Shown one piece after another: positions 1 to 64,000 of a DNA stretch of 64,000 nt. Under the pieces are notes generated by a model. That model saw only the letters and a program-made list of their open reading frames with translations, had not been told where the DNA came from and made no database searches. Source of the stretch: Ilumatobacteraceae bacterium (GTDB lineage Bacteria; Actinomycetota; Acidimicrobiia; Acidimicrobiales; Ilumatobacteraceae). How positions within the stretch are numbered: position 1 is the first letter of the stretch; the number at the start of each line of letters is the position of its first letter. The DNA lies in contig JAWPMO010000001.1 of the NCBI GenBank assembly GCA_033344875.1, positions 186,001-250,000 on the forward strand. Reading direction: 5' to 3'. A program made the translations under genes and the position numbers.

Positions 1-1
1 C

Positions 2-355
2 GCGTACGCCGACATCGGTGCCTGGTCGGTCTACGCCGGCACGATGCCCGAGCACGCCGCCGACGTCCGTTCGTTGATCGGTGTCGAGGTGGCCCGGCTG
101 GTCGAACACGGCATCACCGCCGACGAACTCGACATCGCCCAGGGCTACCTGGCGGGGTCGTACGAAATGGGCCTCGAAGACTCCGGCGCCCGGATGTCAT
201 GGCTCGCCGGTCAACTCACGATCCTCGGTGAGCTCCGGAGCGTCGAAGAACAGCTCGACCGGTGGTCGGCGGTGTCGCTCGACGACGTCCACCGCGTGGT
301 CGAACGCGTCTACGGCGCCGACGAGCCCGTCACGGTGAGCGTCGGCCCGACCTGA
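2..355 (+). CDS. M16-family zinc peptidase, C-terminal end (partial)
   Basis: The reading frame is open from the first bases of the window and ends at a TGA at 353-355, so only the last ~117 residues are present. The fragment, with VEHGITADELDIAQGYLAGS and a later EEQLDRWSAVSLDDV stretch, matches the C-terminal helical part of pitrilysin/processing-protease-like (M16) proteins. The HxxEH zinc site lies upstream, outside the window. In many actinobacteria an M16 peptidase gene sits directly before dapB, and the same order is seen here with a 42-base gap. Family assignment is from sequence style and context; the catalytic half cannot be inspected. Confidence 0.75.
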   Translation, partial: AYADIGAWSVYAGTMPEHAADVRSLIGVEVARLVEHGITADELDIAQGYLAGSYEMGLEDSGARMSWLAGQLTILGELRSVEEQLDRWSAVSLDDVHRVVERVYGADEPVTVSVGPT

Positions 356-384
356 TCGAAGCCGCCTCGGCGCCGTCGCTTGGC

Positions 385-390
385 TACGGT
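385..390 (+). promoter_or_regulatory. -10 element TACGGT for leaderless dapB
   Basis: TACGGT lies seven bases before the GTG at 398, so transcription would begin at or beside the start codon. This supports GTG 398 over the in-frame TTG at 380, which would lie upstream of the transcript start. No convincing -35 hexamer is visible. Confidence 0.5.
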
Positions 391-397
391 CGTGGAT

Positions 398-1141
398 GTG
401 ACGATACGGGTGGGAGTCAACGGAGCCGGCGGACGGATGGGTGCGGCGGTCTGCGCCGCGGTCGGGGCGGAGGCCGACCTCGAGCTGGTCGCCCGGGTCG
501 ACGTCGGTGACGAGCTTCGGGCATTCGCCGACGCCGAGTGCGACGTGGTCGTCGACTTCACGGTGGCCGACGCGGCTCGCGTGACGCTGCCGTGGCTGGC
601 GATGCACGGCATCCACGCCGTCGTCGGGACCACGGGGCTCGGTGACGACGACCTCGAGTCGGTTCGGTCGGCCTTCGGCGACGGCAGCGCGCACTGTCTG
701 TTGGCGCCGAACTTCGCGATCTCCGCCGTGCTGATGACCCGGTTCGCCGAGCTGGCAGCGCCGTTCTTCGACACCGCGGAGATCATCGAGTACCACCACG
801 ACCGGAAGATCGATGCGCCGTCGGGTACCGCCGTCAACACCGCCGAACGGATCGCTGCCGCCCGTGGCGATCGTCCGTGGCATGCCGACCCGACCGAGCA
901 CGAGGTGTACGCGGGTGCGCGCGGAGGGACTTCGCCCGGCGGTGTGCACGTGCACGCCGTTCGGATGCACGGGATGGTCGCCCATCAGGACGTGATCTTC
1001 GGCGCGCAGGGCCAGTCATTGACGATCCGCCAGGACAGCTACGACCGGGACAGCTTCATGCCCGGTGTCGTGCTCGCGTGTCGGCGCATCGCCGAACACC
1101 CCGGTGTGACCGTCGGGCTCGAACACTTCCTCGACATCTGA
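398..1141 (+). CDS. dapB: 4-hydroxy-tetrahydrodipicolinate reductase
   Basis: This 247-residue protein carries out the NAD(P)H-dependent reduction step after DapA in the diaminopimelate/lysine pathway in the cytoplasm. The N-terminal dinucleotide-binding loop GAGGRMG is at residues 9-15. The family signature ExxEYHHxxKxDAPSGTA is complete at residues 128-145, with the catalytic His133/His134 pair and Lys137. The length is normal for the family. The GTG at 398 is chosen because it gives the usual short N-terminus (TIRVGVNGAGG) and follows a -10 hexamer by seven bases. It lies after the M16 peptidase and about 10 kb before dapA, with accessory genes between the two lysine-pathway genes. Confidence 0.95.
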   Translation: MTIRVGVNGAGGRMGAAVCAAVGAEADLELVARVDVGDELRAFADAECDVVVDFTVADAARVTLPWLAMHGIHAVVGTTGLGDDDLESVRSAFGDGSAHCLLAPNFAISAVLMTRFAELAAPFFDTAEIIEYHHDRKIDAPSGTAVNTAERIAAARGDRPWHADPTEHEVYAGARGGTSPGGVHVHAVRMHGMVAHQDVIFGAQGQSLTIRQDSYDRDSFMPGVVLACRRIAEHPGVTVGLEHFLDI

Positions 1142-1145
1142 CACC

Positions 1146-1164
1146 GTCGGCCCCGTGGGCCGAC
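1146..1164. terminator. Hairpin between convergent dapB and tpx
   Basis: GTCGGCCC and GGGCCGAC form an 8-bp stem around a CGT loop in the 38-base gap between two converging genes. No U-tract follows on either strand, so this is a plausible but unproven bidirectional terminator. Confidence 0.45.
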
Positions 1165-1179
1165 CGGCCGACCGGCCGA

Positions 1180-1677
1180 TCAGTCGAGGGCGGCGAGGGC
1201 GGCATCGTAGTCGGGCTCGTCGGCGATCTCGCCGACGAGTTGGGTGTGCACCACCTTGCCGTCGGCGTCGAGCACGACGACCGAGCGAGCGGTGAGGCCC
1301 GCGAGCGGGCCGTCCTGCAGCCGGACGCCGTAGTCCTCGGCGAAGCTGCCGCGGAACGCAGAGCCGGTCTTGACGTTCTCGATGCCCTCGGCACCGCAGA
1401 AGCGGCCGGCGGCGAACGGCAGATCCTCCGACACGCAGAGCACGACCGTGTCGTCACGGTCGGCAGCGCGCTCGTTGAACGTCCGGACGCTCGTCGCGCA
1501 CGTCGGCGTGTCGATGCTCGGGAAGATGTTGAGCACGACCTTTTTGCCGCTCAACGAGTCGGCGGTGATCTCCGACAGGTCGCTGCCGACGAGCGAGAAG
1601 CCCGGGGCAGAGGAGCCGACAGCGGGCAGTTCGCCGCTGGTGTTGAACGGATTGCCGCGAAGTGTGACTTGTGCCAT
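1180..1677 (-). CDS. tpx: Thiol peroxidase (Tpx-type peroxiredoxin)
   Basis: This 165-residue cytoplasmic protein reduces hydrogen and organic peroxides using thioredoxin-like electron donors. The atypical 2-Cys arrangement is intact: peroxidatic Cys60 in [15 protein letters not shown] and resolving Cys94 in FCGAEG. Both positions match the spacing of the E. coli enzyme (61/95). The N-terminal [19 protein letters not shown] segment is also typical of Tpx. The length is normal. It converges on dapB and is transcribed away from the divergent upstream genes. No repressor site is obvious. Confidence 0.93.
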
Positions 1678-1689
1678 CCGCCAGTTGTA

Positions 1690-2331
1690 TCAGCCGGCGG
1701 CGCCCTTGCGGAAGTTGCGGGCGTTCACGGCGATGACGAGCGCCACCGAGATTCCCACGAGCCACCACGAGTAGCGCTGGAGCCAACCCACGAAGTCCTC
1801 GAGTTCTTCTTCGAAGATCTGCGCGAGCCACCAGATCAGTACGAGGCGGCCGAGGATTCCCACCGAGAGCAGCAGTGCCAGTCGACGAGGTGACGTCCGA
1901 TGGATCCCGCTCAATGCCGCGATGAGGTTGCTGCCCGCGAAGAACGGGATGATCACCCACTCGGCCCGGTCGAACATCCGATCGAACTGTTCGAGTGCTT
2001 CGGGTGTCACGCCCAGGTACTTGACGAACCAGGTCAACGCCGTCGTCGAGTAGGCGCGTCCGATGAGGTGGCACACGAGGAACGCTGCGCCGATCCGTAC
2101 GAAGCCGACCCCCCAGTAGGCGAGTGGTGAGACGTCGGCGCCGAGCGACAGCACCAGGTACCGGTTGCGTGACGACAGGAGCAGCAGCGTTTCCGGACTG
2201 GACTCGAGGAGTTTCGCCCAGGTCGCACCGGCGATGTTCGTACACACGACCAGTCCGACGAAGGCGGCCAGCGTGAGAGGCGCCCAACTCGGCCGATCCG
2301 GCGGGAACGGCGCGTCGACGGTCTCGGTCAT
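1690..2331 (-). CDS. DedA/VTT-like membrane protein
   Basis: This 213-residue protein has about five hydrophobic segments: residues ~18-38, ~72-95, ~135-155, ~163-183 and ~188-205. A motif in the middle, WVIIPFFAGSNLIAALSG, resembles the re-entrant FxxRFxPGxR loop region of DedA (SNARE-associated/VTT) proteins, but the arginines are replaced. It is therefore a divergent member or a look-alike. DedA proteins act in lipid translocation and envelope homeostasis; that role is only inferred. A TAGCGT hexamer sits seven bases upstream of the ATG on the minus strand (2339-2344), implying a leaderless transcript. The tpx gene follows only 12 bases downstream and may be co-transcribed. Confidence 0.6.
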   Translation of the reverse strand: MTETVDAPFPPDRPSWAPLTLAAFVGLVVCTNIAGATWAKLLESSPETLLLLSSRNRYLVLSLGADVSPLAYWGVGFVRIGAAFLVCHLIGRAYSTTALTWFVKYLGVTPEALEQFDRMFDRAEWVIIPFFAGSNLIAALSGIHRTSPRRLALLLSVGILGRLVLIWWLAQIFEEELEDFVGWLQRYSWWLVGISVALVIAVNARNFRKGAAG

Positions 2332-2379
2332 CGGGACGACGCTAGCGGGCCGACGGCCACCGACCGCTCGGCCGGACCC

Positions 2380-4065
2380 TCACGGCTCGTCGGGCAGGTC
2401 GGAGGTCGCATCCGCAACCGCGTCATCGGTCGATCGGCTGCGAACGACACCCCATGCGGCCTGTCGCGTGCTGTCGTGACCGGTGACCGCGATCAGGAAC
2501 GGTGTGCGATCGATCGCCAGCAACAGGCCGTCGCCGACCGAGGTCACCGTGGCCGTTCGGGGGACGGATGCGAGCAGGGCGACCTCCCCGAAGCCCTGAC
2601 CCCGTCGAGCCAGGTAGACGGGCGTGCCGCTGACGGTGACCTCGAACGAGCCGGACATGATCGCGTAGTAGCGATCGCCCTCCTCTCCCTCGACGACGAT
2701 CCGCTGGCCCGGTGTCGTCACGACCTCTTCGCCCGCTCGGCTCAGCGTCTCGAGCTCGGCTGCCGGGAGCGACGCGAATACGGGGAGCCGACGGATGACG
2801 CTCATCGAGACCACCGGCACCGTCGCCGAGGAATCGGCCAGGCGCATCGAACGGAGCGTCACCACGACGAGCAGGATGAAGAAGCCGCCGGTGCCGTACA
2901 GCGCCGCCTCGACGTCTCCGATCGCGAGCAGCGCCTGCGCGGCGATCGACCCCAGGATCAGTCCCAACCCGGCGGCGATCTCGATCACGGCGTACACCGA
3001 CGCGAGGAGTTCGGGCGGAGCCGATCGGTGCAGGAGCACATCCGCGACGAGGTCGATCACGCTTCGCGACACACCGATCAAGGGCAGCAGCACGAACGCC
3101 GCCACGACCGTGACGCTCGATCCGAGCGCGAGGGCGAGCCCTGCGACCAGCAACATCGCGCCCACGAGCACCGGGGCCAGTCGGTCGAGCCGGATCAGGA
3201 ACGTCGTCACGACGCCGCCGGCGAGGGCTCCGACGCCCACCAACGTGAGGAGCACACCCGGTCCGGAGTCGCCCAGGTCGAGCCGTTCCTCGGCGGCGAC
3301 GACCGCGATGATGTCGAGCGCGCCGATGACGAAGAACTGGGCGCCGGCGACCAACAGCACGCCCAGGACTCCAGGGCGGGAGCGGAGGCCGCTCACGTTG
3401 TGGACCACCCGTCGGATGCTGCCCCGCGACGTGTCGACCGCGGCGCCGCCGCCGGGAGGGTCGACGAGGCGTGGCACGGTGCTCACCGCCGCTCCGGTCG
3501 CCGCCATCGCCGCACAACCGGCCAACACCGCAGCCGGGCCGCCGAGCGCGAGCAGTCCGGTGGCCGCGAGCGGGCCCAGCAGGGCGCCCAGACTCTCGGA
3601 GTAGCCGGTCCAGAGGTTGCCGACCGAGAGCTCGCGTGTCGAGCGCACGATCGCCGGCAGGATCACGGCGCCCGAGGTCCGCAAGGTGGTCACCGCACCG
3701 ACACCCAGCATGCTGGCGACGATCACGATCCAGAGGCTCGCGCCGGCCGTGGCGGCGGCGCTCGCGGCGCCGTAGCCGACGACCTGCACCCCGAGCCCGC
3801 CGAGTCGGACACGGCCGGGTGGGAACCGCTCGGCGAGGCCTCCGGCGAAGAACGCGGCGCCGATGTACGGCACGAGCAGGGCGATCGACGCGACACCGGT
3901 CGCCCTGGCGCCACCCTGGTCGAACGCATACACGAGCACGCCGATGAACACGGCCCAGTCGGCAGCGGTCGAGAGCAGGTGGACGACGACGTGACGAAGC
4001 AGGTCGCCATTGCGCAGGGCGGCACGCTGCAGGCGGTGCGAGGCGTCCGAGGTCGACGTCGTCAC
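2380..4065 (-). CDS. MFS transporter fused to a cyclic-nucleotide-binding domain
   Basis: The protein has 561 residues. Residues ~20-410 form a 12-helix major-facilitator-type transporter of the enterobactin-exporter/MFS_3 style. Residues ~430-540 form a cNMP-binding domain that begins VIRRLPVFASLPAAELETLS and contains the phosphate-binding cassette GEVALL...PRTATV. The C-terminal regulatory domain suggests transport gated by, or sensing, cAMP or cGMP, or simply a Crp-like fold used as a protein switch. The substrate cannot be read from sequence. The start is GTG 4065, giving MTTSTSD. It is divergent from the acyl-CoA synthetase gene across an 88-base gap. Confidence 0.8.
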   Translation of the reverse strand: MTTSTSDASHRLQRAALRNGDLLRHVVVHLLSTAADWAVFIGVLVYAFDQGGARATGVASIALLVPYIGAAFFAGGLAERFPPGRVRLGGLGVQVVGYGAASAAATAGASLWIVIVASMLGVGAVTTLRTSGAVILPAIVRSTRELSVGNLWTGYSESLGALLGPLAATGLLALGGPAAVLAGCAAMAATGAAVSTVPRLVDPPGGGAAVDTSRGSIRRVVHNVSGLRSRPGVLGVLLVAGAQFFVIGALDIIAVVAAEERLDLGDSGPGVLLTLVGVGALAGGVVTTFLIRLDRLAPVLVGAMLLVAGLALALGSSVTVVAAFVLLPLIGVSRSVIDLVADVLLHRSAPPELLASVYAVIEIAAGLGLILGSIAAQALLAIGDVEAALYGTGGFFILLVVVTLRSMRLADSSATVPVVSMSVIRRLPVFASLPAAELETLSRAGEEVVTTPGQRIVVEGEEGDRYYAIMSGSFEVTVSGTPVYLARRGQGFGEVALLASVPRTATVTSVGDGLLLAIDRTPFLIAVTGHDSTRQAAWGVVRSRSTDDAVADATSDLPDEP

Positions 4066-4153
4066 GTCGGCCGCTCCACCACGTGCAGATCATCGCGCAC
4101 CACCGGTGCCTCGACGTGATCGGTGGCGGAAGGTCGCGCTACCGTTCGCCGCC

Positions 4154-5782
4154 ATGCAGGGACTGATGCAGGATGTGCCGCTCACGATCACCCATCTGTT
4201 CGATCGCGCCGAGCGCTATCACGGTCACAAGGAGATCGTGACGGCGACGGGGACCGGGCGTGAGCGCACGAACTACGCGGAGTGGGCCGACCGCACGCGC
4301 CGACTGGGTGGTGTACTCGATCGGTTGGGCATCTCGGAGGACGGCCGGGTCGCCACGTTCGCGTGGAACACGGCCCGTCATCTCGAGCTCTACTTCGCCG
4401 CCCCCTGCACCGGTCGGGTACTCCACACGCTGAACATCCGACTGTTCCCCGACCAACTGACGTACATCGTGAACCACGCCGACGACGAGGTCATCTTCGT
4501 CGATCGTTCCCTCCTCGCCCTCCTCGCGCCGCTGCTCCCGACGTTCGAGAACCTGCGCCACCTCGTTCTGATGGACGACGGTGCCGGCGAGATCCCCGAC
4601 GATCTGGCGGGGCACGAGCTGCTCGACTACGAGGAGCTGCTGGCCACCGCCGAGCCGGTCGAGTTCCACGTCGACGACGAGCACCGGGCCGCCAGCATGT
4701 GTTACACGAGTGGCACCACCGGCAACCCCAAGGGTGTGCTGTACAGCCATCGGAGCACGTTCCTGCACACGTTCGGCGCGATGACCGTCGACAGCCTCGG
4801 GGCACGGGAGGCCGACGTGATCCTGCCCGTCGTTCCGATGTTCCACGCCAACGCGTGGGGGCTCGCGCACGCCGCCGTCGCCGCCGGCGCTTCGTTGGTG
4901 ATGCCGGGCGCCGACCTGTCGGGGTCGGCGCTCGCCGACCTGATCATCGACGAACGGGTGACGGTGGCAGCCGGGGTTCCGACGATCTGGATGCAGGTGC
5001 TGCCGGAGCTCGAGGGTCGCGACACGTCGAGCCTCCGGGCGATCCCGTGTGGCGGGTCGGCGGTGCCCAAAGCGTTGTCGGAGGCGTACCGCGAGCAACT
5101 CGGCAAGCCGATCCTCCAGGCGTGGGGCATGACCGAGACCAGCCCGATCGCGGCCGTGTGCCACCTCGACGTCGACGAGGCGAGCCTGCCGTTCGACGAA
5201 CAGGCCGATCTCCGGACGATGGTCGGCCGCATCAGTTTCGGTGCCGAGATGCGCGTGGTCGATCCCGACTCGCAGGAGCCGGTGCCCTGGGACGCCGAGA
5301 GCAGCGGCGAATTGCAATGCCGCGGCAACTGGATCGCGGCGACCTATTACGAAGACGAGCGTGCGGGCGAGAGCTTCACTGCCGACGGTTGGCTCCGGAC
5401 CGGCGATGTGGCGACCGTCGACCAGCGTGGCCGGATCCGTCTCGTCGACCGGACCAAGGACCTGATCAAGTCGGGCGGCGAGTGGATCTCGTCGGTCGAA
5501 CTCGAGAACGAGCTGATGGCTCATCCGAAGATCGCCGAAGCCGCCGTGATCGGCGTGTCGCACCCGCGCTGGTCGGAACGCCCGCTCGCGTGCGTCGTCG
5601 CGGTGCCCGGTGCCGAGATCACCCGCGAGGAGATCATCGACTACCTCTCCGGCAAGGTCGCCAAATGGCAGTTGCCCGACGATGTGGTCTTCATCGACGA
5701 GGTTCCGAAGACGAGCGTCGGCAAGTTCTCGAAGAAGACCCTGCGCGATCGATTCGAGTCGTACGAACTCCCGACGCCCTGA
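4154..5782 (+). CDS. Long/medium-chain fatty-acid-CoA ligase
   Basis: This 542-residue ANL-superfamily adenylate-forming enzyme activates a fatty acid to its acyl-CoA with ATP in the cytoplasm. The AMP-binding P-loop YTSGTTGNPKG is present near residue 184. The adenine-binding QAWGMTETSP (A5) and the hinge/A8 WLRTGDVATVDQRGR are also intact. The catalytic lysine is in PKTSVGKFSKK near the C-terminus. A longer frame exists upstream, but ATG 4154 is preferred because it gives the typical MQDVPLTITHLF beginning and follows TACCGT (4140-4145) by eight bases. The next genes are a TetR regulator and a diiron protein, which suggests fatty-acid or alkane-type substrates. Confidence 0.88.
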   Translation: MQGLMQDVPLTITHLFDRAERYHGHKEIVTATGTGRERTNYAEWADRTRRLGGVLDRLGISEDGRVATFAWNTARHLELYFAAPCTGRVLHTLNIRLFPDQLTYIVNHADDEVIFVDRSLLALLAPLLPTFENLRHLVLMDDGAGEIPDDLAGHELLDYEELLATAEPVEFHVDDEHRAASMCYTSGTTGNPKGVLYSHRSTFLHTFGAMTVDSLGAREADVILPVVPMFHANAWGLAHAAVAAGASLVMPGADLSGSALADLIIDERVTVAAGVPTIWMQVLPELEGRDTSSLRAIPCGGSAVPKALSEAYREQLGKPILQAWGMTETSPIAAVCHLDVDEASLPFDEQADLRTMVGRISFGAEMRVVDPDSQEPVPWDAESSGELQCRGNWIAATYYEDERAGESFTADGWLRTGDVATVDQRGRIRLVDRTKDLIKSGGEWISSVELENELMAHPKIAEAAVIGVSHPRWSERPLACVVAVPGAEITREEIIDYLSGKVAKWQLPDDVVFIDEVPKTSVGKFSKKTLRDRFESYELPTP

Positions 5783-5786
5783 TCGC

Positions 5787-5807
5787 GTGGCGGCGAATGG
5801 CCGCCAC
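5787..5807 (+). terminator. Hairpin after the acyl-CoA ligase
   Basis: GTGGCGGC and GCCGCCAC form a perfect 8-bp stem with loop GAATG, starting four bases after the ligase stop codon. No T-run follows. A factor-assisted or hairpin-only terminator is plausible. Confidence 0.5.
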
Positions 5808-5919
5808 CACCCGCAGCGGAGACGGTGCGCGTCGCCTCGGCGGTCCTCGACCCGCGTTCCGTCGACGCCGCGTGTCACCCGAGGACGTGTCGGATCGGCG
5901 CGCCACGAAACACCGACCC

Positions 5920-5954
5920 TTGACGGTGAGACAGATTGTGTCTTACTGTCTCAC
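5920..5954 (+). promoter_or_regulatory. Promoter and palindromic operator of the TetR gene
   Basis: GTGAGACAG (5926-5934) and CTGTCTCAC (5946-5954) are perfect 9-base inverted repeats separated by 11 bases. They span the promoter, with TTGACG (5920-5925) as the -35 and TACTGT (5944-5949) as the -10, 18 bases apart. The -10 ends seven bases before the GTG start of the regulator. This is the layout of an autorepressed TetR gene. Confidence 0.75.
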
Positions 5955-5956
5955 GG

Positions 5957-6541
5957 GTGCGCACCCATGCCGCAGAGGCCCAGATTCTCGATGCCGCCAA
6001 GGCGTGCTGCGAGCGGTGGGGTGTCGACAAGGTCACGGTCGACGACATCGCCGCCCATGCGGGCGTCTCGCGGGCGACGCTGTACCGGTTGTTCCCGGGC
6101 GGCAAGGACGTGCTCTTCGAGGCGCTGCATGCGCGTGAGCGCGCCGAGTTCTTCGACACGTTGACGGGTGAGATCGGCGACACCACCGACTTCGAAGACC
6201 TCGTCGTCACGCTGGTGGTCACCGCGACCCGGGAGCTCCGCTCCGATGACCACCTCGCCGTGATGCTCGCGTCCGAGCCGGGCGCCGTGCTGAGCGAGCT
6301 GACCGTCGACGGCATGCCGCAGATCATCCGGGTCGCCAACGACTATCTCGGCCCGATCCTCAAGCCGTTCCTCGATCCCGAACACGCCGAACCGCTGATC
6401 GACCTGCTCGTCCGCATCACGATCTCGTACTTCCTCGCGCCGAGCCCCCACGTCGACCTCGGCGACGTCGAGTCGGCTCGGTCGTTCCTCCGCCCCGGCC
6501 TCGCCGTGCTGTCCCCATCCATCCGCCGCCCCACCACCTGA
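5957..6541 (+). CDS. TetR-family transcriptional regulator
   Basis: The protein has 194 residues. Residues ~8-55 form the TetR helix-turn-helix (ILDAAKACCERWGVDKVTVDDI...GVSRATLYRLFPGGKDVL). The C-terminal half is an all-helical ligand-binding domain of unknown specificity. GTG 5957 is preferred over the TTG at 5936: the TTG lies inside the operator/promoter, while the GTG sits where a leaderless transcript would start. The regulator stands between an acyl-CoA ligase and a diiron oxygenase-like protein whose start is 13 bases downstream, so it probably controls itself and that gene. An acyl-CoA or lipid effector is a guess from context. Confidence 0.9.
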   Translation: MRTHAAEAQILDAAKACCERWGVDKVTVDDIAAHAGVSRATLYRLFPGGKDVLFEALHARERAEFFDTLTGEIGDTTDFEDLVVTLVVTATRELRSDDHLAVMLASEPGAVLSELTVDGMPQIIRVANDYLGPILKPFLDPEHAEPLIDLLVRITISYFLAPSPHVDLGDVESARSFLRPGLAVLSPSIRRPTT

Positions 6542-6554
6542 AGGAGCCCACATC

Positions 6555-7709
6555 ATGAGCGTCACCCATTCCAGTAACGAAGACATCATCGGCCGAGACG
6601 ACATCAACGACGTCGAGGCGATCCTGTCGGTGGTCAACACCGACGTCGACGAGGTCGAGCACGTCGTCAAGGACAACGCAGACGCGATCTTCACGTGGGA
6701 CTACTCGCTGGCCCGCCCGCAGCTCCGCAAGCTGTACGAGAAGGCCAAGGTCGGCCAGTGGAACGCCACCACCGACCTCGACTGGGACACCGACATCGAC
6801 GTCGAGAAGGTCGTCTCGGCCGATCGGGCCGCCGAGTCGGCCGGGTTCACCGCCGATCACTACCAGGGCACCGTCGTCGAGAAGTGGGGCGACAAGGAGT
6901 GGCTCGAGTTCGGCATCGACCAGCGCCGCTGGACGCTCTCGCAGTTTCTGCACGGTGAGCAGGGCGCACTGCTGTGCACCGCCAAGATCGTCGAGACCGT
7001 GCCGTGGTACGACGCCAAGCTGTACGCCGCGACCCAGACCGTCGACGAGGCCCGTCACGTCGAGGTGTTCCACCGCTACCTCGACGAGAAGATGGGCGGC
7101 AGCTTCCAGGTCAACGCGCACCTGCGGATGCTGCTCGACGACATCATCGAGGATTCCCGTTGGGACATGACGTACCTCGGCATGCAGGTCATGGTCGAGG
7201 GCCTCGCCCTGGCCGCGTTCGGCTTCATGCACCAGATGACCGAGGAGCCGCTGCTGAAGAAGATGCTCCGCTACGTGATGAGCGACGAGGCCCGCCACGT
7301 GGCCTTCGGGGTGCTCTCGCTCAAGGAGGTCTACGACGGCATGAGCGACGCCGAGATGAAGGACCGCCAGGAGTTCGCCTTCGAGGCCGCGATCCGCATG
7401 CGCGACCGGTTCCTGAGCCAGGAGGTCTGGGAGCGCCACGGCGTCAACCCGCGCGACGTCGTCCCGCTGGTGCTCAAGGACCCGACCCGCGACGTGTTCC
7501 AGATGATGCTGTTCAGCAAGATCGTGCCGAACTGCAAGAAGCTCGGCCTGCTCGACCGCAACGATCAGTGGCTCCGCCGTCGCTTCGAGGAGATGAACGT
7601 CATCCAGTTCGAGGACTGGGAGGACACCGGCTCCGAGTACATCAAGTTCGAGCTCGACGAAGAGGCGCCCGACCCCATGTCGCAGGGTGCTCCGGTCGCC
7701 GGCGACTGA
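6555..7709 (+). CDS. Ferritin-like diiron-carboxylate protein
   Basis: This 384-residue protein has both halves of a diiron-carboxylate four-helix bundle: Glu135 in HGEQGAL, Glu165 and His168 in DEARH, Glu215 in VEGLAL, and Glu245 and His248 in a second DEARH. That pattern (E, ~30 residues, ExxH, repeated) is shared by R2-type ribonucleotide reductase subunits, R2-like oxidases, acyl desaturases and AurF-like N-oxygenases. The exact reaction cannot be assigned. The AAGGAG ribosome site at 6541-6546 is well placed, so unlike many neighbours it is translated with a leader. It probably shares a transcript with the TetR gene. The acidic N- and C-terminal tails look lineage-specific. Confidence 0.85.
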   Translation: MSVTHSSNEDIIGRDDINDVEAILSVVNTDVDEVEHVVKDNADAIFTWDYSLARPQLRKLYEKAKVGQWNATTDLDWDTDIDVEKVVSADRAAESAGFTADHYQGTVVEKWGDKEWLEFGIDQRRWTLSQFLHGEQGALLCTAKIVETVPWYDAKLYAATQTVDEARHVEVFHRYLDEKMGGSFQVNAHLRMLLDDIIEDSRWDMTYLGMQVMVEGLALAAFGFMHQMTEEPLLKKMLRYVMSDEARHVAFGVLSLKEVYDGMSDAEMKDRQEFAFEAAIRMRDRFLSQEVWERHGVNPRDVVPLVLKDPTRDVFQMMLFSKIVPNCKKLGLLDRNDQWLRRRFEEMNVIQFEDWEDTGSEYIKFELDEEAPDPMSQGAPVAGD

Positions 7710-7720
7710 TCGGGACGCAC

Positions 7721-7756
7721 CACTTGTAGACAAGTGGCATACAAGTTGGGTACAGT
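7721..7756 (+). promoter_or_regulatory. Promoter with palindromic operator upstream of tam
   Basis: CACTTGTAGACAAGTG (7721-7736) is a near-perfect 16-base palindrome (7-base arms, AG centre). It overlaps a -35-like TAGACA (7727-7732). The -10-like TACAGT (7751-7756) ends six bases before the ATG at 7763. A further ACAAGT half-site lies at 7741-7746. The arrangement suggests a repressor-controlled, leaderless gene. Confidence 0.55.
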
Positions 7757-7762
7757 CGACGG

Positions 7763-8554
7763 ATGGCGACCGTCGATTGGGATCCAGCGCAGTACGAGCG
7801 GTTCGCCGCGGAGCGGGCGCAACCGTTCTGGGATCTCGTCGACCTGATCCATCGCGGCGCGATCGAGCGCGCCGTCGATCTCGGTTGCGGCACCGGCACG
7901 CTGACGGTATCGGCTGCCGAACGGCTCGGAATCGGGCACACGACCGGCATCGACAACTCGCCGGCGATGCTCGAGGTCGCCGAATCACACGGGCGGGTCG
8001 AGGTCGACTTCCGCTACGGCGACATCTCCCGGTGGACGTCGGACGGTGACCACGACCTCGTGCTCGCGAACGCGGCTCTGCAGTGGGTGCCCGATCACCG
8101 GGCGGTGCTCGAACGGTGGGTGGGAGCGCTCGCCCCGGAGGGCCAACTCGCCGTGCAGGTGCCGGCCAATCACGATCACCCGTCGCACCTGGCGAGCACG
8201 GCGGTCGCCGGCCGCGAACCGTTCCTGTCTGCGCTCGGGGGCACGCCTCCGCCCGATCCCGTCGCCGCCAACGTGCTCGCGCCCGAGCAGTACGCCGAGG
8301 TGCTATACGAACTCGGCGTCACGGAACCTCACGTGAGGCTGCAGGTGTACCCGCACGTGTTCGCCTCGTCGGCCGACGTGGTCGACTGGACCCGGGGCAC
8401 GTCGCTGACCCGATTCTTCAAGCGCCTGCCCGCCCACATGCACGAACCGTTCGTCGAGGCGTATCGCGACGAGTTGCTCGGCCGCATCGGGCGGCACGAG
8501 CCGTACTTCTACGCGTTCAAACGGATCCTGATGTGGGGTCGACGTCAGCCGTAG
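7763..8554 (+). CDS. tam: Trans-aconitate 2-methyltransferase-like SAM methyltransferase
   Basis: The protein has 263 residues. SAM-binding motif I VDLGCGTGT is at residues 38-46, and the acidic end of strand two is GIDNSPAML. The flanking signatures WDPAQYERFAAERAQPF at the start and NAALQWVPDH in the middle are characteristic of Tam, which methylates trans-aconitate to relieve inhibition of the citric-acid cycle. Length is close to the E. coli enzyme. ATG 7763 coincides with the predicted transcript start. The stop overlaps the end of the convergent membrane-protein gene by ten bases. Confidence 0.87.
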   Translation: MATVDWDPAQYERFAAERAQPFWDLVDLIHRGAIERAVDLGCGTGTLTVSAAERLGIGHTTGIDNSPAMLEVAESHGRVEVDFRYGDISRWTSDGDHDLVLANAALQWVPDHRAVLERWVGALAPEGQLAVQVPANHDHPSHLASTAVAGREPFLSALGGTPPPDPVAANVLAPEQYAEVLYELGVTEPHVRLQVYPHVFASSADVVDWTRGTSLTRFFKRLPAHMHEPFVEAYRDELLGRIGRHEPYFYAFKRILMWGRRQP

Positions 8555-9003
8555 ATCGCCTCGCCGGCGCCGGCTGCGAGCCCTGCCAGCACCAGACCGA
8601 TCAGGAACACCGCGACGAACAGGCCGAGCAGGAGCCACGCTCGGCGCAGTCCGCGGGCGACCGGCTCACGCGCACGTTCGCCGGCCTCGGCGAGATCGTC
8701 GGGGTCGTGGCGGAACTCCCAGATCTTGCGGGTGTGGCGCCACACGAACTGTCTGCGCCGCAGGTCGTTCGTGGAGATGGCGACGACGAGCACGAACACG
8801 GGCACGACCAGCAGCACGACCACCGGGACCACCGCCGGAACCGGGAGCACGGCCAGCACGACGGCGGTGATCGCCATCACGGTGACGAGCCGCTTGAATC
8901 GGAACAGCAGCTCGGTTGTCGGCACCATCGTCGGAGCGACCGCATGGCGATCTTGCGAGGACGACGGAGGTGTCGGGGCGGCCGGCGGCGGGAGGTCGCT
9001 CAC
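8545..9003 (-). CDS. Small membrane protein, unknown function
   Basis: This 152-residue protein starts at GTG 9003. It has a proline-rich N-terminus, then two adjacent hydrophobic segments (~40-57 and ~58-76). A charged cytoplasmic-type stretch (LRRRQFVWRHTRKIWEFRHDPDD) follows, then a third membrane segment (~122-146). No family is recognised. It is the last gene of a probable three-gene minus-strand operon after a glutamine-synthetase-like gene and an SDR gene, with a gap of ten bases to the SDR stop. High third-position GC matches its neighbours, supporting a real gene. Confidence 0.65.
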   Translation of the reverse strand: MSDLPPPAAPTPPSSSQDRHAVAPTMVPTTELLFRFKRLVTVMAITAVVLAVLPVPAVVPVVVLLVVPVFVLVVAISTNDLRRRQFVWRHTRKIWEFRHDPDDLAEAGERAREPVARGLRRAWLLLGLFVAVFLIGLVLAGLAAGAGEAIYG

Positions 9004-9013
9004 GCCGCCGAAC

Positions 9014-9787
9014 CTACTCGGGCGTGACGTACGCAGCGGTCAGGCCGCCATCGATCAGCAGGTTGCTGCCGGTCATGTAGGACGACTCGTCGCCGGCGAG
9101 GAACAGCGCAGCATTCGCCATCTCGGCGGCGCGTCCGAAGCGTCCCATCGGCACGTGGACGAGGCGTCGGTCGCGTTTCTCGGGTGTGTCGAGGTACGAC
9201 ATCAGCAGATCGGTGTGCAGGGGGCCGGGGGAGAGCGCATTGACCCGGATGCCCTCCCGGGCGTGGATGACCGCCAGCTCGCGGGTGAGCGCCAGCACGG
9301 CGCCCTTCGACGCCGTGTAGGCGATCTGCGGGGTGGCGGCGCCGACCGACGCCACGAACGATGCGGTGTTCACGATCGAGCCGCCTCCGGCCCGCCGGAG
9401 CGCCGGGATCCCGTACCGGCAGCCGTGGATCACGCCCTTGACGTTGATCGCGAGCGTCCGGTCGATCACGTCGTCGCTGGTGTTCATCGCGTCGTCGTCG
9501 CCCGGCAGCATGACGCCGGCGTTGTTGAAGATGATGTCGACACGGCCGAACTCCGACTCGGCGAGGTCGAACAGGTCGCTGACCGAGCGGGTCGACGTGA
9601 CGTCGACCGTGGTGCTGATCATCTTGCCGCCGGCGTCCTGCACGAGCGCAGCGGTCGCGGCGTTCGCATCGGCCGAGACGTCGGCACCGACGATCACGGC
9701 GCCCTCCTCGGCGAATCGGAGGGCGGTCGCCCGGCCGATCCCGCCCGCGGTGCCGGTGATGACGGCCACCTTGCCGTTCAGTCGCAT
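9014..9787 (-). CDS. SDR-family NAD(P)-dependent oxidoreductase
   Basis: This 257-residue classical short-chain dehydrogenase has the cofactor loop TGTAGGIG at residues 11-18, the NNAG structural motif at 88-91, Ser143, and the catalytic pair Tyr157 and Lys161 (YTASK). An aspartate at the end of strand two (VGAD) suggests a preference for NAD(H). The substrate is not readable. It follows the glutamine-synthetase-like gene by nine bases and so is almost certainly co-transcribed with it. The pair may act together on an amine or amino-alcohol substrate, which is inference from context only. Confidence 0.88.
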   Translation of the reverse strand: MRLNGKVAVITGTAGGIGRATALRFAEEGAVIVGADVSADANAATAALVQDAGGKMISTTVDVTSTRSVSDLFDLAESEFGRVDIIFNNAGVMLPGDDDAMNTSDDVIDRTLAINVKGVIHGCRYGIPALRRAGGGSIVNTASFVASVGAATPQIAYTASKGAVLALTRELAVIHAREGIRVNALSPGPLHTDLLMSYLDTPEKRDRRLVHVPMGRFGRAAEMANAALFLAGDESSYMTGSNLLIDGGLTAAYVTPE

Positions 9788-9796
9788 CGTGACCTC

Positions 9797-11149
9797 TCAG
9801 ATCCGCTCGAAATACCGGGCGCGTTCCCAATCGGACACGGCGGCCTGATGGGCCTCGACCTCGATCCGGTGGAAGTGGGCGTAGTGATCGACGACGTCGT
9901 CGCCGAACGCCGTCCTGGCGGCATCGCTGGCGGCGAATCGTTCGGTCGCGTGCTCGAGGGTTCGCGGCACCCGGGGGAGGTGTTCTGCCTGGTAGACGTC
10001 ACCATCGAACGGGTCGGGCGGCTCGATCTGCTGTTCGATCCCGGCGAGGCCGCTCGCGATCGTGGCCGCGAACGCCAGGTACGGGTTGCAGTCGGCGCCG
10101 GGGATCCGGTTCTCGATCCGCAGGCTCGGCCCGTCGCCGATGATGCGGAACCCGGCTGTGCGGTTGTCGCGTGACCACGCGATCCGGGTGGGTGCCCAGG
10201 AGCCGTCGGTGTACCGCTTGTACGAGTTGATCGTCGGGGCGTAGCAGACCATGAAGTCCTGCACGTGTGTCATCCAACCGCCCAGGAACCACCGGAACGT
10301 GTCGCTCTCGGCCGCGCCCGAGTCGAAGACGTTGGTACCTGCCTCGGCGTCCCAGAGGCTCAGGTGGAGGTGGCTGCTGCTGCCCGCTTCGTCCGTCGTC
10401 GGCTTGGCCATGAACGAGACGCTCACCCCCATGGCATCGGCCACCTCCTTCATGGCGTGCTTCATCACCGTGTGGCGGTCGGCCATGTCGAGCACGTCGG
10501 CGTAGCGGATGTTGAGCTCGTGCTGGCCGCGCCCCCATTCGCCCTTGGAGTTCTCGACCGGGATGCCCGAAGCCGCCAGAGCGGTGCGAGCTGCCCGAAC
10601 GTACGGTTCGACGCGGCTGGTCGACAGCAGGTGGTAGTCCTCGATGTACCAGCCGGCCGGTTCGAGCCCGGCGTATCCCTTGGCGTGCGCCGTGCGGTAC
10701 GAATCCTCGAAGATGAAGAACTCGAGTTCGGAGGCCGCCTTCGCGACGAGGCCGTGCTCTGCGAGCCGTTCGACCTGGCGTCGCAGGATCGTGCGGGGAG
10801 CGACCGAGACCGCCCGGTGGGCGTCGTCGTCGATCACGTCGCACAGCACGATCGCCGTCCGGTCGGTCCAGGCGGCGTTGCGGAGCGTCGACAGGTCGGG
10901 CACGAGGTGGACGTCGCCGTAACCCTGTTCCCAACTGGCGAACGCGTACCCGGAGACCGGTTCCATCTCCATGTCGATCGCGAGCAGGTAGTCGCACACG
11001 TGTGTGCCGTCGTCGAGGGACTCGAGGAAGAACCCGGCATCGAAGCGCTTGCCGAGCAACCGGCCGTACAGGTCGGTGAACGCGAGGATCACGGTGTCGG
11101 TCGTGCCATCGGCGACCGCCGCGCGCAGTTCGTCGAGTCGCATCGTCAT
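9797..11149 (-). CDS. Glutamine synthetase family protein (GlnA-like/gamma-glutamyl ligase)
   Basis: The 450-residue protein is a glutamine-synthetase fold ligase that joins glutamate to ammonia or an amine using ATP. Typical elements are the N-terminal beta-grasp (VILAFTDLYGRLLGKRF), the metal-binding ASELEFFIF, the GHELN-equivalent GQHELNIRYAD and the KPTTDEAGSSSHLHLSLW segment. The RIENRIPGADCNPYLAFAA region is also present. There is no adenylylation-type C-terminus. The divergence from GlnA-I suggests a gamma-glutamyl-polyamine or -ethanolamine synthetase (PuuA or GlnA3/4-like) instead of the housekeeping enzyme. It heads an operon with an SDR gene and a small membrane protein. Confidence 0.85.
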   Translation of the reverse strand: MTMRLDELRAAVADGTTDTVILAFTDLYGRLLGKRFDAGFFLESLDDGTHVCDYLLAIDMEMEPVSGYAFASWEQGYGDVHLVPDLSTLRNAAWTDRTAIVLCDVIDDDAHRAVSVAPRTILRRQVERLAEHGLVAKAASELEFFIFEDSYRTAHAKGYAGLEPAGWYIEDYHLLSTSRVEPYVRAARTALAASGIPVENSKGEWGRGQHELNIRYADVLDMADRHTVMKHAMKEVADAMGVSVSFMAKPTTDEAGSSSHLHLSLWDAEAGTNVFDSGAAESDTFRWFLGGWMTHVQDFMVCYAPTINSYKRYTDGSWAPTRIAWSRDNRTAGFRIIGDGPSLRIENRIPGADCNPYLAFAATIASGLAGIEQQIEPPDPFDGDVYQAEHLPRVPRTLEHATERFAASDAARTAFGDDVVDHYAHFHRIEVEAHQAAVSDWERARYFERI

Positions 11150-11203
11150 GAGCCGGACTGTAGATGCTGGGTCGGCGTCCCACCGGAGTAGAGTCGATCA
11201 GCG

Positions 11204-11338
11204 ATGTCGAGCACTGCTGCGGATCGGTCGTACCGGAGTTCGTCCGCCATCGGAACGGCTTCGTCGTTGCCCCGGCCAGGTCACTGCGGGCACGATGGTC
11301 GGGTGACCAGTCCGCATTCCTCCCTGGAGACTTCCTGA
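11204..11338 (+). CDS. Possible 44-residue leader ORF coupled to dapA
   Basis: An ATG at 11204 follows a TAGAGT hexamer (11189-11194) by nine bases and opens a 44-codon frame. It ends in a TGA (11336-11338) whose A is the first base of the dapA ATG (TGATG). The peptide is Ser/Arg-rich with no known family and contains no lysine, so classical lysine attenuation is not indicated. Third-position GC is lower than in neighbouring genes, so it may be a translated leader instead of a functional protein, or chance. The TGATG junction would allow translational coupling to dapA. Confidence 0.35.
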   Translation: MSSTAADRSYRSSSAIGTASSLPRPGHCGHDGRVTSPHSSLETS

Positions 11339-12228
11339 TGCCGCACTTCGGCCGAATTCTGACGGCGATGATCACGCCGTTCGACGCCGCCGGCGCGGTC
11401 GACTACGACGTCGCCCAGCAGTTGGCCCGTCATCTCGTCGCGCAGGGGCACGACGGTCTGGTGATCTGCGGCACGACGGGGGAGGCGCCGACGCTCACCG
11501 ATGACGAGAAGCTCGGGATGTTCGCCGCCGTCGTCGAGGCCGTCGACGTGCCGGTGATCGCCGGCACGGTCGGGTACAACACGCAGCACTCGGCCGAGCT
11601 GTCGCTCCAGGCCGCGAAGTTGGGCGTGCACGGCATCTTGGCGCTGTGCCCGTTCTACAGCCGGCCGTCGCAGGCCGGTATCGAGGCGCACTTCCGAGCG
11701 ATCGCCGACGCGTGCGACCTGCCGCAGATCATCTACGACATCCCCAAGCGCACCGGTCGCAAGATCGACACCGAGGTGCTGATCCGACTGGCGCACGAGG
11801 TCTCGAACATCGTCGGTCTGAAAGACGCGGCCGGCGACCCGGCCGAGTCGGCGCGGCTGGTCGCCGAGGTGCCCGATTCGTTCGAGGTGTACTCGGGCGA
11901 CGACGCGTTCACGCTGCCGCTGCTCGCCGTCGGTGCCGTCGGCACGATCGGTGTCGCGACGCACTGGACCGCTCCCGATCACGTCGAACTCTTCGAGGCG
12001 TGGGACCGCGGCGACGTCGCCGCCGCTCGCCTCGTCAACCGGCGAATGCTCGAGAGCTTCGCCTTCGAGACCGGCGATCTCGCACCCAATCCGATTCCGA
12101 CCAAGGCGATGCTGCGCACACACGGATGGGCGGTCGGCGAATGTCGGCTCCCGCTCGGCGCAGCTCCCGACTGGGTCGAACCCCGAGCCCGCGACGTGTG
12201 GGCACAACTGGAGGCTTCCCGTGGCTGA
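11338..12228 (+). CDS. dapA: 4-hydroxy-tetrahydrodipicolinate synthase
   Basis: This 296-residue TIM-barrel aldolase condenses pyruvate with aspartate semialdehyde, the committed step of diaminopimelate and lysine synthesis. The pyruvate-binding GTTGEAPTL motif is near residue 43, and IIYDIPKRTGR contains the catalytic tyrosine. The Schiff-base lysine is Lys162 in VGLKDAAGD. ATG 11338 is chosen for the conserved N-terminus (RILTAMITPFD) and the GGAGA ribosome site seven bases upstream. The stop overlaps the GTG of the RNase J gene by eight bases. This dapA-rnj order is common in actinobacteria. Confidence 0.95.
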   Translation: MPHFGRILTAMITPFDAAGAVDYDVAQQLARHLVAQGHDGLVICGTTGEAPTLTDDEKLGMFAAVVEAVDVPVIAGTVGYNTQHSAELSLQAAKLGVHGILALCPFYSRPSQAGIEAHFRAIADACDLPQIIYDIPKRTGRKIDTEVLIRLAHEVSNIVGLKDAAGDPAESARLVAEVPDSFEVYSGDDAFTLPLLAVGAVGTIGVATHWTAPDHVELFEAWDRGDVAAARLVNRRMLESFAFETGDLAPNPIPTKAMLRTHGWAVGECRLPLGAAPDWVEPRARDVWAQLEASRG

Positions 12229-13921
12229 TTCCGTCCGTATCGCATTTCTCGGAGGGCTCGGTGAGATCGGCCGGAACTGCATGGCGATCGAGCAGGGCAC
12301 GGGCGACGACCGCTCGATCATCCTGATCGACTGCGGCCTGATGTTCCCCGATGCCGACATGCACGGTATCGACCTCGTGCTGCCCGATTTCACCTACCTG
12401 CGCGACAACGCCAACGCCATCGTCGCGCTGGTTGCCACGCACGGACACGAAGACCATGTCGGCGGTATCCAGTTCCTGCTCCGTGACGACGACGGCATCG
12501 GGCACCTGCGCGACGAGCCGTTGCCGATCTACGGAGCGAAGCTCACGCTGGGCCTCGCCCGCAACCGCATCGAAGAGGCCGGATTGCTCGGCCGCTGCGA
12601 CATGCGCAATGTCAAGGACAACGAGACCGTGAAGATCGGCCCGTTCGAGGTCGAGTTCATCCCGGTCACGCACTCGGTCCCGCACGCCCATGCGATCGCC
12701 GTGCACACGGCGCAGGGCATCGTGCTGCATTCGGGCGACTGGAAGCTCGACCTCACCCCGGTCGACAAACGCACGACCGACCTCGGCCGGCTCGGCCAAC
12801 TGACCGCCGGTGACGGCGTCCGTCTGCTGATGGGCGACTCGACCAACGCCGAAGAACCCGGCTACGCGCCGAGCGAGACCACCGTTGGCACCGTGCTCCG
12901 CTCATTGTTCGCCGAACACCGTGGTCGACGCGTGATCACCGCCAGCTTCGCCAGCCACCTGCACCGAATCCAGCAGATCGCCGACGCCGCCGTCGCCGAC
13001 GGGCGCAAGGTGGCCACGCTCGGGTTGAGCATGAAGAAGAACGTCCGGCTCGGTCGTGACCTCAAGGTGATCGACATCCCCGAGTCGTCGTTGATCGACA
13101 TCGCGGACATCGACAACTACGAGCCGGGTGAGATCTGTGTGATCTCGACCGGTTCGCAGGGGGAGCCGATGTCGGCTCTGTCGCTGCTCGCCCGTGGCGA
13201 GAACCGATTCGTCAAACTCGGCGACCACGACACGGTGATCCTGTCGAGTCATGCGATCCCCGGCAACGAGAGCGCCGTCAACAAGGTGATCGACGGGCTG
13301 CTGCGTCGCGGCGCCGAGGTGGTGCACTCCGGTGTGCAAGACGTGCACGCCACCGGTCACGCCCAGGCCGACGAGATCAAGACCTATCTCTCGCTGGTGC
13401 AGCCCGAGTGGTTCGTGCCGATCCACGGTGAGTACCGCCACATGACGGCCAACGCCCGGCTGGGCGAACTGATGGGTGTGCCGCACGACAAGGTGCTCCT
13501 GTGCGAGGACGGCGACGTGATCGAGTTGTCCGACGACGGTCTCGAGCACGCCGGACGTGTGCCGGCCGGGTACGTCTACGTCGACGGGATCGTCGGCGAC
13601 GTCGGCCAGGGGGTCATTCGTGACCGCCGTGTGCTCGGCGAGGAGGGCGTGGTCGTCGTGGTGGTCACCGTCGACATGCAGACCGGCAAGGTGCTCACCG
13701 GCCCCGACATCATCACGCGTGGCTGGGTGTACGCGCCCGAGGCCGAGGATCTGCTCGACGAGGCGTGCGACCGTGTCTCCGCCGCGGTCGAGAAGGCCTT
13801 GAAGAACGGCGAGCGCGACGTCGAGGCGCTCGAGCGCGACGTCCGTCGTACCGCCGGCAAGTTCGTGAGCGAACGCACCAAGCGGCGGCCGATGATCGTG
13901 CCCGTCGTCATGGAGACGTGA
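12221..13921 (+). CDS. rnj: Ribonuclease J
   Basis: This 566-residue protein belongs to the metallo-beta-lactamase/beta-CASP RNases, with 5'-to-3' exonuclease and endonuclease activity in mRNA turnover and rRNA maturation. The zinc motif THGHEDH gives His74, His76, Asp78 and His79. Further signatures are the N-terminal LGGLGEIGRNC, the beta-CASP STGSQGEPMSAL and the SSHAIPGNE segment. The C-terminal domain ends RTAGKFVSERTKRRPMIVPVV. GTG 12221 overlaps the dapA end and has a GGAGG site at 12210-12214. The next gene overlaps its stop in a GTGA arrangement, so dapA, rnj and the lipoprotein gene form one unit. Confidence 0.95.
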   Translation: MADSVRIAFLGGLGEIGRNCMAIEQGTGDDRSIILIDCGLMFPDADMHGIDLVLPDFTYLRDNANAIVALVATHGHEDHVGGIQFLLRDDDGIGHLRDEPLPIYGAKLTLGLARNRIEEAGLLGRCDMRNVKDNETVKIGPFEVEFIPVTHSVPHAHAIAVHTAQGIVLHSGDWKLDLTPVDKRTTDLGRLGQLTAGDGVRLLMGDSTNAEEPGYAPSETTVGTVLRSLFAEHRGRRVITASFASHLHRIQQIADAAVADGRKVATLGLSMKKNVRLGRDLKVIDIPESSLIDIADIDNYEPGEICVISTGSQGEPMSALSLLARGENRFVKLGDHDTVILSSHAIPGNESAVNKVIDGLLRRGAEVVHSGVQDVHATGHAQADEIKTYLSLVQPEWFVPIHGEYRHMTANARLGELMGVPHDKVLLCEDGDVIELSDDGLEHAGRVPAGYVYVDGIVGDVGQGVIRDRRVLGEEGVVVVVVTVDMQTGKVLTGPDIITRGWVYAPEAEDLLDEACDRVSAAVEKALKNGERDVEALERDVRRTAGKFVSERTKRRPMIVPVVMET

Positions 13922-14421
13922 GAACGACCTCGTTCGTTGCCGTTGCGCTCGGGCTCCTGGCGGCCGCGTGTGGTGGCTCGGGCGGCGATGCCGGCGTGCC
14001 CGGTCCGCGCATCGAGTTGATCCCTGACGCCGTCGCGGCGATCGAGGACCACTACGGCGCTCCGCAGGAGTACTTCGAGATCAGCGCCGGGCTCGACGCC
14101 GTCGGGTTCGTCGTCGCCGTCGACGAGGCCACGATGGCCGAGCAGGGCTCCTACGGTTCGGACGGCACCTTCGTGGCGCCGGAGCCGGTCGGCGAGGCGT
14201 CGGGCGAGACGTTCTTCGCCGACCAGATCGACTTCGATCCCGACCTGATCTTCGAGCAGGTTCGTGAGGAGTTGGACGACCCGGTCATCGTCGACCTCGC
14301 GATCCAGGGCGGGCCGAACGACACCGTGGTCTACGATGCTTCGATCGCCAGCGACGGCGGTGGTGTGCTCCTGGTGCTGCTCGGTCCCGACGGCACGATC
14401 CAGGGCGCCCAGGGGCAGTAG
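13918..14421 (+). CDS. Small lipoprotein, unknown function
   Basis: The 167-residue frame starts at a GTG that overlaps the RNase J stop by three bases. The N-terminus RTTSFVAVALGLLAAACGGSGG is a lipoprotein signal with the lipidated cysteine at about residue 17. The mature part is acidic and short of recognisable domains. A central region (YFEISAGLDAVGFVVAV) and a C-terminal beta-like stretch ending GPDGTIQGAQGQ can be seen. Its tight coupling to rnj is probably positional and not functional. It is likely anchored on the outer face of the cell membrane. Confidence 0.7.
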   Translation: MRTTSFVAVALGLLAAACGGSGGDAGVPGPRIELIPDAVAAIEDHYGAPQEYFEISAGLDAVGFVVAVDEATMAEQGSYGSDGTFVAPEPVGEASGETFFADQIDFDPDLIFEQVREELDDPVIVDLAIQGGPNDTVVYDASIASDGGGVLLVLLGPDGTIQGAQGQ

Positions 14422-14454
14422 CGTCTGCCGCCGCGAGTATTCGCCGCGGAGCGC

Positions 14455-14473
14455 TTGACAGTTGTCATACCCT
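14455..14473 (+). promoter_or_regulatory. Promoter region with a TGACA/TGTCA palindrome
   Basis: TGACAGTTGTCA (14456-14467) is an inverted repeat (5-base arms, GT centre). TACCCT at 14468-14473 ends six bases before the ATG at 14480 and could be the -10 of a leaderless transcript. TTGACA at 14455-14460 is too close to that -10 to be its -35, so it more likely forms part of an operator. Confidence 0.4.
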
Positions 14474-14479
14474 CGGGTC

Positions 14480-16885
14480 ATGGGGTCTCTGGGGTTTGGT
14501 TCGCATCGTTCCTCGTGTGCTCGGCGCTTCGGTGGCCGCCGCTTCACCGTGTGGGCCGCGTGTGTGGGCATGTTGGCGAGTGTCATGGTCACTCAGTTGC
14601 CTGCCTCGCCGGCAGTCGCGGCACCGACGCTGGACCTGGTGTCGATCGTGCCGGCGCGGTTGTTGGAGACCAGAACCGGACCGAACGAGAAGACGGTGGA
14701 CGGTGTCTCGGAGGGCATCGGACGCGCCGACGCCGGAACGGTCACCGAGTTCGTCGTTGCCGGGCGCGGTGGTGTTCCTGCCACGGCGACGGCAGCGTTC
14801 TTGAACGTCACGGCGGTCGATCCGTCGTCGCTCGGTTTCTTGACGGTGTTCCCGTGCGGGAGCGAACGGCCGTTGGCATCGAACGTCAACTATGCAGCCG
14901 GTGATGTTGTTCCGAACGCGGTATTGGCGAAGATCGGTGTCGACGGCAAGGTGTGCATCTACACGTTGGCCGCGACCGACATGATCGCCGACGTGAACGG
15001 GTACGTGCCGCTCGGTGGCTCGCCCGAGCCCGTCGAACCGGCGCGAATCCTCGAGACCCGGAGTGGCGAGGGCAACGAAACAACCGACGGATTGTTCGAA
15101 GGGATCGGCCGGATCGACGCGAACGAGACGCTCGAGCTGCAGGTCGCAGGCCGAGGCGGAGTCACCCCTGATGCCGACGGTGTGTTCTTGAACCTGACGG
15201 CGGTTTCGCCCTCGGCGGCAGGTTTCCTGACGGTGTTCCCCTGCAACGAGAAGCGGCCGACGGCGTCGAACGTCAACTACATGGCCGGCGACGTCGTACC
15301 GAACGTCGTCCTGGCCAAGCTCGCCCCCGACGGCACCGTCTGCATCTACTCGTTGGCGGCGACCGATGTCGTCGCCGACGTGAACGGCTACGTCGCTGAT
15401 GGCCGCACCCCGAACACGGTCAACCCGTCACGGATCCTCGAGACCCGGATCGGTGAGGGCAACGAAACCGTCGACGGGTTGTTCGAGGGTATCGGTTTGC
15501 GCGCCGCGGGTTCGACGCTCGAACTCACGGTGGCGGGTAGGGGTGGTGTGCCCACCGATGCGTCGGCGGTGTTCTTGAACGTCACGGCCGTCGGGCCGAA
15601 CGCGCCGGGGTTCGTCACGGTGTACCCATGTGGTGAGGAACGGCCGCTCACGTCGAACGTCAACTACTTCCCCGGCGACGTGGTGCCGAACTCCGTCCTG
15701 GCCAAGATCGGAGAGGACGGCAAGGTCTGCCTCTACACGCTCGCTGCGACCCACCTCATCGTCGACGTCGCCGGCGAGGTTCCCCAGCCGTCCGTCAAGG
15801 GCCTCGTCGACGTCTCGGTCGGGGCGTCGCACTCGTGTGCCCTCGACGACGAAGGCGGTGTCACCTGCTGGGGGGTCTACCTCAACGGTGAACTCGGTGT
15901 CGGCGACATTTCCGGGATCGGCAGCTCCAACAGTGTGCTGCCGGTCACGATTCCCGACCTCGAAGCCGTCGACGTGGCAGCGAGCAGTCGCTTCACCTGC
16001 GCGGCGTTGGAGAACGGAAGGGTCGCGTGCTGGGGGCGCAACTTCAAGGGGCAGATCGGCGACGGCACGACGACGGATCGTCTCACGCCGACCGAGGTCG
16101 ACGGTCTGACGGGTGTGGTCGGCGTGACCACCGGGCTCCAGCACACGTGTGCGCTCAAGTCCAACGGCGACGTCTGGTGTTGGGGTGACAACCAGTCCGG
16201 TCAGCTCGGGAACGGTACGTACGAGATCAGCGAGACGCCGGTCCAGGTCACCGGCCTCTCCTCGGACGCGGTCGACATCGACGCCGGACGGAACCACACG
16301 TGCGCGGCGCTCGATGACGGTACGGTCGAGTGCTGGGGTTCACACAGCCTCGCGGGCGGCACGACCAACACGCCCACCCAGGCGGTCGGGATGGCCGACG
16401 TCGTCCAGATCGAGGCCGGCGAAGGCGCCACGTGCGGCCGAATCGACGATGGCACGGTCGACTGCTGGGGGCAGCTCGGCAAGCTCGGCAACGGTGACCA
16501 GGGTCCCGGCACGACGGCGGTACCCGAGACGGTCGGCGGGCTGACCGGCGTGGTCGACCTGTCGGTCGGTTTCACGACGCTGTGTGCGGCACTCGACGAC
16601 GGCACCGCCGAGTGCTGGGGTTCGAACTCCTACGGCCAGGTGGGCAACGGCACGGTCGGTGGCGACCCCGAGTTCATGCCGGTGCCGGTGCAAGGCATCG
16701 ATGGCGAGGCCGTGCTCGTGCACGCCTCGGCCGACGGGTGGAACACGTGTGCAACACTGGCCGACACGTCCGTCGTGTGCTGGGGTCGCAACGCCGACAA
16801 GCAACTCGGCGCGCTGACGCCGGGGGTGGATCCCCGTGCAGCGACGGCCGATCCGCTCGTCGTCGGTTCGAGCGGCCTCGGCTGA
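14480..16885 (+). CDS. Secreted protein with three PARLLETR repeats and an RCC1 propeller
   Basis: The 801-residue protein begins with an arginine-rich signal peptide (FTVWAACVGMLASVMVTQLPASPAVAA). Three ~120-residue repeats follow (residues ~54-432), each running from ARxLETRxG through VAGRGGV and FLNxTAV to NVNYxxGDVVPN and ADVNGYV. Residues ~440-800 contain six or seven RCC1-type blades marked by CAL(D/E)DG...CWG and regularly spaced LGNGT. The conserved paired cysteines (C..CWG) probably form disulfides outside the cell. RCC1 blades usually mediate protein binding. From memory, the first repeat type is common in Acidimicrobiia exoproteins. ATG 14480 is favoured by the signal peptide and promoter spacing over TTG 14462. 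Confidence 0.82.
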   Translation: MGSLGFGSHRSSCARRFGGRRFTVWAACVGMLASVMVTQLPASPAVAAPTLDLVSIVPARLLETRTGPNEKTVDGVSEGIGRADAGTVTEFVVAGRGGVPATATAAFLNVTAVDPSSLGFLTVFPCGSERPLASNVNYAAGDVVPNAVLAKIGVDGKVCIYTLAATDMIADVNGYVPLGGSPEPVEPARILETRSGEGNETTDGLFEGIGRIDANETLELQVAGRGGVTPDADGVFLNLTAVSPSAAGFLTVFPCNEKRPTASNVNYMAGDVVPNVVLAKLAPDGTVCIYSLAATDVVADVNGYVADGRTPNTVNPSRILETRIGEGNETVDGLFEGIGLRAAGSTLELTVAGRGGVPTDASAVFLNVTAVGPNAPGFVTVYPCGEERPLTSNVNYFPGDVVPNSVLAKIGEDGKVCLYTLAATHLIVDVAGEVPQPSVKGLVDVSVGASHSCALDDEGGVTCWGVYLNGELGVGDISGIGSSNSVLPVTIPDLEAVDVAASSRFTCAALENGRVACWGRNFKGQIGDGTTTDRLTPTEVDGLTGVVGVTTGLQHTCALKSNGDVWCWGDNQSGQLGNGTYEISETPVQVTGLSSDAVDIDAGRNHTCAALDDGTVECWGSHSLAGGTTNTPTQAVGMADVVQIEAGEGATCGRIDDGTVDCWGQLGKLGNGDQGPGTTAVPETVGGLTGVVDLSVGFTTLCAALDDGTAECWGSNSYGQVGNGTVGGDPEFMPVPVQGIDGEAVLVHASADGWNTCATLADTSVVCWGRNADKQLGALTPGVDPRAATADPLVVGSSGLG
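14639..15775 (+). repeat. Three tandem ~120-residue coding repeats
   Basis: Unit boundaries are approximately 14639-15010, 15035-15385 and 15419-15775. Each copy contains the landmarks LETR, GRGGV, FLNxTAV, NVNY, VVPNxVLAK and the D-V-N-G-Y-V end (modified to DVAGEV in copy 3). The DNA copies have diverged, so this is an old duplication kept by selection on protein. Confidence 0.8.
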
Positions 16886-17050
16886 ACGCCGGCTTCATCG
16901 ACGTCGAGTCGGTCACCGTCACGAGTTGCCGGTGCCGGCGGCGGTTGCCGGATCCAGGCGTTTGTTCGGCAGGGTGCGACGGGTATTCATCGGTCGCCGC
17001 AACTCTTCGACCGCGGCGTCGAGTCGACCTCTCCCGGACTGGAGCTGAAC

Positions 17051-18436
17051 ATGGAGATCGTGACCATCGAGACACCCTCGCTCGGCGACCGGAGCTACCT
17101 CGCCCACGACGGGCACGTCGCATTCGTCGTCGATCCGCAACGTGACATCGACCGTGTGCTGGCTGCTGCCGACGACGCCGGGGTGTCGATCACGCACATC
17201 GCCGAGACGCACGTCCACAACGACTACGTGAGCGGCGGGCTGACCCTGGCGAGGGTGACCGGTGCGACGTACCTCCACGCGGCCGATGCGACACTCTCGT
17301 TCGATCACGAACCGGTCGGCGACGGCGACGTCGTCGACGTCGGGCGGATGCGCGTGACGGTGCATTCGACCCCCGGCCACACGAAGCACCACGTGTCGTA
17401 CTTGGTCGAGGTGCCGGACGAACCGCCGGCGGTGTTCTCCGGCGGTTCGATGCTCTACGGCACCGTCGGGCGCACCGACCTCGTCGCCGACGAAGCCACC
17501 GAGGAGTTGACGCGGGCGCAGTACCGGTCGGTGCACGGTCTCGCTGCCGGATTGCCCGACGACGCCCGCGTGTACCCGACGCACGGCTTCGGCAGCTTCT
17601 GTTCGTCGGCATCGTCCGACGAGGACTCGGATGGAACGCTCGGCACGGAACGGTCGGTCAACGTCGCGCTGACCGCGACCGACGAGGACGCGTTCGTCGA
17701 ACGGCTGCTCGCCGGTCTCGACGCGTACCCGAAGTACTACGCCCAGATGGGCCCGATCAACACCGCGGGCGGCGTGGCGATCGACCTGTCCCCACCCGCC
17801 GACGTCGACCCGGTCGAGCTCGCACGGTGCATCCACCGGGGTGAGTGGGTCGTCGACCTCCGACCCCGGCGTCGGTTCGCCGAGGAGCACCTCGCCGGCA
17901 CGATCGGCATCGAACTCGCCGATGGCTTCTCGACCTACCTGGCGTGGCTGCTGCCCTGGGGAATGCCGGTCACACTGCTGGCCGACGATGCAGACGACAT
18001 CGCCGAGGCGCAACGACAGTTGGTACGGGTCGGCATCGATCGGCCGGCGGGGGCAGCGACCGGCGGTCCCGACCAGTGGTGCGGCGACAGTGAACGTCGC
18101 AGCTACCCGCTGATCGACTTCGCGGGTCTGGGCGACCTCGCCGACCCCGTCGTGCTCGACGTCCGACGCAGCGCCGAACATCGTTCACAGCACGTTCGAG
18201 GCGCTGTGAACGTGCCGCTGCACGAGCTGCTCGATCGGCTCGACGAGGTGCCGGCCGGGCGGGTGCACGTCCATTGCGAGAGCGGCTATCGAGCCTCGAT
18301 CGGTGCCTCGTTGCTCGACCGCGCCGGGCGCGACGTGGTGGTGGTCGACGACGATTTCGAGCGCGCCGACGCCTCCGGCCTGGCGATGGTGTCGGACGAC
18401 GGGGCAGCGGGCGAGGGCAGCGACGCCGCCCCGTGA
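17051..18436 (+). CDS. MBL-fold hydrolase with two rhodanese domains (persulfide dioxygenase-like)
   Basis: The 461-residue protein starts with a glyoxalase-II/ETHE1-type metallo-beta-lactamase domain (1-~245): HVHND gives His54, His56 and Asp58, with later ligands in HSTPGHT and PTHGFGS. Two rhodanese-like domains follow. The first (~255-345) has no catalytic cysteine (LLADDADD at the loop). The second (~355-455) has an intact loop, HCESGYRAS, with Cys409. Such fusions oxidise glutathione/low-molecular-weight persulfides and move sulfane sulfur; in this lineage the thiol could be mycothiol. The GGAG site at 17039-17042 fits ATG 17051. It stands alone between the RCC1 protein and ftsK. Confidence 0.85.
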   Translation: MEIVTIETPSLGDRSYLAHDGHVAFVVDPQRDIDRVLAAADDAGVSITHIAETHVHNDYVSGGLTLARVTGATYLHAADATLSFDHEPVGDGDVVDVGRMRVTVHSTPGHTKHHVSYLVEVPDEPPAVFSGGSMLYGTVGRTDLVADEATEELTRAQYRSVHGLAAGLPDDARVYPTHGFGSFCSSASSDEDSDGTLGTERSVNVALTATDEDAFVERLLAGLDAYPKYYAQMGPINTAGGVAIDLSPPADVDPVELARCIHRGEWVVDLRPRRRFAEEHLAGTIGIELADGFSTYLAWLLPWGMPVTLLADDADDIAEAQRQLVRVGIDRPAGAATGGPDQWCGDSERRSYPLIDFAGLGDLADPVVLDVRRSAEHRSQHVRGAVNVPLHELLDRLDEVPAGRVHVHCESGYRASIGASLLDRAGRDVVVVDDDFERADASGLAMVSDDGAAGEGSDAAP

Positions 18437-18542
18437 GGCGGGTCCCAGGGTGCGACGGGCTGCCGGCTGGCCCGGATCCGTTGGACGGCACGGTCGGCAT
18501 GCCCCGGTCCGCCCGGTCCGGGTTGGTACCGTGGGACAACTC

Positions 18543-21104
18543 ATGAGTACCTGGGGTCCATCCAAGAAGCCGCGCGCCTCGACGTCGAAGAAGTCGACGT
18601 CGGGTTCTTCGCGCTCGTCGTCGAGAACGTCGGCAGGCTCGTCGCGGTCCGGGTCGCGCCAGGGCGGCGTGAAGGATGCGACCCCGCCGGGCACCCGTCG
18701 GCGGGGCCAGGCACAGGCCGACCTCAAGCAGGCCGTCGACGGGCGTGAACACGAGTTCATCGGCTTCGCGTTGCTCGTGGTCGGCGTGCTGCTCGGCCTC
18801 GCGATGTACTTCGATCTCGCCGGCCCGCTCGGTCGCGGCGTCGAGGCGTTCATCGGGTGGTTCGTCGGTTTCGGTCGGTACGTGTTGCCCGTCGTCCTCG
18901 TGTCCTCGGGCATCGCACTCGTCAAGAAGGGCCAGTCGTCGAGCCCGACCCGGCTCGTGATCGGGTGGGGCCTCATCGGGGCCGCGATCCTCGGACTGCT
19001 CCACATCGTCCGCGAGCCGGAGTCGTTCACCGATCTCGACCAGATCGGCGATGCGGGCGGCTGGGTCGGCGCCGCGATCGCGGGGCCGCTCCAGGCATTG
19101 GTCGCGTCCGCCGGTGCGGTCGTCGTCCTGTTCGCCCTGTTCGTCGGCGGCGTCCTGCTGATCACCAGCACGTCGCTCAAGACCATGGCGAGCCGCACCG
19201 GACGCGGGGTCGGCACGGTGGCCCGCCCGATCGGGCGCGTCGCCAAGAAGGCGATCTCCGACCTCTCGACCCTCAACAGCGATCGCGAGGACGATCCACG
19301 CGGCGAACGCCGCAGCGAACGCCGGTCGCGACGCTCGACGCCAACCGACTCCGCCGCCGACACCGGAGAGAACTCGGTCGCCGGCGAGCCGCTGGCACCG
19401 TCGCTGTACGACGGTGCGGCCGACGATGATGCGCTGTTCGCCGACGCACCCAAGAAGGCGCCGGCCAAGCGCCGGAAGAAGCCGGCGGCAGCTCAGCAGC
19501 CGTCGCTGCCGATCGATGGTGAACAGGTGGGCGACTGGGTGCTGCCGCCGCTCAGCTACCTCAAGCAGGCAGGCGAACAGTCGGTCAACATGGCCGAGAT
19601 CGAACGGCGCGGGCAGACGCTGCAGGAATCGCTCGCCCAGCACAACGTCGAGACCGAGCTGATCGGCATGACCGTCGGCCCGACCGTGACCCGGTACGAA
19701 CTCGAACTGGGCCCGGGCGTGAAGGTCGCGAAGATCACGAGCCTCCAGAAAGACATCGCGTACGCGATGGCGGCCACCGACGTCCGCATCCTGGCGCCGA
19801 TCCCCGGTCGGTCGGCGATCGGTGTCGAGGTCCCGAACCATCAGCGCCAACTCGTCGCGCTCGGCGACCTGATGGTGTCGCCCGAGGCGGCCGAGGCCAC
19901 CCACCCGCTCGAGGTCGCCGTCGGCAAGGACATCGCCGGCAAGGCGGTCTTCATGGACCTGTCATCCACGCCGCACCTGCTGATCGCCGGAGCGACCGGC
20001 GCCGGTAAGTCGAGCGGCATCAACTGCATCATCACGTCGCTGCTGATGCGCACCACGCCCGACGACGTGCGCCTCATCCTGATCGACCCGAAGCAGGTCG
20101 AGATGGGTCAGTACCAGCGCCTTCCGCACCTGCTCACGCAGCCGGTCACGAACCCGAAGAAGGCCGCCAACGCCCTCGGCTGGGCCGTCAAGGAGATGGA
20201 GCGGCGCTACGACGTGCTCAGCGAGGTCGGCTACCGCGACATCACCGGTTACAACGACGCCTACGCGAAGGGCGAGATCGAGCCGCCGGTCGGCGTGCAC
20301 CCCGACGACTCGCCGTACGAGCACATGCCGTTCATCGTGGTGGTCGTCGACGAGCTCAACGACCTGATGATGGTCGCCGCGCGCGACGTCGAGGAATCGA
20401 TCACCCGCATCGCCCAGAAGGCCCGAGCGGTCGGTATCCACCTGATCATCGCCACGCAGCGCCCGTCGGTCAACGTGATCACCGGTGTCATCAAGGCCAA
20501 CGTCCCCGCCCGCATGGCGTTCGCGGTGTCGTCGCTCACCGACTCGCGCGTGATCCTCGATCAGCCGGGCGCCGAGAAGTTGGTCGGCAAGGGCGACATG
20601 CTGCTGCTGCCGGGCAACTCGTCGGTGCCGAACCGCATCCAGGGGTCGTTCGTCGGCGAGGACGAGGTTCGCAAGGTGGTCAAGCACTGGCGTCAACAGG
20701 CGCCGGAGCCCACGTACACATCCGAGGTCGAAGGCGACGCCGAGCCGACGCCCGGCACGAGCGGCGGCCCGATGCAGCAGATGACGCTCGACTCGGCGCC
20801 ATCCGGCGGCGTCGGCGGCACGATGGGCCTCGACGTCACCTCCGACGCCAACTCGTTCTCGGCCGGTGACGACGACGAAGACGCGGTGATGATGCGCCAG
20901 GCGATGGAGCTCGTGGTGCGGAGCCAACTCGGGTCCACGTCGATGCTCCAGCGCAAGCTGAAGGTCGGTTTCGCCCGAGCAGGCCGCATCATGGACCTGC
21001 TCGAAACTCGCGGTGTGGTCGGCCCGTCCGAGGGATCGAAGGCCCGCGAGGTGCTGATGACCGTCGAAGAGTTCGAGTTGCTCCAGCAGAACGGCCAGCT
21101 GTGA
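18543..21104 (+). CDS. ftsK: DNA translocase FtsK/SpoIIIE
   Basis: This 853-residue septal DNA pump moves chromosome ends across the closing division site. A Ser/Arg-rich cytoplasmic tail (1-60) is followed by four membrane helices (~75-220) and a charged linker. The alpha/beta motor starts near residue 340, with Walker A GATGAGKSS at 483-491 and Walker B VVVVDELNDLM. The C-terminal winged-helix gamma domain, which reads chromosome polarity sequences, is VVRSQLGSTSMLQRKLKVGFARAGRIMDLLE. ATG 18543 is ten bases after TACCGT (18527-18532). It is part of the conserved dapA-rnj-ftsK neighbourhood, here separated by two inserted genes. Confidence 0.95.
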   Translation: MSTWGPSKKPRASTSKKSTSGSSRSSSRTSAGSSRSGSRQGGVKDATPPGTRRRGQAQADLKQAVDGREHEFIGFALLVVGVLLGLAMYFDLAGPLGRGVEAFIGWFVGFGRYVLPVVLVSSGIALVKKGQSSSPTRLVIGWGLIGAAILGLLHIVREPESFTDLDQIGDAGGWVGAAIAGPLQALVASAGAVVVLFALFVGGVLLITSTSLKTMASRTGRGVGTVARPIGRVAKKAISDLSTLNSDREDDPRGERRSERRSRRSTPTDSAADTGENSVAGEPLAPSLYDGAADDDALFADAPKKAPAKRRKKPAAAQQPSLPIDGEQVGDWVLPPLSYLKQAGEQSVNMAEIERRGQTLQESLAQHNVETELIGMTVGPTVTRYELELGPGVKVAKITSLQKDIAYAMAATDVRILAPIPGRSAIGVEVPNHQRQLVALGDLMVSPEAAEATHPLEVAVGKDIAGKAVFMDLSSTPHLLIAGATGAGKSSGINCIITSLLMRTTPDDVRLILIDPKQVEMGQYQRLPHLLTQPVTNPKKAANALGWAVKEMERRYDVLSEVGYRDITGYNDAYAKGEIEPPVGVHPDDSPYEHMPFIVVVVDELNDLMMVAARDVEESITRIAQKARAVGIHLIIATQRPSVNVITGVIKANVPARMAFAVSSLTDSRVILDQPGAEKLVGKGDMLLLPGNSSVPNRIQGSFVGEDEVRKVVKHWRQQAPEPTYTSEVEGDAEPTPGTSGGPMQQMTLDSAPSGGVGGTMGLDVTSDANSFSAGDDDEDAVMMRQAMELVVRSQLGSTSMLQRKLKVGFARAGRIMDLLETRGVVGPSEGSKAREVLMTVEEFELLQQNGQL

Positions 21105-21160
21105 CGGCCGCCCGATCCTCCCGGCACGTTTGACGGCACGGGGGCGGGGCAGTCTTGACC

Positions 21161-21598
21161 ATGATGGAACAGGTGGGTGCTGACGACGGGTGGGGCGCAC
21201 GCGTCCGCCTGCGTTCGGTCGCCGATCTGTCGATGATGCGACGTCGGGTGCGCCAGGAACTGGTCGACGCCGGGATCGCCGCCGGCAAGGTCGCCGACAC
21301 GGTGCTCGTCGTGTCCGAGCTGGCGACCAACGCGTTCGAGGCGTCCCAACCGGGGACGTCGGTTGTCGTGCGGCTACGGATCGGCCGACCGGCCGCTCGC
21401 AGCGCCCGGCACATCGAGGTCGACGTCGACAACGTCGGCGCTCCGGTCGACGGCCATCTCGTGCCCCGGTCCGAGCACATGAGCGAGCAGAGCTCGCTGG
21501 CAGGACGCGGCTTGGCGATCGCGGCGACGCTCGGCGACGTCGTGGTCGAGGGACGCATCGGCGGGAGCCGCGCGATGTTCCGCACGCCCACCGACTGA
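21161..21598 (+). CDS. Anti-sigma-factor-like ATP-binding protein (HATPase_c)
   Basis: About 145 residues, of the serine-kinase/anti-sigma (RsbW/SpoIIAB-like) GHKL fold. The N-box SELATNAFEAS (ExxxN) and a glycine-rich lid, SLAGRGLAIAATL, are visible. The D-x-G box is altered to VDNVGAPV. Such proteins in actinobacteria control alternative sigma factors or act as phosphatase partners. No sigma or anti-anti-sigma gene lies nearby. ATG 21161 or 21164 is preferred over TTG 21155; the choice changes only the first residues. About 190 bases without genes follow before the convergent amidohydrolase stop. Confidence 0.75.
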   Translation: MMEQVGADDGWGARVRLRSVADLSMMRRRVRQELVDAGIAAGKVADTVLVVSELATNAFEASQPGTSVVVRLRIGRPAARSARHIEVDVDNVGAPVDGHLVPRSEHMSEQSSLAGRGLAIAATLGDVVVEGRIGGSRAMFRTPTD

Positions 21599-21784
21599 CC
21601 TGCTCGGCCGTTCCCGCCCGGCCAACAGCGCGATCACGTGTTGTGCCTGGAGGATCAGCGGATAGGTCGCTCCGCTCCTCTTCATTCCGCTGATTCCTCC
21701 CCGTATCCATTGGGAGTGTCGAGCGGCCAGGTTCGGCAGAGCCTCACCTATCCGCTCGACCTCCTGGCACAACTCGCGATTCGG

Positions 21785-23395
21785 TCAGCGTTCGTAGACA
21801 GGTGCGCCGGCGAGCCAGGTCTGATCGACCTGCGCTCCGGCGATCTCCTCACCGGCGATCGCGGTGATGTCCTGGTCGAGCACGATCAGATCGGCCCGCT
21901 GCCCGACGGCGATCTCACCGACATCGTCGTCGAAGGCCTGGTAGGCACTGCCCTTCGTGTATGCACGGATCGCCTGCAGGATCGGGATCCGTTCCTCCGG
22001 GAGCCATCCGCCGAACGGCTCACCACGTGCGTTCAGGCGGGTCACCGCGGTCGCCAGGCCGTCGAGCGGACGATGCGACGAGACGGGCCAGTCGGAGCCG
22101 AAGCTGATCGGTGCACCCGACCGGGCGAGCGTGCCGATCGGATATTGGAGCGCCGAACGTTGCGGGCCGAGGCGCGGGAAGGTGAGGTCGAGCATCGAGT
22201 CGTCGTGCTGTGCCCAGAGGGGTTCGAAGTTGGCGATCACGCCGAGCGCGACGAACCGCGGTCGGTCGGCCGGGTGCACGAGTTGGGTGTGGGCGATCAC
22301 GGGGCGCCGGTCGCGTCGGCCGTTCTGACGTGCGGCGTGCTCGATCGCGTCGAGTGCCATCCGAACGCCGGCATCGCCGATCGCGTGGACGTGGATCTGG
22401 AAACCGTCGGCGTCGAACGCCCTGACGGCCTCGGCGAGCCCCTCGGCCGACCAGTTCGGGAGACCGCACGAGTGCGGTGCGTCCTCGTAGGGCTCGAGCA
22501 GGTATCCGGTGCCGGCCTCGATCACCCCGTCGGCGAAGAACTTGATCGTGTTCGCCGACACGGCCGCCGGTCGGCCACCGTCGGCCTTCGCTCGTCGGCG
22601 TCCCTCGACGAATCCGTCCCGCTGCCGTCGCCAGGTCGCCGGGTCGGCCCGGAACGCGGCGTTGAAACCGCACGGCGCTCCGGCCCGAGCGCGGTCCAGG
22701 TAGACGTCGAGTTCGTCGAGCCGCACCGAGGCGTCCTGCGCCCAGACGATGCCCTCCATCGACATCAGGCGGATCGCCTTGGCGAGACCTCGGTGTTGCG
22801 TGTCCGTACCGATCGTCGGCACGTGTCCGTCGAAGAGGCCCATGCCGCCGAACTCCAGGAACATGCCGATCGGCGCGCCGTCGCCGTCACGGACGATCTC
22901 GCCGAGCGGGGGTTCTGGCGTGTCGGCGGTGATGCCCGCCGCTGCCATCGCGGCGGAGTTCGCCCACACCGCGTGGTTGTCGGTGGGGTAGAGGGTGACG
23001 GGACGGTCGGGGCAGGCTGCGTCGAGCCACTCGGCTCGGCCGAACGCATCCGGCAGGATCGACGGGTCGTAGCAGCGGCCGACCACCCACGCCTCGTCGG
23101 AATGGTCGACGCGCCATCTCCGCAGCGCATCCAGGGTGCCGTCGAGGGTGCTGATGCCGGTGAAGTCGAGCGACAGTCGGTTCGTGCCGGCGTGCAGGGG
23201 ATGGGCGTGGCCGTCGCGGAACGCCGGGAGCAGCGGGCGCCCGTCGAGTTCGACCACGCGGTCGAACGATGCTCGCCAACGCTCTGCCTCGTCGCCGACG
23301 GCGACGATCCGGCCGCCCGACACGGCGACCGCGTTCGGGACCGGGCCGCCGTCGAACGTCACGACCGGACCACCCCTGAAGAGCACCGACGTCAT
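21785..23395 (-). CDS. Amidohydrolase family protein (YtcJ-like)
   Basis: The 536-residue metal-dependent hydrolase has a TIM-barrel core flanked by a small beta-sandwich built from both ends (N-terminal FRGGPVVTFDGG..VAVSGGRIVAVGDEAE; C-terminal GQRADLIVLDQD). Metal ligands are likely the HAH in DGHAHPLH and the histidines in HVHAIGDAG and HTQLVHP. The late aspartate is in FGSDWPVSSHRP. YtcJ-like members act on formamides or exoenzyme substrates, but specificity varies widely and is not predictable here. A CATGAT hexamer lies six bases upstream of the ATG on the minus strand, consistent with leaderless transcription. The DUF445 gene lies 27 bases upstream on the same strand. Confidence 0.85.
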   Translation of the reverse strand: MTSVLFRGGPVVTFDGGPVPNAVAVSGGRIVAVGDEAERWRASFDRVVELDGRPLLPAFRDGHAHPLHAGTNRLSLDFTGISTLDGTLDALRRWRVDHSDEAWVVGRCYDPSILPDAFGRAEWLDAACPDRPVTLYPTDNHAVWANSAAMAAAGITADTPEPPLGEIVRDGDGAPIGMFLEFGGMGLFDGHVPTIGTDTQHRGLAKAIRLMSMEGIVWAQDASVRLDELDVYLDRARAGAPCGFNAAFRADPATWRRQRDGFVEGRRRAKADGGRPAAVSANTIKFFADGVIEAGTGYLLEPYEDAPHSCGLPNWSAEGLAEAVRAFDADGFQIHVHAIGDAGVRMALDAIEHAARQNGRRDRRPVIAHTQLVHPADRPRFVALGVIANFEPLWAQHDDSMLDLTFPRLGPQRSALQYPIGTLARSGAPISFGSDWPVSSHRPLDGLATAVTRLNARGEPFGGWLPEERIPILQAIRAYTKGSAYQAFDDDVGEIAVGQRADLIVLDQDITAIAGEEIAGAQVDQTWLAGAPVYER

Positions 23396-23422
23396 GCCGG
23401 CATCATGCCAGGTCGCGAACAG

Positions 23423-24667
23423 TCAGAGGAGTTCGCTGAGCGCGTGGATGACGATGCCGGCGAGACCGCCGACGAGCGTGCCATTGATGCGGATGAACTG
23501 CAGGTCGCGGCCGACCTGGAGCTCCATCTTCTCGGCGGTCGATTCGCCGTCCCAGCGCTCGACGGTGTTGGCGATCAGATCGCCGACCTCGCTGCGGTAC
23601 CGGTCGATCACGTACCCGACGGCACGCTCGACCCAGTCGTTCACCTTGAGCTGCAGCGTCGGGTCGGTGCTCAGACGGGCACCGAGTTGCTGCAGGCTGG
23701 TCGCGGCCCTCACCCGGAGTTCGGAGTCGGGATCGTTGGCGGCGTCGATCATCGCCTGCTTGGTGCCGAGCCACAGCGACTCGATCCAGGCCCGGAACTC
23801 GGGGTGGTCGAGCAATTCGTCCTTGAGCGCCTCACCCTTGGCGAGCATCTCGGGATCGTGCTTGAGCCGTTCGGCGAGTGCTGCGACCCGGGTGTCGACC
23901 GAACCGCGCACCTCGTGGTGCGGGTCGGCGCCGACGTCGGCGATGAAGCTGCCGACGGCGGTGTAGATCTTCTCGAACACGCGGTCGTCGATCGGCTCGG
24001 GCACCCACCACGGCGACTCCTCGTCGAGCCGCTTGCGGAACGTCGTCCGGTTGTCGTCGAGGAACCCGCCGAGGCCGACGAGCACCGAGTCGAGTAGCCG
24101 TTGATGGTGGCCGCCGTCGATCGTGAGATCGATCGCCTTGCCGAACAGGGGAGCGGCAGGGGTGGAGGAGATCCGGCGCCGGACGACGCCTTCGAGGCCG
24201 TGCTGGACCTCCTTGTCGTCGAGGACCTCGAGCGTGCCCTTCAGCGCGTCGCCGAGCGCCTCGCTCGCGCGCTGGGCGTTGGCGGGTTCGGAAAGCCACA
24301 CGCCGAGTCGGCGACCGATGTCGGCGTGGGCGAGTCGCTCGCCGAGCACCTCCTCGGTCAGGAAGTTGCTCTCGACGAACTCGCCGAGGCTGCGGCCGAT
24401 CTGGTCTTTGCGCTTCGGGATGATCGCCGTGTGCGGGATCGGGAGGCGGAGTGGGTGACGGAACAGGGCGGTCACCGCGAACCAGTCCGCGAGTGCTCCG
24501 ACCATCGCCGCCTCCGAGAACGCACGGACGTATCCGACCCAGCCTTCGCCGCCGTGGACGTTGGTGATCACGTACACGACCGCGGCCGCGACCAGGAGCG
24601 CGAGTGCCACGGCCTTCATCCGCCGCAGGCTGCGTAGCCGTTCGGCGTCGTTCTGGCCCGGTTCCAT
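23423..24667 (-). CDS. DUF445 family membrane protein
   Basis: The 414-residue protein has an N-terminal membrane segment (~17-35) and the family hallmark GALADWFAVTALFRHPLRLPIPHTAIIP at about residues 57-84. A long helical domain follows, and the protein ends in a C-terminal membrane helix (INGTLVGGLAGIVIHAL). DUF445 proteins are inner-membrane proteins of unknown role. TAGCGT at 24676-24681 (minus strand) is eight bases before the ATG. It is divergent from the carboxymuconolactone-decarboxylase-like gene, with a 46-base shared promoter region. The amidohydrolase follows on the same strand and may be co-transcribed. Confidence 0.85.
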   Translation of the reverse strand: MEPGQNDAERLRSLRRMKAVALALLVAAAVVYVITNVHGGEGWVGYVRAFSEAAMVGALADWFAVTALFRHPLRLPIPHTAIIPKRKDQIGRSLGEFVESNFLTEEVLGERLAHADIGRRLGVWLSEPANAQRASEALGDALKGTLEVLDDKEVQHGLEGVVRRRISSTPAAPLFGKAIDLTIDGGHHQRLLDSVLVGLGGFLDDNRTTFRKRLDEESPWWVPEPIDDRVFEKIYTAVGSFIADVGADPHHEVRGSVDTRVAALAERLKHDPEMLAKGEALKDELLDHPEFRAWIESLWLGTKQAMIDAANDPDSELRVRAATSLQQLGARLSTDPTLQLKVNDWVERAVGYVIDRYRSEVGDLIANTVERWDGESTAEKMELQVGRDLQFIRINGTLVGGLAGIVIHALSELL

Positions 24668-24675
24668 CGGCTCGG

Positions 24676-24707
24676 ACGCTACCTGTCGTGCTGCCCCGTT
24701 CTACGGT
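24676..24707. promoter_or_regulatory. Compact divergent leaderless promoters
   Basis: The 46 bases between the two start codons contain TAGCGT on the minus strand (24676-24681, eight bases from ATG 24667) and TACGGT on the plus strand (24702-24707, six bases from ATG 24714). Each gene's -35 region must overlap the other gene's -10, so transcription in the two directions probably interferes. Confidence 0.55.
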
Positions 24708-24713
24708 GGGTGG

Positions 24714-25289
24714 ATGACGCGACTGAGCATGATCGGCCCATCCGGACTGTCCGAGGAGCAGCAGCAGCTGTGGGACGGCTTGACGGCGAGCCGCGGGAGC
24801 GGACTCGAACTGACCGATGAGCACGGGCATCTCGTCGGCCCGTTCAACGCCTGGCTGCACGTGCCGAAGATCGGTCGGCGGCTGTCGTCGCTCGGTGCCC
24901 ACCTCCGGTTCGAGACCTCGATCGAACGACGGCTGAGCGAGGTCGCGATCTGCACGGTCGGGGCGCACTGGCGCTCCGAGTTCGAGTTCTTCGCCCATGC
25001 GCCGATGGCGCTCGAACACGGTGTCGATCCGTCGGTGATCGAGGCGCTCCGGGCCGGAGAGGTGCCGTCGTTCGATCGCGACGACGAGCAGATCGTGTAC
25101 GAGGTGGCCCGCCAACTGTTGAACGATCGACGGGTGACCGACTCGACGTATGCGTCGGCCGAGTCCCTGCTGGGCGAGGCGGGCATGGTCGAACTCGTGG
25201 CGCTGATCGGCTACTACTGCCTGATCTCGATGCTGCTCAACCTGTTCGAGGTGCCGCTCCCCGGCGACGCCGAACCCAACTGGCCGTGA
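24714..25289 (+). CDS. Carboxymuconolactone decarboxylase/AhpD-fold protein
   Basis: The 191-residue all-helical protein matches the AhpD-like family in its core (ERRLSEVAICTVGAHWRSEFEFFAHAPMALEHGV), where the aspartate/glutamate-histidine network is kept. The redox CxxC of true AhpD is absent: only one cysteine occurs, in AICTVG. It is therefore not an alkylhydroperoxidase and more likely a decarboxylase- or lactonase-type member, or of unknown activity. ATG 24714 follows TACGGT by six bases, which excludes the longer upstream frame. The stop overlaps the GTG of the next gene (GTGA), so the two are translationally coupled. Confidence 0.82.
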   Translation: MTRLSMIGPSGLSEEQQQLWDGLTASRGSGLELTDEHGHLVGPFNAWLHVPKIGRRLSSLGAHLRFETSIERRLSEVAICTVGAHWRSEFEFFAHAPMALEHGVDPSVIEALRAGEVPSFDRDDEQIVYEVARQLLNDRRVTDSTYASAESLLGEAGMVELVALIGYYCLISMLLNLFEVPLPGDAEPNWP

Positions 25290-25723
25290 GCGCGTCCGGC
25301 CCCGATCGAGGAGAACCGGACGAGTTCGCGCTCACCGCCGATGAACGGCGGCAGGTCGAGCGCTCCATCGAGCGCGAGAGTGTGTGGCATCTCATCTGGC
25401 TGGGGCTGGCGATCACGTTCGTCGCCGGGATCGGTCTGTGGTTCGCGAAGTGGGACGCGGCGACGTTCGACAGGTTCGATTCGGTCGACGGACGGACCAT
25501 CGCCGTGCCGTACGAGTGCAACGCGCCGGTGCGAGTCCACGTCGACGAACGGGCAGATCGGGTCGTGGTGCGACTCGAGACCCGCACGCCCGCCAACAAC
25601 CAGGATTGCGCGAACTCGGTGTGCGTGCACCTCGATGCGCCGCTCGGTGATCGGCCCGTGATCGACGAGCGGACCGGCTCGACGGCTCGTCGCGGGTTCG
25701 ACGATTTCTGCGGTGAGCCCTAG
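25286..25723 (+). CDS. Single-pass membrane protein, unknown function
   Basis: The 145-residue protein starts at a GTG that overlaps the stop of the upstream gene. A charged N-terminus (residues 1-35) precedes one membrane helix (VWHLIWLGLAITFVAGIGLWF, split around residues 33-53). An external domain of ~90 residues has cysteines in YECNAP, NQDCANSVCVH and DFCGEP, which could form two disulfides. No family is recognised. Coupling to the AhpD-fold gene suggests a joint role, but nothing more can be said. Confidence 0.7.
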   Translation: MSASGPDRGEPDEFALTADERRQVERSIERESVWHLIWLGLAITFVAGIGLWFAKWDAATFDRFDSVDGRTIAVPYECNAPVRVHVDERADRVVVRLETRTPANNQDCANSVCVHLDAPLGDRPVIDERTGSTARRGFDDFCGEP

Positions 25724-25732
25724 CAGCAACAC

Positions 25733-26134
25733 CTAGCTCGCCGGTGGGCCGAGCAGGTCCCAGCGGTTGCCGGCGATGTCGTCGAACACGACGACTCGGC
25801 CGTACGGCTCGTCTCGTGGTTCGCCGTGGAAGGTGACGTCGGCATCGACCATGCGCTCGTAGGCGGCGTCGAAGTCGTCGACCTCGAGGAAGAACGAGAC
25901 CCGGCCGCCGGTCTGATCGCCGACACGGGCCGACTGTTCAGCGCCTCGCGCCTCGGCCAGGAGGAGTCCGGTCTCGGCCCCCGGCGGGCGCACGACGACC
26001 CACCGCTTCGGTAGGCCGTCGTTCGTGAGCGACGGAGCGTCCTCGACCAGGTCGAAGCCCATCACGTCGACGAAGAACTGGATCGCCGGGTCGTAGTCGT
26101 CGACGACGAGCGTGACGAGTCCGAGGTGTGCCAT
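25733..26134 (-). CDS. VOC-superfamily (glyoxalase/dioxygenase-like) protein
   Basis: This 133-residue protein contains two beta-alpha-beta-beta-beta modules: GLVTLVVDDYDPAIQFFVDVMGFDLVED and RVSFFLEVDDFDAAYERMVDADVTF. It ends FDDIAGNRWDLLGP, a typical VOC finish. The expected metal position near residue 3 is His (MAHLGLV). It resembles glyoxalase-I-like or bleomycin-resistance-like members; the substrate is unknown. A much longer frame through the same codons extends upstream, but it lacks any coding sense before ATG 26134. Confidence 0.85.
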   Translation of the reverse strand: MAHLGLVTLVVDDYDPAIQFFVDVMGFDLVEDAPSLTNDGLPKRWVVVRPPGAETGLLLAEARGAEQSARVGDQTGGRVSFFLEVDDFDAAYERMVDADVTFHGEPRDEPYGRVVVFDDIAGNRWDLLGPPAS

Positions 26135-26162
26135 GGGGGGAGTCTCGCGTGCCGCGCCCGAA

Positions 26163-26210
26163 CGCGACCGTTCGCCCCGACCGATGGTCGGAGCGAACGG
26201 ACGAGTCGCG
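26163..26210 (-). terminator. Strong nested hairpin after the 26.2-27.5 kb lipoprotein gene
   Basis: CGCGA/TCGCG forms the outer stem, CCGTTCGC/GCGAACGG (26168-26175/26193-26200) the middle stem, and CCGACC/GGTCGG (26177-26182/26186-26191) the inner stem with loop GAT. It lies eight bases beyond the stop of the lipoprotein gene on the minus strand. No T-run follows, but the fold is the strongest intergenic one seen in the window. Confidence 0.6.
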
Positions 26211-26217
26211 GCTCGGG

Positions 26218-27471
26218 TCAGAGCGACAGACCGTTGCAGTCGAACAGGTCGTCGCCCAACTCGTCCTCGCTCACACCTTCGGCGTACCCGTCGGAGGACG
26301 GCATGTACCCGAACACTCCGAGCGAGATCGGCTCGAAACTCGCATCCCACACGGCGTACGTGTCGTCGTCGTCCCGCTCGAATCCCCAGCTGGTGATGTA
26401 ACCCTCGCCGCACACGACGCCGGCACCATGGGTGACCGAGGCGCCGCTGTAGACGCTGAAGTCGCCGCCACCGTCGGCCTGATAGCGGATGATGCACCCG
26501 CCTTCGAGGAACGTGAACACGCCGATCTCCACCGTGGAGGCGCCGCCACCGACGACGGCGAGCAGTTCGTCGCCGCCGTACGTCAGATCGACGTCGGCGA
26601 ACCCGATCGCGCGGACCCCATGGGCTCCGGCACCGCTGACCTCGACCTCGGACTGAGCGCCGGTCGAGAACTCGACCCGGAGCTTCCAGGTGCCGTCGAA
26701 GTAGGCGACGATGCGGTCGTCGTCGCCGCCGACGCCGTCGATGTCGACCCAGAGTTCGTTGCCGACGATCGCGGTGCCTGGCAGGGTGGGGAGCGGGCCG
26801 CACAGCAGCTCGTCGTCGGGTGACGCCAGGTCGTCGATCTCGGTCGGTTCCGGCGGGTCGACCGGCTCGACGGCGAGGTCGTCGGCGCCCGGCTTCGGTG
26901 CGGTGTCGATCGCCCGGATACAGCCGGTTTCGTCGGTGGCGAAGGTCCAGCGCTGGTCGGTGTCGTTGTCGACGAGCACGATGTGGTCGCCCTCGTCGCC
27001 CTCGACCGGACCGGTGAGGTAGGCCCAACCGGAGATCGCGTCGACGACCGCTTCGGAGACGATGTCGTTCTCCACGACCCGCACATGCCAGCCGCCCTCG
27101 GCGCCGTACGCGGTGACGGCGTCGTCGGCGTGACCGTCCCCGTCGGTGTCGAAGGCGAGGGTCGGCATCGAGTCGGGCCGAGGGGGCATCGCGCCGAACG
27201 CTCCGCACGGGTCCGGCGCTTCGGTCGTCGGCGGTGCCGTTGGCTCGGGGGAGTGTTCGACGACGTCCGCCGTCGTGGTGGTGTGCGGTGCCGTGCTCGG
27301 GGCCACGCTCGGCTCGGTAGTGGCGGGCGCAACGGTGGCGACCGTCGAGTCGACCGCCGGGGTGCCCGGGGAGGTGAGGGTGGTGCCGGTACCGCAGGCG
27401 CCGGCCACGAGCATGGTGGCCGCGGTGACGACTGCGAGGCGGTGACGGGGTGAGATCAGTGTGTGCTGCAT
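26218..27471 (-). CDS. Secreted lipoprotein with FG-GAP/VCBS-like repeats
   Basis: The 417-residue protein has a lipoprotein signal (LAVVTAATMLVAGAC, lipid cysteine about residue 26). A Thr/Pro/Ala-rich linker follows (~30-85), then two domains with repeated calcium-loop-like motifs. These are AFDTDGDGHADDAVTAY near residue 105 and FADVDLTYGGDELLAVVGGG near residue 310. DxDxDG-type loops are typical of FG-GAP/VCBS repeats in surface proteins. The first part, reading a quantity, domain and value (WHVRVVENDIVSEAVV), is followed by PCG and CIR cysteines. The function is unknown; cell-surface location is likely. The start is ATG 27471, giving MQHTLISPRHRL before the signal. Confidence 0.75.
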   Translation of the reverse strand: MQHTLISPRHRLAVVTAATMLVAGACGTGTTLTSPGTPAVDSTVATVAPATTEPSVAPSTAPHTTTTADVVEHSPEPTAPPTTEAPDPCGAFGAMPPRPDSMPTLAFDTDGDGHADDAVTAYGAEGGWHVRVVENDIVSEAVVDAISGWAYLTGPVEGDEGDHIVLVDNDTDQRWTFATDETGCIRAIDTAPKPGADDLAVEPVDPPEPTEIDDLASPDDELLCGPLPTLPGTAIVGNELWVDIDGVGGDDDRIVAYFDGTWKLRVEFSTGAQSEVEVSGAGAHGVRAIGFADVDLTYGGDELLAVVGGGASTVEIGVFTFLEGGCIIRYQADGGGDFSVYSGASVTHGAGVVCGEGYITSWGFERDDDDTYAVWDASFEPISLGVFGYMPSSDGYAEGVSEDELGDDLFDCNGLSL

Positions 27472-27549
27472 GCCCGTCCAGATGGCCGTCGACGCCGCAC
27501 CTCGCACATTGTCGCGAGAAATCTCGGGGTGGGCCGGGCGACGGACGAC

Positions 27550-28485
27550 TCAGGCGGCGCGAACCCGTGCGGCGCGCGGCGGTTCGCCCATCACCCGCTT
27601 GTAGGCCCGACTGAATGCCGCCTCGGACTCGTAGCCGACCTCGGTGGCGGTCGACGCGACCGTTCGCCCGTCACGCAGGAGGTCGTGGGCGACGTGCATC
27701 CGCCAGCGGGTCACGTACCTCATCGCCGACTCGCCGACGAGTTCGGTGAACCGAGCGGCGAACGCGGAACGCGACATGGCCACCTCGTCGGCGAGTGACG
27801 CGACCGACCAGTCACGGGCCGGTTCGGCGTGGATGCGGGCCATCGCCGCGCCGATCTGCGCATCGCGCAGTGCGCCGAGCCAGCCGGTCTGTGCGGCCGG
27901 GTCGTTCTCGATCCAGCTCCGGATCGCCTGCAGCACGACGATGTCGCAGAGTCGGCTGATCACGGCGTCGCCTCCCGGTCGCGCCTGCTGCGTCTCCTCC
28001 GCCATGAGATCGAGCGTGGTGCGCATCCAGTCGGCCCGGGTGGAGCGGCTCGCTTCGATGTGGATGCACCGTGGGAGTGCGTCGATCAGCTGGCGGGCTG
28101 CCGGGTGCTCGAACCGGATGCCGCCGCAGACGACGTTCGTCGGGGCGCCGCCACCTCCGTGTCGGAGGATCGCGTAGTGCTCGGTGATGTAGTCGTGGGG
28201 GAGGTCGAGCACGATCGGGGTCTCGGTCTCGGTCGCTCCCCATGCTCGGTGCCCGGTGCCGTGCGGGACGACGATCAGATCGCCGGCGCGCAGGGTGAGG
28301 AGCTCGCCGTCGACCTCCACGTTGCAGACGCCGTCGACCACCGCGTGGAACCAGACGCAGTCGTCCATCGGCGGCAACGCGAGGCCCCACGGTTCGGTGA
28401 GGTACGACGGGCAGTAGAAGACGCCCGACATCTGGATGTAGCGCAGCGCCTCGCCGATCGAGGGCACCGTGGTGGACGCGTCCAT
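27550..28485 (-). CDS. AraC-family transcriptional regulator with cupin sensor
   Basis: The protein has 311 residues. The N-terminal cupin_6-type domain covers ~1-180, with VWFHAVVDGVCNVEVDGELLTLRAGDLIVVPHGTGH. The C-terminal AraC double helix-turn-helix covers ~205-305, with WSVASLADEVAMSRSAFAARFTELVGESAMRYVTRWRMHVA and the second helix pair ending VGYESEAAFSRAYKRVMGEPP. This subgroup often controls adjacent oxidoreductase genes in response to small electrophiles. It is divergent from a flavin/PNPOx-fold gene, and a perfect 20-base palindrome lies between them. On the minus strand a CACACT hexamer (28492-28497) is six bases before the ATG. Confidence 0.9.
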   Translation of the reverse strand: MDASTTVPSIGEALRYIQMSGVFYCPSYLTEPWGLALPPMDDCVWFHAVVDGVCNVEVDGELLTLRAGDLIVVPHGTGHRAWGATETETPIVLDLPHDYITEHYAILRHGGGGAPTNVVCGGIRFEHPAARQLIDALPRCIHIEASRSTRADWMRTTLDLMAEETQQARPGGDAVISRLCDIVVLQAIRSWIENDPAAQTGWLGALRDAQIGAAMARIHAEPARDWSVASLADEVAMSRSAFAARFTELVGESAMRYVTRWRMHVAHDLLRDGRTVASTATEVGYESEAAFSRAYKRVMGEPPRAARVRAA

Positions 28486-28491
28486 GCCGCC

Positions 28492-28554
28492 AGTGTGCCG
28501 CGAACCTCACCGGTCGTCCAGCCGGCTGGACGAACGAGCATGAAATGGGATGCT
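28492..28554. promoter_or_regulatory. Divergent promoters with a central 20-bp palindrome
   Basis: TCGTCCAGCCGGCTGGACGA (28514-28533) is a perfect palindrome centred 38 bases from each proposed start codon (28485 minus, 28561 plus). CACACT (28492-28497, minus) and GATGCT (28549-28554, plus) each lie six bases before their start codons and could be -10 elements. A dimeric regulator bound at the palindrome would cover both -35 regions. Cruciform or hairpin formation is also possible. Confidence 0.6.
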
Positions 28555-28560
28555 TCGGTC

Positions 28561-29142
28561 ATGGACAATCCAGAGAGGGTCGCTCATCCTGGAGCCATGC
28601 ACAACAACGACACCACCACCGCGACCGCCACGACGATCCTCGAACCGCTGCCGGCGGATCTCCACCGGCCCGATCCCGAGCAGGTGGCCCGTGCGATCGC
28701 CAAGCGTTCCTTCGCGACGCTCGCCTCCGTGTCACCCGCGGGGCGCCCGCACGTCGCCGGCGTCCTGTACGAGGCCGTGGCCGATCGGCTGTACATCAGC
28801 ACGCTGCGATCGAGCCGCAAGGCGCGCAACGTCGCCGCCAACGGGCAGGTCGGCGTCTGCATCCCGATCCGTCGGCTGCCGATCGGGCCGCCGTCCACCG
28901 TGCAGTTCCAGGCGGTCGCCGACGTGTTGGCGGCCGACGACCCGGTGATCTCCGGCCTCGTCGCCGACGGTCACCTCGCGTCGATCACCGGCCACGGCGA
29001 GCTGGAACTCGCGGACGGATGTTTCCTGCGGATCGCGGTGCCGCCCCGCCAGCTGACCTACGGATTGGGCATGTCGTTGCGCAGCCTGATCAAGGATCCG
29101 CTCGGAGCGAGCGGCATCGTCGACCCGGCCCCGGCGCCGTGA
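28561..29142 (+). CDS. Pyridoxamine-5'-phosphate-oxidase-fold (PNPOx-like) protein
   Basis: The 193-residue protein has a split-barrel flavin/heme-binding fold. Core motifs are RSFATLASVSPAGRPHVAGVLYEAVADRLYISTLRSSRKARNVAANGQVGVCIP and a later DGCFLRIAVPP. Such proteins bind FMN, F420 or heme and act as reductases or sensors; specificity is not clear. ATG 28561 is six bases after a -10-like GATGCT and symmetric with the divergent AraC start, so it is preferred. ATG 28597, with GGAG close by, is the alternative and would shorten the protein by 12 residues. The next gene overlaps its stop. Confidence 0.8.
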   Translation: MDNPERVAHPGAMHNNDTTTATATTILEPLPADLHRPDPEQVARAIAKRSFATLASVSPAGRPHVAGVLYEAVADRLYISTLRSSRKARNVAANGQVGVCIPIRRLPIGPPSTVQFQAVADVLAADDPVISGLVADGHLASITGHGELELADGCFLRIAVPPRQLTYGLGMSLRSLIKDPLGASGIVDPAPAP

Positions 29143-29615
29143 GTTGGGTGGTCCCGGCGATCGTCGCCGGTGCGCTCGCGGCCGCGATCAACGCCGGAGC
29201 GTTCTTCGTGTTCTCGAACTTCGTGATGCCGGCGCTCGCCGACCTCCCCCCGGCCGAGGGGGCGGCGGCGATGCAGTCGATCAATCGCTTCGCACCCAAC
29301 CCGATGTTCATGCTGGCCCTCTTCGGCGCCCCGCTGATCGGGGTGCCGGTCCTCGTGGCCGACTGGGGTGAGCGGTCCGGAGCGGAGTTCCGCTGGGTCG
29401 CCATCGCCGCGTTCACGTCGATGCTCACGGTCGTGGTGACCGCGGCATGCAACGTGCCCCGCAACGACGCGCTCGCAGTGCTCGACGCCGCGTCGCCGTC
29501 GACGGCGTCGTACTGGTCCGACTACGTGACGACGTGGACCCGCTGGAACACGGTGCGGACCGTCACCTCGGTCGTGAGCGTCGGTGCCTGGGCGTTGGCG
29601 CTCCGGGGCCGATGA
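29139..29615 (+). CDS. DUF1772 family membrane protein
   Basis: The 158-residue protein starts at a GTG overlapping the upstream stop. It has four predicted membrane helices (~3-28, ~52-72, ~86-105 and ~132-155), separated by conserved FVFSNFVMPALADLP and NVPRNDALA segments. DUF1772 proteins are related to anthrone oxygenases of the tautomerase-like membrane family; activity here is unknown. Coupled translation with the PNPOx-like gene and divergent AraC control suggest a small oxidative or detoxification unit. Confidence 0.8.
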   Translation: MSWVVPAIVAGALAAAINAGAFFVFSNFVMPALADLPPAEGAAAMQSINRFAPNPMFMLALFGAPLIGVPVLVADWGERSGAEFRWVAIAAFTSMLTVVVTAACNVPRNDALAVLDAASPSTASYWSDYVTTWTRWNTVRTVTSVVSVGAWALALRGR

Positions 29616-29638
29616 GACCGGGACCGGCGGCCGGTCTC
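29614..29638. terminator. Hairpin between convergent genes
   Basis: GAGACCGG (29614-29621) and CCGGTCTC (29631-29638) form a perfect 8-bp stem around a nine-base loop. It overlaps the stop codon of the DUF1772 gene and lies just beyond the stop of the converging gene at 29646. It is a likely bidirectional terminator. Confidence 0.55.
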
Positions 29639-29645
29639 GTGTCGG

Positions 29646-30275
29646 TCAGATGTCGGGGCGGTCGCCGAACTCGGGCCGCTCGGTGCGGGTCCGCTTGAGC
29701 TCCCAGAAGCCCGGCACGTCCATCATGGCGGTCAGCGCGTCCCAGAGTTTGAGCGACAGGTCGCCCGGCGGGACCCGGGTGATCACGGGGCCGAAGTAGG
29801 CCTGGCGTTCGCCCTCGCTGTTGTCCATCGCGATGATCGGCGTGCCGATGTCGTTGCCGGCGAGTTCGAGACCGACGTCCATGCGACGACGGATCTCGTC
29901 GTCCCACGACTCGTCGTCGGCAGCCGCGGCGAGCTCCGGGTCGAGACCGAGGTGCTCGAGCATCTTCGTGAAGTCGGCGGTGTCGCGCTCGCCGTCGTGG
30001 TGCACGGTCGTGCCGGCCAGCAGGTACCAGCGCTGCACGGCGGACTCGCCGGCGTCGGCGCGGACCGCTTCCATCACCCGGAGCATCTGGTGCGTCTTGA
30101 ACACCGGGGCGTAGTTCTCGGCGTCCGGCTGGACGTCGTTCTTGAACATCAGGCTGATCGGTTGCCAGACGACGTTCAGATCACGGTGTGGTGTCACTTC
30201 GTCGACGACCCAACGGGCCGTCACCCAGCACCATGGTCAAATCGGGTCGACCCAGAATTCCACATCGGTAGCCAT
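29646..30275 (-). CDS. Rv2466c/DsbA-like thioredoxin-fold protein, probable selenoprotein (Sec13)
   Basis: Reading from ATG 30275 gives MATDVEFWVDPI, then TGA (30239-30237), then PWCWVTARWVVDE in the same frame, and on to a natural stop at 29646. The total is 209 codons. The family (mycothiol-dependent oxidoreductases such as mycobacterial Rv2466c, ~207 residues) has a DPLCPWCW active site here, so the TGA replaces exactly the first cysteine, giving UPWC. Other signatures are intact, including the GTPII cis-proline region and AYFGPVITRVPPGDLSLKLWDA. CATACT lies six bases before ATG 30275, placing the transcript start upstream of the TGA. A nonsense mutation or sequencing error is the alternative; without readthrough only an inactive fragment from GTG 30224 would remain. 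Confidence 0.8.
30214..30239 (-). promoter_or_regulatory. In-frame UGA with candidate bacterial SECIS hairpin
   Basis: On the minus strand, counting the U of UGA as 1, UGGG (13-16) can pair with CCCG (23-26) around the loop UGACGG (17-22). This falls in the window where bacterial SECIS elements lie. The stem is short and partly wobble-paired; longer outer pairing (GACC with GGUC) can be drawn but would include the UGA. No folding calculation was run. Confidence 0.4.
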
Positions 30276-30362
30276 CGTCCGAGTATGACGTCTTGCGCGC
30301 GCAATTACTCCTCGGAGGTCATCGGTCGGAGGCCCGGGGCGCACGGATAGCCTGGGCGAGCC

Positions 30363-31658
30363 ATGTCGCAGCGCTTCTACGTCGAGACTCTGGGGTGTCC
30401 CAAGAACCAGGTCGACTCCGACAAGTTGATCGGGACCCTGCTGGCAGACGGCATGGAGCCCACCGACGACGCGTCGGTCGCCGATCTCGTCGTCGTCAAC
30501 ACGTGTGCGTTCATCGACGACGCCCGCAAGGAGTCGGTCGACACGATCCTGGCGCTCGACGAGCAGCGGGCCCCCGACGCGCGGCTGGTCGTCACCGGAT
30601 GTATGGCCGAGCGGTACGGCGCCGAGCTCGCCGAGGCGTTGCCCGAGGTCGACCAGGTCGCCGGGTTCGGCGTGCCCGTCCACCAGCGGACGGCGGGCAA
30701 GACCCTCATCCCGGTCACCTCGGCACCACTGCCCGAACTCGACCTCCTCAACCTGCCTCGACCGAAGTCGATCTCACCGTGGGCGTACGTCAAGATCGCC
30801 GAGGGATGTGACCGGTCGTGCGGGTTCTGCGCGATCCCCAGCTTCCGCGGCCCGCAGCGCAGCCGTGACATCGCACAGATCGTGACCGAGGTCGACGAGC
30901 TCGCCGCCCGCGAGATCGTGCTGGTGGCGCAAGACCTCGCCTCGTACGGCAAGGACCGCCCGGACGAACTCGGAGCGGGTTCGATCGTGCCGTTGATCGA
31001 AGCGGTCGCCGAGCGGACCGACTGGGTCCGCCTGCTCTACCTCTACCCGAGCGACCTGACCGACGAGCTGATCGACACGATCTGCGCGACCGAGGTGCCG
31101 TACTTCGATCTGTCGCTCCAACACGTCAGCAAGCCTCTGCTGCGGCGCATGCGCCGGTGGGGTGACGGCGACCGGTTCCTCCATCGGATCGGCGACATCC
31201 GCGCCCGGCAACCAGACGCAGCGTTCCGGTCGAACTTCATCGTCGGCTACCCCGGCGAGACCGAGGCCGATCACGATCAGCTCCTCGCGTTCGTCGAGGC
31301 GGCGCAACTCGACTGGTGCGGCTTCTTCGCCTACTCGCCCGAAGAGGGAACCCACGCCTACACGCTCGACGGCGCCGTCGAGCGCTCGTTGATGCACGAA
31401 CGCCTCGCCGAGCTGCGCGAGCTGCAAGACGACATCACGGCCGAGCGTCGCGACGAGATGATCGGGCGCACGGTCCGGGTGCTGGTCGACGAACCCGGCG
31501 TCGCCCGGAGTGTTCGAGAGGCGCCCGAGATCGACGGCGTCATCCACGTCGCGGCCGAACTCGCGGTCGGCGAGTTCGCCGACGTCCGGATCATCGATGC
31601 GCTCGGGCCCGACCTGGTCGCCGACGGTGGGGTGCTCACCGACGAGGACGACGACTGA
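30363..31658 (+). CDS. rimO: Ribosomal protein S12 methylthiotransferase RimO
   Basis: This 431-residue radical-SAM enzyme adds a methylthio group to an aspartate of ribosomal protein S12. The N-terminal UPF0004 domain begins ETLGCPKNQVDSD (Cys12) with further cysteines in VVNTCAF and VTGCMAER. The radical-SAM cluster motif gives Cys149, Cys153 and Cys156 (CDRSCGFC). A C-terminal TRAM domain starts near residue 365. GCPKN.VDS is the RimO, not MiaB, signature. ATG 30363 lies nine bases after TAGCCT (30348-30353). The stop overlaps the ATG of pgsA in ATGA form. Confidence 0.95.
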   Translation: MSQRFYVETLGCPKNQVDSDKLIGTLLADGMEPTDDASVADLVVVNTCAFIDDARKESVDTILALDEQRAPDARLVVTGCMAERYGAELAEALPEVDQVAGFGVPVHQRTAGKTLIPVTSAPLPELDLLNLPRPKSISPWAYVKIAEGCDRSCGFCAIPSFRGPQRSRDIAQIVTEVDELAAREIVLVAQDLASYGKDRPDELGAGSIVPLIEAVAERTDWVRLLYLYPSDLTDELIDTICATEVPYFDLSLQHVSKPLLRRMRRWGDGDRFLHRIGDIRARQPDAAFRSNFIVGYPGETEADHDQLLAFVEAAQLDWCGFFAYSPEEGTHAYTLDGAVERSLMHERLAELRELQDDITAERRDEMIGRTVRVLVDEPGVARSVREAPEIDGVIHVAAELAVGEFADVRIIDALGPDLVADGGVLTDEDDD

Positions 31659-32227
31659 TGCCGGTCGACCCGAACGCGCTCGCGACGTGGGCGAATGCCA
31701 TCACCGTCGGTCGGCTCGTCGTGTCGCCGATCATGTTCCTCGTGATCCCCGATCACAACCGTGGCTCGTGGCTGGCGTTCATCCTGTGGTTCGTGCTGTG
31801 CGTCAGCGACGGCATCGACGGCTATCTCGCCCGGCGTCACGGGACCACCACCTCGGGGGCGTTCCTCGACCCGCTCGCCGACAAGGTGTTGGTGCTCGGC
31901 GCGATGTTCACCCTCGTCACACGCGACGTGTTCTGGATCCTCCCGGTCGCACTGATCGCCGGACGCGAGGTCATCATCAGCGTGTATCGCACGTTCGTCG
32001 CATCCAAGGGCGTCAGTATCCCCGCGAGTCAAGTCGCCAAGTGGAAGACCGTCTTCCAGCAGTCGGCGGTCGGATTCGCGCTGTGGCCGTGGTTCGCCGT
32101 CGACGCCAAGTGGTTCTGGGTCACGCTCCTGTGGGTCGCCGTCGGCCTGTCGATGCTCAGCGGGATCCAGTACCTCTGGTACTCACGGGTCACCGGCAGG
32201 GCGCTCGACGAGGCCGGGGTCCACTGA
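31658..32227 (+). CDS. pgsA: CDP-diacylglycerol-glycerol-3-phosphate 3-phosphatidyltransferase
   Basis: The 189-residue integral membrane enzyme commits CDP-diacylglycerol to phosphatidylglycerol and cardiolipin synthesis. The CDP-alcohol phosphotransferase motif is visible as DGYLARRHGTTTSGAFLDPLAD, with all acidic residues kept. The spacer between AR and G is seven residues, not the usual eight. Five or six membrane helices fit the family. It begins inside the rimO stop and is followed two bases later by cinA, the usual rimO-pgsA-cinA order in actinobacteria. Confidence 0.92.
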   Translation: MPVDPNALATWANAITVGRLVVSPIMFLVIPDHNRGSWLAFILWFVLCVSDGIDGYLARRHGTTTSGAFLDPLADKVLVLGAMFTLVTRDVFWILPVALIAGREVIISVYRTFVASKGVSIPASQVAKWKTVFQQSAVGFALWPWFAVDAKWFWVTLLWVAVGLSMLSGIQYLWYSRVTGRALDEAGVH

Positions 32228-32229
32228 CC

Positions 32230-33471
32230 GTGCGTTGCGACGTCCTCGCGGTCGGGACCGAACTGCTGCTCGGGCAGATCATCGACAGCAACTCGGCGTG
32301 GATGGGCGAACAGCTCGCTGCGCACGGCATCGATTCGCTCGTCCAGGTCAAGGTCGGCGACAACATCGGGCGGATCACCACGATGCTGCGGCGGATGCTC
32401 GACGACAGCGACGCCGTCATCATGTGCGGTGGGCTCGGCCCGACGCACGACGACCTCACCCGCGAGGCGATCGCGGCGGTCATGGGCGTCGAACTCGAAC
32501 TCGACCATGCGGTCGCCGACACGATCCGCGACATGTTCGAACGTCGCGGACGGCGCATGTCCGACAACAATCTGCGCCAGGCGATGGTGCCGGTCGGGGC
32601 GTCGATCATCCCGCAGACACGAGGCACCGCCCCCGGCCTCGTGTGTCCGGTCACGATCGACGGCGTCGACAAGGTGGTGTTCGCCGTCCCGGGCGTGCCG
32701 CACGAGATGAACGACATGTTCGAGCGTGGCATCATGCCCGAGTTGCTGCGGCGCAGCGGCGATCGTTCGGTGATCGGGAGCCGCGTCCTGCTCACCTGGG
32801 GTGAGAGCGAGAGCGGTCTGAACGAACGACTCGACGGCGTCATCGCCGAGTTGGAGGCGCTCGGCAACCCGACGCTGGCGTTTCTCGCGAGCGGGTGGAA
32901 CGGCCTGAAGATCCGGCTGACGGCCAAGGCGCCCGACGCGGCCGCATGTCGTGCGCTGCTCGACTCGTGGGAGGCGATGGTGCGCGCCGAGGTCGGCGAC
33001 ATCGTCTTCGGTGTCGACGGCGACTCGATGGAGTCGGTCGTCCTCGACCTCATGCGCCGGAACAACTGGACGCTGGGCCTCGCCGAGTCGGTGACCGGCG
33101 GTCTGGTCGGGGCTCGGCTGACCGGGATCTCCGGATGCAGCGACGTGTTCCGTGGCTCGATCGTGTCGTACGCCACCGAGGTCAAGCAGCAGGTGCTCGG
33201 GGTGAGCTCCGGTCCGGTCGTCAACGAGGAGGCCGCGCTCGAGATGGCGCGCGGCGCGCGTGATGTCCTCGGCGCCGACGTCGCACTCTCGTTGACGGGC
33301 GTCGCCGGCCCGGGCGAGCAGGACGGTATGCCCGCCGGCACCTTGTGCATCGGGCTCGTCTGGCCCGACGGTGAGCTCACCCGCTCGGTGCGTCTTCCCG
33401 GCCTGCGTGAGCAGATGCGACAGTTCTCGGTGATCACCTCACTCGACCTGCTCCGGCGCACGCTCGACTGA
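32230..33471 (+). CDS. cinA: CinA-family protein (nicotinamide mononucleotide deamidase)
   Basis: The 413-residue protein has an N-terminal molybdopterin-binding-like (COG1058) domain: VLAVGTELLLGQIIDSNSAWM at residues ~5-25 and the GGLGPTHDDLTREAIA motif. A C-terminal CinA domain (~250-410) contains LGLAESVTGGLVGARLTGISGCSDVFRGSIVSYA and LTGVAGPGEQDGMPAGTLCIGL. CinA proteins remove the amide of nicotinamide mononucleotide in pyridine-nucleotide recycling and are often near recA. The start is GTG 32230, two bases after pgsA. The gene ends the rimO-pgsA-cinA operon. Confidence 0.93.
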   Translation: MRCDVLAVGTELLLGQIIDSNSAWMGEQLAAHGIDSLVQVKVGDNIGRITTMLRRMLDDSDAVIMCGGLGPTHDDLTREAIAAVMGVELELDHAVADTIRDMFERRGRRMSDNNLRQAMVPVGASIIPQTRGTAPGLVCPVTIDGVDKVVFAVPGVPHEMNDMFERGIMPELLRRSGDRSVIGSRVLLTWGESESGLNERLDGVIAELEALGNPTLAFLASGWNGLKIRLTAKAPDAAACRALLDSWEAMVRAEVGDIVFGVDGDSMESVVLDLMRRNNWTLGLAESVTGGLVGARLTGISGCSDVFRGSIVSYATEVKQQVLGVSSGPVVNEEAALEMARGARDVLGADVALSLTGVAGPGEQDGMPAGTLCIGLVWPDGELTRSVRLPGLREQMRQFSVITSLDLLRRTLD

Positions 33472-33523
33472 CCTCACCCGGCGTGCCTGCCACACCACGA
33501 ACCGCGCTACTACGGTGGTGCCG

Positions 33524-35635
33524 GTGACGTCACCACTCGGGCCGCCCAACGAGCCGTCCAGCCCGCCCCCGCCGCAGCCGCCGGCCATGCAGCCGAAGTA
33601 CCTGATCGGGCTCGGTATCGCCGCGGTCGTGGTGCTCGTCGCCGCGGTGATCGTGCTCGTCGCCCGGTCGGGCGGCGGTGACAGCGTCGCCGTCGACGAC
33701 GGCGTGACGACGACGCTCGACGAGACCGCACCGACGACGTCGCCGATCCCGCTGCCGGCCACCACGACGGTCACCAGCACCACCACGACCACGTCGACCA
33801 CCAGCACCAGCACGACGTCGACGACGACGCTCCCGCCGCTGCCGCCCGTGGCGAATGCGGGCGACGATCTGGCCGCCGACGCTGGCTCCGACGTCGTCCT
33901 GACGGCGATCGAGATGAGCGAACCGAACCAGGCGATCGTGTGGCGTCAGATCGGCGGCCCCGATGTGACCGACGGAGCGGGCCGCCTGCGGGGCAACGAC
34001 GCGAGCTTCGCGGCACCGGCGTCGCCGTCGACGCTGTACTTCGAACTCGATGTGACCGGCCGCGGTGGCGAGGTCGTCACCGACGAACTCCGCATCGACG
34101 TGTTCGAGGATGCGAGCCGGGCCGTCTTCGTCGACGGGGACGGCGGCGACGACGCCGGTGACGGGTCTCGCGACCTCCCGTTCCGCACCCTCGTCCGGGC
34201 ACTCGACTTCACGGGTGGCACGTCGACCGACATCTACGTGCGGTCGATCGACCGGGCGTACTCGACGGGGACGGCACTGCTCGATCGTGGTTCGAGCCTG
34301 TACGGCGGGTACGACGACGACTGGGTACGTGACCTCCGACGTCCGGCGTCGGTGTCCGGCACCGATGCCGGCATCGCCGTGTTCGACGCCGATCGCGCCG
34401 TCATCTCCGGCGTCGAGGTCGTCGGGCCCGACCTCGCCACCGGTGACCCGTCGTACGGGATCGTCGCAGCGGGCGTCGGCCGACTCGAGATCGACCACGC
34501 CAGCGTCCGTGCAGGGACGTCCACGGGCGTCAGCGTCGGTCTCGCGACCGAGGCGGTCGGCACGCTCGTCATCACCGAGGCGAGGATCAGCGGCGGTGCC
34601 GCCGGCGACGGCGACCCCGGCGTCGTCGGCGAACCGACCTCGGCGGTCGCTCCGAGCGGAGCCGACGCGCCGGCAGACCCGCCGACTCCCGGGCCCGCCG
34701 GCGGCAACGGCGGCGCGGGTGGCGAAGGTGGTGCGGGCCTCGAACGGGGCGACGACGGTGCCGGACCGGCCGGTGGCGTCGGCGGTGAACCGCGTCAGGC
34801 CGGTGGCTCGGGCGGCGGTGGTGCCGGTGGACCCGGTGGTGTCGGCGGCGACGGCGGAACGGTCGTCGACGACGATCCCGCCAGGGCCGGTGCCGGGCAG
34901 CCGGGAGCGCCCGGTGGCGAAGGCGTCGGTGGGTCCGGTGGCGGTGGCGGCGGCGGTCTCATCCTCCACGACGGTGGCGGTGGCGGTGGCGGCGGTGGCG
35001 GCGGGACGGGCGGCGCCCCGGGCCTCGGCGGCACGGGAGGACATCTCTCGGCAGGCATGTGGCTCGTCGACACCGACGACGTCGTCATCAGTGCGTCCAC
35101 CATCGAGGGTGGCGTCGCCGGGTCGGGCGGTGCGGGCGCTGCCGGTGCCGCCGGCGGGCAGGGCGGCGGCGGCGGTGGCGGTGCCGAAGGCGTCTCGACG
35201 TTCGTCGACACATCGGGTGCCGGTGGCGGCGGTGGCGGCGGTGGTGCCGGCGGGCAGGGCGGCACCGGTGGCGGCGGTGGCGGTGGTCGGTCGGTCGGGT
35301 TGGTGACCTCCGGCGAGGGTGTCATCGAGGTGATCGGTTCGGTGATTCGTGGCGGTACCGGCGGCGACGGCGGACCCGGCGGTGACGGCGGGCTGCCCGG
35401 CAATCCAGGATCGGGTGGTGCCGGTCGACTCGGCGGGGGTGGTGCCGGTGGGCTGCGTGCCGACGGCCCCGTGGCAGCCTCCGGAGCGCCCGCCTCCGGC
35501 GGCGACTCGATCGGATGGTGGGACGTCGGCGGCTGGTCGCGCACGATCACCGACACCACGATCCGGGCCGGTACGCCCGGGCGAGGTGGTGGCCCCGATG
35601 CCCGTTCCGCCGCCGCGCTCGACACCGTGTTCTGA
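33524..35635 (+). CDS. Membrane-anchored glycine-rich (PGRS-like) surface protein
   Basis: The 703-residue protein opens with a proline-rich cytoplasmic stretch and one membrane helix (~27-47). A Thr/Ser-rich stalk follows (~70-105). A PKD- or Ig-like domain (~108-195; VANAGDDLAADAGSDVVLTAIEMSEPNQAIVWRQIGG) comes next, then a DUF1565/beta-helix-like region (~200-365; FVDGDGGDDAGDGSRDLPFRTLVRAL). Residues ~385-665 are dominated by GGxGG repeats resembling mycobacterial PE_PGRS domains, interrupted by short beta-like modules. GTG 33524 is seven bases after TACGGT (33511-33516), so it is preferred to GTG 33515. It is likely an adhesin or surface-coat protein; no enzymatic motif is seen. Confidence 0.75.
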   Translation: MTSPLGPPNEPSSPPPPQPPAMQPKYLIGLGIAAVVVLVAAVIVLVARSGGGDSVAVDDGVTTTLDETAPTTSPIPLPATTTVTSTTTTTSTTSTSTTSTTTLPPLPPVANAGDDLAADAGSDVVLTAIEMSEPNQAIVWRQIGGPDVTDGAGRLRGNDASFAAPASPSTLYFELDVTGRGGEVVTDELRIDVFEDASRAVFVDGDGGDDAGDGSRDLPFRTLVRALDFTGGTSTDIYVRSIDRAYSTGTALLDRGSSLYGGYDDDWVRDLRRPASVSGTDAGIAVFDADRAVISGVEVVGPDLATGDPSYGIVAAGVGRLEIDHASVRAGTSTGVSVGLATEAVGTLVITEARISGGAAGDGDPGVVGEPTSAVAPSGADAPADPPTPGPAGGNGGAGGEGGAGLERGDDGAGPAGGVGGEPRQAGGSGGGGAGGPGGVGGDGGTVVDDDPARAGAGQPGAPGGEGVGGSGGGGGGGLILHDGGGGGGGGGGGTGGAPGLGGTGGHLSAGMWLVDTDDVVISASTIEGGVAGSGGAGAAGAAGGQGGGGGGGAEGVSTFVDTSGAGGGGGGGGAGGQGGTGGGGGGGRSVGLVTSGEGVIEVIGSVIRGGTGGDGGPGGDGGLPGNPGSGGAGRLGGGGAGGLRADGPVAASGAPASGGDSIGWWDVGGWSRTITDTTIRAGTPGRGGGPDARSAAALDTVF

Positions 35636-35702
35636 CCGAACCCCGCGCCGGCATCGTCGGCCGCCGTGCATCGACCCGATCGAGGTGGATACATTGCCCG
35701 GT

Positions 35703-35776
35703 GCCCCCGTAGCTCAGCTGGATAGAGCGTCGGCCTTCTAATCCGAAGTGCGCAGGTTCGAATCCTGTCGGGGGCG
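35703..35776 (+). tRNA. tRNA-Arg (anticodon UCU)
   Basis: A full cloverleaf can be drawn. The acceptor GCCCCCG/CGGGGGC is perfect. The D stem is GCUC/GAGC, the anticodon stem UCGGC/UCCGA with loop CUUCUAA (anticodon UCU, positions 35737-35739), and the T arm GCAGG-UUCGAAU-CCUGU. The discriminator is G. The 31-39 pair next to the anticodon loop is a C-U mismatch. CCA is not encoded. It reads AGA codons, which are rare in this GC-rich genome. TACATT at 35690-35695 may be its -10. Confidence 0.93.
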
Positions 35777-35839
35777 CTGTAGCCTGGGAACACGCTGTTT
35801 CCGGGTCGACCGGCAACGTTTGGACGCGAAAGGCACTGC

Positions 35840-36415
35840 GTGAACTTCAAGAAGGGCGAGACCGTCATCTATCCCCAGCACGGCGCATGCGTCGTCAAAG
35901 GGACCAAGAAGATGGAGGCCTTCGGTGAGAAGCAGGACTACCTGATTCTCGAGACCGTCATCAGCGAGATGGTGTTGAAGGTGCCGGTCGACAAGGCCGA
36001 AGAAGTCGGCGTCCGGCCGCCGGTGAGCGCCGACGAACTCGAAGACCTCGTGGCGGTGCTCGCCAAGCCCGACCCGCGCGTGCCGTCCAACTGGAGCCGC
36101 CGGTTCAAGAACCACCAGGAGAAGCTCAAGAGCGGCGACGTCTATCAGGTCGCCGAGGTGGTTCGGAACCTGGCGGCACGCAACCGCGACGCCTCGCTGT
36201 CGGCCGCCGAGCGCACCATGTACGAGCGGGCTCGGGTCAACCTGATCTCCGAGATCTCGCCGGCGCTGAAGGTCTCCTCCGAGGCCGCCGAGGAGTACCT
36301 CGACGAAGCGCTCGCCAAGGGTGTGCTCAAGCCGGAGAAGGCCGAGAAGCCGGAAAAGGCCGAGAAGCCGGAGAAGGCCGAGAAAGCCGAAAAGGCCGAG
36401 AAGGCCAAGAAGTAG
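35840..36415 (+). CDS. carD: CarD-family transcriptional regulator
   Basis: The 191-residue protein binds the RNA polymerase beta subunit and stabilises open promoter complexes, especially at rRNA promoters. The RNAP-interacting domain is residues ~1-65 (FKKGETVIYPQHGACVVKG), and the helical DNA-contacting domain is ~75-160. The C-terminal ~27 residues are an unusual lysine/glutamate tail built from EKAEKP repeats. GTG 35840 has AAAGG at 35829-35833. TAGCCT (35780-35785), just after the tRNA, may be its promoter with a ~50-base leader. Co-transcription with tRNA-Arg is also possible. Confidence 0.93.
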   Translation: MNFKKGETVIYPQHGACVVKGTKKMEAFGEKQDYLILETVISEMVLKVPVDKAEEVGVRPPVSADELEDLVAVLAKPDPRVPSNWSRRFKNHQEKLKSGDVYQVAEVVRNLAARNRDASLSAAERTMYERARVNLISEISPALKVSSEAAEEYLDEALAKGVLKPEKAEKPEKAEKPEKAEKAEKAEKAKK

Positions 36416-36418
36416 CGT

Positions 36419-36441
36419 CCCGGTCGCCTCAGGCGACCGGG
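36419..36441. terminator. Bidirectional terminator between carD and the converging gene
   Basis: CCCGGTCGCC (36419-36428) and GGCGACCGGG (36432-36441) form a perfect 10-bp stem with loop TCA. It lies four bases after the carD stop. The loop TCA is the complement of the TGA stop of the minus-strand gene, so one hairpin serves both genes. Confidence 0.75.
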
Positions 36442-37025
36442 AAGTCGCCCTGCACCCAGGGCATGTCGAACGTCACGACGAACAGCTTCGGCGCGCCGGC
36501 GATCGGCTCGGTCACCCGTGTGGCGGCGACCGTCGCACCGGCCGGGAGGTCGACCGACCGTGCGTCGTCGATCCCGACCTGTTCCGGGCGGAACCACACG
36601 AGCGGTGCCGGTGGGGCCCCCATCGACTCGGGGTCGGGCACCCCGACCGCATGGCCGATCGTGTAACCGGAGTGATCCGACCGCTCGACCACCACGAAGT
36701 GGGCGATCCGTCGATGCCGTGACCAGGTCGACGAGTGGTTGTTCGCGACGACGCTCGCCGAGTCACCGACCGCGTGGCGGGTGAGCACCGCCAGGCCGAC
36801 ACCCGAACCGGGCAGGAGCCGACTGGTCGGGTAGTACGACAGCTCCCAGGCGTGTCGGACCCGGAGGCGGTCGGCGAGTCGTTCGACGTCGTCCTCGGTG
36901 ATCGACTGGAGCGCGATCGCGTCGGCATCGAGGGCAGCGAGGGCGTCGCCGACCACTCCGGCGTCGGCGTGGGGCACGAGCCAGCTGGCGATCGTCCACG
37001 TGCGCGGCACCGTCTCCAGGGGCAT
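36429..37025 (-). CDS. Conserved hypothetical protein, endonuclease/phosphatase-like remnant
   Basis: The 198-residue protein resembles the start of an endonuclease/exonuclease/phosphatase fold: TIASWLVPHADAGVVGDALAALDADAIALQSI, then SGVGLAVLTRHAV. The catalytic Asn/Glu/His/Asp residues of active members are not recognisable (for example QSI where QE is expected). The C-terminal part has a second beta-rich segment with RSVDLPAGATVAATRV. It is either a degenerate relative or a different fold. CAGACT is six bases upstream of ATG 37025 on the minus strand. The gene is divergent from the dehydrogenase gene, and its end shares a terminator with carD. Confidence 0.6.
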   Translation of the reverse strand: MPLETVPRTWTIASWLVPHADAGVVGDALAALDADAIALQSITEDDVERLADRLRVRHAWELSYYPTSRLLPGSGVGLAVLTRHAVGDSASVVANNHSSTWSRHRRIAHFVVVERSDHSGYTIGHAVGVPDPESMGAPPAPLVWFRPEQVGIDDARSVDLPAGATVAATRVTEPIAGAPKLFVVTFDMPWVQGDFPVA

Positions 37026-37099
37026 GTGACCAGTCTGGCTGACGCGGACCTCGTTCGGGGGTTTGGCCGGCCTCGCGAGGGATCTGCGAGAATCGGACC

Positions 37100-37972
37100 A
37101 TGGCACGAGTCGCATTTCTCGGGTTGGGCGTGATGGGTGGGCCGATGGCCGGACACCTCGCACGGGCCGGTCACGAGGTCACCGTTTACAACCGAACCGC
37201 CTCCAAGGCATTGGCCTGGGTCGGTGAGCACGGACACCAGGCGTCGCCGACGCCGGCCGAGGCCGCCGAGGGTGCGGAGTTCGTGATGATGTGCGTCGGC
37301 AACGACGACGACGTCCGTACCGTGGCCCTCGGCGCTTCGGGGGCGGTGCCGGCGATGGCCGAAGGCGCGGTGCTGGTCGATCACACGACGGCGTCCGCCG
37401 ACGTCGCCAGGGAACTCGCAGCGGCGTGCGCCGAGCGTGGTCTCGGCTTCGTCGATGCGCCGATCAGCGGCGGACAGGCCGGTGCCGAGAACGGTCAGCT
37501 CACGGTGATGTGCGGGTCGGATGTGACCGAGGTGTTCGGCGCCGCTCGCGAGATCATCATGGCCTACGCGCGCGAATGCCGCCGATTGGGCGATGCCGGC
37601 GCCGGCCAGACCACCAAGATGGTCAACCAGATCTGCATCGCCGGGCTGGTCCAGGGACTCGCCGAAGGGGTGGCGTTCGCCCAGAAGGCCGGCCTCGACA
37701 TCTCCGAGGTGGTCGCCACCATCGGCAAGGGGGCGGCGGCGAGCTGGCAGATGGAGAACCGAGCCGAGTCGATGGCCGCGGGAGAGTTCGAGCACGGTTT
37801 CGCGGTGGAATGGATGCGCAAGGACCTGGCGATCTGCCTCGCCGAGGCCGACCGGCTGGGTGCCCGGCTCCCGGTGACCGCGCTGGTGGACCAGTTCTAC
37901 CAACACGTGGTCGAGCGGGGAGGACGTCGGTGGGACACCAGTTCCCTCGTGCAGTTGTTGCAGCAACCCTGA
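37100..37972 (+). CDS. NAD(P)-dependent beta-hydroxyacid dehydrogenase (3-hydroxyisobutyrate dehydrogenase family)
   Basis: The 290-residue protein has the Rossmann signature FLGLGVMGGPMAGHLARAGHEVTVYNRT at its start; the NRT end favours NADP(H). The substrate-binding motif FVDAPISGGQAGAENGQLTVMCGS and the catalytic-lysine segment GAGQTTKMVNQICIAG (lysine about residue 174) are complete. Members oxidise 3-hydroxyisobutyrate, tartronate semialdehyde or gamma-hydroxybutyrate, or reduce imines; this one cannot be narrowed down. The last 43 bases overlap the next gene in another frame. Confidence 0.9.
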   Translation: MARVAFLGLGVMGGPMAGHLARAGHEVTVYNRTASKALAWVGEHGHQASPTPAEAAEGAEFVMMCVGNDDDVRTVALGASGAVPAMAEGAVLVDHTTASADVARELAAACAERGLGFVDAPISGGQAGAENGQLTVMCGSDVTEVFGAAREIIMAYARECRRLGDAGAGQTTKMVNQICIAGLVQGLAEGVAFAQKAGLDISEVVATIGKGAAASWQMENRAESMAAGEFEHGFAVEWMRKDLAICLAEADRLGARLPVTALVDQFYQHVVERGGRRWDTSSLVQLLQQP

Positions 37973-38856
37973 CGCTGGGCGCGGCTGCCTGCGGTGGGTC
38001 CGACGGTGGCGGCGATCCACCCCCGGTGCTCGAGGTCGCCCGTGGGCAGGTCGAGTCCGGAGCGCGGGGTTCGACGGGGGAGCAGAGCGCGGACGGGTCG
38101 CAGGCGGGCCCGACCGAACTGCCGCCACCCGACCCGTCGGCGTTCGAGGGTGCGCACCGGGTCGTCAACCTCTTCGCCGAGCCGGTCGGCGGCGACGCCG
38201 GCCCGACCGCCATCGACGTGTGGGGCCGCCGTACCTTCGAGCACGGCCCGGTCCTCCTGGCCGAGAACGTCGGGTTCGGCGCTGCATCGGGGTACTTCGC
38301 GGCGCCCGTCGGTTCGTCCGTGGTGATCGTGAGCGCCGGAGCCGGCCCCGACGGCGAGGAGCGCGCGGTGCTCCCCGACGTCGGCGACACCGATCAGGTC
38401 ACGTCGGTGTTCACCAACGGTGCCGATCCGGCGAGCGAGCGGACATCGGCCATCCACGAAGTCGGCGCCGACCTCGCGCCCGCCCCGCCGGCCGAGGGGC
38501 ACGGCATCGTGATCGTCGTGGCCGCCAACCTGCAGGCCTTCCGCGACGAGTTGCTGGCGTCGGTCGGCGCCGATTCCTTCTTCGTCGGCGACGGTTCCGA
38601 CACCTGTCGAACCCAACGGATCGAGGCGACCGGTGCCGCGCCCGCCGTCCTCGGGACGGCGGAGCGCGTCGAGCTGGAGGTCGCGTCGGGGTCGGCGCAG
38701 GTCTCGCTGCACGCCTGGTCGCCGAGGGGCGGCTGTGACGGTCCGTCGATCCTCGACGCGACGGTCGACGTCGTCGCCGGCTCGGTCACGACGCTGTTGG
38801 TCTCCACGCGTGACGGCAGCGGCTTGTCGTCGCTCGCGCTGCCCGCCGGCGGGTGA
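37930..38856 (+). CDS. Secreted lipoprotein, DUF4397-like
   Basis: The 308-residue protein starts at a GTG inside the preceding gene. Its signal ends TLTLGAAACGGSDGG, a lipobox with the lipid cysteine about residue 22. The mature protein has a Pro/Gly-rich linker and a beta-rich domain whose beginning, AHRVVNLFAEPVGGDAGPTAIDVWGRR, resembles DUF4397 (adhesin-like) domains. Two cysteines occur late (DTCRTQ and GGCDGP). Cell-surface anchoring is likely; a binding function is inferred only from the fold resemblance. The 43-base overlap suggests coupled translation with the dehydrogenase. Confidence 0.65.
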   Translation: MGHQFPRAVVAATLTLGAAACGGSDGGGDPPPVLEVARGQVESGARGSTGEQSADGSQAGPTELPPPDPSAFEGAHRVVNLFAEPVGGDAGPTAIDVWGRRTFEHGPVLLAENVGFGAASGYFAAPVGSSVVIVSAGAGPDGEERAVLPDVGDTDQVTSVFTNGADPASERTSAIHEVGADLAPAPPAEGHGIVIVVAANLQAFRDELLASVGADSFFVGDGSDTCRTQRIEATGAAPAVLGTAERVELEVASGSAQVSLHAWSPRGGCDGPSILDATVDVVAGSVTTLLVSTRDGSGLSSLALPAGG

Positions 38857-38863
38857 TCCTCCG

Positions 38864-40084
<1,221 letters not shown>

Positions 40085-40085
40085 G

Positions 40086-40874
40086 TCAGGTGCCTTCCGG
40101 GGGAGCGATCGCAGGGTTCCATTCGTAGGTGTCGGGTTCGACCCCGGGCCAGACGACCCACTGGGCGCCGGAGATCCGCTCGTCGAGCGATCGGGTGACG
40201 ACGTCGGCGATGCGTTCGGTCGGCATGATCTCGAGTCCGATCGCTCCGATCATCTCGCGGGCGTGCTCGCCGATGATGTTGGTGTCGGTGAACCCCGGGC
40301 AGATCGCGCTGATGCAGACGTCGGGTGTGTCGGGCCCGTCGAGCGAGGCGGCGACCGACCGGACGAAGCCGACGACGGCATGCTTGGTGAGCGCGTACAC
40401 CGGGTCCATGCCGACCGGGACGAGGCCGGCGACCGAAGCGGTGGCCACGATGTCACCGGTGCCGCGTTCGACCATGCCCGGCAGCACGGCTCGGGTGCCG
40501 AAGACAACGCCGTCGACGTTGATCGACATGATCCGTCGGTACGCCTCGTCGGTGAGCGACGCGATCGAGAGGCCTTCGGTCGGAGGGAGACCCTGGTTGG
40601 TCGAGATCCCGGCGTTGAGGAAGGCGATGTCGAACGGGCCGGCGGTGGCGACGACCCGGGCCCAGGCGGTCGGATCGCCCACGTCGAGCATCGCGAACGA
40701 TCCACCGACCTGCTCGGCGACCGCTGCGCCGCCGGCCTCGTCGATGTCGGTGACGACGACATCGGCGCCGAGTTCGGCCATCGCGATCGCCGTCGCCTTG
40801 CCGATCCCGCTCGCTCCGCCGGTGACGATCGCCCGACGGTCGTCGAGTCGCATGGTGCTGATTCCGTTGCTCAT
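40086..40874 (-). CDS. SDR-family oxidoreductase
   Basis: The ~262-residue classical SDR has the cofactor motif VTGGASGIGKA, an aspartate after strand two (VTDIDEAGG) indicating NAD(H), and the NAG motif in FLNAGIS. The active site is Ser in ATASVAGL with YALTK. A C-terminal tail after the fold (RSLDERISGAQWVVWPGVEPDTYEWNP) is longer than in minimal SDRs. ATG 40874 is favoured because an operator palindrome is centred equally between it and the TetR start; ATG 40853 is an alternative. The P450 gene follows immediately. Confidence 0.85.
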   Translation of the reverse strand: MSNGISTMRLDDRRAIVTGGASGIGKATAIAMAELGADVVVTDIDEAGGAAVAEQVGGSFAMLDVGDPTAWARVVATAGPFDIAFLNAGISTNQGLPPTEGLSIASLTDEAYRRIMSINVDGVVFGTRAVLPGMVERGTGDIVATASVAGLVPVGMDPVYALTKHAVVGFVRSVAASLDGPDTPDVCISAICPGFTDTNIIGEHAREMIGAIGLEIMPTERIADVVTRSLDERISGAQWVVWPGVEPDTYEWNPAIAPPEGT

Positions 40875-40903
40875 CGACAACAAGTAAACACTGGTGTATA
40901 CAT
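40874..40903. promoter_or_regulatory. TetR operator in the divergent SDR-P450/TetR promoter
   Basis: GTAAACAC-TG-GTGTATAC (40884-40901) is an inverted repeat with one mismatch per arm, centred about 19 bases from each start codon. For the plus strand, TCGACA (40874-40879) and TATACA (40897-40902) form a -35/-10 pair with a 17-base spacer, leading to ATG 40912. For the minus strand, TTTACT (40883-40888) may be the -10. Repressor binding would block both genes. Confidence 0.65.
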
Positions 40904-40911
40904 AGAGGTCA

Positions 40912-41514
40912 ATGCGGACGTCGACGAATCCAGCGCACGGGGCACCCGGCAGCTCGCCGGGGGCGGTGCGGCTGCCGCGTGCCGAGCGTCGTGCCCAACT
41001 GATCGGAGCCGCCGCGTCGGCGTTCCTCGAACGCGGTTACGACGGCACCTCGGTCGAGTCCGTGGCGGCGCAGGCCGGCGTCACGCGGCTGATCGTCTAC
41101 CGCAACTTCGACGGCAAGGAGGCGCTGTACCGGGCCGTGCTGAACTCGGTGACCGAGCGGTTGCGTGTCGAGTTCGACGACGACCGGACCACCGAGATCG
41201 CCGCCCGGCTGCTCCGAGTGGCGCGCGAACAGCCCGATGCGTTCCGGCTCCTGTGGCGTCACGCTCGGCACGAGCCGGCCTTCGCTGCCGAGGCCGAGAT
41301 GTTCCGTCTGGTCGCGGGCGAGTACGCCGACGCGATCATCGTGCGGTACATCGCCGACCCCCGATACCGGCGGTGGAGCGCAGCAGTCGTGGTCGACCAC
41401 CTCCACGAAGGCATCTGCACCTGGCTCGACATCGGTGATCCGGCGCTCGACGACGAGTTCGCCGAGCGGTTGCGCGCCGGGGTGCGTGCGCTGGTCGCCG
41501 CGTGGTCCGACTGA
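40912..41514 (+). CDS. TetR-family transcriptional regulator
   Basis: The 200-residue protein has a flexible 20-residue N-terminal arm rich in Ser/Pro/Gly. The TetR helix-turn-helix follows (~24-70; RRAQLIGAAASAFLERGYDGTSVESVAAQAGVTRLIVYRNFDGKEAL). The C-terminal ligand domain is all-helical. It faces the SDR-P450 operon across 37 bases that contain a fitting palindrome, so it most likely represses itself and that operon until the substrate or a product appears. Confidence 0.9.
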   Translation: MRTSTNPAHGAPGSSPGAVRLPRAERRAQLIGAAASAFLERGYDGTSVESVAAQAGVTRLIVYRNFDGKEALYRAVLNSVTERLRVEFDDDRTTEIAARLLRVAREQPDAFRLLWRHARHEPAFAAEAEMFRLVAGEYADAIIVRYIADPRYRRWSAAVVVDHLHEGICTWLDIGDPALDDEFAERLRAGVRALVAAWSD

Positions 41515-41560
41515 CGCACCTCGGCCGTTCGGCCGTGAGCGACGGCGATACGGTCCTGTC

Positions 41561-42646
41561 ATGACCGACTTCCCGCCCGGATTCTTCGATCGGGCCGACG
41601 ACGCTCCCGATTCGGTCTTCTACGAGCCCGACCGGTTCGTCACCCACATCGACGACGGCGCGATCGCCGCCGTTTCCGAGCTGTACCGCGAGCTCGTTCT
41701 CACCGGCGACGTCCTCGATCTCTGCTCGTCGTGGGTGTCGCACTTTCCATCGACGCCCGACCGGCTCGTCGCCCTCGGCATGAACGCGAACGAGCTCGCG
41801 GCGAACCCGGCGGCGACCGACACCCTCGTGCACGACCTGAACGTCGATCCGCATCTGCCGTTCGACGACGCGTCGTTCGACGCCGTCACCTGTTGCGTGT
41901 CGATCGACTATCTGGTGAGACCCGTCGAGGTGTTCGATGAGGTGGCGCGGGTGCTGCGTCGCGGGGCGCCCTTCGTGGTGACGTTCTCGAACCGCTGCTT
42001 CCCGAACAAGGCGATTCGGGCATGGCTCGCCGCCGACGATCGGCAACGGTGTTCGATCGTCGCGGCCTACTTCGGTGCGGTCGGATGGTTCGCCCCGGCC
42101 ACCGTGCAGCTCCGCAACCCGTCGCGATCGGGCGATCCGCTGTACGCGGTGTGGGCCTCGACCTACGGATCCGGCGTCGAGGTGCGTCCGGCGACGGCCG
42201 GCGACCAGGCCTTCGTCACCGAGATGCTCTACGAGGCGCTCTTCGTCCCGCCGGGCGCCACGCCGCTCGACCGATCGATCGTCGACGAGGTGGAGGACCT
42301 CGCTCGATATCACCGTGGGTTCGGCGCCGAGCCCGGCGACGTCGGACGCGTCGCTCACGACCGAGATGGCGAGCCGGTGGGTGCAGCCTGGGTTCGTCAG
42401 CTGCGCGGTTACGGGTTCGTCGACGAGCGCACGCCCGAGCTGTCGATCGCGGTCGTCGGGTCGCGACGCGGCAGCGGGGTGGGGGCGGCGCTCCTTGCGT
42501 CGTTGCTCGACGCCGTACCGCGCGCCAGCCTGAGCGTCGACCGGCGCAACCCGGCGGTGCGTCTCTACGAGCGGCTGGGCTTCGAGGTCGTCGACGACGA
42601 CGGCGAGCACACACTCGTGATGCTCCGCTCGGGGGACGCCACATGA
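41561..42646 (+). CDS. Fusion of a methyltransferase-like domain and a GNAT acetyltransferase
   Basis: The 361-residue protein has two parts. Residues ~1-200 look like a class-I SAM methyltransferase (LDLCSSWVSHFP at motif I, LPFDDASFDAVTCCVSIDYLVRPVEVFDEVARVLRRGAPFVVTFSNRCF later). Motif I lacks the glycine-rich loop, so SAM binding is doubtful or atypical. Residues ~207-361 form a GNAT domain (VEVRPATAGDQAFVTEMLYEAL; acetyl-CoA loop region VVGSRRGSGVGAALLASLL; VDRRNPAVRLYERLGFEVV). ATG 41561 is six bases after TACGGT (41549-41554). The next gene overlaps by four bases. The joint substrate is unknown. Confidence 0.78.
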   Translation: MTDFPPGFFDRADDAPDSVFYEPDRFVTHIDDGAIAAVSELYRELVLTGDVLDLCSSWVSHFPSTPDRLVALGMNANELAANPAATDTLVHDLNVDPHLPFDDASFDAVTCCVSIDYLVRPVEVFDEVARVLRRGAPFVVTFSNRCFPNKAIRAWLAADDRQRCSIVAAYFGAVGWFAPATVQLRNPSRSGDPLYAVWASTYGSGVEVRPATAGDQAFVTEMLYEALFVPPGATPLDRSIVDEVEDLARYHRGFGAEPGDVGRVAHDRDGEPVGAAWVRQLRGYGFVDERTPELSIAVVGSRRGSGVGAALLASLLDAVPRASLSVDRRNPAVRLYERLGFEVVDDDGEHTLVMLRSGDAT

Positions 42647-43392
42647 GCGCCGTGCCGGCGACCGAGCTGCTGCCCCTCACCGAGCAGGGGCGTCGCTTCT
42701 CGACGTCGCGGACGGTGCGGCTCGGCGACGTCGACACCCGTGGACAGGTTCGCTTCGACGCGATCGCCCGCTACCTGCAAGACGTCGCCAGCGACGATGC
42801 GTTGACCGCGCGCCTGCCGAATGCGATGGGGTGGGTGGTGCGCCGCACGATGATCCGGGTCGACGAGCCGTGTCGCCTCAACGAGAACATTGAGCTCACC
42901 ACGTACTGCACGGGATTCGGCAGGTCGTGGGCGGAACGGCGGACCTCGATCGGTGGCGATGCCGGGGGAGCGATCGAAGCGGTCAGCCTCTGGGTCCAGA
43001 TCGACACCGAGACCGGTCGACCGGCCCGACTGGGCGACGAGTTCGTCGCCCGCTACGGCGAGGCAGCGGCCGGTCGCACGGTGTCGTCGAAGCTTTCGCT
43101 CCCGCCACCGCCGTCCGATGCCCGACGCGGCAACTGGAGCTTCCGTGCCACCGACCTCGACCCGTTCGAACACGTCAACAACGCCGCACAATGGTCGCTG
43201 CTCGAGTCGCTCGACGCGTTCGAGGATCGTCGCGGCGTCGCCGAACTCGAGTATCTCGCCCCGGTCGGGCTCGGCGCGATGGAGCTGCTCGTCGCCGGCA
43301 CCTCGGCGTGGCTGCTCGTCGGCGACCGTACGGCGAGTGCGTACCGGTGGACGCCGGCGGCCGCTGCGCACGACGGCGCGCCGGCGGTCTGA
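42643..43392 (+). CDS. Acyl-ACP thioesterase-like double hotdog protein
   Basis: The 249-residue protein matches the FatA/FatB-type acyl-ACP thioesterase family. Two hotdog domains are joined by a linker: RTVRLGDVDTRGQVRFDAIARYLQDVASDD with WVVRRTMIRVDEP, and GNWSFRATDLDPFEHVNNAAQWSLLE. The DPFEHVNNA segment corresponds to the catalytic Asp/Asn/His region. It releases fatty acids from acyl carrier protein or acyl-CoA. The start overlaps the end of the methyltransferase-GNAT gene (ATGA), implying linked expression, though the metabolic connection is not clear. Confidence 0.82.
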   Translation: MSAVPATELLPLTEQGRRFSTSRTVRLGDVDTRGQVRFDAIARYLQDVASDDALTARLPNAMGWVVRRTMIRVDEPCRLNENIELTTYCTGFGRSWAERRTSIGGDAGGAIEAVSLWVQIDTETGRPARLGDEFVARYGEAAAGRTVSSKLSLPPPPSDARRGNWSFRATDLDPFEHVNNAAQWSLLESLDAFEDRRGVAELEYLAPVGLGAMELLVAGTSAWLLVGDRTASAYRWTPAAAAHDGAPAV

Positions 43393-43433
43393 CCGAGCGG
43401 TCCCCGAGCCGCCGGTCCCGCCGTCGGCCGTGA

Positions 43434-45605
43434 TCAGGTCGGTTCGGTGACGCGGGTTCTCGCGTAGTCGCCGTGCAGCCAGTGCCATGCGGACTGTGCT
43501 GCGACGAACCGTTTCAAGCGCAGCGGGGTTCGCCGCAGGTCGTCGGCGGGAAGGCGGCTGAGCGCTCGGTCGTACCACTTGACCGCTTCGACTTTGGCGC
43601 CCGAGCGGTCGCTCTCTTCGCCGGCTTCGGTGAACGCTTCGACGGCATCGTCGAGGTCGGCCGCATCGGCCGCCGCGAAGTAGTGGGACGCCACCGCTGC
43701 CGACACGCCCTCCGACCGCGGCTGCGATGCCCACGCTCTCGCCGCCGCCACGTGCAGATCTTCGAGATGGAGCACCGACATCGACGCCGTTGCCGCCTTG
43801 CGGAGGATCGCATGGGTGAACCGGTATTGCCGCTCGCCGTGGTCGACCTCGTCGAGAATGCCGGCCTGTGTCGCCTCGGCCAGTGCGGCCGGCACGTCGG
43901 ACACCACTCCTGCGAACCGGCGGAGCAGCCCGACCGGAGCCGCCTCACCGAGGACCGCTGCGTACTCGAGCAACCGTCGTGTCTCGGGTGACAGGCGACG
44001 GAGTCGGCGCTCGACCACCTCGGTCACCCCGACCGGAACACCGTCACGCGACCCGGTCTCGGCGATGTGGCCGATGATCTCGATCGCCAGGAACGGGTTG
44101 CCGTCCGTCTCTCGATACACCCAGCCCGCTGTATCGTCGTCGCTGCTCAGCGGCCCGGACGGCATCAGGAGCATCAGGTCGGTCGCCGGAAGCCCGGCCA
44201 GCAGCATGCGCTCGACCTGGGGCTCGGTGCGCAGGTCGGCGAGGATGTCGTCGAACAACTCAGCAGCTTCCGTCGTGCGATGCGTGCCGATGGTCATCGA
44301 CCCCGGCAACCGGTGCCCGGCCGCCAGATAGTGGAGCAGTCGCAGCGTCGCCGAGTCGGCCCACTGCAGATCTTCGAGGATCAGGATCAGATTTCGGCTG
44401 CCCTGGATCTGCTGCAGGATCCAGCAGAACGTGTCGAAGCGTTCGAGCAACGTGATCGCCGCGGCGGACGACGTGTGTTCGTCCGACGGTCGGCCGGCCC
44501 GCTCGTTCCTCAGCGACGGAATGACTTCGGCCACCACGTCCCGGCGGCGCCCGAGCAGTGCTTCCGCGACGTCGTCGCCGATCGACCGGACATGGTCGGT
44601 CAGCGCCTCGACGAACGGTCGATAGGGCGCCGCGACGTGCTCGTCGCATCGGCCGACCAGCACCACCGTGTCGTCGTCGGCCGCGATCCGTGCGACCTCG
44701 GCGGCCAACGTGGTCTTGCCGATGCCCGGCTCCCCGCCGACGAAGATCGTGTGTTGGGCGCCGTGCTTCGTCTGGGCCAGACGGTTCCGGATTCGTGCGA
44801 CTTCCGCAGTCCGTCCGACCATCGCCCCTGACAAGGGCGACGCTCCCTGCGCAATCGGTGGTGCGTCGAGTGCCGGATCGTGGTCGAGGATCTGCTGTTC
44901 GACCTCGACCAGACGCCGGCCCGGCGACACCCCGAGTTCGTCGGCCAACACTCGGCGCGACTCGGCCAGGCTACGCAGGGCGTCGACCTGCCGCTCGCTG
45001 CGGTACAGGGCGATCGCCAGCGTCGCCCGCAGCCCCTCGCGGTACGGGTACTGCTCGATCAGTTCGTCGAGTGCGGCGATCGCCTCGTGGTGAGCGCCGA
45101 GGCGGACGAGCGTGTCGGCGTGCAGTTCGGCCGCGTCGACCCACTGCTCCGTCAACCTCACCGACACTGCCGCGAGCGGCCCGTCCGGTGCCGCCTCGCC
45201 GAACGGCCGGTCGGCACCGAGTGCGAGCGCTTCGGCCAGCAGCGTCAGCGCGAGCCGAGGCTCGGCCGCTTCAGCTGCGGCGCGGGCGCGTCGAACGAGT
45301 TCCCGGAACCGGACCGCGTCGACGGCGCTGCCGTCGAGGGCGAGTGCGTACCCGTGCTCGGTGGTCGTGATGCGCGAGTGCCCGACGATCTTGCGCAGGT
45401 CCGAGATGTATCCCTGGACCAGGTTCGGAGCCGACGGAGGCGGGTGCTCGCCCCACAGCGCGTCGATGATCGAGTCGACCGACCGGCTGCTGCCGACGTG
45501 CAACGCGAGGAACGCGAGCAGCCAACGCGCCTTGGCGGCACCGATGCGAATGCCGGCCTCGTCGTCGAGGTCGACCTCGATACCGCCGAGCAGTCGAACC
45601 TCCAT
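43434..45605 (-). CDS. SARP-type transcriptional activator with AAA/NACHT-like ATPase
   Basis: The 723-residue protein is built like AfsR-family regulators. Residues ~1-90 form an OmpR-like winged-helix DNA-binding domain (VRLLGGIEVDLDD...SVDSIIDALWGEHPPPSAPNLVQGYISDLRK). Residues ~95-240 form the bacterial transcriptional activator domain (BTAD). Residues ~262-600 form a STAND/AAA_16 ATPase with Walker A VGGEPGIGKTTL (289-300) and a Walker-B-like LILILEDLQWADSATL. A short helical tail follows; the TPR array of full AfsR is missing. ATG 45605 is six bases from a CAGACT -10. Three 11-bp-spaced direct repeats upstream are the expected SARP binding pattern. Confidence 0.88.
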   Translation of the reverse strand: MEVRLLGGIEVDLDDEAGIRIGAAKARWLLAFLALHVGSSRSVDSIIDALWGEHPPPSAPNLVQGYISDLRKIVGHSRITTTEHGYALALDGSAVDAVRFRELVRRARAAAEAAEPRLALTLLAEALALGADRPFGEAAPDGPLAAVSVRLTEQWVDAAELHADTLVRLGAHHEAIAALDELIEQYPYREGLRATLAIALYRSERQVDALRSLAESRRVLADELGVSPGRRLVEVEQQILDHDPALDAPPIAQGASPLSGAMVGRTAEVARIRNRLAQTKHGAQHTIFVGGEPGIGKTTLAAEVARIAADDDTVVLVGRCDEHVAAPYRPFVEALTDHVRSIGDDVAEALLGRRRDVVAEVIPSLRNERAGRPSDEHTSSAAAITLLERFDTFCWILQQIQGSRNLILILEDLQWADSATLRLLHYLAAGHRLPGSMTIGTHRTTEAAELFDDILADLRTEPQVERMLLAGLPATDLMLLMPSGPLSSDDDTAGWVYRETDGNPFLAIEIIGHIAETGSRDGVPVGVTEVVERRLRRLSPETRRLLEYAAVLGEAAPVGLLRRFAGVVSDVPAALAEATQAGILDEVDHGERQYRFTHAILRKAATASMSVLHLEDLHVAAARAWASQPRSEGVSAAVASHYFAAADAADLDDAVEAFTEAGEESDRSGAKVEAVKWYDRALSRLPADDLRRTPLRLKRFVAAQSAWHWLHGDYARTRVTEPT

Positions 45606-45606
45606 C

Positions 45607-45651
45607 GCTCCAGTCTGGCTCCAGCGGCACTCCAGGCCGCGCACGCATGCT
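45607..45651. promoter_or_regulatory. Three 11-bp-spaced direct repeats (candidate SARP operator)
   Basis: GCTCCAG (45607-45613), GCTCCAG (45618-45624) and ACTCCAG (45629-45635) recur with exactly 11-base periodicity. SARP activators are known to bind heptameric direct repeats spaced by one helical turn near the -10 of target promoters. CATGCT (45646-45651) lies ten bases beyond the last repeat and could be the -10 for the DUF4242 genes. The SARP gene's own -10 (CAGACT, minus, 45612-45617) overlaps the first repeat. Confidence 0.6.
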
Positions 45652-45692
45652 GAACCTCGTCACGAAACACCGACCAGAAGGAGCAGAATCTC

Positions 45693-45968
45693 ATGCAGAG
45701 CTACTTGATCGAACGCCACTTCGGCCACATCACACCGGAACAGCTCGCCGCCGGCGGGTCGAAGTCCAAGCGGTGCGCCGCGGAGGACTTCGCCGACACC
45801 ATCGTCTGGAAGCAGTCGCATGCGCTCGAGACCACCGACGGTCTGGTGACCTATTGCCTGTACGAGGCCGCCGGTGAAGACGCCATCCGCGCGCACGCAT
45901 CGGCCGCCGGATTGCCGTGTGACAAGATCAGCGCCGTACAGGTCGTCGGGCCCGACGACTTCGAGTGA
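45693..45968 (+). CDS. DUF4242 family protein (first of a tandem pair)
   Basis: The 91-residue ferredoxin-like alpha-beta protein has YLIERHFGHITPEQLAAGGSKSK at its start and CLYEAAGEDAIRAHASAAGLPCDKISAVQVV at its end. This matches DUF4242, whose structurally known members bind nickel through histidines; a biological role is not established. A good AAGGAG site (45678-45683) precedes the ATG, so it has a true leader. It overlaps the frame of the second DUF4242 gene and is divergent from the SARP regulator, its probable activator. Confidence 0.85.
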   Translation: MQSYLIERHFGHITPEQLAAGGSKSKRCAAEDFADTIVWKQSHALETTDGLVTYCLYEAAGEDAIRAHASAAGLPCDKISAVQVVGPDDFE

Positions 45969-45985
45969 GAGAAGGGTTCGGGATC

Positions 45986-46270
45986 GTGCCGAAATTCCTG
46001 GTCGAACGTGTGTGGGATCCGATGGACGAAGCCGAACTCGCCAAGATGGCCGTGCTGTCGCAACGGATCATCGACGAGACCTTCTCCGACATCACGTGGG
46101 AACGGTCCCAGGTCGCGGTCGACGACGACGGCGTGATTCGAACCTTCTGCGTCTACGGTGCGCCTGGCAAGGATCGGGTGCGTGAGCACTCGGCCGTATT
46201 GGGATGCCATCGAATCGACAACATCTACGAGATCGCCGGCGACATCGACCCCGCCGACCTCCCCTCGTAG
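45986..46270 (+). CDS. DUF4242 family protein (second of a tandem pair)
   Basis: The 94-residue protein starts FLVERVWDPMDEAELAKMAVLSQRI and ends DRVREHSAVLGCHRIDNIYEIAGDIDPADLPS. It is a diverged paralogue of the preceding gene (VREHSAVLGCHRID against IRAHASAAGLPCDKI). GTG 45986 is preferred because it aligns with the first paralogue and has GAAGGG (45971-45976) nine bases upstream; GTG 45965 would give a longer, unmatched N-terminus. Two different DUF4242 chains could form a heteromer; that is inference. Confidence 0.8.
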   Translation: MPKFLVERVWDPMDEAELAKMAVLSQRIIDETFSDITWERSQVAVDDDGVIRTFCVYGAPGKDRVREHSAVLGCHRIDNIYEIAGDIDPADLPS

Positions 46271-46285
46271 CCGACGGTTCGAGTA

Positions 46286-46303
46286 TCCGACACGTGCGTC
46301 GGA
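46286..46303. terminator. Hairpin between the DUF4242 pair and ppk2
   Basis: TCCGAC and GTCGGA form a 6-bp stem around loop ACGTGC in the 65-base gap between converging genes. Modest stability and no T-run keep confidence low. Confidence 0.35.
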
Positions 46304-46335
46304 CGCCGGGCGCGGATCAGGCGGGGTGCGGTTGA

Positions 46336-47106
46336 TCAGGCCCAGCCGTCGTCGTCGACGGCCGGAAGGTGGAACGAGGCGAGCCCCGTCTCGATGCGAT
46401 CGACGATCGTCTCGATGATCTCGACCCGGGCCCATCGCTTCTGTTCGCCGGAGACGAGATGCCATGGCGCCAGGTCGTGATCGGTCTGTTCGAACATGTC
46501 CTCGACCGCGGCGTGGTAGTCGCCGATCTTGTCGCGGTTGCGCCAGTCCTCGTCGGTCAATTTCCAGCGCCGGAGCGGGTCGCGTTGACGCTTCTCGAAT
46601 CGGCGCAGCTGTTCCTCCGGGCTGATCTGCACCCAGAACTTGATGACGATCAAGCCCTCCAGCACGAGGTTGCGCTCGAACTGCACGATCTCGTCGTAGG
46701 CGCGCTGCCACTGGTCGACGGTCGCATAGCCCTCGACGCGCTCGACCAACACGCGGCCGTACCAGCTCCGGTCGAACAGGGCGAAGCCGCCGAGCCCCGG
46801 GACGTCGGACCAGAAGCGCCAGAGGAAGTGTTTGCGCTTCTCGTCGAAGGTCGGCTTGGCGAACGCCGACACCCGGTAGTGCCGTGGATCGAGCGGTTCG
46901 ACGACCCGCTTGATCGCACCACCCTTGCCCGCCGCGTCCGACCCTTCGAACACGACGAGCACGCCGGGGCCGATCGCCGGGTTCTCGAGGTGGCCGCCGA
47001 GATCGAGCCGGAGCGCGAGCAGCCGACGCTGCGCGGCGGCGAGTCGAGCCTCGTAGTCGTCCTTGCGCAGCGTGGCCGACAGGTCGAGATCGTCGAGTCT
47101 CCCCAT
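46336..47106 (-). CDS. ppk2: Polyphosphate kinase 2 family protein
   Basis: The 256-residue protein transfers phosphate between polyphosphate and nucleotides. Walker A is GSDAAGKGG at 55-63. Walker B and the lid are FALFDRSWYGRVLVERVEG (Asp112-Arg113), followed by the second lid arginines in KRQRDPLRRWKLTDEDW. PPK2 classes differ in the use of AMP, ADP or GDP; at this length and without a duplicated domain it is class I- or III-like, which cannot be settled by eye. TACGGT (47113-47118, minus) is six bases before the ATG, pointing to a leaderless transcript. It is divergent from the HDAC-like gene. Confidence 0.92.
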   Translation of the reverse strand: MGRLDDLDLSATLRKDDYEARLAAAQRRLLALRLDLGGHLENPAIGPGVLVVFEGSDAAGKGGAIKRVVEPLDPRHYRVSAFAKPTFDEKRKHFLWRFWSDVPGLGGFALFDRSWYGRVLVERVEGYATVDQWQRAYDEIVQFERNLVLEGLIVIKFWVQISPEEQLRRFEKRQRDPLRRWKLTDEDWRNRDKIGDYHAAVEDMFEQTDHDLAPWHLVSGEQKRWARVEIIETIVDRIETGLASFHLPAVDDDGWA

Positions 47107-47183
47107 GGGGCGACCGTAGCCCCTGGTCGCTGTCCCTCGCTCCCGCGTGTGGCGATCGGCCCGCGCCGTGCCAGGCTGGTGGG

Positions 47184-48191
47184 GTGAGCGTTCCCCTCAT
47201 CGTCCTCACCGGTGCCGAACACGACGAGCACGAGACGCCCGGGTGGCACCCGGAGCATCGCGGTCGTCTCGACGCGGCGCTGGCGGGTATCCACGAAGGT
47301 GGGCTCGACGATGCCACCGAATGGCGGTTGCCCGAGCTGGCTGCGGTCGCCGATCTGGTGACCGTGCACGCGCCGTCGTACGTGTCGGCGATCGAGGAGT
47401 TCTGTGCCGCCGGTGGTGGCAACCTCGACCCCGACACCGTCGCGACCTCGGGTTCGTGGAACACGGCGAGGCGTACCGCTGGTGCCGTGCTCGGCGGCAT
47501 CGACGCGTTGCGAGCGGGGGAGTGCGACGTCGCGTTCGCCGCCGGCCGCCCGCCGGGGCACCATGCGGTCAAGGACCGGGCGATGGGGTTCTGCCTGTTC
47601 AACCACGCCGCGGTCGGCGCCGCCCGTCTCGCGGCCCAGGGCGAGAAGGTTGCGATCGTCGACTGGGACGTTCACCACGGCAACGGCACGCAGGACATCT
47701 TCTATGACGACCCGAACGTGCTGTACGTCTCGACGCACGAGTCCCCGCTGTACCCCGGTACCGGCATGCTGCGGGAGACGGGCGACGGCGCCGGCCTCGG
47801 CGCGAACCTGAATCTGCCGTTCCCGGCGGGCACGGCCGGCGACACGTACCGGGCCGCGTTCGACGACGTGATCGTGCCCCGTATCGAACAGTTCGCCCCC
47901 GACTGGTTGATCATCTCGGCCGGCTACGACGGCCACCGGGCCGACCCGCTCGCCGGGATCGGGCTGACCTCCGCCGACTACGCCGATTTCGCCCGTCGGC
48001 TCCAGCCGCTGGTCGCCGCCCGCCGGGTGCTCGTCGTGCTGGAGGGTGGGTACGACCTGTCGGCGTTGACGTACAGCGTGGGTGCGACGTTGAGTGCGCT
48101 CGTCGGCGGCGCGTACCGACCCGAGCCGGCGTCGACGGGCGAGATCGGCATGCCCACGATCGTGGCGGCCCGACAGCTGTGGGAGTTCTGA
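47184..48191 (+). CDS. Histone-deacetylase-superfamily protein (acetylpolyamine/acetoin-utilisation type)
   Basis: The 335-residue arginase/deacetylase-fold enzyme is zinc-dependent. The active-site PPGHHA motif gives His126-His127. The zinc ligands are Asp162 and His164 in VDWDVHHGNGTQ, plus a later aspartate in SAGYDGHRADPL. The catalytic GGY motif is VVLEGGYDLSAL. Bacterial members remove acetyl groups from polyamines or from acetyl-CoA synthetase (AcuC). No acs or acuA gene is nearby. The GTG 47184 start gives SVPLIVLTG. It is followed by a NUDIX gene one base later, so they probably form an operon. Confidence 0.9.
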   Translation: MSVPLIVLTGAEHDEHETPGWHPEHRGRLDAALAGIHEGGLDDATEWRLPELAAVADLVTVHAPSYVSAIEEFCAAGGGNLDPDTVATSGSWNTARRTAGAVLGGIDALRAGECDVAFAAGRPPGHHAVKDRAMGFCLFNHAAVGAARLAAQGEKVAIVDWDVHHGNGTQDIFYDDPNVLYVSTHESPLYPGTGMLRETGDGAGLGANLNLPFPAGTAGDTYRAAFDDVIVPRIEQFAPDWLIISAGYDGHRADPLAGIGLTSADYADFARRLQPLVAARRVLVVLEGGYDLSALTYSVGATLSALVGGAYRPEPASTGEIGMPTIVAARQLWEF

Positions 48192-48192
48192 C

Positions 48193-48657
48193 GTGCGACG
48201 AACCGGTGACGGATTCATGCAGTGCTCCGACGGCCACGTCCGGTGGGGCGTCTTCGGTGCCGCCGGCGTGGTGTTCGTGGTGCGGTTCCCCGACGGCCCC
48301 AGGGTGATGCTCCAGAAGCGGTCGGCGTTCGCGCACGAGGGCGGTACCTGGTCGTGCGCCGGGGGAGCGCTCGACGAGGGCGAGACGCCGCTCGAAGGCG
48401 CGCTCCGGGAGGCCTCCGAGGAGGTCGGCGAGATCCCGGCCGACTACTCGGTCGTCGGGAGCACGGTCTTCGCACCGGCGACCGACTGGTCGTACACGAC
48501 GTTCGTGGTCGAGGTGCCGGGCGAGTTCGGTGCGTCGATCAACTTCGAGACCGATGCGGTCGCGTGGGACACGCCCGACGAGGTCGAGCGGCGGCCGATG
48601 CACGCCGGATTCGCAGCGGCGTGGCCGGAGCTCCGGGCGATCATCGAGACGATGTGA
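48193..48657 (+). CDS. NUDIX hydrolase
   Basis: The 154-residue protein has a complete Nudix box GALDEGETPLEGALREASEEVG (G-x5-E-x7-REAxEExG) near residues 57-78, giving pyrophosphohydrolase activity on a nucleoside-diphosphate derivative. The specificity is not readable. GTG 48193 directly follows the deacetylase stop, with weak ribosome-site complementarity, so it relies on coupling. Its stop overlaps the GTG of the next small gene. Confidence 0.87.
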   Translation: MRRTGDGFMQCSDGHVRWGVFGAAGVVFVVRFPDGPRVMLQKRSAFAHEGGTWSCAGGALDEGETPLEGALREASEEVGEIPADYSVVGSTVFAPATDWSYTTFVVEVPGEFGASINFETDAVAWDTPDEVERRPMHAGFAAAWPELRAIIETM

Positions 48658-49028
48658 CCGAACAGTTCTTCCCGTACGACCTCGATCGTCGGTGGGCTCC
48701 GATGTTCGCGGTGCTCGGGCTCGGCGACGACGACGGTGTGTACGTCGGCGACGACGGATCGTTCCGGGCGACGTTCGGACGGGTGGGGATCACGACCACA
48801 CTCGACAACGTGCATCACACCGACGTGACCGGTCCGCACCGCTGGTACACGGCGGTCGGTCTCCGGCTCAGCTTCGCCGACGACGGCATCACGTTCGGCA
48901 CCAATCATCGCCGCGGGCTCTGCATCGAGTTCGTCGACCCGGTCCCCAAGGTCATCGGGTTCAAGCGGCACTCTGCGCTGTGGGTGAGCGTCGCCGACCC
49001 CGAGGGTCTGGCTGCCGCGATCGGCTGA
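48654..49028 (+). CDS. Conserved hypothetical protein
   Basis: The 124-residue cytoplasmic protein (TEQFFPYDLDRRWAPMFAVLG...) is rich in beta-type segments with a HHTDVTGPHRWYTAVGLRLSF core. It ends GFKRHSALWVSVADPEGLAAAIG. No family is recognised with confidence; the pattern is reminiscent of small PH-like or lipocalin-like folds. It is translationally coupled (GTGA) to the NUDIX gene, so it belongs to the deacetylase-NUDIX transcript. Confidence 0.65.
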   Translation: MTEQFFPYDLDRRWAPMFAVLGLGDDDGVYVGDDGSFRATFGRVGITTTLDNVHHTDVTGPHRWYTAVGLRLSFADDGITFGTNHRRGLCIEFVDPVPKVIGFKRHSALWVSVADPEGLAAAIG

Positions 49029-49062
49029 GTCGATCCCAGCCGTCGACGGTACGGTGGCCGCC

Positions 49063-49431
49063 ATGCGCAAGCCTGACGTGACCGTGCCCGACACCGCGCC
49101 CCCGAGCGAACTCGTGATCACCGACGATGTCGTCGGCGAGGGCGACGAAGCCGCAGCCGGCCAAGACGTGACCGTCCACTACGTCGGTGTGTCGTGGTCG
49201 ACCGGCCAACAGTTCGACGCCTCGTGGGACCGCATGGAACCGTTCCGGTTCGGGCTCGGTGCCGGTCAGGTGATCAAGGGATGGGACCAGGGCGTCGCCG
49301 GCATGAAGGTCGGCGGGCGCCGTACGCTGCACATCCCGCCGGACCTCGGCTATGGCGCACAGGGAGCCGGGGGCGTCATCGCTCCCAACGAGACGCTGAT
49401 CTTCGTCGTCGACCTGCTCGGCGTCCACTGA
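49063..49431 (+). CDS. FKBP-type peptidyl-prolyl cis-trans isomerase
   Basis: The 122-residue single-domain FKBP has VTVHYVGVSWSTGQQFDASWDRMEPFRFGLGAGQVIKGWDQGVAGMKVGGRRTLHIPPDLGYG. The active-site aspartate (FDASW) and the VIKGW tryptophan are present. There is no signal peptide, so it is cytoplasmic. TACGGT (49050-49055) ends seven bases before ATG 49063, which decides against the in-frame GTG at 49054 because that codon would lie upstream of the transcript start. Confidence 0.92.
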   Translation: MRKPDVTVPDTAPPSELVITDDVVGEGDEAAAGQDVTVHYVGVSWSTGQQFDASWDRMEPFRFGLGAGQVIKGWDQGVAGMKVGGRRTLHIPPDLGYGAQGAGGVIAPNETLIFVVDLLGVH

Positions 49432-49472
49432 TCTCGGTCCGGCCCGGTGGATCCGGGTCGGTCGAGTTGTGC

Positions 49473-50855
49473 TCAGTCGGAGAACTCCGGGATTGCGTGC
49501 TCTCGGATCACGTCGCGGTACCAGTAGGCGCTGTCGCGCGGGGTGCGCTCGAGCGTGTCGAAGTCGACGTGCACGATGCCGAACCGCTTGTCGTAACCCA
49601 GTGCCCATTCGAAGTTGTCGAGGAGCGACCACTGGTAGTACCCGCGGATGTCGACGCCGGCCTCGATGGCGTCGAGTATCGACCTCAAGTGCAGGTCGAG
49701 GTAGTCGATCCGTCGGACGTCGTGGCACCGGCCGTCGACCAACGGATCGTCGTATGCGGCCCCGTTCTCGGTGATGTACAGCGGTGGCAGGTTCGGATAC
49801 TCGCGATCGAGCCGCACGAGGAGTTCGGTGAACCCGTCCGGGGTGATCGGCCATCCCATGTCGGTGTGAATCGCTCGGGTCGGTGACTCCTTCGTGCCGG
49901 TGACCGTGGGGTACTGCGCCCACTCGGTCGTCCGGTCGTCGGCCTGTTGCACGAGGATGTCGAAGTAGTAGTTGATGCCCATCCAGTCGAGTGGCTGGGC
50001 GATCATCGCCTCGTCGCCCGGTTGGATCGCAGCAGCGAGCGGGCCGTAGCGGTCGATCACGTCTGCCGGGTACGCGCCGGTCAGTGTCGCGTCGAACCAC
50101 CAGCGGTTGTGGATCCCGTCGATCATCCGCATCTCGTCCTCGTTCGCGACCGGCGACCCCTCCGCGACGATGTTCGACGGGTTGATCACGATGCCGAGGG
50201 CGAGCCCGTTGCGTTCGGCCCGCATCGCCTGGACGGCGAGGCCGTGGGCGAGGAGCTGGTGGTGGGCCACCGTGACCGCGGCCCGTGGATCGTGGAGTCC
50301 CGGTGCGTGGACGCCGGCGGCGTGCCCGAGGTAGGCGTAACACCACGGTTCGTTGAACGTCGACCACATCGTCACCCGATCGCCGAACTCCTGGACCATC
50401 AGGGCCGCGTAGTCGGCGAACCAGCTCACCGTGTCACGACTGCGGAACCCGCCGATCTCTTCGAGACCGCTCGGCAGATCCCAGTGGAACAGCGTCGGGC
50501 ACGGCGTGATGCCGTGTTCGAGCAGCAGGTCGACCAGACGGTGGTACCAGTCGAGGCCGGCACGGTTCGGCGTGGTTCGACCGTCGGGGATCACGCGCGG
50601 CCATGCGATCGAGAACCGGTAGGTCTGCAGCCCCAGCTCGGACATCAGCTTCACGTCGGATTCGACCCGGTGGTAGTGGTCGCAGGCGATGTCGCCGGTG
50701 TGGCCGTTGGCGACCTTGCCCTCGGTGTGCGAGAACTCGTCCCACACCGAGCGACCTCGGCCGTCGTCGTGGACGGCCCCTTCGATCTGGTACGCCGCGG
50801 TGGCGGCTCCCCAGACGAAATCGGCGGGGACGGCGCGGGCTGGTCGTTCGCTCAT
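49473..50855 (-). CDS. Glycoside hydrolase family 1 beta-glucosidase
   Basis: The 460-residue (beta/alpha)8 retaining glycosidase carries the acid/base glutamate in STFNEPWCYAYLGH and the nucleophile glutamate in YITENGAAY. The family start FVWGAATAAYQIEGAVHDDGRG and the end GYYQWSLLDNFEWALGYDKRFGIVHVD are complete. No signal peptide is seen, so it hydrolyses imported disaccharides or aryl-glucosides in the cytoplasm. ATG 50855 is ten bases after TACAGT on the minus strand. No sugar transporter is adjacent. Confidence 0.93.
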   Translation of the reverse strand: MSERPARAVPADFVWGAATAAYQIEGAVHDDGRGRSVWDEFSHTEGKVANGHTGDIACDHYHRVESDVKLMSELGLQTYRFSIAWPRVIPDGRTTPNRAGLDWYHRLVDLLLEHGITPCPTLFHWDLPSGLEEIGGFRSRDTVSWFADYAALMVQEFGDRVTMWSTFNEPWCYAYLGHAAGVHAPGLHDPRAAVTVAHHQLLAHGLAVQAMRAERNGLALGIVINPSNIVAEGSPVANEDEMRMIDGIHNRWWFDATLTGAYPADVIDRYGPLAAAIQPGDEAMIAQPLDWMGINYYFDILVQQADDRTTEWAQYPTVTGTKESPTRAIHTDMGWPITPDGFTELLVRLDREYPNLPPLYITENGAAYDDPLVDGRCHDVRRIDYLDLHLRSILDAIEAGVDIRGYYQWSLLDNFEWALGYDKRFGIVHVDFDTLERTPRDSAYWYRDVIREHAIPEFSD

Positions 50856-51164
50856 GAAGCGGACGACTGTACCGGTCGTTCGGCCGGCAGACAGACCGGC
50901 CCGATCTGACCTCGACGACACCGAATTTCACGTAGCGTGGAGATTGACCCGCCCCGCGTGGCATTTCGGGGTGCCCCTTGCCACGTTCCGTGCGAATTGT
51001 GTGTTTCTTGTGGCGCCGACGAGCGGGGATCTGTTAGCACAGGCGAGGGATCACGGGCCGCGGCCCGCGTTTCCAGGCGAAACTCGAAGGCACGTGCTCG
51101 CCCGGCGGAATGGCGACCACGTGCGCGTGCCTTCACACCACGGCGGAGGCGAGAGGTACACAAC
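50856..51164. other. 309-base divergent intergenic region upstream of the giant gene
   Basis: No gene or known RNA element is recognised. TAGCGT (50933-50938), the same hexamer used as a -10 elsewhere in this window, could start a ~220-base leader for the giant gene. A palindrome CGGGCCGCGGCCCG sits at 51054-51067. AGAGG (51152-51156) is a usable ribosome site for ATG 51165. The leader is long for this organism and could be structured. Confidence 0.5.
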
Positions 51165-54100
51165 ATGGGCGACACTGCGGGCGCAGCGATCGGATCGACG
51201 ACCGGCCGAGAGCTGATCACACGGCGACGGAGCCCCGACCTCCGCGGACCCCTGATCTCACTGGTGGTCGCGGCACTCGTCACGTCGGTGTCGACCGTCG
51301 TGCCCGCACTGCTGCCGAACGATCCGAGCAGCCCCGCCGCCGAACCGGCTGCGACCGCTGCGGCGACTGCGCAGGTGCTCCCGCCAGGGACGGTTCCCGA
51401 GGGCCTCACGCTCGACGAGTGGACCACGATCCGGCGCGAGGTCGCCGCCGCCGAGGCCGTACGTGTCGAACCGGCGCCGGTCGTTCGGTCGGCGGCGCCC
51501 GTTCCCGAGTTGTCGTCCGGGTCGGCGCGAGCCGAGTTCGTCGCCGGCGCAGCCGTGGTCACCGTCGGCTCCGGGCCGGAGGTGTCGTTCACGACGAGCC
51601 GGATCGGAGACGTCGTGCCGGTGGCGACCGCACCGTCGGTCGCCGGCGACCGGGTCGAGTTCGTCCATCGGGCCACGGTGACCGAGTGGTTCCGCGAAAC
51701 CACGGCAGGTCTGCAGCAGGGCTTCACCATCGGCGCGCCCACGTCGGCGGACCCGCGAGTCGAGATCGAGGTCGCCGTCGACGGTGGCACGCCACGGCTG
51801 GTCGACGAGCAATCGGTGACGATCGACCGGGTCGGCGCAGCGCCGCTGGCGTATCGCGAGTTGATGGCGTGGGACGCCACGGGAACGCCACTGCCGGCCG
51901 CGATGTCGGTCGTCGGCGACGTGATCGTGTTGACGGTCGACACGACCGGGGCCACGTATCCCGTCACCGTCGACCCGATCATCTCCGAGGACACCAAGTT
52001 GCTGCCGGCGGCCGACGCCGCCGGCGACCTGATGGGCGAGGTCGTCGCGATCGACACCGACGCGCCCGGTGGTGCGATCGCTGTCGTCAGCGCCACCGGC
52101 GACGACGACCTCGGGCCGCAGACCGGCGCGGTGTACGTGTTCCGCGAGGCCGGTGGCACCTGGGACCGCGAAGCGACCCTGTTCAGCCCGGTTCCGGCCG
52201 CCGAGCAGTTCGGTGGGGCGCTCGCGGTGAGCGGCGATGCGATCGCCGTCGGGGCCCCGGGGGCCGACGGCGAGGCCCAGGACAGCGGTGCCGTCTACGT
52301 CTACGAGCACCTCGGCGGTGGCAACTGGGCCGTCGACGAAGTCCTCTACGAGTGCGACCTCGGCTTCGAGACGTCGTGCACCAACACCGGACCGTTCCCG
52401 GCCGCGGGTGAGACCATCGACAGCTACGCCGGTCGCGCGTTCGGTCGAGCCCTCGCATTCGACGGCAGCGGAACGCTGCTCCTCGTCGGCGTGCCGGGTG
52501 GCGGTCTCGCGCCGGCCGACAACGGCACCGCATATCTGTACGAGCTCTCCGGTGGCGACTGGTCGACCGACACCCAGATCATCTCGCCGGTCGACACCGG
52601 CGCCGATGCGTTCGGCTGGGCGGTCGACATCGACGCCGACGGTCTCAACATCGTCATCGGCGCTCCCGACCACGACAATGCCGGCGTTGAGGACTCGGGT
52701 TCGGCGTGGTGGTACCAGTGGAACGGCGCGATCGTGAGCGCGACACCGGACGAGCTCGCCGATGTGTTCGATCCGCTGGCGCCGGCTCGCGGCGACTTCG
52801 AGGATGACTTCGGTGCCGACGTGTCGGTCGCCCAGGATGCGGACGGCGACATGATCGCGTTGATCTCGCGACAGACGATGAAGACCGAGTTCGACTTCGG
52901 TTCGCCGGGGTCAGGCACGTCGACATTCCGTGTGGGCAGTGGCATTTCGCCGAGTGGAACGAGCCGGGGATGGTTCACGTCGAGCTTCAGTCCTGACGGG
53001 GCCTCTCGGCGGGACTCGGTCGACACCGACGGCGTGGCACTCGTCGACGGCTTCCCCACCTATCTGAGCGGCGCCAACAACGGGTTCGTCGGGGTGCAGA
53101 CCTGGGACGCTGCCACCAACACGATCGCGACCTCCGATGCGATCCCGCAGGGCGTCGGCGATCGACGCGGGTTCGACGTGGCGGTCGACGCCGGCACCCT
53201 GGTCACGGGTGCTCCGTGGGCGTCGGCTGACGGAGTTCGGTCCGGTGAGGCGACTGTCTGGGGCGTCGATACGCCCGACACGCTCGTCGCGACCTTGTCG
53301 GGCGAGACCGACGCGCAGGACGATCGGTATGGCTGGGCCGTCGACGTCGACGGTGACCTGATGGCCGTATCGGCGATCAACGACGACCTGTTCGCCCCCG
53401 ACGGCGGCACCGTCTACCTGTACGTGCGCGACGGCACATCGTCCGCCTGGGAACTCGACGCGACGTTGTCGTTGGTCGAGGTGGTGCCCGGCGACCGCGC
53501 CGGCGAGGCCGTGGCGGTGTACGGCGATCGGGTCGCGATCGGTTCGTCGAATCGACTGAGCGGATCGACCAAGCCCGGTGTGGTCGACGTGTTCCGGCGG
53601 GTCGGCCCGGGCTCCTGGGTCCCGGTCGGCGCGACGATCAGCGGCGGCTTCGTGCCCGACGCGTTCGGTGCCTCGGTGGCCTTCCAGGACGAGAACACGC
53701 TCGTCGTCGGCGCCCCGCAGAGTGGTGGCACGGGTGCCGTCTTCCAGGTCACCTGGGACGGGGCGGCGTGGAATCCTCCCGTCGAGCTGTCCACGACCAA
53801 CCCGCCGGCGGCGGGTGATCAGATGGGCTACTCGGTCGCCGTCAGCCAGGAGGAGTCCGGTGATCACGTCATCGTCGCCGGAGCGCCCGGGTACGACCGC
53901 ACCTCACCGGATGCGGCCGTCGACAGCGGAGCGCTCCAGATCTTCCGGGACGAGGGCCTCGGCGCACAGCCGCTCCAGCTCGTCGAGACCGGTGCGCAGT
54001 GGGGGACGGGCGATCGTGTCGGTTCCGCTGTCGCCAGCGATCGGGGCTTGCTCGCGGTCGCCGGTGTTGCGAACGAGCAGTCGGGAGCGAACCTGCAGGC

Positions 54101-57100
54101 GTACCTGCTCGAGCCGATCGGTTCGAACTTCCTGATCGCCGGTTCGTTCGTCGCCGAGCTCGGCACCGACATCGATGCCAACCCGAATTCGTACGTCGAC
54201 CTCGTCGGCCGCAACCTGTTCCTCGGTCGCCCGGGCGGCGGTGGTCAGGTCGGCATCTTCCGTGACGTCGACGGACTCGGTTTCCCCACCGCCCCGGTCG
54301 ATCAGTTCATCCCGGCCGGTCGTCAGCTCGGCGACGCGATCGGCTTCGCGCTCGCCGCCGACGGACGCACGCTCGTCGCCGGCGGCTACGGCGACGACGA
54401 TCTCGCCGCCGCGACGGTCGTCGACGGCGACTCCGGAGCGGCCTACTCGCAGCGTTTCCTGGCACTGTCGCACACGTTCGTGGGGCCGGGGATCGGCTTC
54501 GGCACCGCGGACAACTGGGACACGGGCCTGGTGCCCGGACCGAACGACGTCGCCATCATTCCGCCAGGAGGCGTCGAGGTCGGCGTGTCCGGAGCGCAGT
54601 CCGTCGGATCGCTCATCGTCGGCGCCGGCTCGACGGTCACGGTCGAAGAGGGCATCGGCAACTCGCTCACGCTGACGGGCGGCATCGACGGGCTCACGTC
54701 GGTGAACGAGGGCACGATCGAGTTCCAGGCCGCCGCCACGATCGACGGCCAGCTCATCAACCGCGGCTCGATCGTGTTCGGCGGCACGGCGTCGTACCTC
54801 GTCGGCGGCGACGGCGCGATCGACAACGAGGCGTCGATCGACGTGATCCACAACGGTCCCGGCGTCACGACGAGTGCCGGGTTGACGATCGGGACCTACT
54901 CCTCGTCGAACCTGTTCGTCACCGTCGGTCGGCTCACGATCCAGTCCGACTTCATCAACGACGCCCAGATCGCGGTCGCTACCGGGGCCACGCTGAGCAC
55001 GACGGGAGCGGTCACGTTCACGTCGAACAGCTCGATCGAGTTCGAGATCGGCGGCCCCGGCGCCGGCGGGAGCGCCAATCACGGTCAGCTGACCGCCACG
55101 AGCGGCATCGACATCGCCGGCACGTTGTCGACCTCGTACAACGGCTACGTGCCGATCGACGGCGACGAGTACGCCGTCATCATCGGATGTGATTGCCCGG
55201 GCGACACGTTCGACGTGTTCGACATCGACCCGTTGACCGCCGACATCGGCTTGAACAACATCCTGCTGTCGGCGTCCGCGCCGCCGGCGGGCCCGCTGAC
55301 GGTCGATACGGTGGACGACACGATCGCCGCCGACGGGTCCTGCTCGCTGCGCGAGGCGATCACGGCCGCCAACGCCGACTCGGTCGGCGGTGACTGCGGT
55401 ACGGCTTCAGGCGCCGACTACATCGACTTCGCCGTGAGCGGCAACATCGAACTGGGCACCCGATTGCCGACCATCACCGATGAGGTGTTCATCGACGGTT
55501 CCGGCCAGACGGTCGTCATCGACGGGCTGGCGAGCACCGACGGTGACGGCACCGCGATCCTCCTCGTCGATCCGGCGGGGACGGTCACGCTGTCGAACCT
55601 GACGGTGACCCGCGGCGGGCCCGCTACCTGCGCGGTCGGAACGGACACCTGCGGAGCCGTCCAGAACTACGGCAGTCTCACGATCGAGGACTCGACGTTC
55701 TCCGATCACCTGGGTGGCGGGCTCACCAACGGCATCGCGGTCACGAACCGCGGCGGTGGCGATCTGACGATCAACCGGAGCACCTTCGTCGGCAACGCAG
55801 GCGGTTCCTCCGGTGCGATCTTCAATGCCGATGCCGGGACGACGCTCACGATCGACAACTCGACGTTCTCGGACAACACTGCCGGTGGGGCCGGAGCGAT
55901 CTACAACGCGTTCGGCGCGACGACGACGATCACCAACAGCACGTTCGTCGGCAACGGTGGCGACGCCACGATCAGGAACGCCGGCGGCTCGCCGGCGATC
56001 GTCCTCCGGAACACGATCGTGACCGCCGCTGCCGGCGGACCCGCCTGTTCGGCGGTCGACCCGATCTCGGCGGACCCGTTCAACTTCGACACCGACGGCT
56101 CGTGCGGCGGTGCCTCCACCGCGTCGATCGGCGAACTCGGCCTCGGATCGCTCGCCGACAACGGTGGTCCGACCGAGACGATCGCGCTGCAGCCGGGGAG
56201 CGTCGCGATCGATGCGGCGTTCTACCCGTACTGCTCCGAGGGCGAGATCGCGAATCAGGATCAGCGTGGCGAGTTCCGCCCGCAAGGCCTCGGATGTGAC
56301 ATCGGAGCGTTCGAGGCGCCCGGAACCCCACCGGCCAACAAGGTGACGTCCGGCAATGCGGGACGCGACCGGTTCGGTATCGACGTCGACGTCGACGGCG
56401 ACACGGCCGTCGTCGCGGAGGTCGACCAACCCGGCGAGGCGAGTTCGGTCTGGGTGCTGACCCGCGACGGCGGCACTGGCAGCTGGTCGATCACACAGCG
56501 GCTGTCGCCCGGGTCGATCAGTTCCGGCGTCGTCGACGTCGCCATCGCCGACGGTGTGATCGCCGCGGTGGCGGAGAACGGTGCGGTGCAGATCTGGGAA
56601 GACTCCGGCACACTCCTCGATCCGTTCGTGACGGCGCCGTTCACTGCCGGTCTCGGCCAGATGCGCTCGGTCGACACCGACGGAACCGGAGTCTTCGCGG
56701 CGGGGCCGCTCGGCGGCACCCTCTGGACCCCGGACATCAACGGAACATGGCAACCGGTCAGTTCCTCGGCCATCGTGACGACCGATTACGGCAGCGCCGT
56801 GTCGATCGACGGCGGCACCATCGTCGTGGCGGAGAACGACGCCGTCGCCGTGACCGACGGGCGGGTCTTCGTCTACTCCCGCTCCGGATCATCGTGGAGC
56901 GGCGCCGCCGGGCTCGGTGGCTCGACCGACGTCCTGACCGCACCGCTCGCGGCGGCGACTGACGGCTACTTCGGGTCGTCGGTCGCGGTCCAGGGATCCA
57001 CCCTGGTGGTCGGTCAGGATCTCGAGGACAACGACCCCAGCGACCCGCGGGGTGCGCAAGCCGACGCCGGTGCGGCGTGGGTCTACAGCGGGGAGCCCGG

Positions 57101-60100
57101 CGCATGGAGCGCTCCGGCGAAGCTGGTTCCGGCAGACAACGACACCGCCAACCGGTTCGGCTGGTCGGTCGCGATCGACGGGGCGAGCATCGTGGTGGGT
57201 GCGTCGGGCGCCGAGGAGCTCGGTGTCCCAACGCGCAACGGGGCCGCCTACCTGTATCGCCGGACGCCGGGCGGACTCTGGATCGAGGCCGACACGCTGC
57301 GTGCCGCCGACGGCCAGGGCGCGTCCAGCTTCGGCACCGGTGTCGCGGTGTCCGGGAACAGCGTGATCGTGGGCGCTCCGCTCGACGACAACGACAACGG
57401 CGTCGACGCCGGCGCGGCGTACCTCTTCGACGTCGTGCTCCCGGACGATCCCGAGCTGGACTTCGACCTGTCGCTCGATTCATCACCGATCGTCAACGTC
57501 GCCCCCGCCGGCCTCGCCGTGGCGGAGTTCAGCGGCGCCGCGCTCGAACGCAACGCTGCGTCGAGCGCGACCGTCGCGGCGTCGCCGCTGTCGGCGATCG
57601 ACGTGCAGGACGCACCGTTGTCCGCCATCGAGATCGGTTCCACCCCGCTGTCGGCGATCGTGCTCGAGTCGACGCCGCTGTCGGCGATCCCGCTGTCGGC
57701 GATCGACATCGACGGAGGCTGGGACGACCTGATCGCCGGGACGACGCTGGCCGACGTGCCGTTCTCCACGCTGACCTTCGACGATGCCCTGCTCGACCCG
57801 GCAGTGAACGCCGCGATCCAGGCCGCGCCGCTCTCCGCGATCGATGTGAACGGCACGCCCCTGTCGGCGATCCCGTTGAGCGCGATCGCCCTCGGCTCGA
57901 CGCCCTTGAGCGCGATTCCGCTGAGCGCGATCGGTTCGTCGTGGTGCGACATCGTGACGGCACACGTCCAGGACGTGAGCTGTACCGCGGGGTCCGACGA
58001 CGTCGGGATCAGCCTGCTCGAGGCCACCTTGCGTGGCGTCCCGCTGTCGGCGATCCCGCTGTCGGCGATCCCGCTCAGCGCGATCGACTTCTCCGACCCG
58101 ACCGTCGCGGCGTCGCCGCTGAGCGCGATCCCGCTGAGCGCGATCAACCTGAACGCCTCGCCGTTGTCGGCGATCCCGCTGTCGGCGATCCCGCTGAGCG
58201 CGATCGGCCCGACGAGCACGCCGCTGTCGGCGATCCCCTTGAGCGCGATCGGCCCGGCCAGCACGCCGCTGTCGGCGATCCCGTTGAGTGCGATCCAGGT
58301 GGGGACCACGCCGTTGTCGGCGATCCCGCTGTCGGCGATCGGCACCGACGAAGCGACGCTGGCCGACATCCCGGTCGCGATCCCGCTGTCGGCGATCCCG
58401 CTCAGCGCCATCGACGTGCAGGGTGCGCCGCTGTCGGCGATCCAGGTCCAGGGTGCGCCGCTGTCGGCGATCCCGTTGTCGGCGATCGCTCTGGCCGACA
58501 CGCCGCTGTCGGACATCGAGTTGAGTGCGATCGGGGCGACCGACTGGTGCGCCGTGCTCGCCGACATCGACGCCGGCTTCGACTGCACCACCGGTGCCGA
58601 CGTCGACACCACGACTCTGCGCGAGCTGTCGGTCCGGGGCGTGCCGTTGTCGGCGATCCCGTTGAGTGCGATCCCGCTGTCGGCGATCCCGTTGAGTGCG
58701 ATCCCGCTGTCGGCGATCCCGTTGAGTGCGATCCCGCTGTCCGCCATCCCGCTGTCGGCGATCCCGTTGAGCGCCATCGATCTGCAGGACACCCCGTTGT
58801 CGGCGATCGACCCGGGTGCATCTCCGCTGTCGGCGATCCCGCTGAGCGCGATTCCGCTGAGTGCGATCGACGTGCAGCGGTCGCCGCTGAGCGCGATCCC
58901 GCTCAGCGCCATTCCGTTGAGCGCGATTCCGCTGAGTGCCATCCCGCTGAGTGCCATCCCGCTGAGTGCGATCCCGCTGTCGGCGATCCCGCTGAGCGCC
59001 ATCCAGGTGAACGGCACGCCGCTGTCCGCGATCCCGTTGAGCGCGATCGACGTGCAGGGTTCACCGCTGAGTGCGATTCCACTGTCGGCGATTCCGCTCA
59101 GCGCCGTCGACTGTGGCGTCGCCAACTGCGCGACGCAGACGCTCGGCGAGGCGGCCGCCGCCGGAGCGATCGTGCCGTCGACCGATCTCGGCGACGTCCA
59201 GTCGGGTTCGTCGGGTGTGCGGCTCGGTGAACTGATCCCGTTCCTCCCTGACGTCGTCGCCGCTGACGTCGTCGCCGCCCTCGAGGCCCTCGGGCTCACG
59301 ATGGACGACCTGACGACGCTCGACGACCTGCAGCTCGGCGACATCGCCGGCCTATCGCAGCTCGACGACATCACGCTGGCCGACATCGAGGTCGCGCTGT
59401 ACCACGTGCGCATCGCCGACCTGATCGGCGCGCTGGTCGATCCGACCTCGGGGCGCACCTTCAGCGCATCCGAGACGGAGGCGGCGCTGCGCGAGTCGGT
59501 CGACGATGTCGGGCTCACGTTCGGTGAGCTGCTGTCGTTGGGCGACGTGACCGTCGGCGAGCTCGTCGACGGTGGTCTCACGATCACCCTCGACGACATC
59601 GAGCCGATCCTCGGATTCATCACGATCCAGGCCCTGGTCGACTACCTCGGCGCCACCGGTGGCGCCACCACGCTGACGCTCGGCGACCTCACGGCCGAGC
59701 AGCTCGGTCGACTCACCCTCGCCGACCTCTTCGGCCGCGGCATCGACGAGTTCGACTCCCTCGATCTGGGCGATCTCCTCTCGCAGATCCAGGACGAACT
59801 CGAGGCGTTCAGCCTCGGTGACCTGCTGCTGCTGCTCCTCGACGCCAGCTCGCTCAACTTCGGCGGTGCCGACTTCGAACACATCGACATCGCCGAGCTC
59901 CCGGCGTCGACGATCCCGGCGGTGTCGTTCTCGGCGTCGTTCACGTCGTCGTCGCCGGCCGGCAGGGCGTACCCGGTCGAGCTCGAACTGTCGATCCCGA
60001 GCTCCGCGAGCTACGTGCCCGGCTCGGCGGTGCTGACCACGACCGACGGAGGCCTGCCACCCGTCGTGGCACCGCTCGAACCGGCCGTGGTCGACAACGA

Positions 60101-63100
60101 GCTGCGATGGTCGTTCACGGCGGTCGGTTCCGACGTCGACTACGAGATCGCCTTCGAGGTCAAACCGCAGGTGACCCTCGGCTCGACGGTGCTGCAGGGG
60201 GCCGCTCGGCTCGTCGGCACGGACATCGTGGTCGGTGCGACGTCGGCGGTGTCGGTGGCCGAGGGGCTCGAACCGAACGACTTCCCGCCACCCGAGGTGA
60301 CGCCCCTCGTCGCGGACACCATCTATCTGACCTACATCCCCGACTCGACCGACATCGACGTGTTCGAGATCACGCTGGCCGACCGAGACGTCCTCTCGCT
60401 CGAGCTGTCCAACCTGAGCGCCGACTTCGACCTCGCCGTCTATGTCGACGGGTCGACCACGGGCGCCGTCGGCACGCCGCTCGCGGTGCCGGGTCCCGAG
60501 GATCCGATCGTGCCGTTGACCGATCCCGACCAGACCGGCGCCGACGCCGAGGTGCTCGACGACTTCGTGCGGCTCGACCACATCGACCCCGATCTGGAAC
60601 TGATCGAGGTGTCCAACGCTCGCGGGGTGGAGAACGAGCTGATCGTCACCGAGCAGCTCCCGGCCGGCACGTACTACGTGCAGGTGTACGGCGCGAACGG
60701 CGCCACGTCGCCGCAGCCCGCCGCGCTGCAGGCCAGGGTCGACTCGGCGGAGACCCGACCGGTCTGCCAGGCGGTCGGCCAGCTGCCCACCGCCCCGTTC
60801 GGAACCACGAACGGCATCGGGGTCACGACGAACACCCTGTTCCTCGTCAACGAGATGCGTCTCGAGCAACTCCACAGCAGCGCCGAGCGAGCGGCCGTCA
60901 TGGCCGAACTCGACGCCCTCGTCGCCTACCTGGAAGCCAACCCGGCGCTCGGGATCGACCCGGCGGTCGTCGCCGTCGACGGGTTCGCCGACATCCGAGC
61001 TGCCTACGACGCCTGGGACGACCCGACGAACCTCGACGACGCCTGCGATCCCGAGGTCGCCAACGCGATCGTCAGCGAGATCAACACCGAGGTGATCGAT
61101 CCGATCCGCGATCAGATCGAGTACATCGTGATGATCGGGGGCGACGACCAGATCCCGATGGCTCGCCTCGCCGACGGCACGGCGATCGCAAACGAGTACG
61201 ACTATCGCCACGAGTTCGACGGCGACCTCACCGGGGCCGACCCCGATGCCGCCAACTCGTTCACCTCGGCGTTCTGGGAGAGCCGCTTCCTGTCCGACGA
61301 ACCGTACGGTGAGTCGTCGGCCCAGAGCCTCGGCAACCGCTATCTGTACGTGTCCGACGCGGCGCTCGGACGTCTCGTGGAGACGCCCGATCAGATCGTT
61401 CGGTCGCTCGCCGACTTCCGGATCCACCAGGGCACGCTCGACATCTCGACCGGTGCCGTCCTCGGCTACGACTTCTTGTCCGACGGTTCGGCGGCGGTGG
61501 CCGACGAACTCGAGTCGATCAGCACCACCATCTCGACCGACCTGGCCGACGGGATCGACAGCACCGACGGACTGCCGTGGGATCGTGTCGACGCGCAGGA
61601 CGAGCTCGTCGCTGCCGGTCAGAACGCACTGATCTCCCTGAACGCCCACTTCGACCACTATCGGGCGCTGCCGGCGAACGGCGACCAGAAGCAGAACTTC
61701 ACCGACAACCTGATCGCCTCGACGGTCCCCGGACTGCTGGGGCCCGACGGGCTCGCTCAGTCGCTGATCTTCTCGATGGGCTGCCACAGCGGCCTGGCCG
61801 TGCCCGACGGCCTGATCGGGGAGGACAACACCGACTGGGCACAGCAGATCAGCGGGGTCGGGGGCATCTACATCGCCAACACCGGCTTCGGCTACGGCGA
61901 CACCGAAACGGTCGCCTACACCGAGCAGTTGATGGCGCTGTTCGCCCGGTACGTGACCTCACCGGTGCTGGTCGACGGCGCGTCGACGACGGTGGGTGAG
62001 GCCTTCAAGGTCGCCAAGAACCGGTTCATCGCCGATCTGGCCGTGCTGTCGGTCTACGACGAGAAGGCGATGATGGAATCGACCTTCTACGGCCTGCCGT
62101 TCTACCGCACGGCCCTGCCGGCTGCCGCGGCACCGCCCGTGCCGGTCAACCAGCCGGTGATCAACGCCTCGGGCGACCCGGTCGTGTCGTACACGATCAC
62201 GGCGCCCAACGACCGCAACCAGACCGATCGCGGGGTGTACTACTCCAACCCGACCCCCGACGGCGGCGAGTCGATCATCGTGGCCCCCGGCCGGCCGATC
62301 CAACCGTCGTCAGCGGTCGACGTCTCGGTCGTCGACCCGGCCAACCCCGACGACCTCGCCCAGGTCGCCCACGGCGCACTCATCGTCGACATGGTCTCGA
62401 ACTACGCGCTCGAACCCGACCCGGTGATCGCCACACCGATCTTCGACGAAGCCGATCAGGGCCCGGAGCCGGGGATCGGCGAGCAGACGTTCCCGGCCGT
62501 ACCGGTGAAGCTGAGTACGTACGAGTCGATCGTCGGCACGCGCCAGCAGTTGGTCGTGGCGACGGGCCGGTACCGCTCCGACGCCCAGTCGCAGCGGCTC
62601 GACAGCGACATCGACGTGCTGGTCAACTACGCGCCGGTCGGCGAGACCGATTTCGAGGAGCCGACGATCTCGAACGTGACCTCGACCGTGGCCGACGGTT
62701 TGCTGTCCGTGTCCTTGACGGCGACCGATGCCTCCGCCGTCGATCGCGTCCACGTGCTGGTCGGCGAGAACCCCGGCTCGGCCACCGTCGACTGGCGCGG
62801 ATTCGACCTGTCGCCGGCCGGTGCGTCGCGCTGGACGGGGTCGATCGCGCTGGCGGCGTCGACGACCGACGTCGAGTTCCTCGTCCAGGCCCAGGACACG
62901 GTCGGCAACGTCGGCTACGCGACGAACAAGGCGACCAACTTCAGTCAGAGCGCCACGCCGCCGACCCCGCCGCCGCCCACCCCGGGCCTCGTCGTGACCG
63001 TCGACGACTCGAATCTCGACGTGGCGTCCGGTTGGTACACCGGTGCGGTCGAGGTCGCGGTCGAGGTCGCTTCGGGATCGGCGACCGCCCAGTACTCGGT

Positions 63101-64000
63101 CGACGGGGGCCCGTTGCAGCCCGTGAGCGGGTCGTTCGAGATCACCGGCGACGGGATCCACTCCTGGACCGTTGTGACCAGCGGCAACCAGACCACCAAC
63201 GGCGTCGTGCGCATCGACTCGACGGGGAGTCCGGCCATCGTGGCGGGTACCCCGGTGTTCAACGGGTCGTACCTCACGGGCACGGCAGCGATCGATCTGG
63301 TGTGCACCGACCCGAGCCTGGTGTCGTGCGACCTCGAGATCAACGGGGTCCCCGTGGACATCGGTGACCCGCTTCCCGCCGCGAGTGGGACGTACGTCCT
63401 GGTGGCGGTGGCCACCGACGCCTTCGGCAACACGACGACGACCACACTGCCGTTCGAGATCACCTCGCCGGTGTCGAACGTGCCGGTCGTCGTGTCGATC
63501 GATGCGCCCGGCACGCCACAGCTCATCACCGACGGCGTGCTGATCGACGTCGAGTTCGAAGATGGCGACGGGGCCGTCGACGACTACGTGGTGACCATCG
63601 ACTGGGGCGATCTGGTCGACGAGGTGCCCGGCACGTCGACGGTGTGCACCGCGACGAGCGCCACCCCGCAGAACGGCAATCCGAACTGCGAGATCATCGC
63701 CGAGCCCGGCGCCGACGCCGGCTTGGCCGTGGCGTTCTTCGAGTACGCCCAGCCCGGCGTGTACCCGGTCACGGTGACGGTCACCGACTCCGTCGGCAAC
63801 TCCGACACGTCGTCGTACGAGTTCGTCGTCGTGTACGACCCGGAGGCGGGTCGGGTCGACGGCTCCGGCTGGTACTGGTCGGGGAACGAGGCATATGACG
63901 ACGGTGACCGATGGGGCAACTGGGCCTTCTTCGGATACAGCGCCCGCTACAAGAAGAACGCAACGGTCCCGTCGGGCACCACCAAGCTGCGACTGCTCGG
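51165..64000 (+). CDS. Giant secreted mosaic protein with PLSAI array and C25-like protease domain (continues beyond window)
   Basis: The frame is open for at least 4,278 codons with no stop. Approximate residues are as follows. 30-51: signal/anchor helix after an Arg-rich start. 276-1090: FG-GAP repeats. 1105-1375: beta-rich adhesin-like region. 1379-1722: CSLREAI-type beta-helix ending in a choice-of-anchor-Q-like CDIGAFE. 1726-2092: second FG-GAP set. 2141-2648: PLSAI repeats. 2660-2920: Leu/Asp-rich LGDL helices. 3033-3188: pre-peptidase-C-like domain. 3196-3650: gingipain (C25)-like domain with NAHFDHY (His3495/His3498) and SMGCHSG (Cys3540). ~3930: proline linker. ~4105-4225: PKD domain. 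Then the start of a YDPEAG-type C-terminal module. It is probably a surface-bound or released adhesin-protease. The C-terminus is not seen. Confidence 0.85.
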   Translation, partial: MGDTAGAAIGSTTGRELITRRRSPDLRGPLISLVVAALVTSVSTVVPALLPNDPSSPAAEPAATAAATAQVLPPGTVPEGLTLDEWTTIRREVAAAEAVRVEPAPVVRSAAPVPELSSGSARAEFVAGAAVVTVGSGPEVSFTTSRIGDVVPVATAPSVAGDRVEFVHRATVTEWFRETTAGLQQGFTIGAPTSADPRVEIEVAVDGGTPRLVDEQSVTIDRVGAAPLAYRELMAWDATGTPLPAAMSVVGDVIVLTVDTTGATYPVTVDPIISEDTKLLPAADAAGDLMGEVVAIDTDAPGGAIAVVSATGDDDLGPQTGAVYVFREAGGTWDREATLFSPVPAAEQFGGALAVSGDAIAVGAPGADGEAQDSGAVYVYEHLGGGNWAVDEVLYECDLGFETSCTNTGPFPAAGETIDSYAGRAFGRALAFDGSGTLLLVGVPGGGLAPADNGTAYLYELSGGDWSTDTQIISPVDTGADAFGWAVDIDADGLNIVIGAPDHDNAGVEDSGSAWWYQWNGAIVSATPDELADVFDPLAPARGDFEDDFGADVSVAQDADGDMIALISRQTMKTEFDFGSPGSGTSTFRVGSGISPSGTSRGWFTSSFSPDGASRRDSVDTDGVALVDGFPTYLSGANNGFVGVQTWDAATNTIATSDAIPQGVGDRRGFDVAVDAGTLVTGAPWASADGVRSGEATVWGVDTPDTLVATLSGETDAQDDRYGWAVDVDGDLMAVSAINDDLFAPDGGTVYLYVRDGTSSAWELDATLSLVEVVPGDRAGEAVAVYGDRVAIGSSNRLSGSTKPGVVDVFRRVGPGSWVPVGATISGGFVPDAFGASVAFQDENTLVVGAPQSGGTGAVFQVTWDGAAWNPPVELSTTNPPAAGDQMGYSVAVSQEESGDHVIVAGAPGYDRTSPDAAVDSGALQIFRDEGLGAQPLQLVETGAQWGTGDRVGSAVASDRGLLAVAGVANEQSGANLQAYLLEPIGSNFLIAGSFVAELGTDIDANPNSYVDLVGRNLFLGRPGGGGQVGIFRDVDGLGFPTAPVDQFIPAGRQLGDAIGFALAADGRTLVAGGYGDDDLAAATVVDGDSGAAYSQRFLALSHTFVGPGIGFGTADNWDTGLVPGPNDVAIIPPGGVEVGVSGAQSVGSLIVGAGSTVTVEEGIGNSLTLTGGIDGLTSVNEGTIEFQAAATIDGQLINRGSIVFGGTASYLVGGDGAIDNEASIDVIHNGPGVTTSAGLTIGTYSSSNLFVTVGRLTIQSDFINDAQIAVATGATLSTTGAVTFTSNSSIEFEIGGPGAGGSANHGQLTATSGIDIAGTLSTSYNGYVPIDGDEYAVIIGCDCPGDTFDVFDIDPLTADIGLNNILLSASAPPAGPLTVDTVDDTIAADGSCSLREAITAANADSVGGDCGTASGADYIDFAVSGNIELGTRLPTITDEVFIDGSGQTVVIDGLASTDGDGTAILLVDPAGTVTLSNLTVTRGGPATCAVGTDTCGAVQNYGSLTIEDSTFSDHLGGGLTNGIAVTNRGGGDLTINRSTFVGNAGGSSGAIFNADAGTTLTIDNSTFSDNTAGGAGAIYNAFGATTTITNSTFVGNGGDATIRNAGGSPAIVLRNTIVTAAAGGPACSAVDPISADPFNFDTDGSCGGASTASIGELGLGSLADNGGPTETIALQPGSVAIDAAFYPYCSEGEIANQDQRGEFRPQGLGCDIGAFEAPGTPPANKVTSGNAGRDRFGIDVDVDGDTAVVAEVDQPGEASSVWVLTRDGGTGSWSITQRLSPGSISSGVVDVAIADGVIAAVAENGAVQIWEDSGTLLDPFVTAPFTAGLGQMRSVDTDGTGVFAAGPLGGTLWTPDINGTWQPVSSSAIVTTDYGSAVSIDGGTIVVAENDAVAVTDGRVFVYSRSGSSWSGAAGLGGSTDVLTAPLAAATDGYFGSSVAVQGSTLVVGQDLEDNDPSDPRGAQADAGAAWVYSGEPGAWSAPAKLVPADNDTANRFGWSVAIDGASIVVGASGAEELGVPTRNGAAYLYRRTPGGLWIEADTLRAADGQGASSFGTGVAVSGNSVIVGAPLDDNDNGVDAGAAYLFDVVLPDDPELDFDLSLDSSPIVNVAPAGLAVAEFSGAALERNAASSATVAASPLSAIDVQDAPLSAIEIGSTPLSAIVLESTPLSAIPLSAIDIDGGWDDLIAGTTLADVPFSTLTFDDALLDPAVNAAIQAAPLSAIDVNGTPLSAIPLSAIALGSTPLSAIPLSAIGSSWCDIVTAHVQDVSCTAGSDDVGISLLEATLRGVPLSAIPLSAIPLSAIDFSDPTVAASPLSAIPLSAINLNASPLSAIPLSAIPLSAIGPTSTPLSAIPLSAIGPASTPLSAIPLSAIQVGTTPLSAIPLSAIGTDEATLADIPVAIPLSAIPLSAIDVQGAPLSAIQVQGAPLSAIPLSAIALADTPLSDIELSAIGATDWCAVLADIDAGFDCTTGADVDTTTLRELSVRGVPLSAIPLSAIPLSAIPLSAIPLSAIPLSAIPLSAIPLSAIPLSAIDLQDTPLSAIDPGASPLSAIPLSAIPLSAIDVQRSPLSAIPLSAIPLSAIPLSAIPLSAIPLSAIPLSAIPLSAIQVNGTPLSAIPLSAIDVQGSPLSAIPLSAIPLSAVDCGVANCATQTLGEAAAAGAIVPSTDLGDVQSGSSGVRLGELIPFLPDVVAADVVAALEALGLTMDDLTTLDDLQLGDIAGLSQLDDITLADIEVALYHVRIADLIGALVDPTSGRTFSASETEAALRESVDDVGLTFGELLSLGDVTVGELVDGGLTITLDDIEPILGFITIQALVDYLGATGGATTLTLGDLTAEQLGRLTLADLFGRGIDEFDSLDLGDLLSQIQDELEAFSLGDLLLLLLDASSLNFGGADFEHIDIAELPASTIPAVSFSASFTSSSPAGRAYPVELELSIPSSASYVPGSAVLTTTDGGLPPVVAPLEPAVVDNELRWSFTAVGSDVDYEIAFEVKPQVTLGSTVLQGAARLVGTDIVVGATSAVSVAEGLEPNDFPPPEVTPLVADTIYLTYIPDSTDIDVFEITLADRDVLSLELSNLSADFDLAVYVDGSTTGAVGTPLAVPGPEDPIVPLTDPDQTGADAEVLDDFVRLDHIDPDLELIEVSNARGVENELIVTEQLPAGTYYVQVYGANGATSPQPAALQARVDSAETRPVCQAVGQLPTAPFGTTNGIGVTTNTLFLVNEMRLEQLHSSAERAAVMAELDALVAYLEANPALGIDPAVVAVDGFADIRAAYDAWDDPTNLDDACDPEVANAIVSEINTEVIDPIRDQIEYIVMIGGDDQIPMARLADGTAIANEYDYRHEFDGDLTGADPDAANSFTSAFWESRFLSDEPYGESSAQSLGNRYLYVSDAALGRLVETPDQIVRSLADFRIHQGTLDISTGAVLGYDFLSDGSAAVADELESISTTISTDLADGIDSTDGLPWDRVDAQDELVAAGQNALISLNAHFDHYRALPANGDQKQNFTDNLIASTVPGLLGPDGLAQSLIFSMGCHSGLAVPDGLIGEDNTDWAQQISGVGGIYIANTGFGYGDTETVAYTEQLMALFARYVTSPVLVDGASTTVGEAFKVAKNRFIADLAVLSVYDEKAMMESTFYGLPFYRTALPAAAAPPVPVNQPVINASGDPVVSYTITAPNDRNQTDRGVYYSNPTPDGGESIIVAPGRPIQPSSAVDVSVVDPANPDDLAQVAHGALIVDMVSNYALEPDPVIATPIFDEADQGPEPGIGEQTFPAVPVKLSTYESIVGTRQQLVVATGRYRSDAQSQRLDSDIDVLVNYAPVGETDFEEPTISNVTSTVADGLLSVSLTATDASAVDRVHVLVGENPGSATVDWRGFDLSPAGASRWTGSIALAASTTDVEFLVQAQDTVGNVGYATNKATNFSQSATPPTPPPPTPGLVVTVDDSNLDVASGWYTGAVEVAVEVASGSATAQYSVDGGPLQPVSGSFEITGDGIHSWTVVTSGNQTTNGVVRIDSTGSPAIVAGTPVFNGSYLTGTAAIDLVCTDPSLVSCDLEINGVPVDIGDPLPAASGTYVLVAVATDAFGNTTTTTLPFEITSPVSNVPVVVSIDAPGTPQLITDGVLIDVEFEDGDGAVDDYVVTIDWGDLVDEVPGTSTVCTATSATPQNGNPNCEIIAEPGADAGLAVAFFEYAQPGVYPVTVTVTDSVGNSDTSSYEFVVVYDPEAGRVDGSGWYWSGNEAYDDGDRWGNWAFFGYSARYKKNATVPSGTTKLRLL
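57585..59108 (+). repeat. PLSAI pentapeptide array (~54 copies)
   Basis: About 54 exact PLSAI units, counted by eye, occur singly or in runs of two to five. Between them are 5-residue spacers such as DVQGA, GPTST, QVGTT or NLNAS. Two conserved inserts interrupt the array: one beginning SSWCDIVTAHVQDVSCTAG, the other TDWCAVLADIDAGFDCTTG. Both end in a ...LR(G/ELSVRG)VPLSAI return. Synonymous codons vary (CTG/TTG/CTC for Leu; TCG/AGC/AGT/TCC for Ser), so the repeat is conserved as protein. It resembles, but does not match, the A(D/N)LxX pentapeptide-repeat pattern. Confidence 0.9.

Follow-up and report, generated by a model that had tools for sequence, protein, structure and literature searches.

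The window, a 64,000-nucleotide stretch of DNA, carries on its minus strand a reading frame (29646..30275) which, when an in-frame TGA is read as selenocysteine (Sec, U), encodes a protein of 209 residues (MATDVEFWVDPIUPWCWVTARWVV...GDRPDI) and ends with a terminal TGA at 29648-29646. Frame, profile and structure matches place its product in the Rv2466c-like (PF22234) family, very probably as a selenoprotein with Sec at residue 13. The internal TGA, codon 13 (30237..30239, minus strand), occupies the position of the first Cys of a CPWC motif and gives a UPWC redox motif (30228..30239, minus strand) in which, by homology, Sec13 would be the nucleophile and Cys16 the resolving residue. The initial annotation had described a TGA at codon 13 followed by PWCW and an intact family sequence, had placed this codon exactly at the first Cys of the motif, and had expected standard annotation to truncate the gene. 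We obtained the same reading, with U13 at 30237-30239 replacing that Cys; the standard-code ORF starts at GTG 30224 and comprises 192 residues from which the active site is lost. With Cys at residue 13, the calculated mass of the protein is 23.8 kDa.

The -10-like box CATACT that had been noted six bases before ATG 30275 was found at 30287-30282 (30282..30287, minus strand). All seven same-genus copies displayed (L046-L052) have a CANACT box at a distance of 6-7 nt from the start, and L068, the single more distant copy displayed, has none; judged from sequence, the box points to an mRNA that is leaderless or nearly so. When a loose -10-like pattern was looked for in the final 30 nt, 55 of 98 Sec loci had one, which says little. 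Upstream of the box lies a perfect 12-bp palindrome, TTGCGCGCGCAA (30293..30304), also present in L048 and L051, with one match against 0.21 expected when up to one mismatch is allowed, and present in 19 of 100 shuffles; a role as an operator is possible. As a family-wide operator the palindrome was rejected, because few loci have TTGCN4GCAA within 110 nt (Sec, 3 of 98; Cys, 2 of 121). The context is completed by a divergent gene on the plus strand (30363..31658), which from its sequence we take to be rimO-like; a tblastn match to its product lies in the fetched flank of all eight same-genus TGA copies.

Family and fold of the protein

The initial annotation had assigned the protein to the Rv2466c family, and this assignment was upheld by three lines of evidence: (i) in Pfam, PF22234 matches with 142 bits (cut-off 27) over profile positions 1-180 of 180, and PF01323 also passed (29.8 against a cut-off of 25.6 bits), with UPWC as the UxxC motif, (ii) a sequence search of solved structures matched 4WKW, 4ZIL, 4NXI and 5XUR with E values between 8e-39 and 3e-37, and (iii) in a fold search with an AlphaFold2 model built from 18 sequences with Cys in place of Sec (mean pLDDT 94.6), each of the ten best PDB matches is a chain of Rv2466c or of the M. 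leprae homologue (TM 0.75-0.83, normalised by query length; 4zil, 4nxi, 4wkw and 5xur on top). DsbM and FrnE rank far under Rv2466c in this search, the Deinococcus FrnE structures reaching only E values of about 2e-6 to 5e-6 at 14-15% identity. No NCBIfam match was found for the protein.

The protein shares with Rv2466c/Mrx2 (PF22234; 4NXI, 4ZIL, 5XUR) the family, the fold, the CPWC position and the Gly-Thr-Pro loop, at 33-35% identity in fold alignments; unlike Rv2466c/Mrx2, it starts the motif with Sec and has its own SECIS-like hairpin. The CP[W/F]C position is kept with U for the first C, and the nucleophile role is assigned by homology. Gly-Thr-Pro 144-146 (29838..29846, minus strand), which we take to correspond to the cis-proline site of the thioredoxin fold, is GTP in 95 of 95 complete Sec loci, and G144 and P146 are invariant in the 18-row alignment.

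The organism's own genome encodes two further family members, with CPFA and CPYA and no internal stops, and the Sec copy therefore has the sole two-residue redox motif among the three. Six PF01323 matches were found in the same genome, none with an internal stop; because the window gene is itself not among these six, a PF01323 search can miss DsbA-type Sec genes.

Codon 13 and the selenocysteine machinery

Homologues were drawn from same-genus, family and order whole-genome samples and from named contigs. In 220 homologous loci, codon 13 is TGA in 99, TGC in 88, TGT in 33 and any other codon in none; the loci from the contig scan, in which one of six peptide patterns contains the Cys, are biased to Cys copies. 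Thus, alignment of relatives revealed TGA/TGC/TGT mixtures exactly at this codon. The Sec motifs are UPWC (93), UPFC (4), UPFA (1) and UPWA (1); the Cys motifs are CPWC (65), CPWA (30), CPFA (15) and a few others. The 220 loci include some genes fetched twice: L013 is the same place as L046 and was dropped from the tree and the SECIS counts, reducing the TGA loci from 99 to 98, and merging copies identical over the first 90 nt reduced them further to 94.

Within the genus, nine of ten genomes have a match and eight have a TGA copy. In the order sample, 126 of 397 genomes have a match with an E value no higher than 1e-38, and 83 carry a TGA copy with the codon read from sequence; partial copies without codon 13 (G495, G364) were left unclassified. 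A phylum sample of 396 genomes, which is an even draw with at most seven scored candidates per genome and no census, yielded 73 matching genomes, 50 of them outside the order. Codon 13 is Cys in 27 of 27 outside-order loci read, including every one flagged with an internal TGA; the remaining ones list no TGA, and none was seen at the site in the 50 outside-order matching genomes of this sample. All TGA copies read come from the window's order or from named Acidimicrobiales/Acidimicrobiaceae contigs, and among named relatives, Acidimicrobiales MAGs come closest (L097, 85% identical). Two CPWC relatives (L135, L136) lie in contigs labelled Desulfobacterales MAGs and thus not actinobacterial, reflecting either transfer or mis-binning.

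The genome holding the window is closed (4,968,626 bp, one contig). It contains selA (397 bits, cut-off 268), an adjoining selB (294 bits, cut-off 242), a tRNA-Sec with the anticodon TCA (66.6 bits) and selD (367 bits, cut-off 125), the latter with one in-frame TGA of its own at the catalytic GAG-U-GCK. Like the selenoprotein gene of the window, the gene for SelD, an unrelated enzyme that is itself part of the Sec pathway, has its Sec codon at the catalytic site. The statement in the initial annotation that this organism makes Sec is thus borne out by the presence of selA, selB, selD and tRNA-Sec in one genome; the absence of all Sec genes, which had been named as counter-evidence, is not what the machinery search returned. 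The Rfam search gave no relevant match at selA or at the selenoprotein gene. The Sec genes are scattered, with tRNA-Sec (G000:C1:3932758) about 90 kb from selA-selB (3841727) and selD at 4687734.

Across the order sample of 397 genomes, selA is present in 80 of 83 TGA-carrying genomes vs 157 of 314 others (Fisher 2e-17), and the three TGA genomes without selA are 73-76% complete. Outside this sample, a same-genus draft that is 93% complete (G079) holds a TGA copy but gave no hit for selA, which departs from this pattern.

In a tree of 215 of the 220 loci, calculated with codon 13 excluded and with L013 and loci with less than 480 nt past the codon omitted, 12 Sec/Cys changes are needed and at least 7 are forced by well-supported branches, by a quick method and with long branches in the tree. 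One genome (G347) holds both forms (L279 with Sec, L161 with Cys). Locus L155 (G012:C1, about 127.2-127.9 kb) has TGC and CPFC and keeps 8 of 8 stem pairs of the hairpin described below, as the only one of 69 CPxC loci; its sister L172 (G064), from the same genus and 81% identical over 187 residues, has TGA. As far as can be judged from sequence comparison, L155 probably reverted from Sec to Cys recently and retains its SECIS as a fossil.

Two Sec copies, L171 (UPWA, G037) and L173 (UPFA, G008), belong to the CPxA subfamily and are 38-39% identical to the window protein. Their motifs offer no resolving Cys, and both genomes have selA, so that L171 and L173 suggest a Sec enzyme lacking this second residue. 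Both copies have a hairpin with a GGU loop and the same spacing as in the UPxC copies. Since three CPWA relatives (L034, L045, L204) have a hairpin similar to that of the UPxA copies, the case for a SECIS element is weaker for UPxA than for UPxC, and for the same reason the reading of the UPxA codon as Sec draws mainly on the codon and the machinery.

A SECIS-like hairpin downstream of the UGA codon

Downstream of the UGA, the window gene has a bacterial SECIS-like hairpin (30204..30222, minus strand) with an 8-bp stem and a GUU apical loop (30212-30214) located 22 nt past the UGA; two extra pairs under a bulge extend it to 30201 and 30224. With the U of UGA counted as offset 0, the stem comprises pairs 17-35 to 24-28 and the loop positions 25-27. 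The bSECIS model, as given in a 2026 survey of prokaryotic selenoproteins (PMC13188914), has a loop of 3-9 nt, a stem of 4-16 bp, an MFE of at most -7.5 and a G in the first two loop positions, 16-37 nt from the UGA. The window hairpin conforms to this model with its 22-nt distance, 8-bp stem and GUU loop, and so does the pentamer at 24-28 in all 94 Sec sequences (CGUUG in 73, AGGUG in 17, CGGUG in 4).

The initial annotation had pointed to folding of the bases after the TGA. For the single sequence this does not yield a significant signal (z -1.0; 29 of 200 shuffles fold as well); across relatives, compensatory changes are found. Because the window hairpin alone is not significant, the case for a SECIS element is a comparative one, and the permutation and shuffle tests on which we report here ignore the shared ancestry of the sequences. 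When codons were permuted within each amino acid and column, pair 20-32, in which both bases are wobble bases, was standard in 93 of 94 Sec sequences against 75.1 under the null (0 of 1000 permutations reach 93), with GC, AT, TA, CG, GT and TG all seen; pair 17-35 was standard in 85 of 94 (null 77.8, 0 of 1000). Eight of the ten stem pairs tested had no clear excess, and six of them cannot vary under the null; pair 22-30 gave no clear excess over the permuted codons (107 of 1000), and pair 15-38 falls under its null. In 37 Cys homologues (distinct CPWC/CPFC loci with an identity of 44% or more), pairs 20-32 and 17-35 showed no excess over chance.

At least seven of the eight stem pairs are formed in 86 of 92 UPxC vs 1 of 37 CPxC sequences, the single CPxC case being the presumed fossil of L155. 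Similarly, the mean fold energy of the 94 Sec hairpins is -12.3 kcal/mol for native sequences vs -7.3 for synonymous recodings, the corresponding values for the Cys homologues being -5.2 and -4.6 kcal/mol. In the hairpin-encoding segment TARWVV, conservation of Thr, Arg and Trp is common to Sec and Cys copies; the Ala and both Val residues hardly vary among Sec copies but do so among Cys copies.

Proposed mechanism and relation to known systems

The selenoprotein reading put forward in the initial annotation is supported by the Sec machinery, the mixture at codon 13, the co-occurrence with selA and the covarying hairpin. Combining these data, we conclude that the product of the gene is very probably a small thiol-redox enzyme in which the catalytic Cys is swapped for selenocysteine by way of an internal stop codon; taken alone, the insertion of Sec at codon 13 is close to certain. 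According to PMC8280269 and PMC11841060, Rv2466c is SigH-induced and mycothiol-dependent and protects against oxidative stress, and PMC8280269 assigns Cys19 as its nucleophile and Cys22 as its resolving residue. By homology, Sec13 would be the nucleophile and Cys16 the resolver. We suggest the following scheme, the first step of which is modelled on known Sec biology and the following three on the family: (i) SelB bound to the hairpin would deliver Sec-tRNA at the UGA, so that all 209 residues of the UPWC protein are made, (ii) Sec13 would attack disulfides or mycothiol-mixed disulfides, and possibly nitro compounds, in the way of Cys19 of Rv2466c, (iii) Cys16 or mycothiol would resolve the selenenyl-sulfide, and (iv) mycothiol and its reductase would restore the selenol. 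The expected gain would be a faster or more oxidation-resistant nucleophile for the repair of oxidative-stress damage. The mycothiol linkage and a nitroreductase activity of the window enzyme are carried over from the family and would apply here by analogy. We regard this entire chain, from an Rv2466c/Mrx2-family oxidoreductase with a Sec nucleophile and SelB-hairpin insertion to its mycothiol linkage, as probable.

The genome encodes an MshA-like protein (L010 16480-17727; 392 bits, cut-off 462) and an MshC-like protein (L194, G000:C1:492944-494041; 422 bits, cut-off 485), each of which scores best with the family it is named after; the MshC-like protein is also just over the CysRS cut-off (342 vs 340), and a separate gene in the same genome scores higher as CysRS (400). 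Because MshA and MshC remain below curated cut-offs and the MshC-like protein passes that for CysRS, mycothiol use by this organism is likely, though unproven, on the genomic data. The mycothiol genes of the window's group may escape current curated models. Alternatively, the protein could be an Rv2466c-family selenoprotein that is not mycothiol-linked and that works with thioredoxin or another thiol, or on another substrate such as in peroxide or metal(loid) chemistry. The same sub-threshold scores and CysRS match speak for this possibility, as does NCgl2478 of Corynebacterium, which takes electrons from thioredoxin as well as from mycothiol, albeit about 120 times better from mycothiol, as stated in PMC8280269. 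Against it stand the best-family status of MshA and MshC and the fact that in sequence and fold the protein comes closest to Rv2466c, which is described as mycothiol-dependent, and to the M. leprae homologue of Rv2466c. The two readings are mutually exclusive, and it is on account of the CysRS match of the MshC-like protein that we hold the mycothiol-inclusive reading to be probable instead of firm and the other to be rather unlikely, with a real share of the probability.

Three further alternatives dispense with selenocysteine. The first is a pseudogene or a sequencing error, the TGA having arisen by damage to, or misreading of, a Cys codon of an ordinary CPWC enzyme. The two stop-free Cys paralogues in the genome would make a loss tolerable, but 99 of 220 loci, belonging to many genera, share this TGA at this codon, TGA copies co-occur with selA and the covarying hairpin is typical of them. 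Moreover, between the window gene and L047 (85% identical) 75 codons differ, 44 of them synonymously, and base changes are distributed 22/13/60 over codon positions 1/2/3; the frame is therefore under protein selection, and we consider this explanation extremely improbable. The second is that the true product is the 192-residue ORF from GTG 30224, without a redox motif, and that the TGA ends a short upstream ORF. This is what a standard ORF call returns; however, the residues upstream of the TGA are conserved family sequence in the alignment, the product would have neither the nucleophile nor the model's first strand, and every non-TGA homologue read has Cys at the site, leaving next to no room for this product. 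General UGA readthrough or reassignment, e.g. to Trp or Cys without any Sec, has nothing in its favour among our results and a negligible probability, given that the gene itself terminates with TGA, that tRNA-Sec (UCA anticodon), selA, selB and selD are present, and that every homologue read without the TGA has Cys there.

Returning to the selenoprotein reading, it may be extended to the family. In this model, a Sec-containing Mrx2 is spread across one order with active Sec/Cys exchange, the Sec nucleophile is resolved by Cys or by mycothiol, and the UPxA forms run a monoselenol cycle; we see the arguments for and against this extended model as evenly balanced. In UPFA and UPWA, which have no resolving Cys in the motif, mycothiol alone would close the monoselenol cycle. 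Such a cycle, if true, would be the mycothiol analogue of glutathione-dependent selenoenzymes.

The initial annotation had taken the protein for a variant not known to be described, and this is true in part. The 2026 survey (PMC13188914) lists 119 prokaryotic selenoprotein families, including DsbA-like form 1 (PF01323, UxxC) and form 2, so that the UxxC DsbA-like class is already known. No Rv2466c, PF22234 or mycothiol entry occurs anywhere in the 119-family table, and the counts for mentions of Rv2466c and of mycothiol in this source are zero. We found no description of Sec in the Rv2466c family in the open-access literature, subscription papers being outside the scope of the search. Because the UxxC DsbA-like class is listed in PMC13188914, the novelty is limited to the Rv2466c subfamily and is not the principle of a UxxC DsbA-like selenoprotein. 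The window protein shares UxxC in a DsbA-type thioredoxin fold and PF01323 with DsbA-like form 1 and probably differs from it as a member of the Rv2466c subfamily. A DsbA-like selenoprotein set from the Sargasso Sea was assigned to COG2761, according to PMC1088965. Among Cys-containing enzymes, NCgl2478/NCgl2339 of Corynebacterium glutamicum (DsbA-Mrx1 cluster, CPFC) belong to the same CP[F/W]C motif class as the window protein; UPFC relatives of the window gene exist, and NCgl2478/NCgl2339 have Cys and not Sec. According to PMC8280269, NCgl2478 uses its first Cys as the nucleophile and is reduced preferentially by mycothiol.

Reading the gene as a selenoprotein would correct a gene that standard ORF calls shorten. 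The difference in variability of TARWVV between Sec and Cys copies means that this family shows how an RNA signal can constrain a protein, and the closely related Sec and Cys orthologues constitute a natural experiment on the advantage of Sec over Cys in one enzyme. If the mycothiol-linked reading is true, these proteins would represent a selenium-dependent branch of mycothiol redox biology in actinobacterial stress defence.
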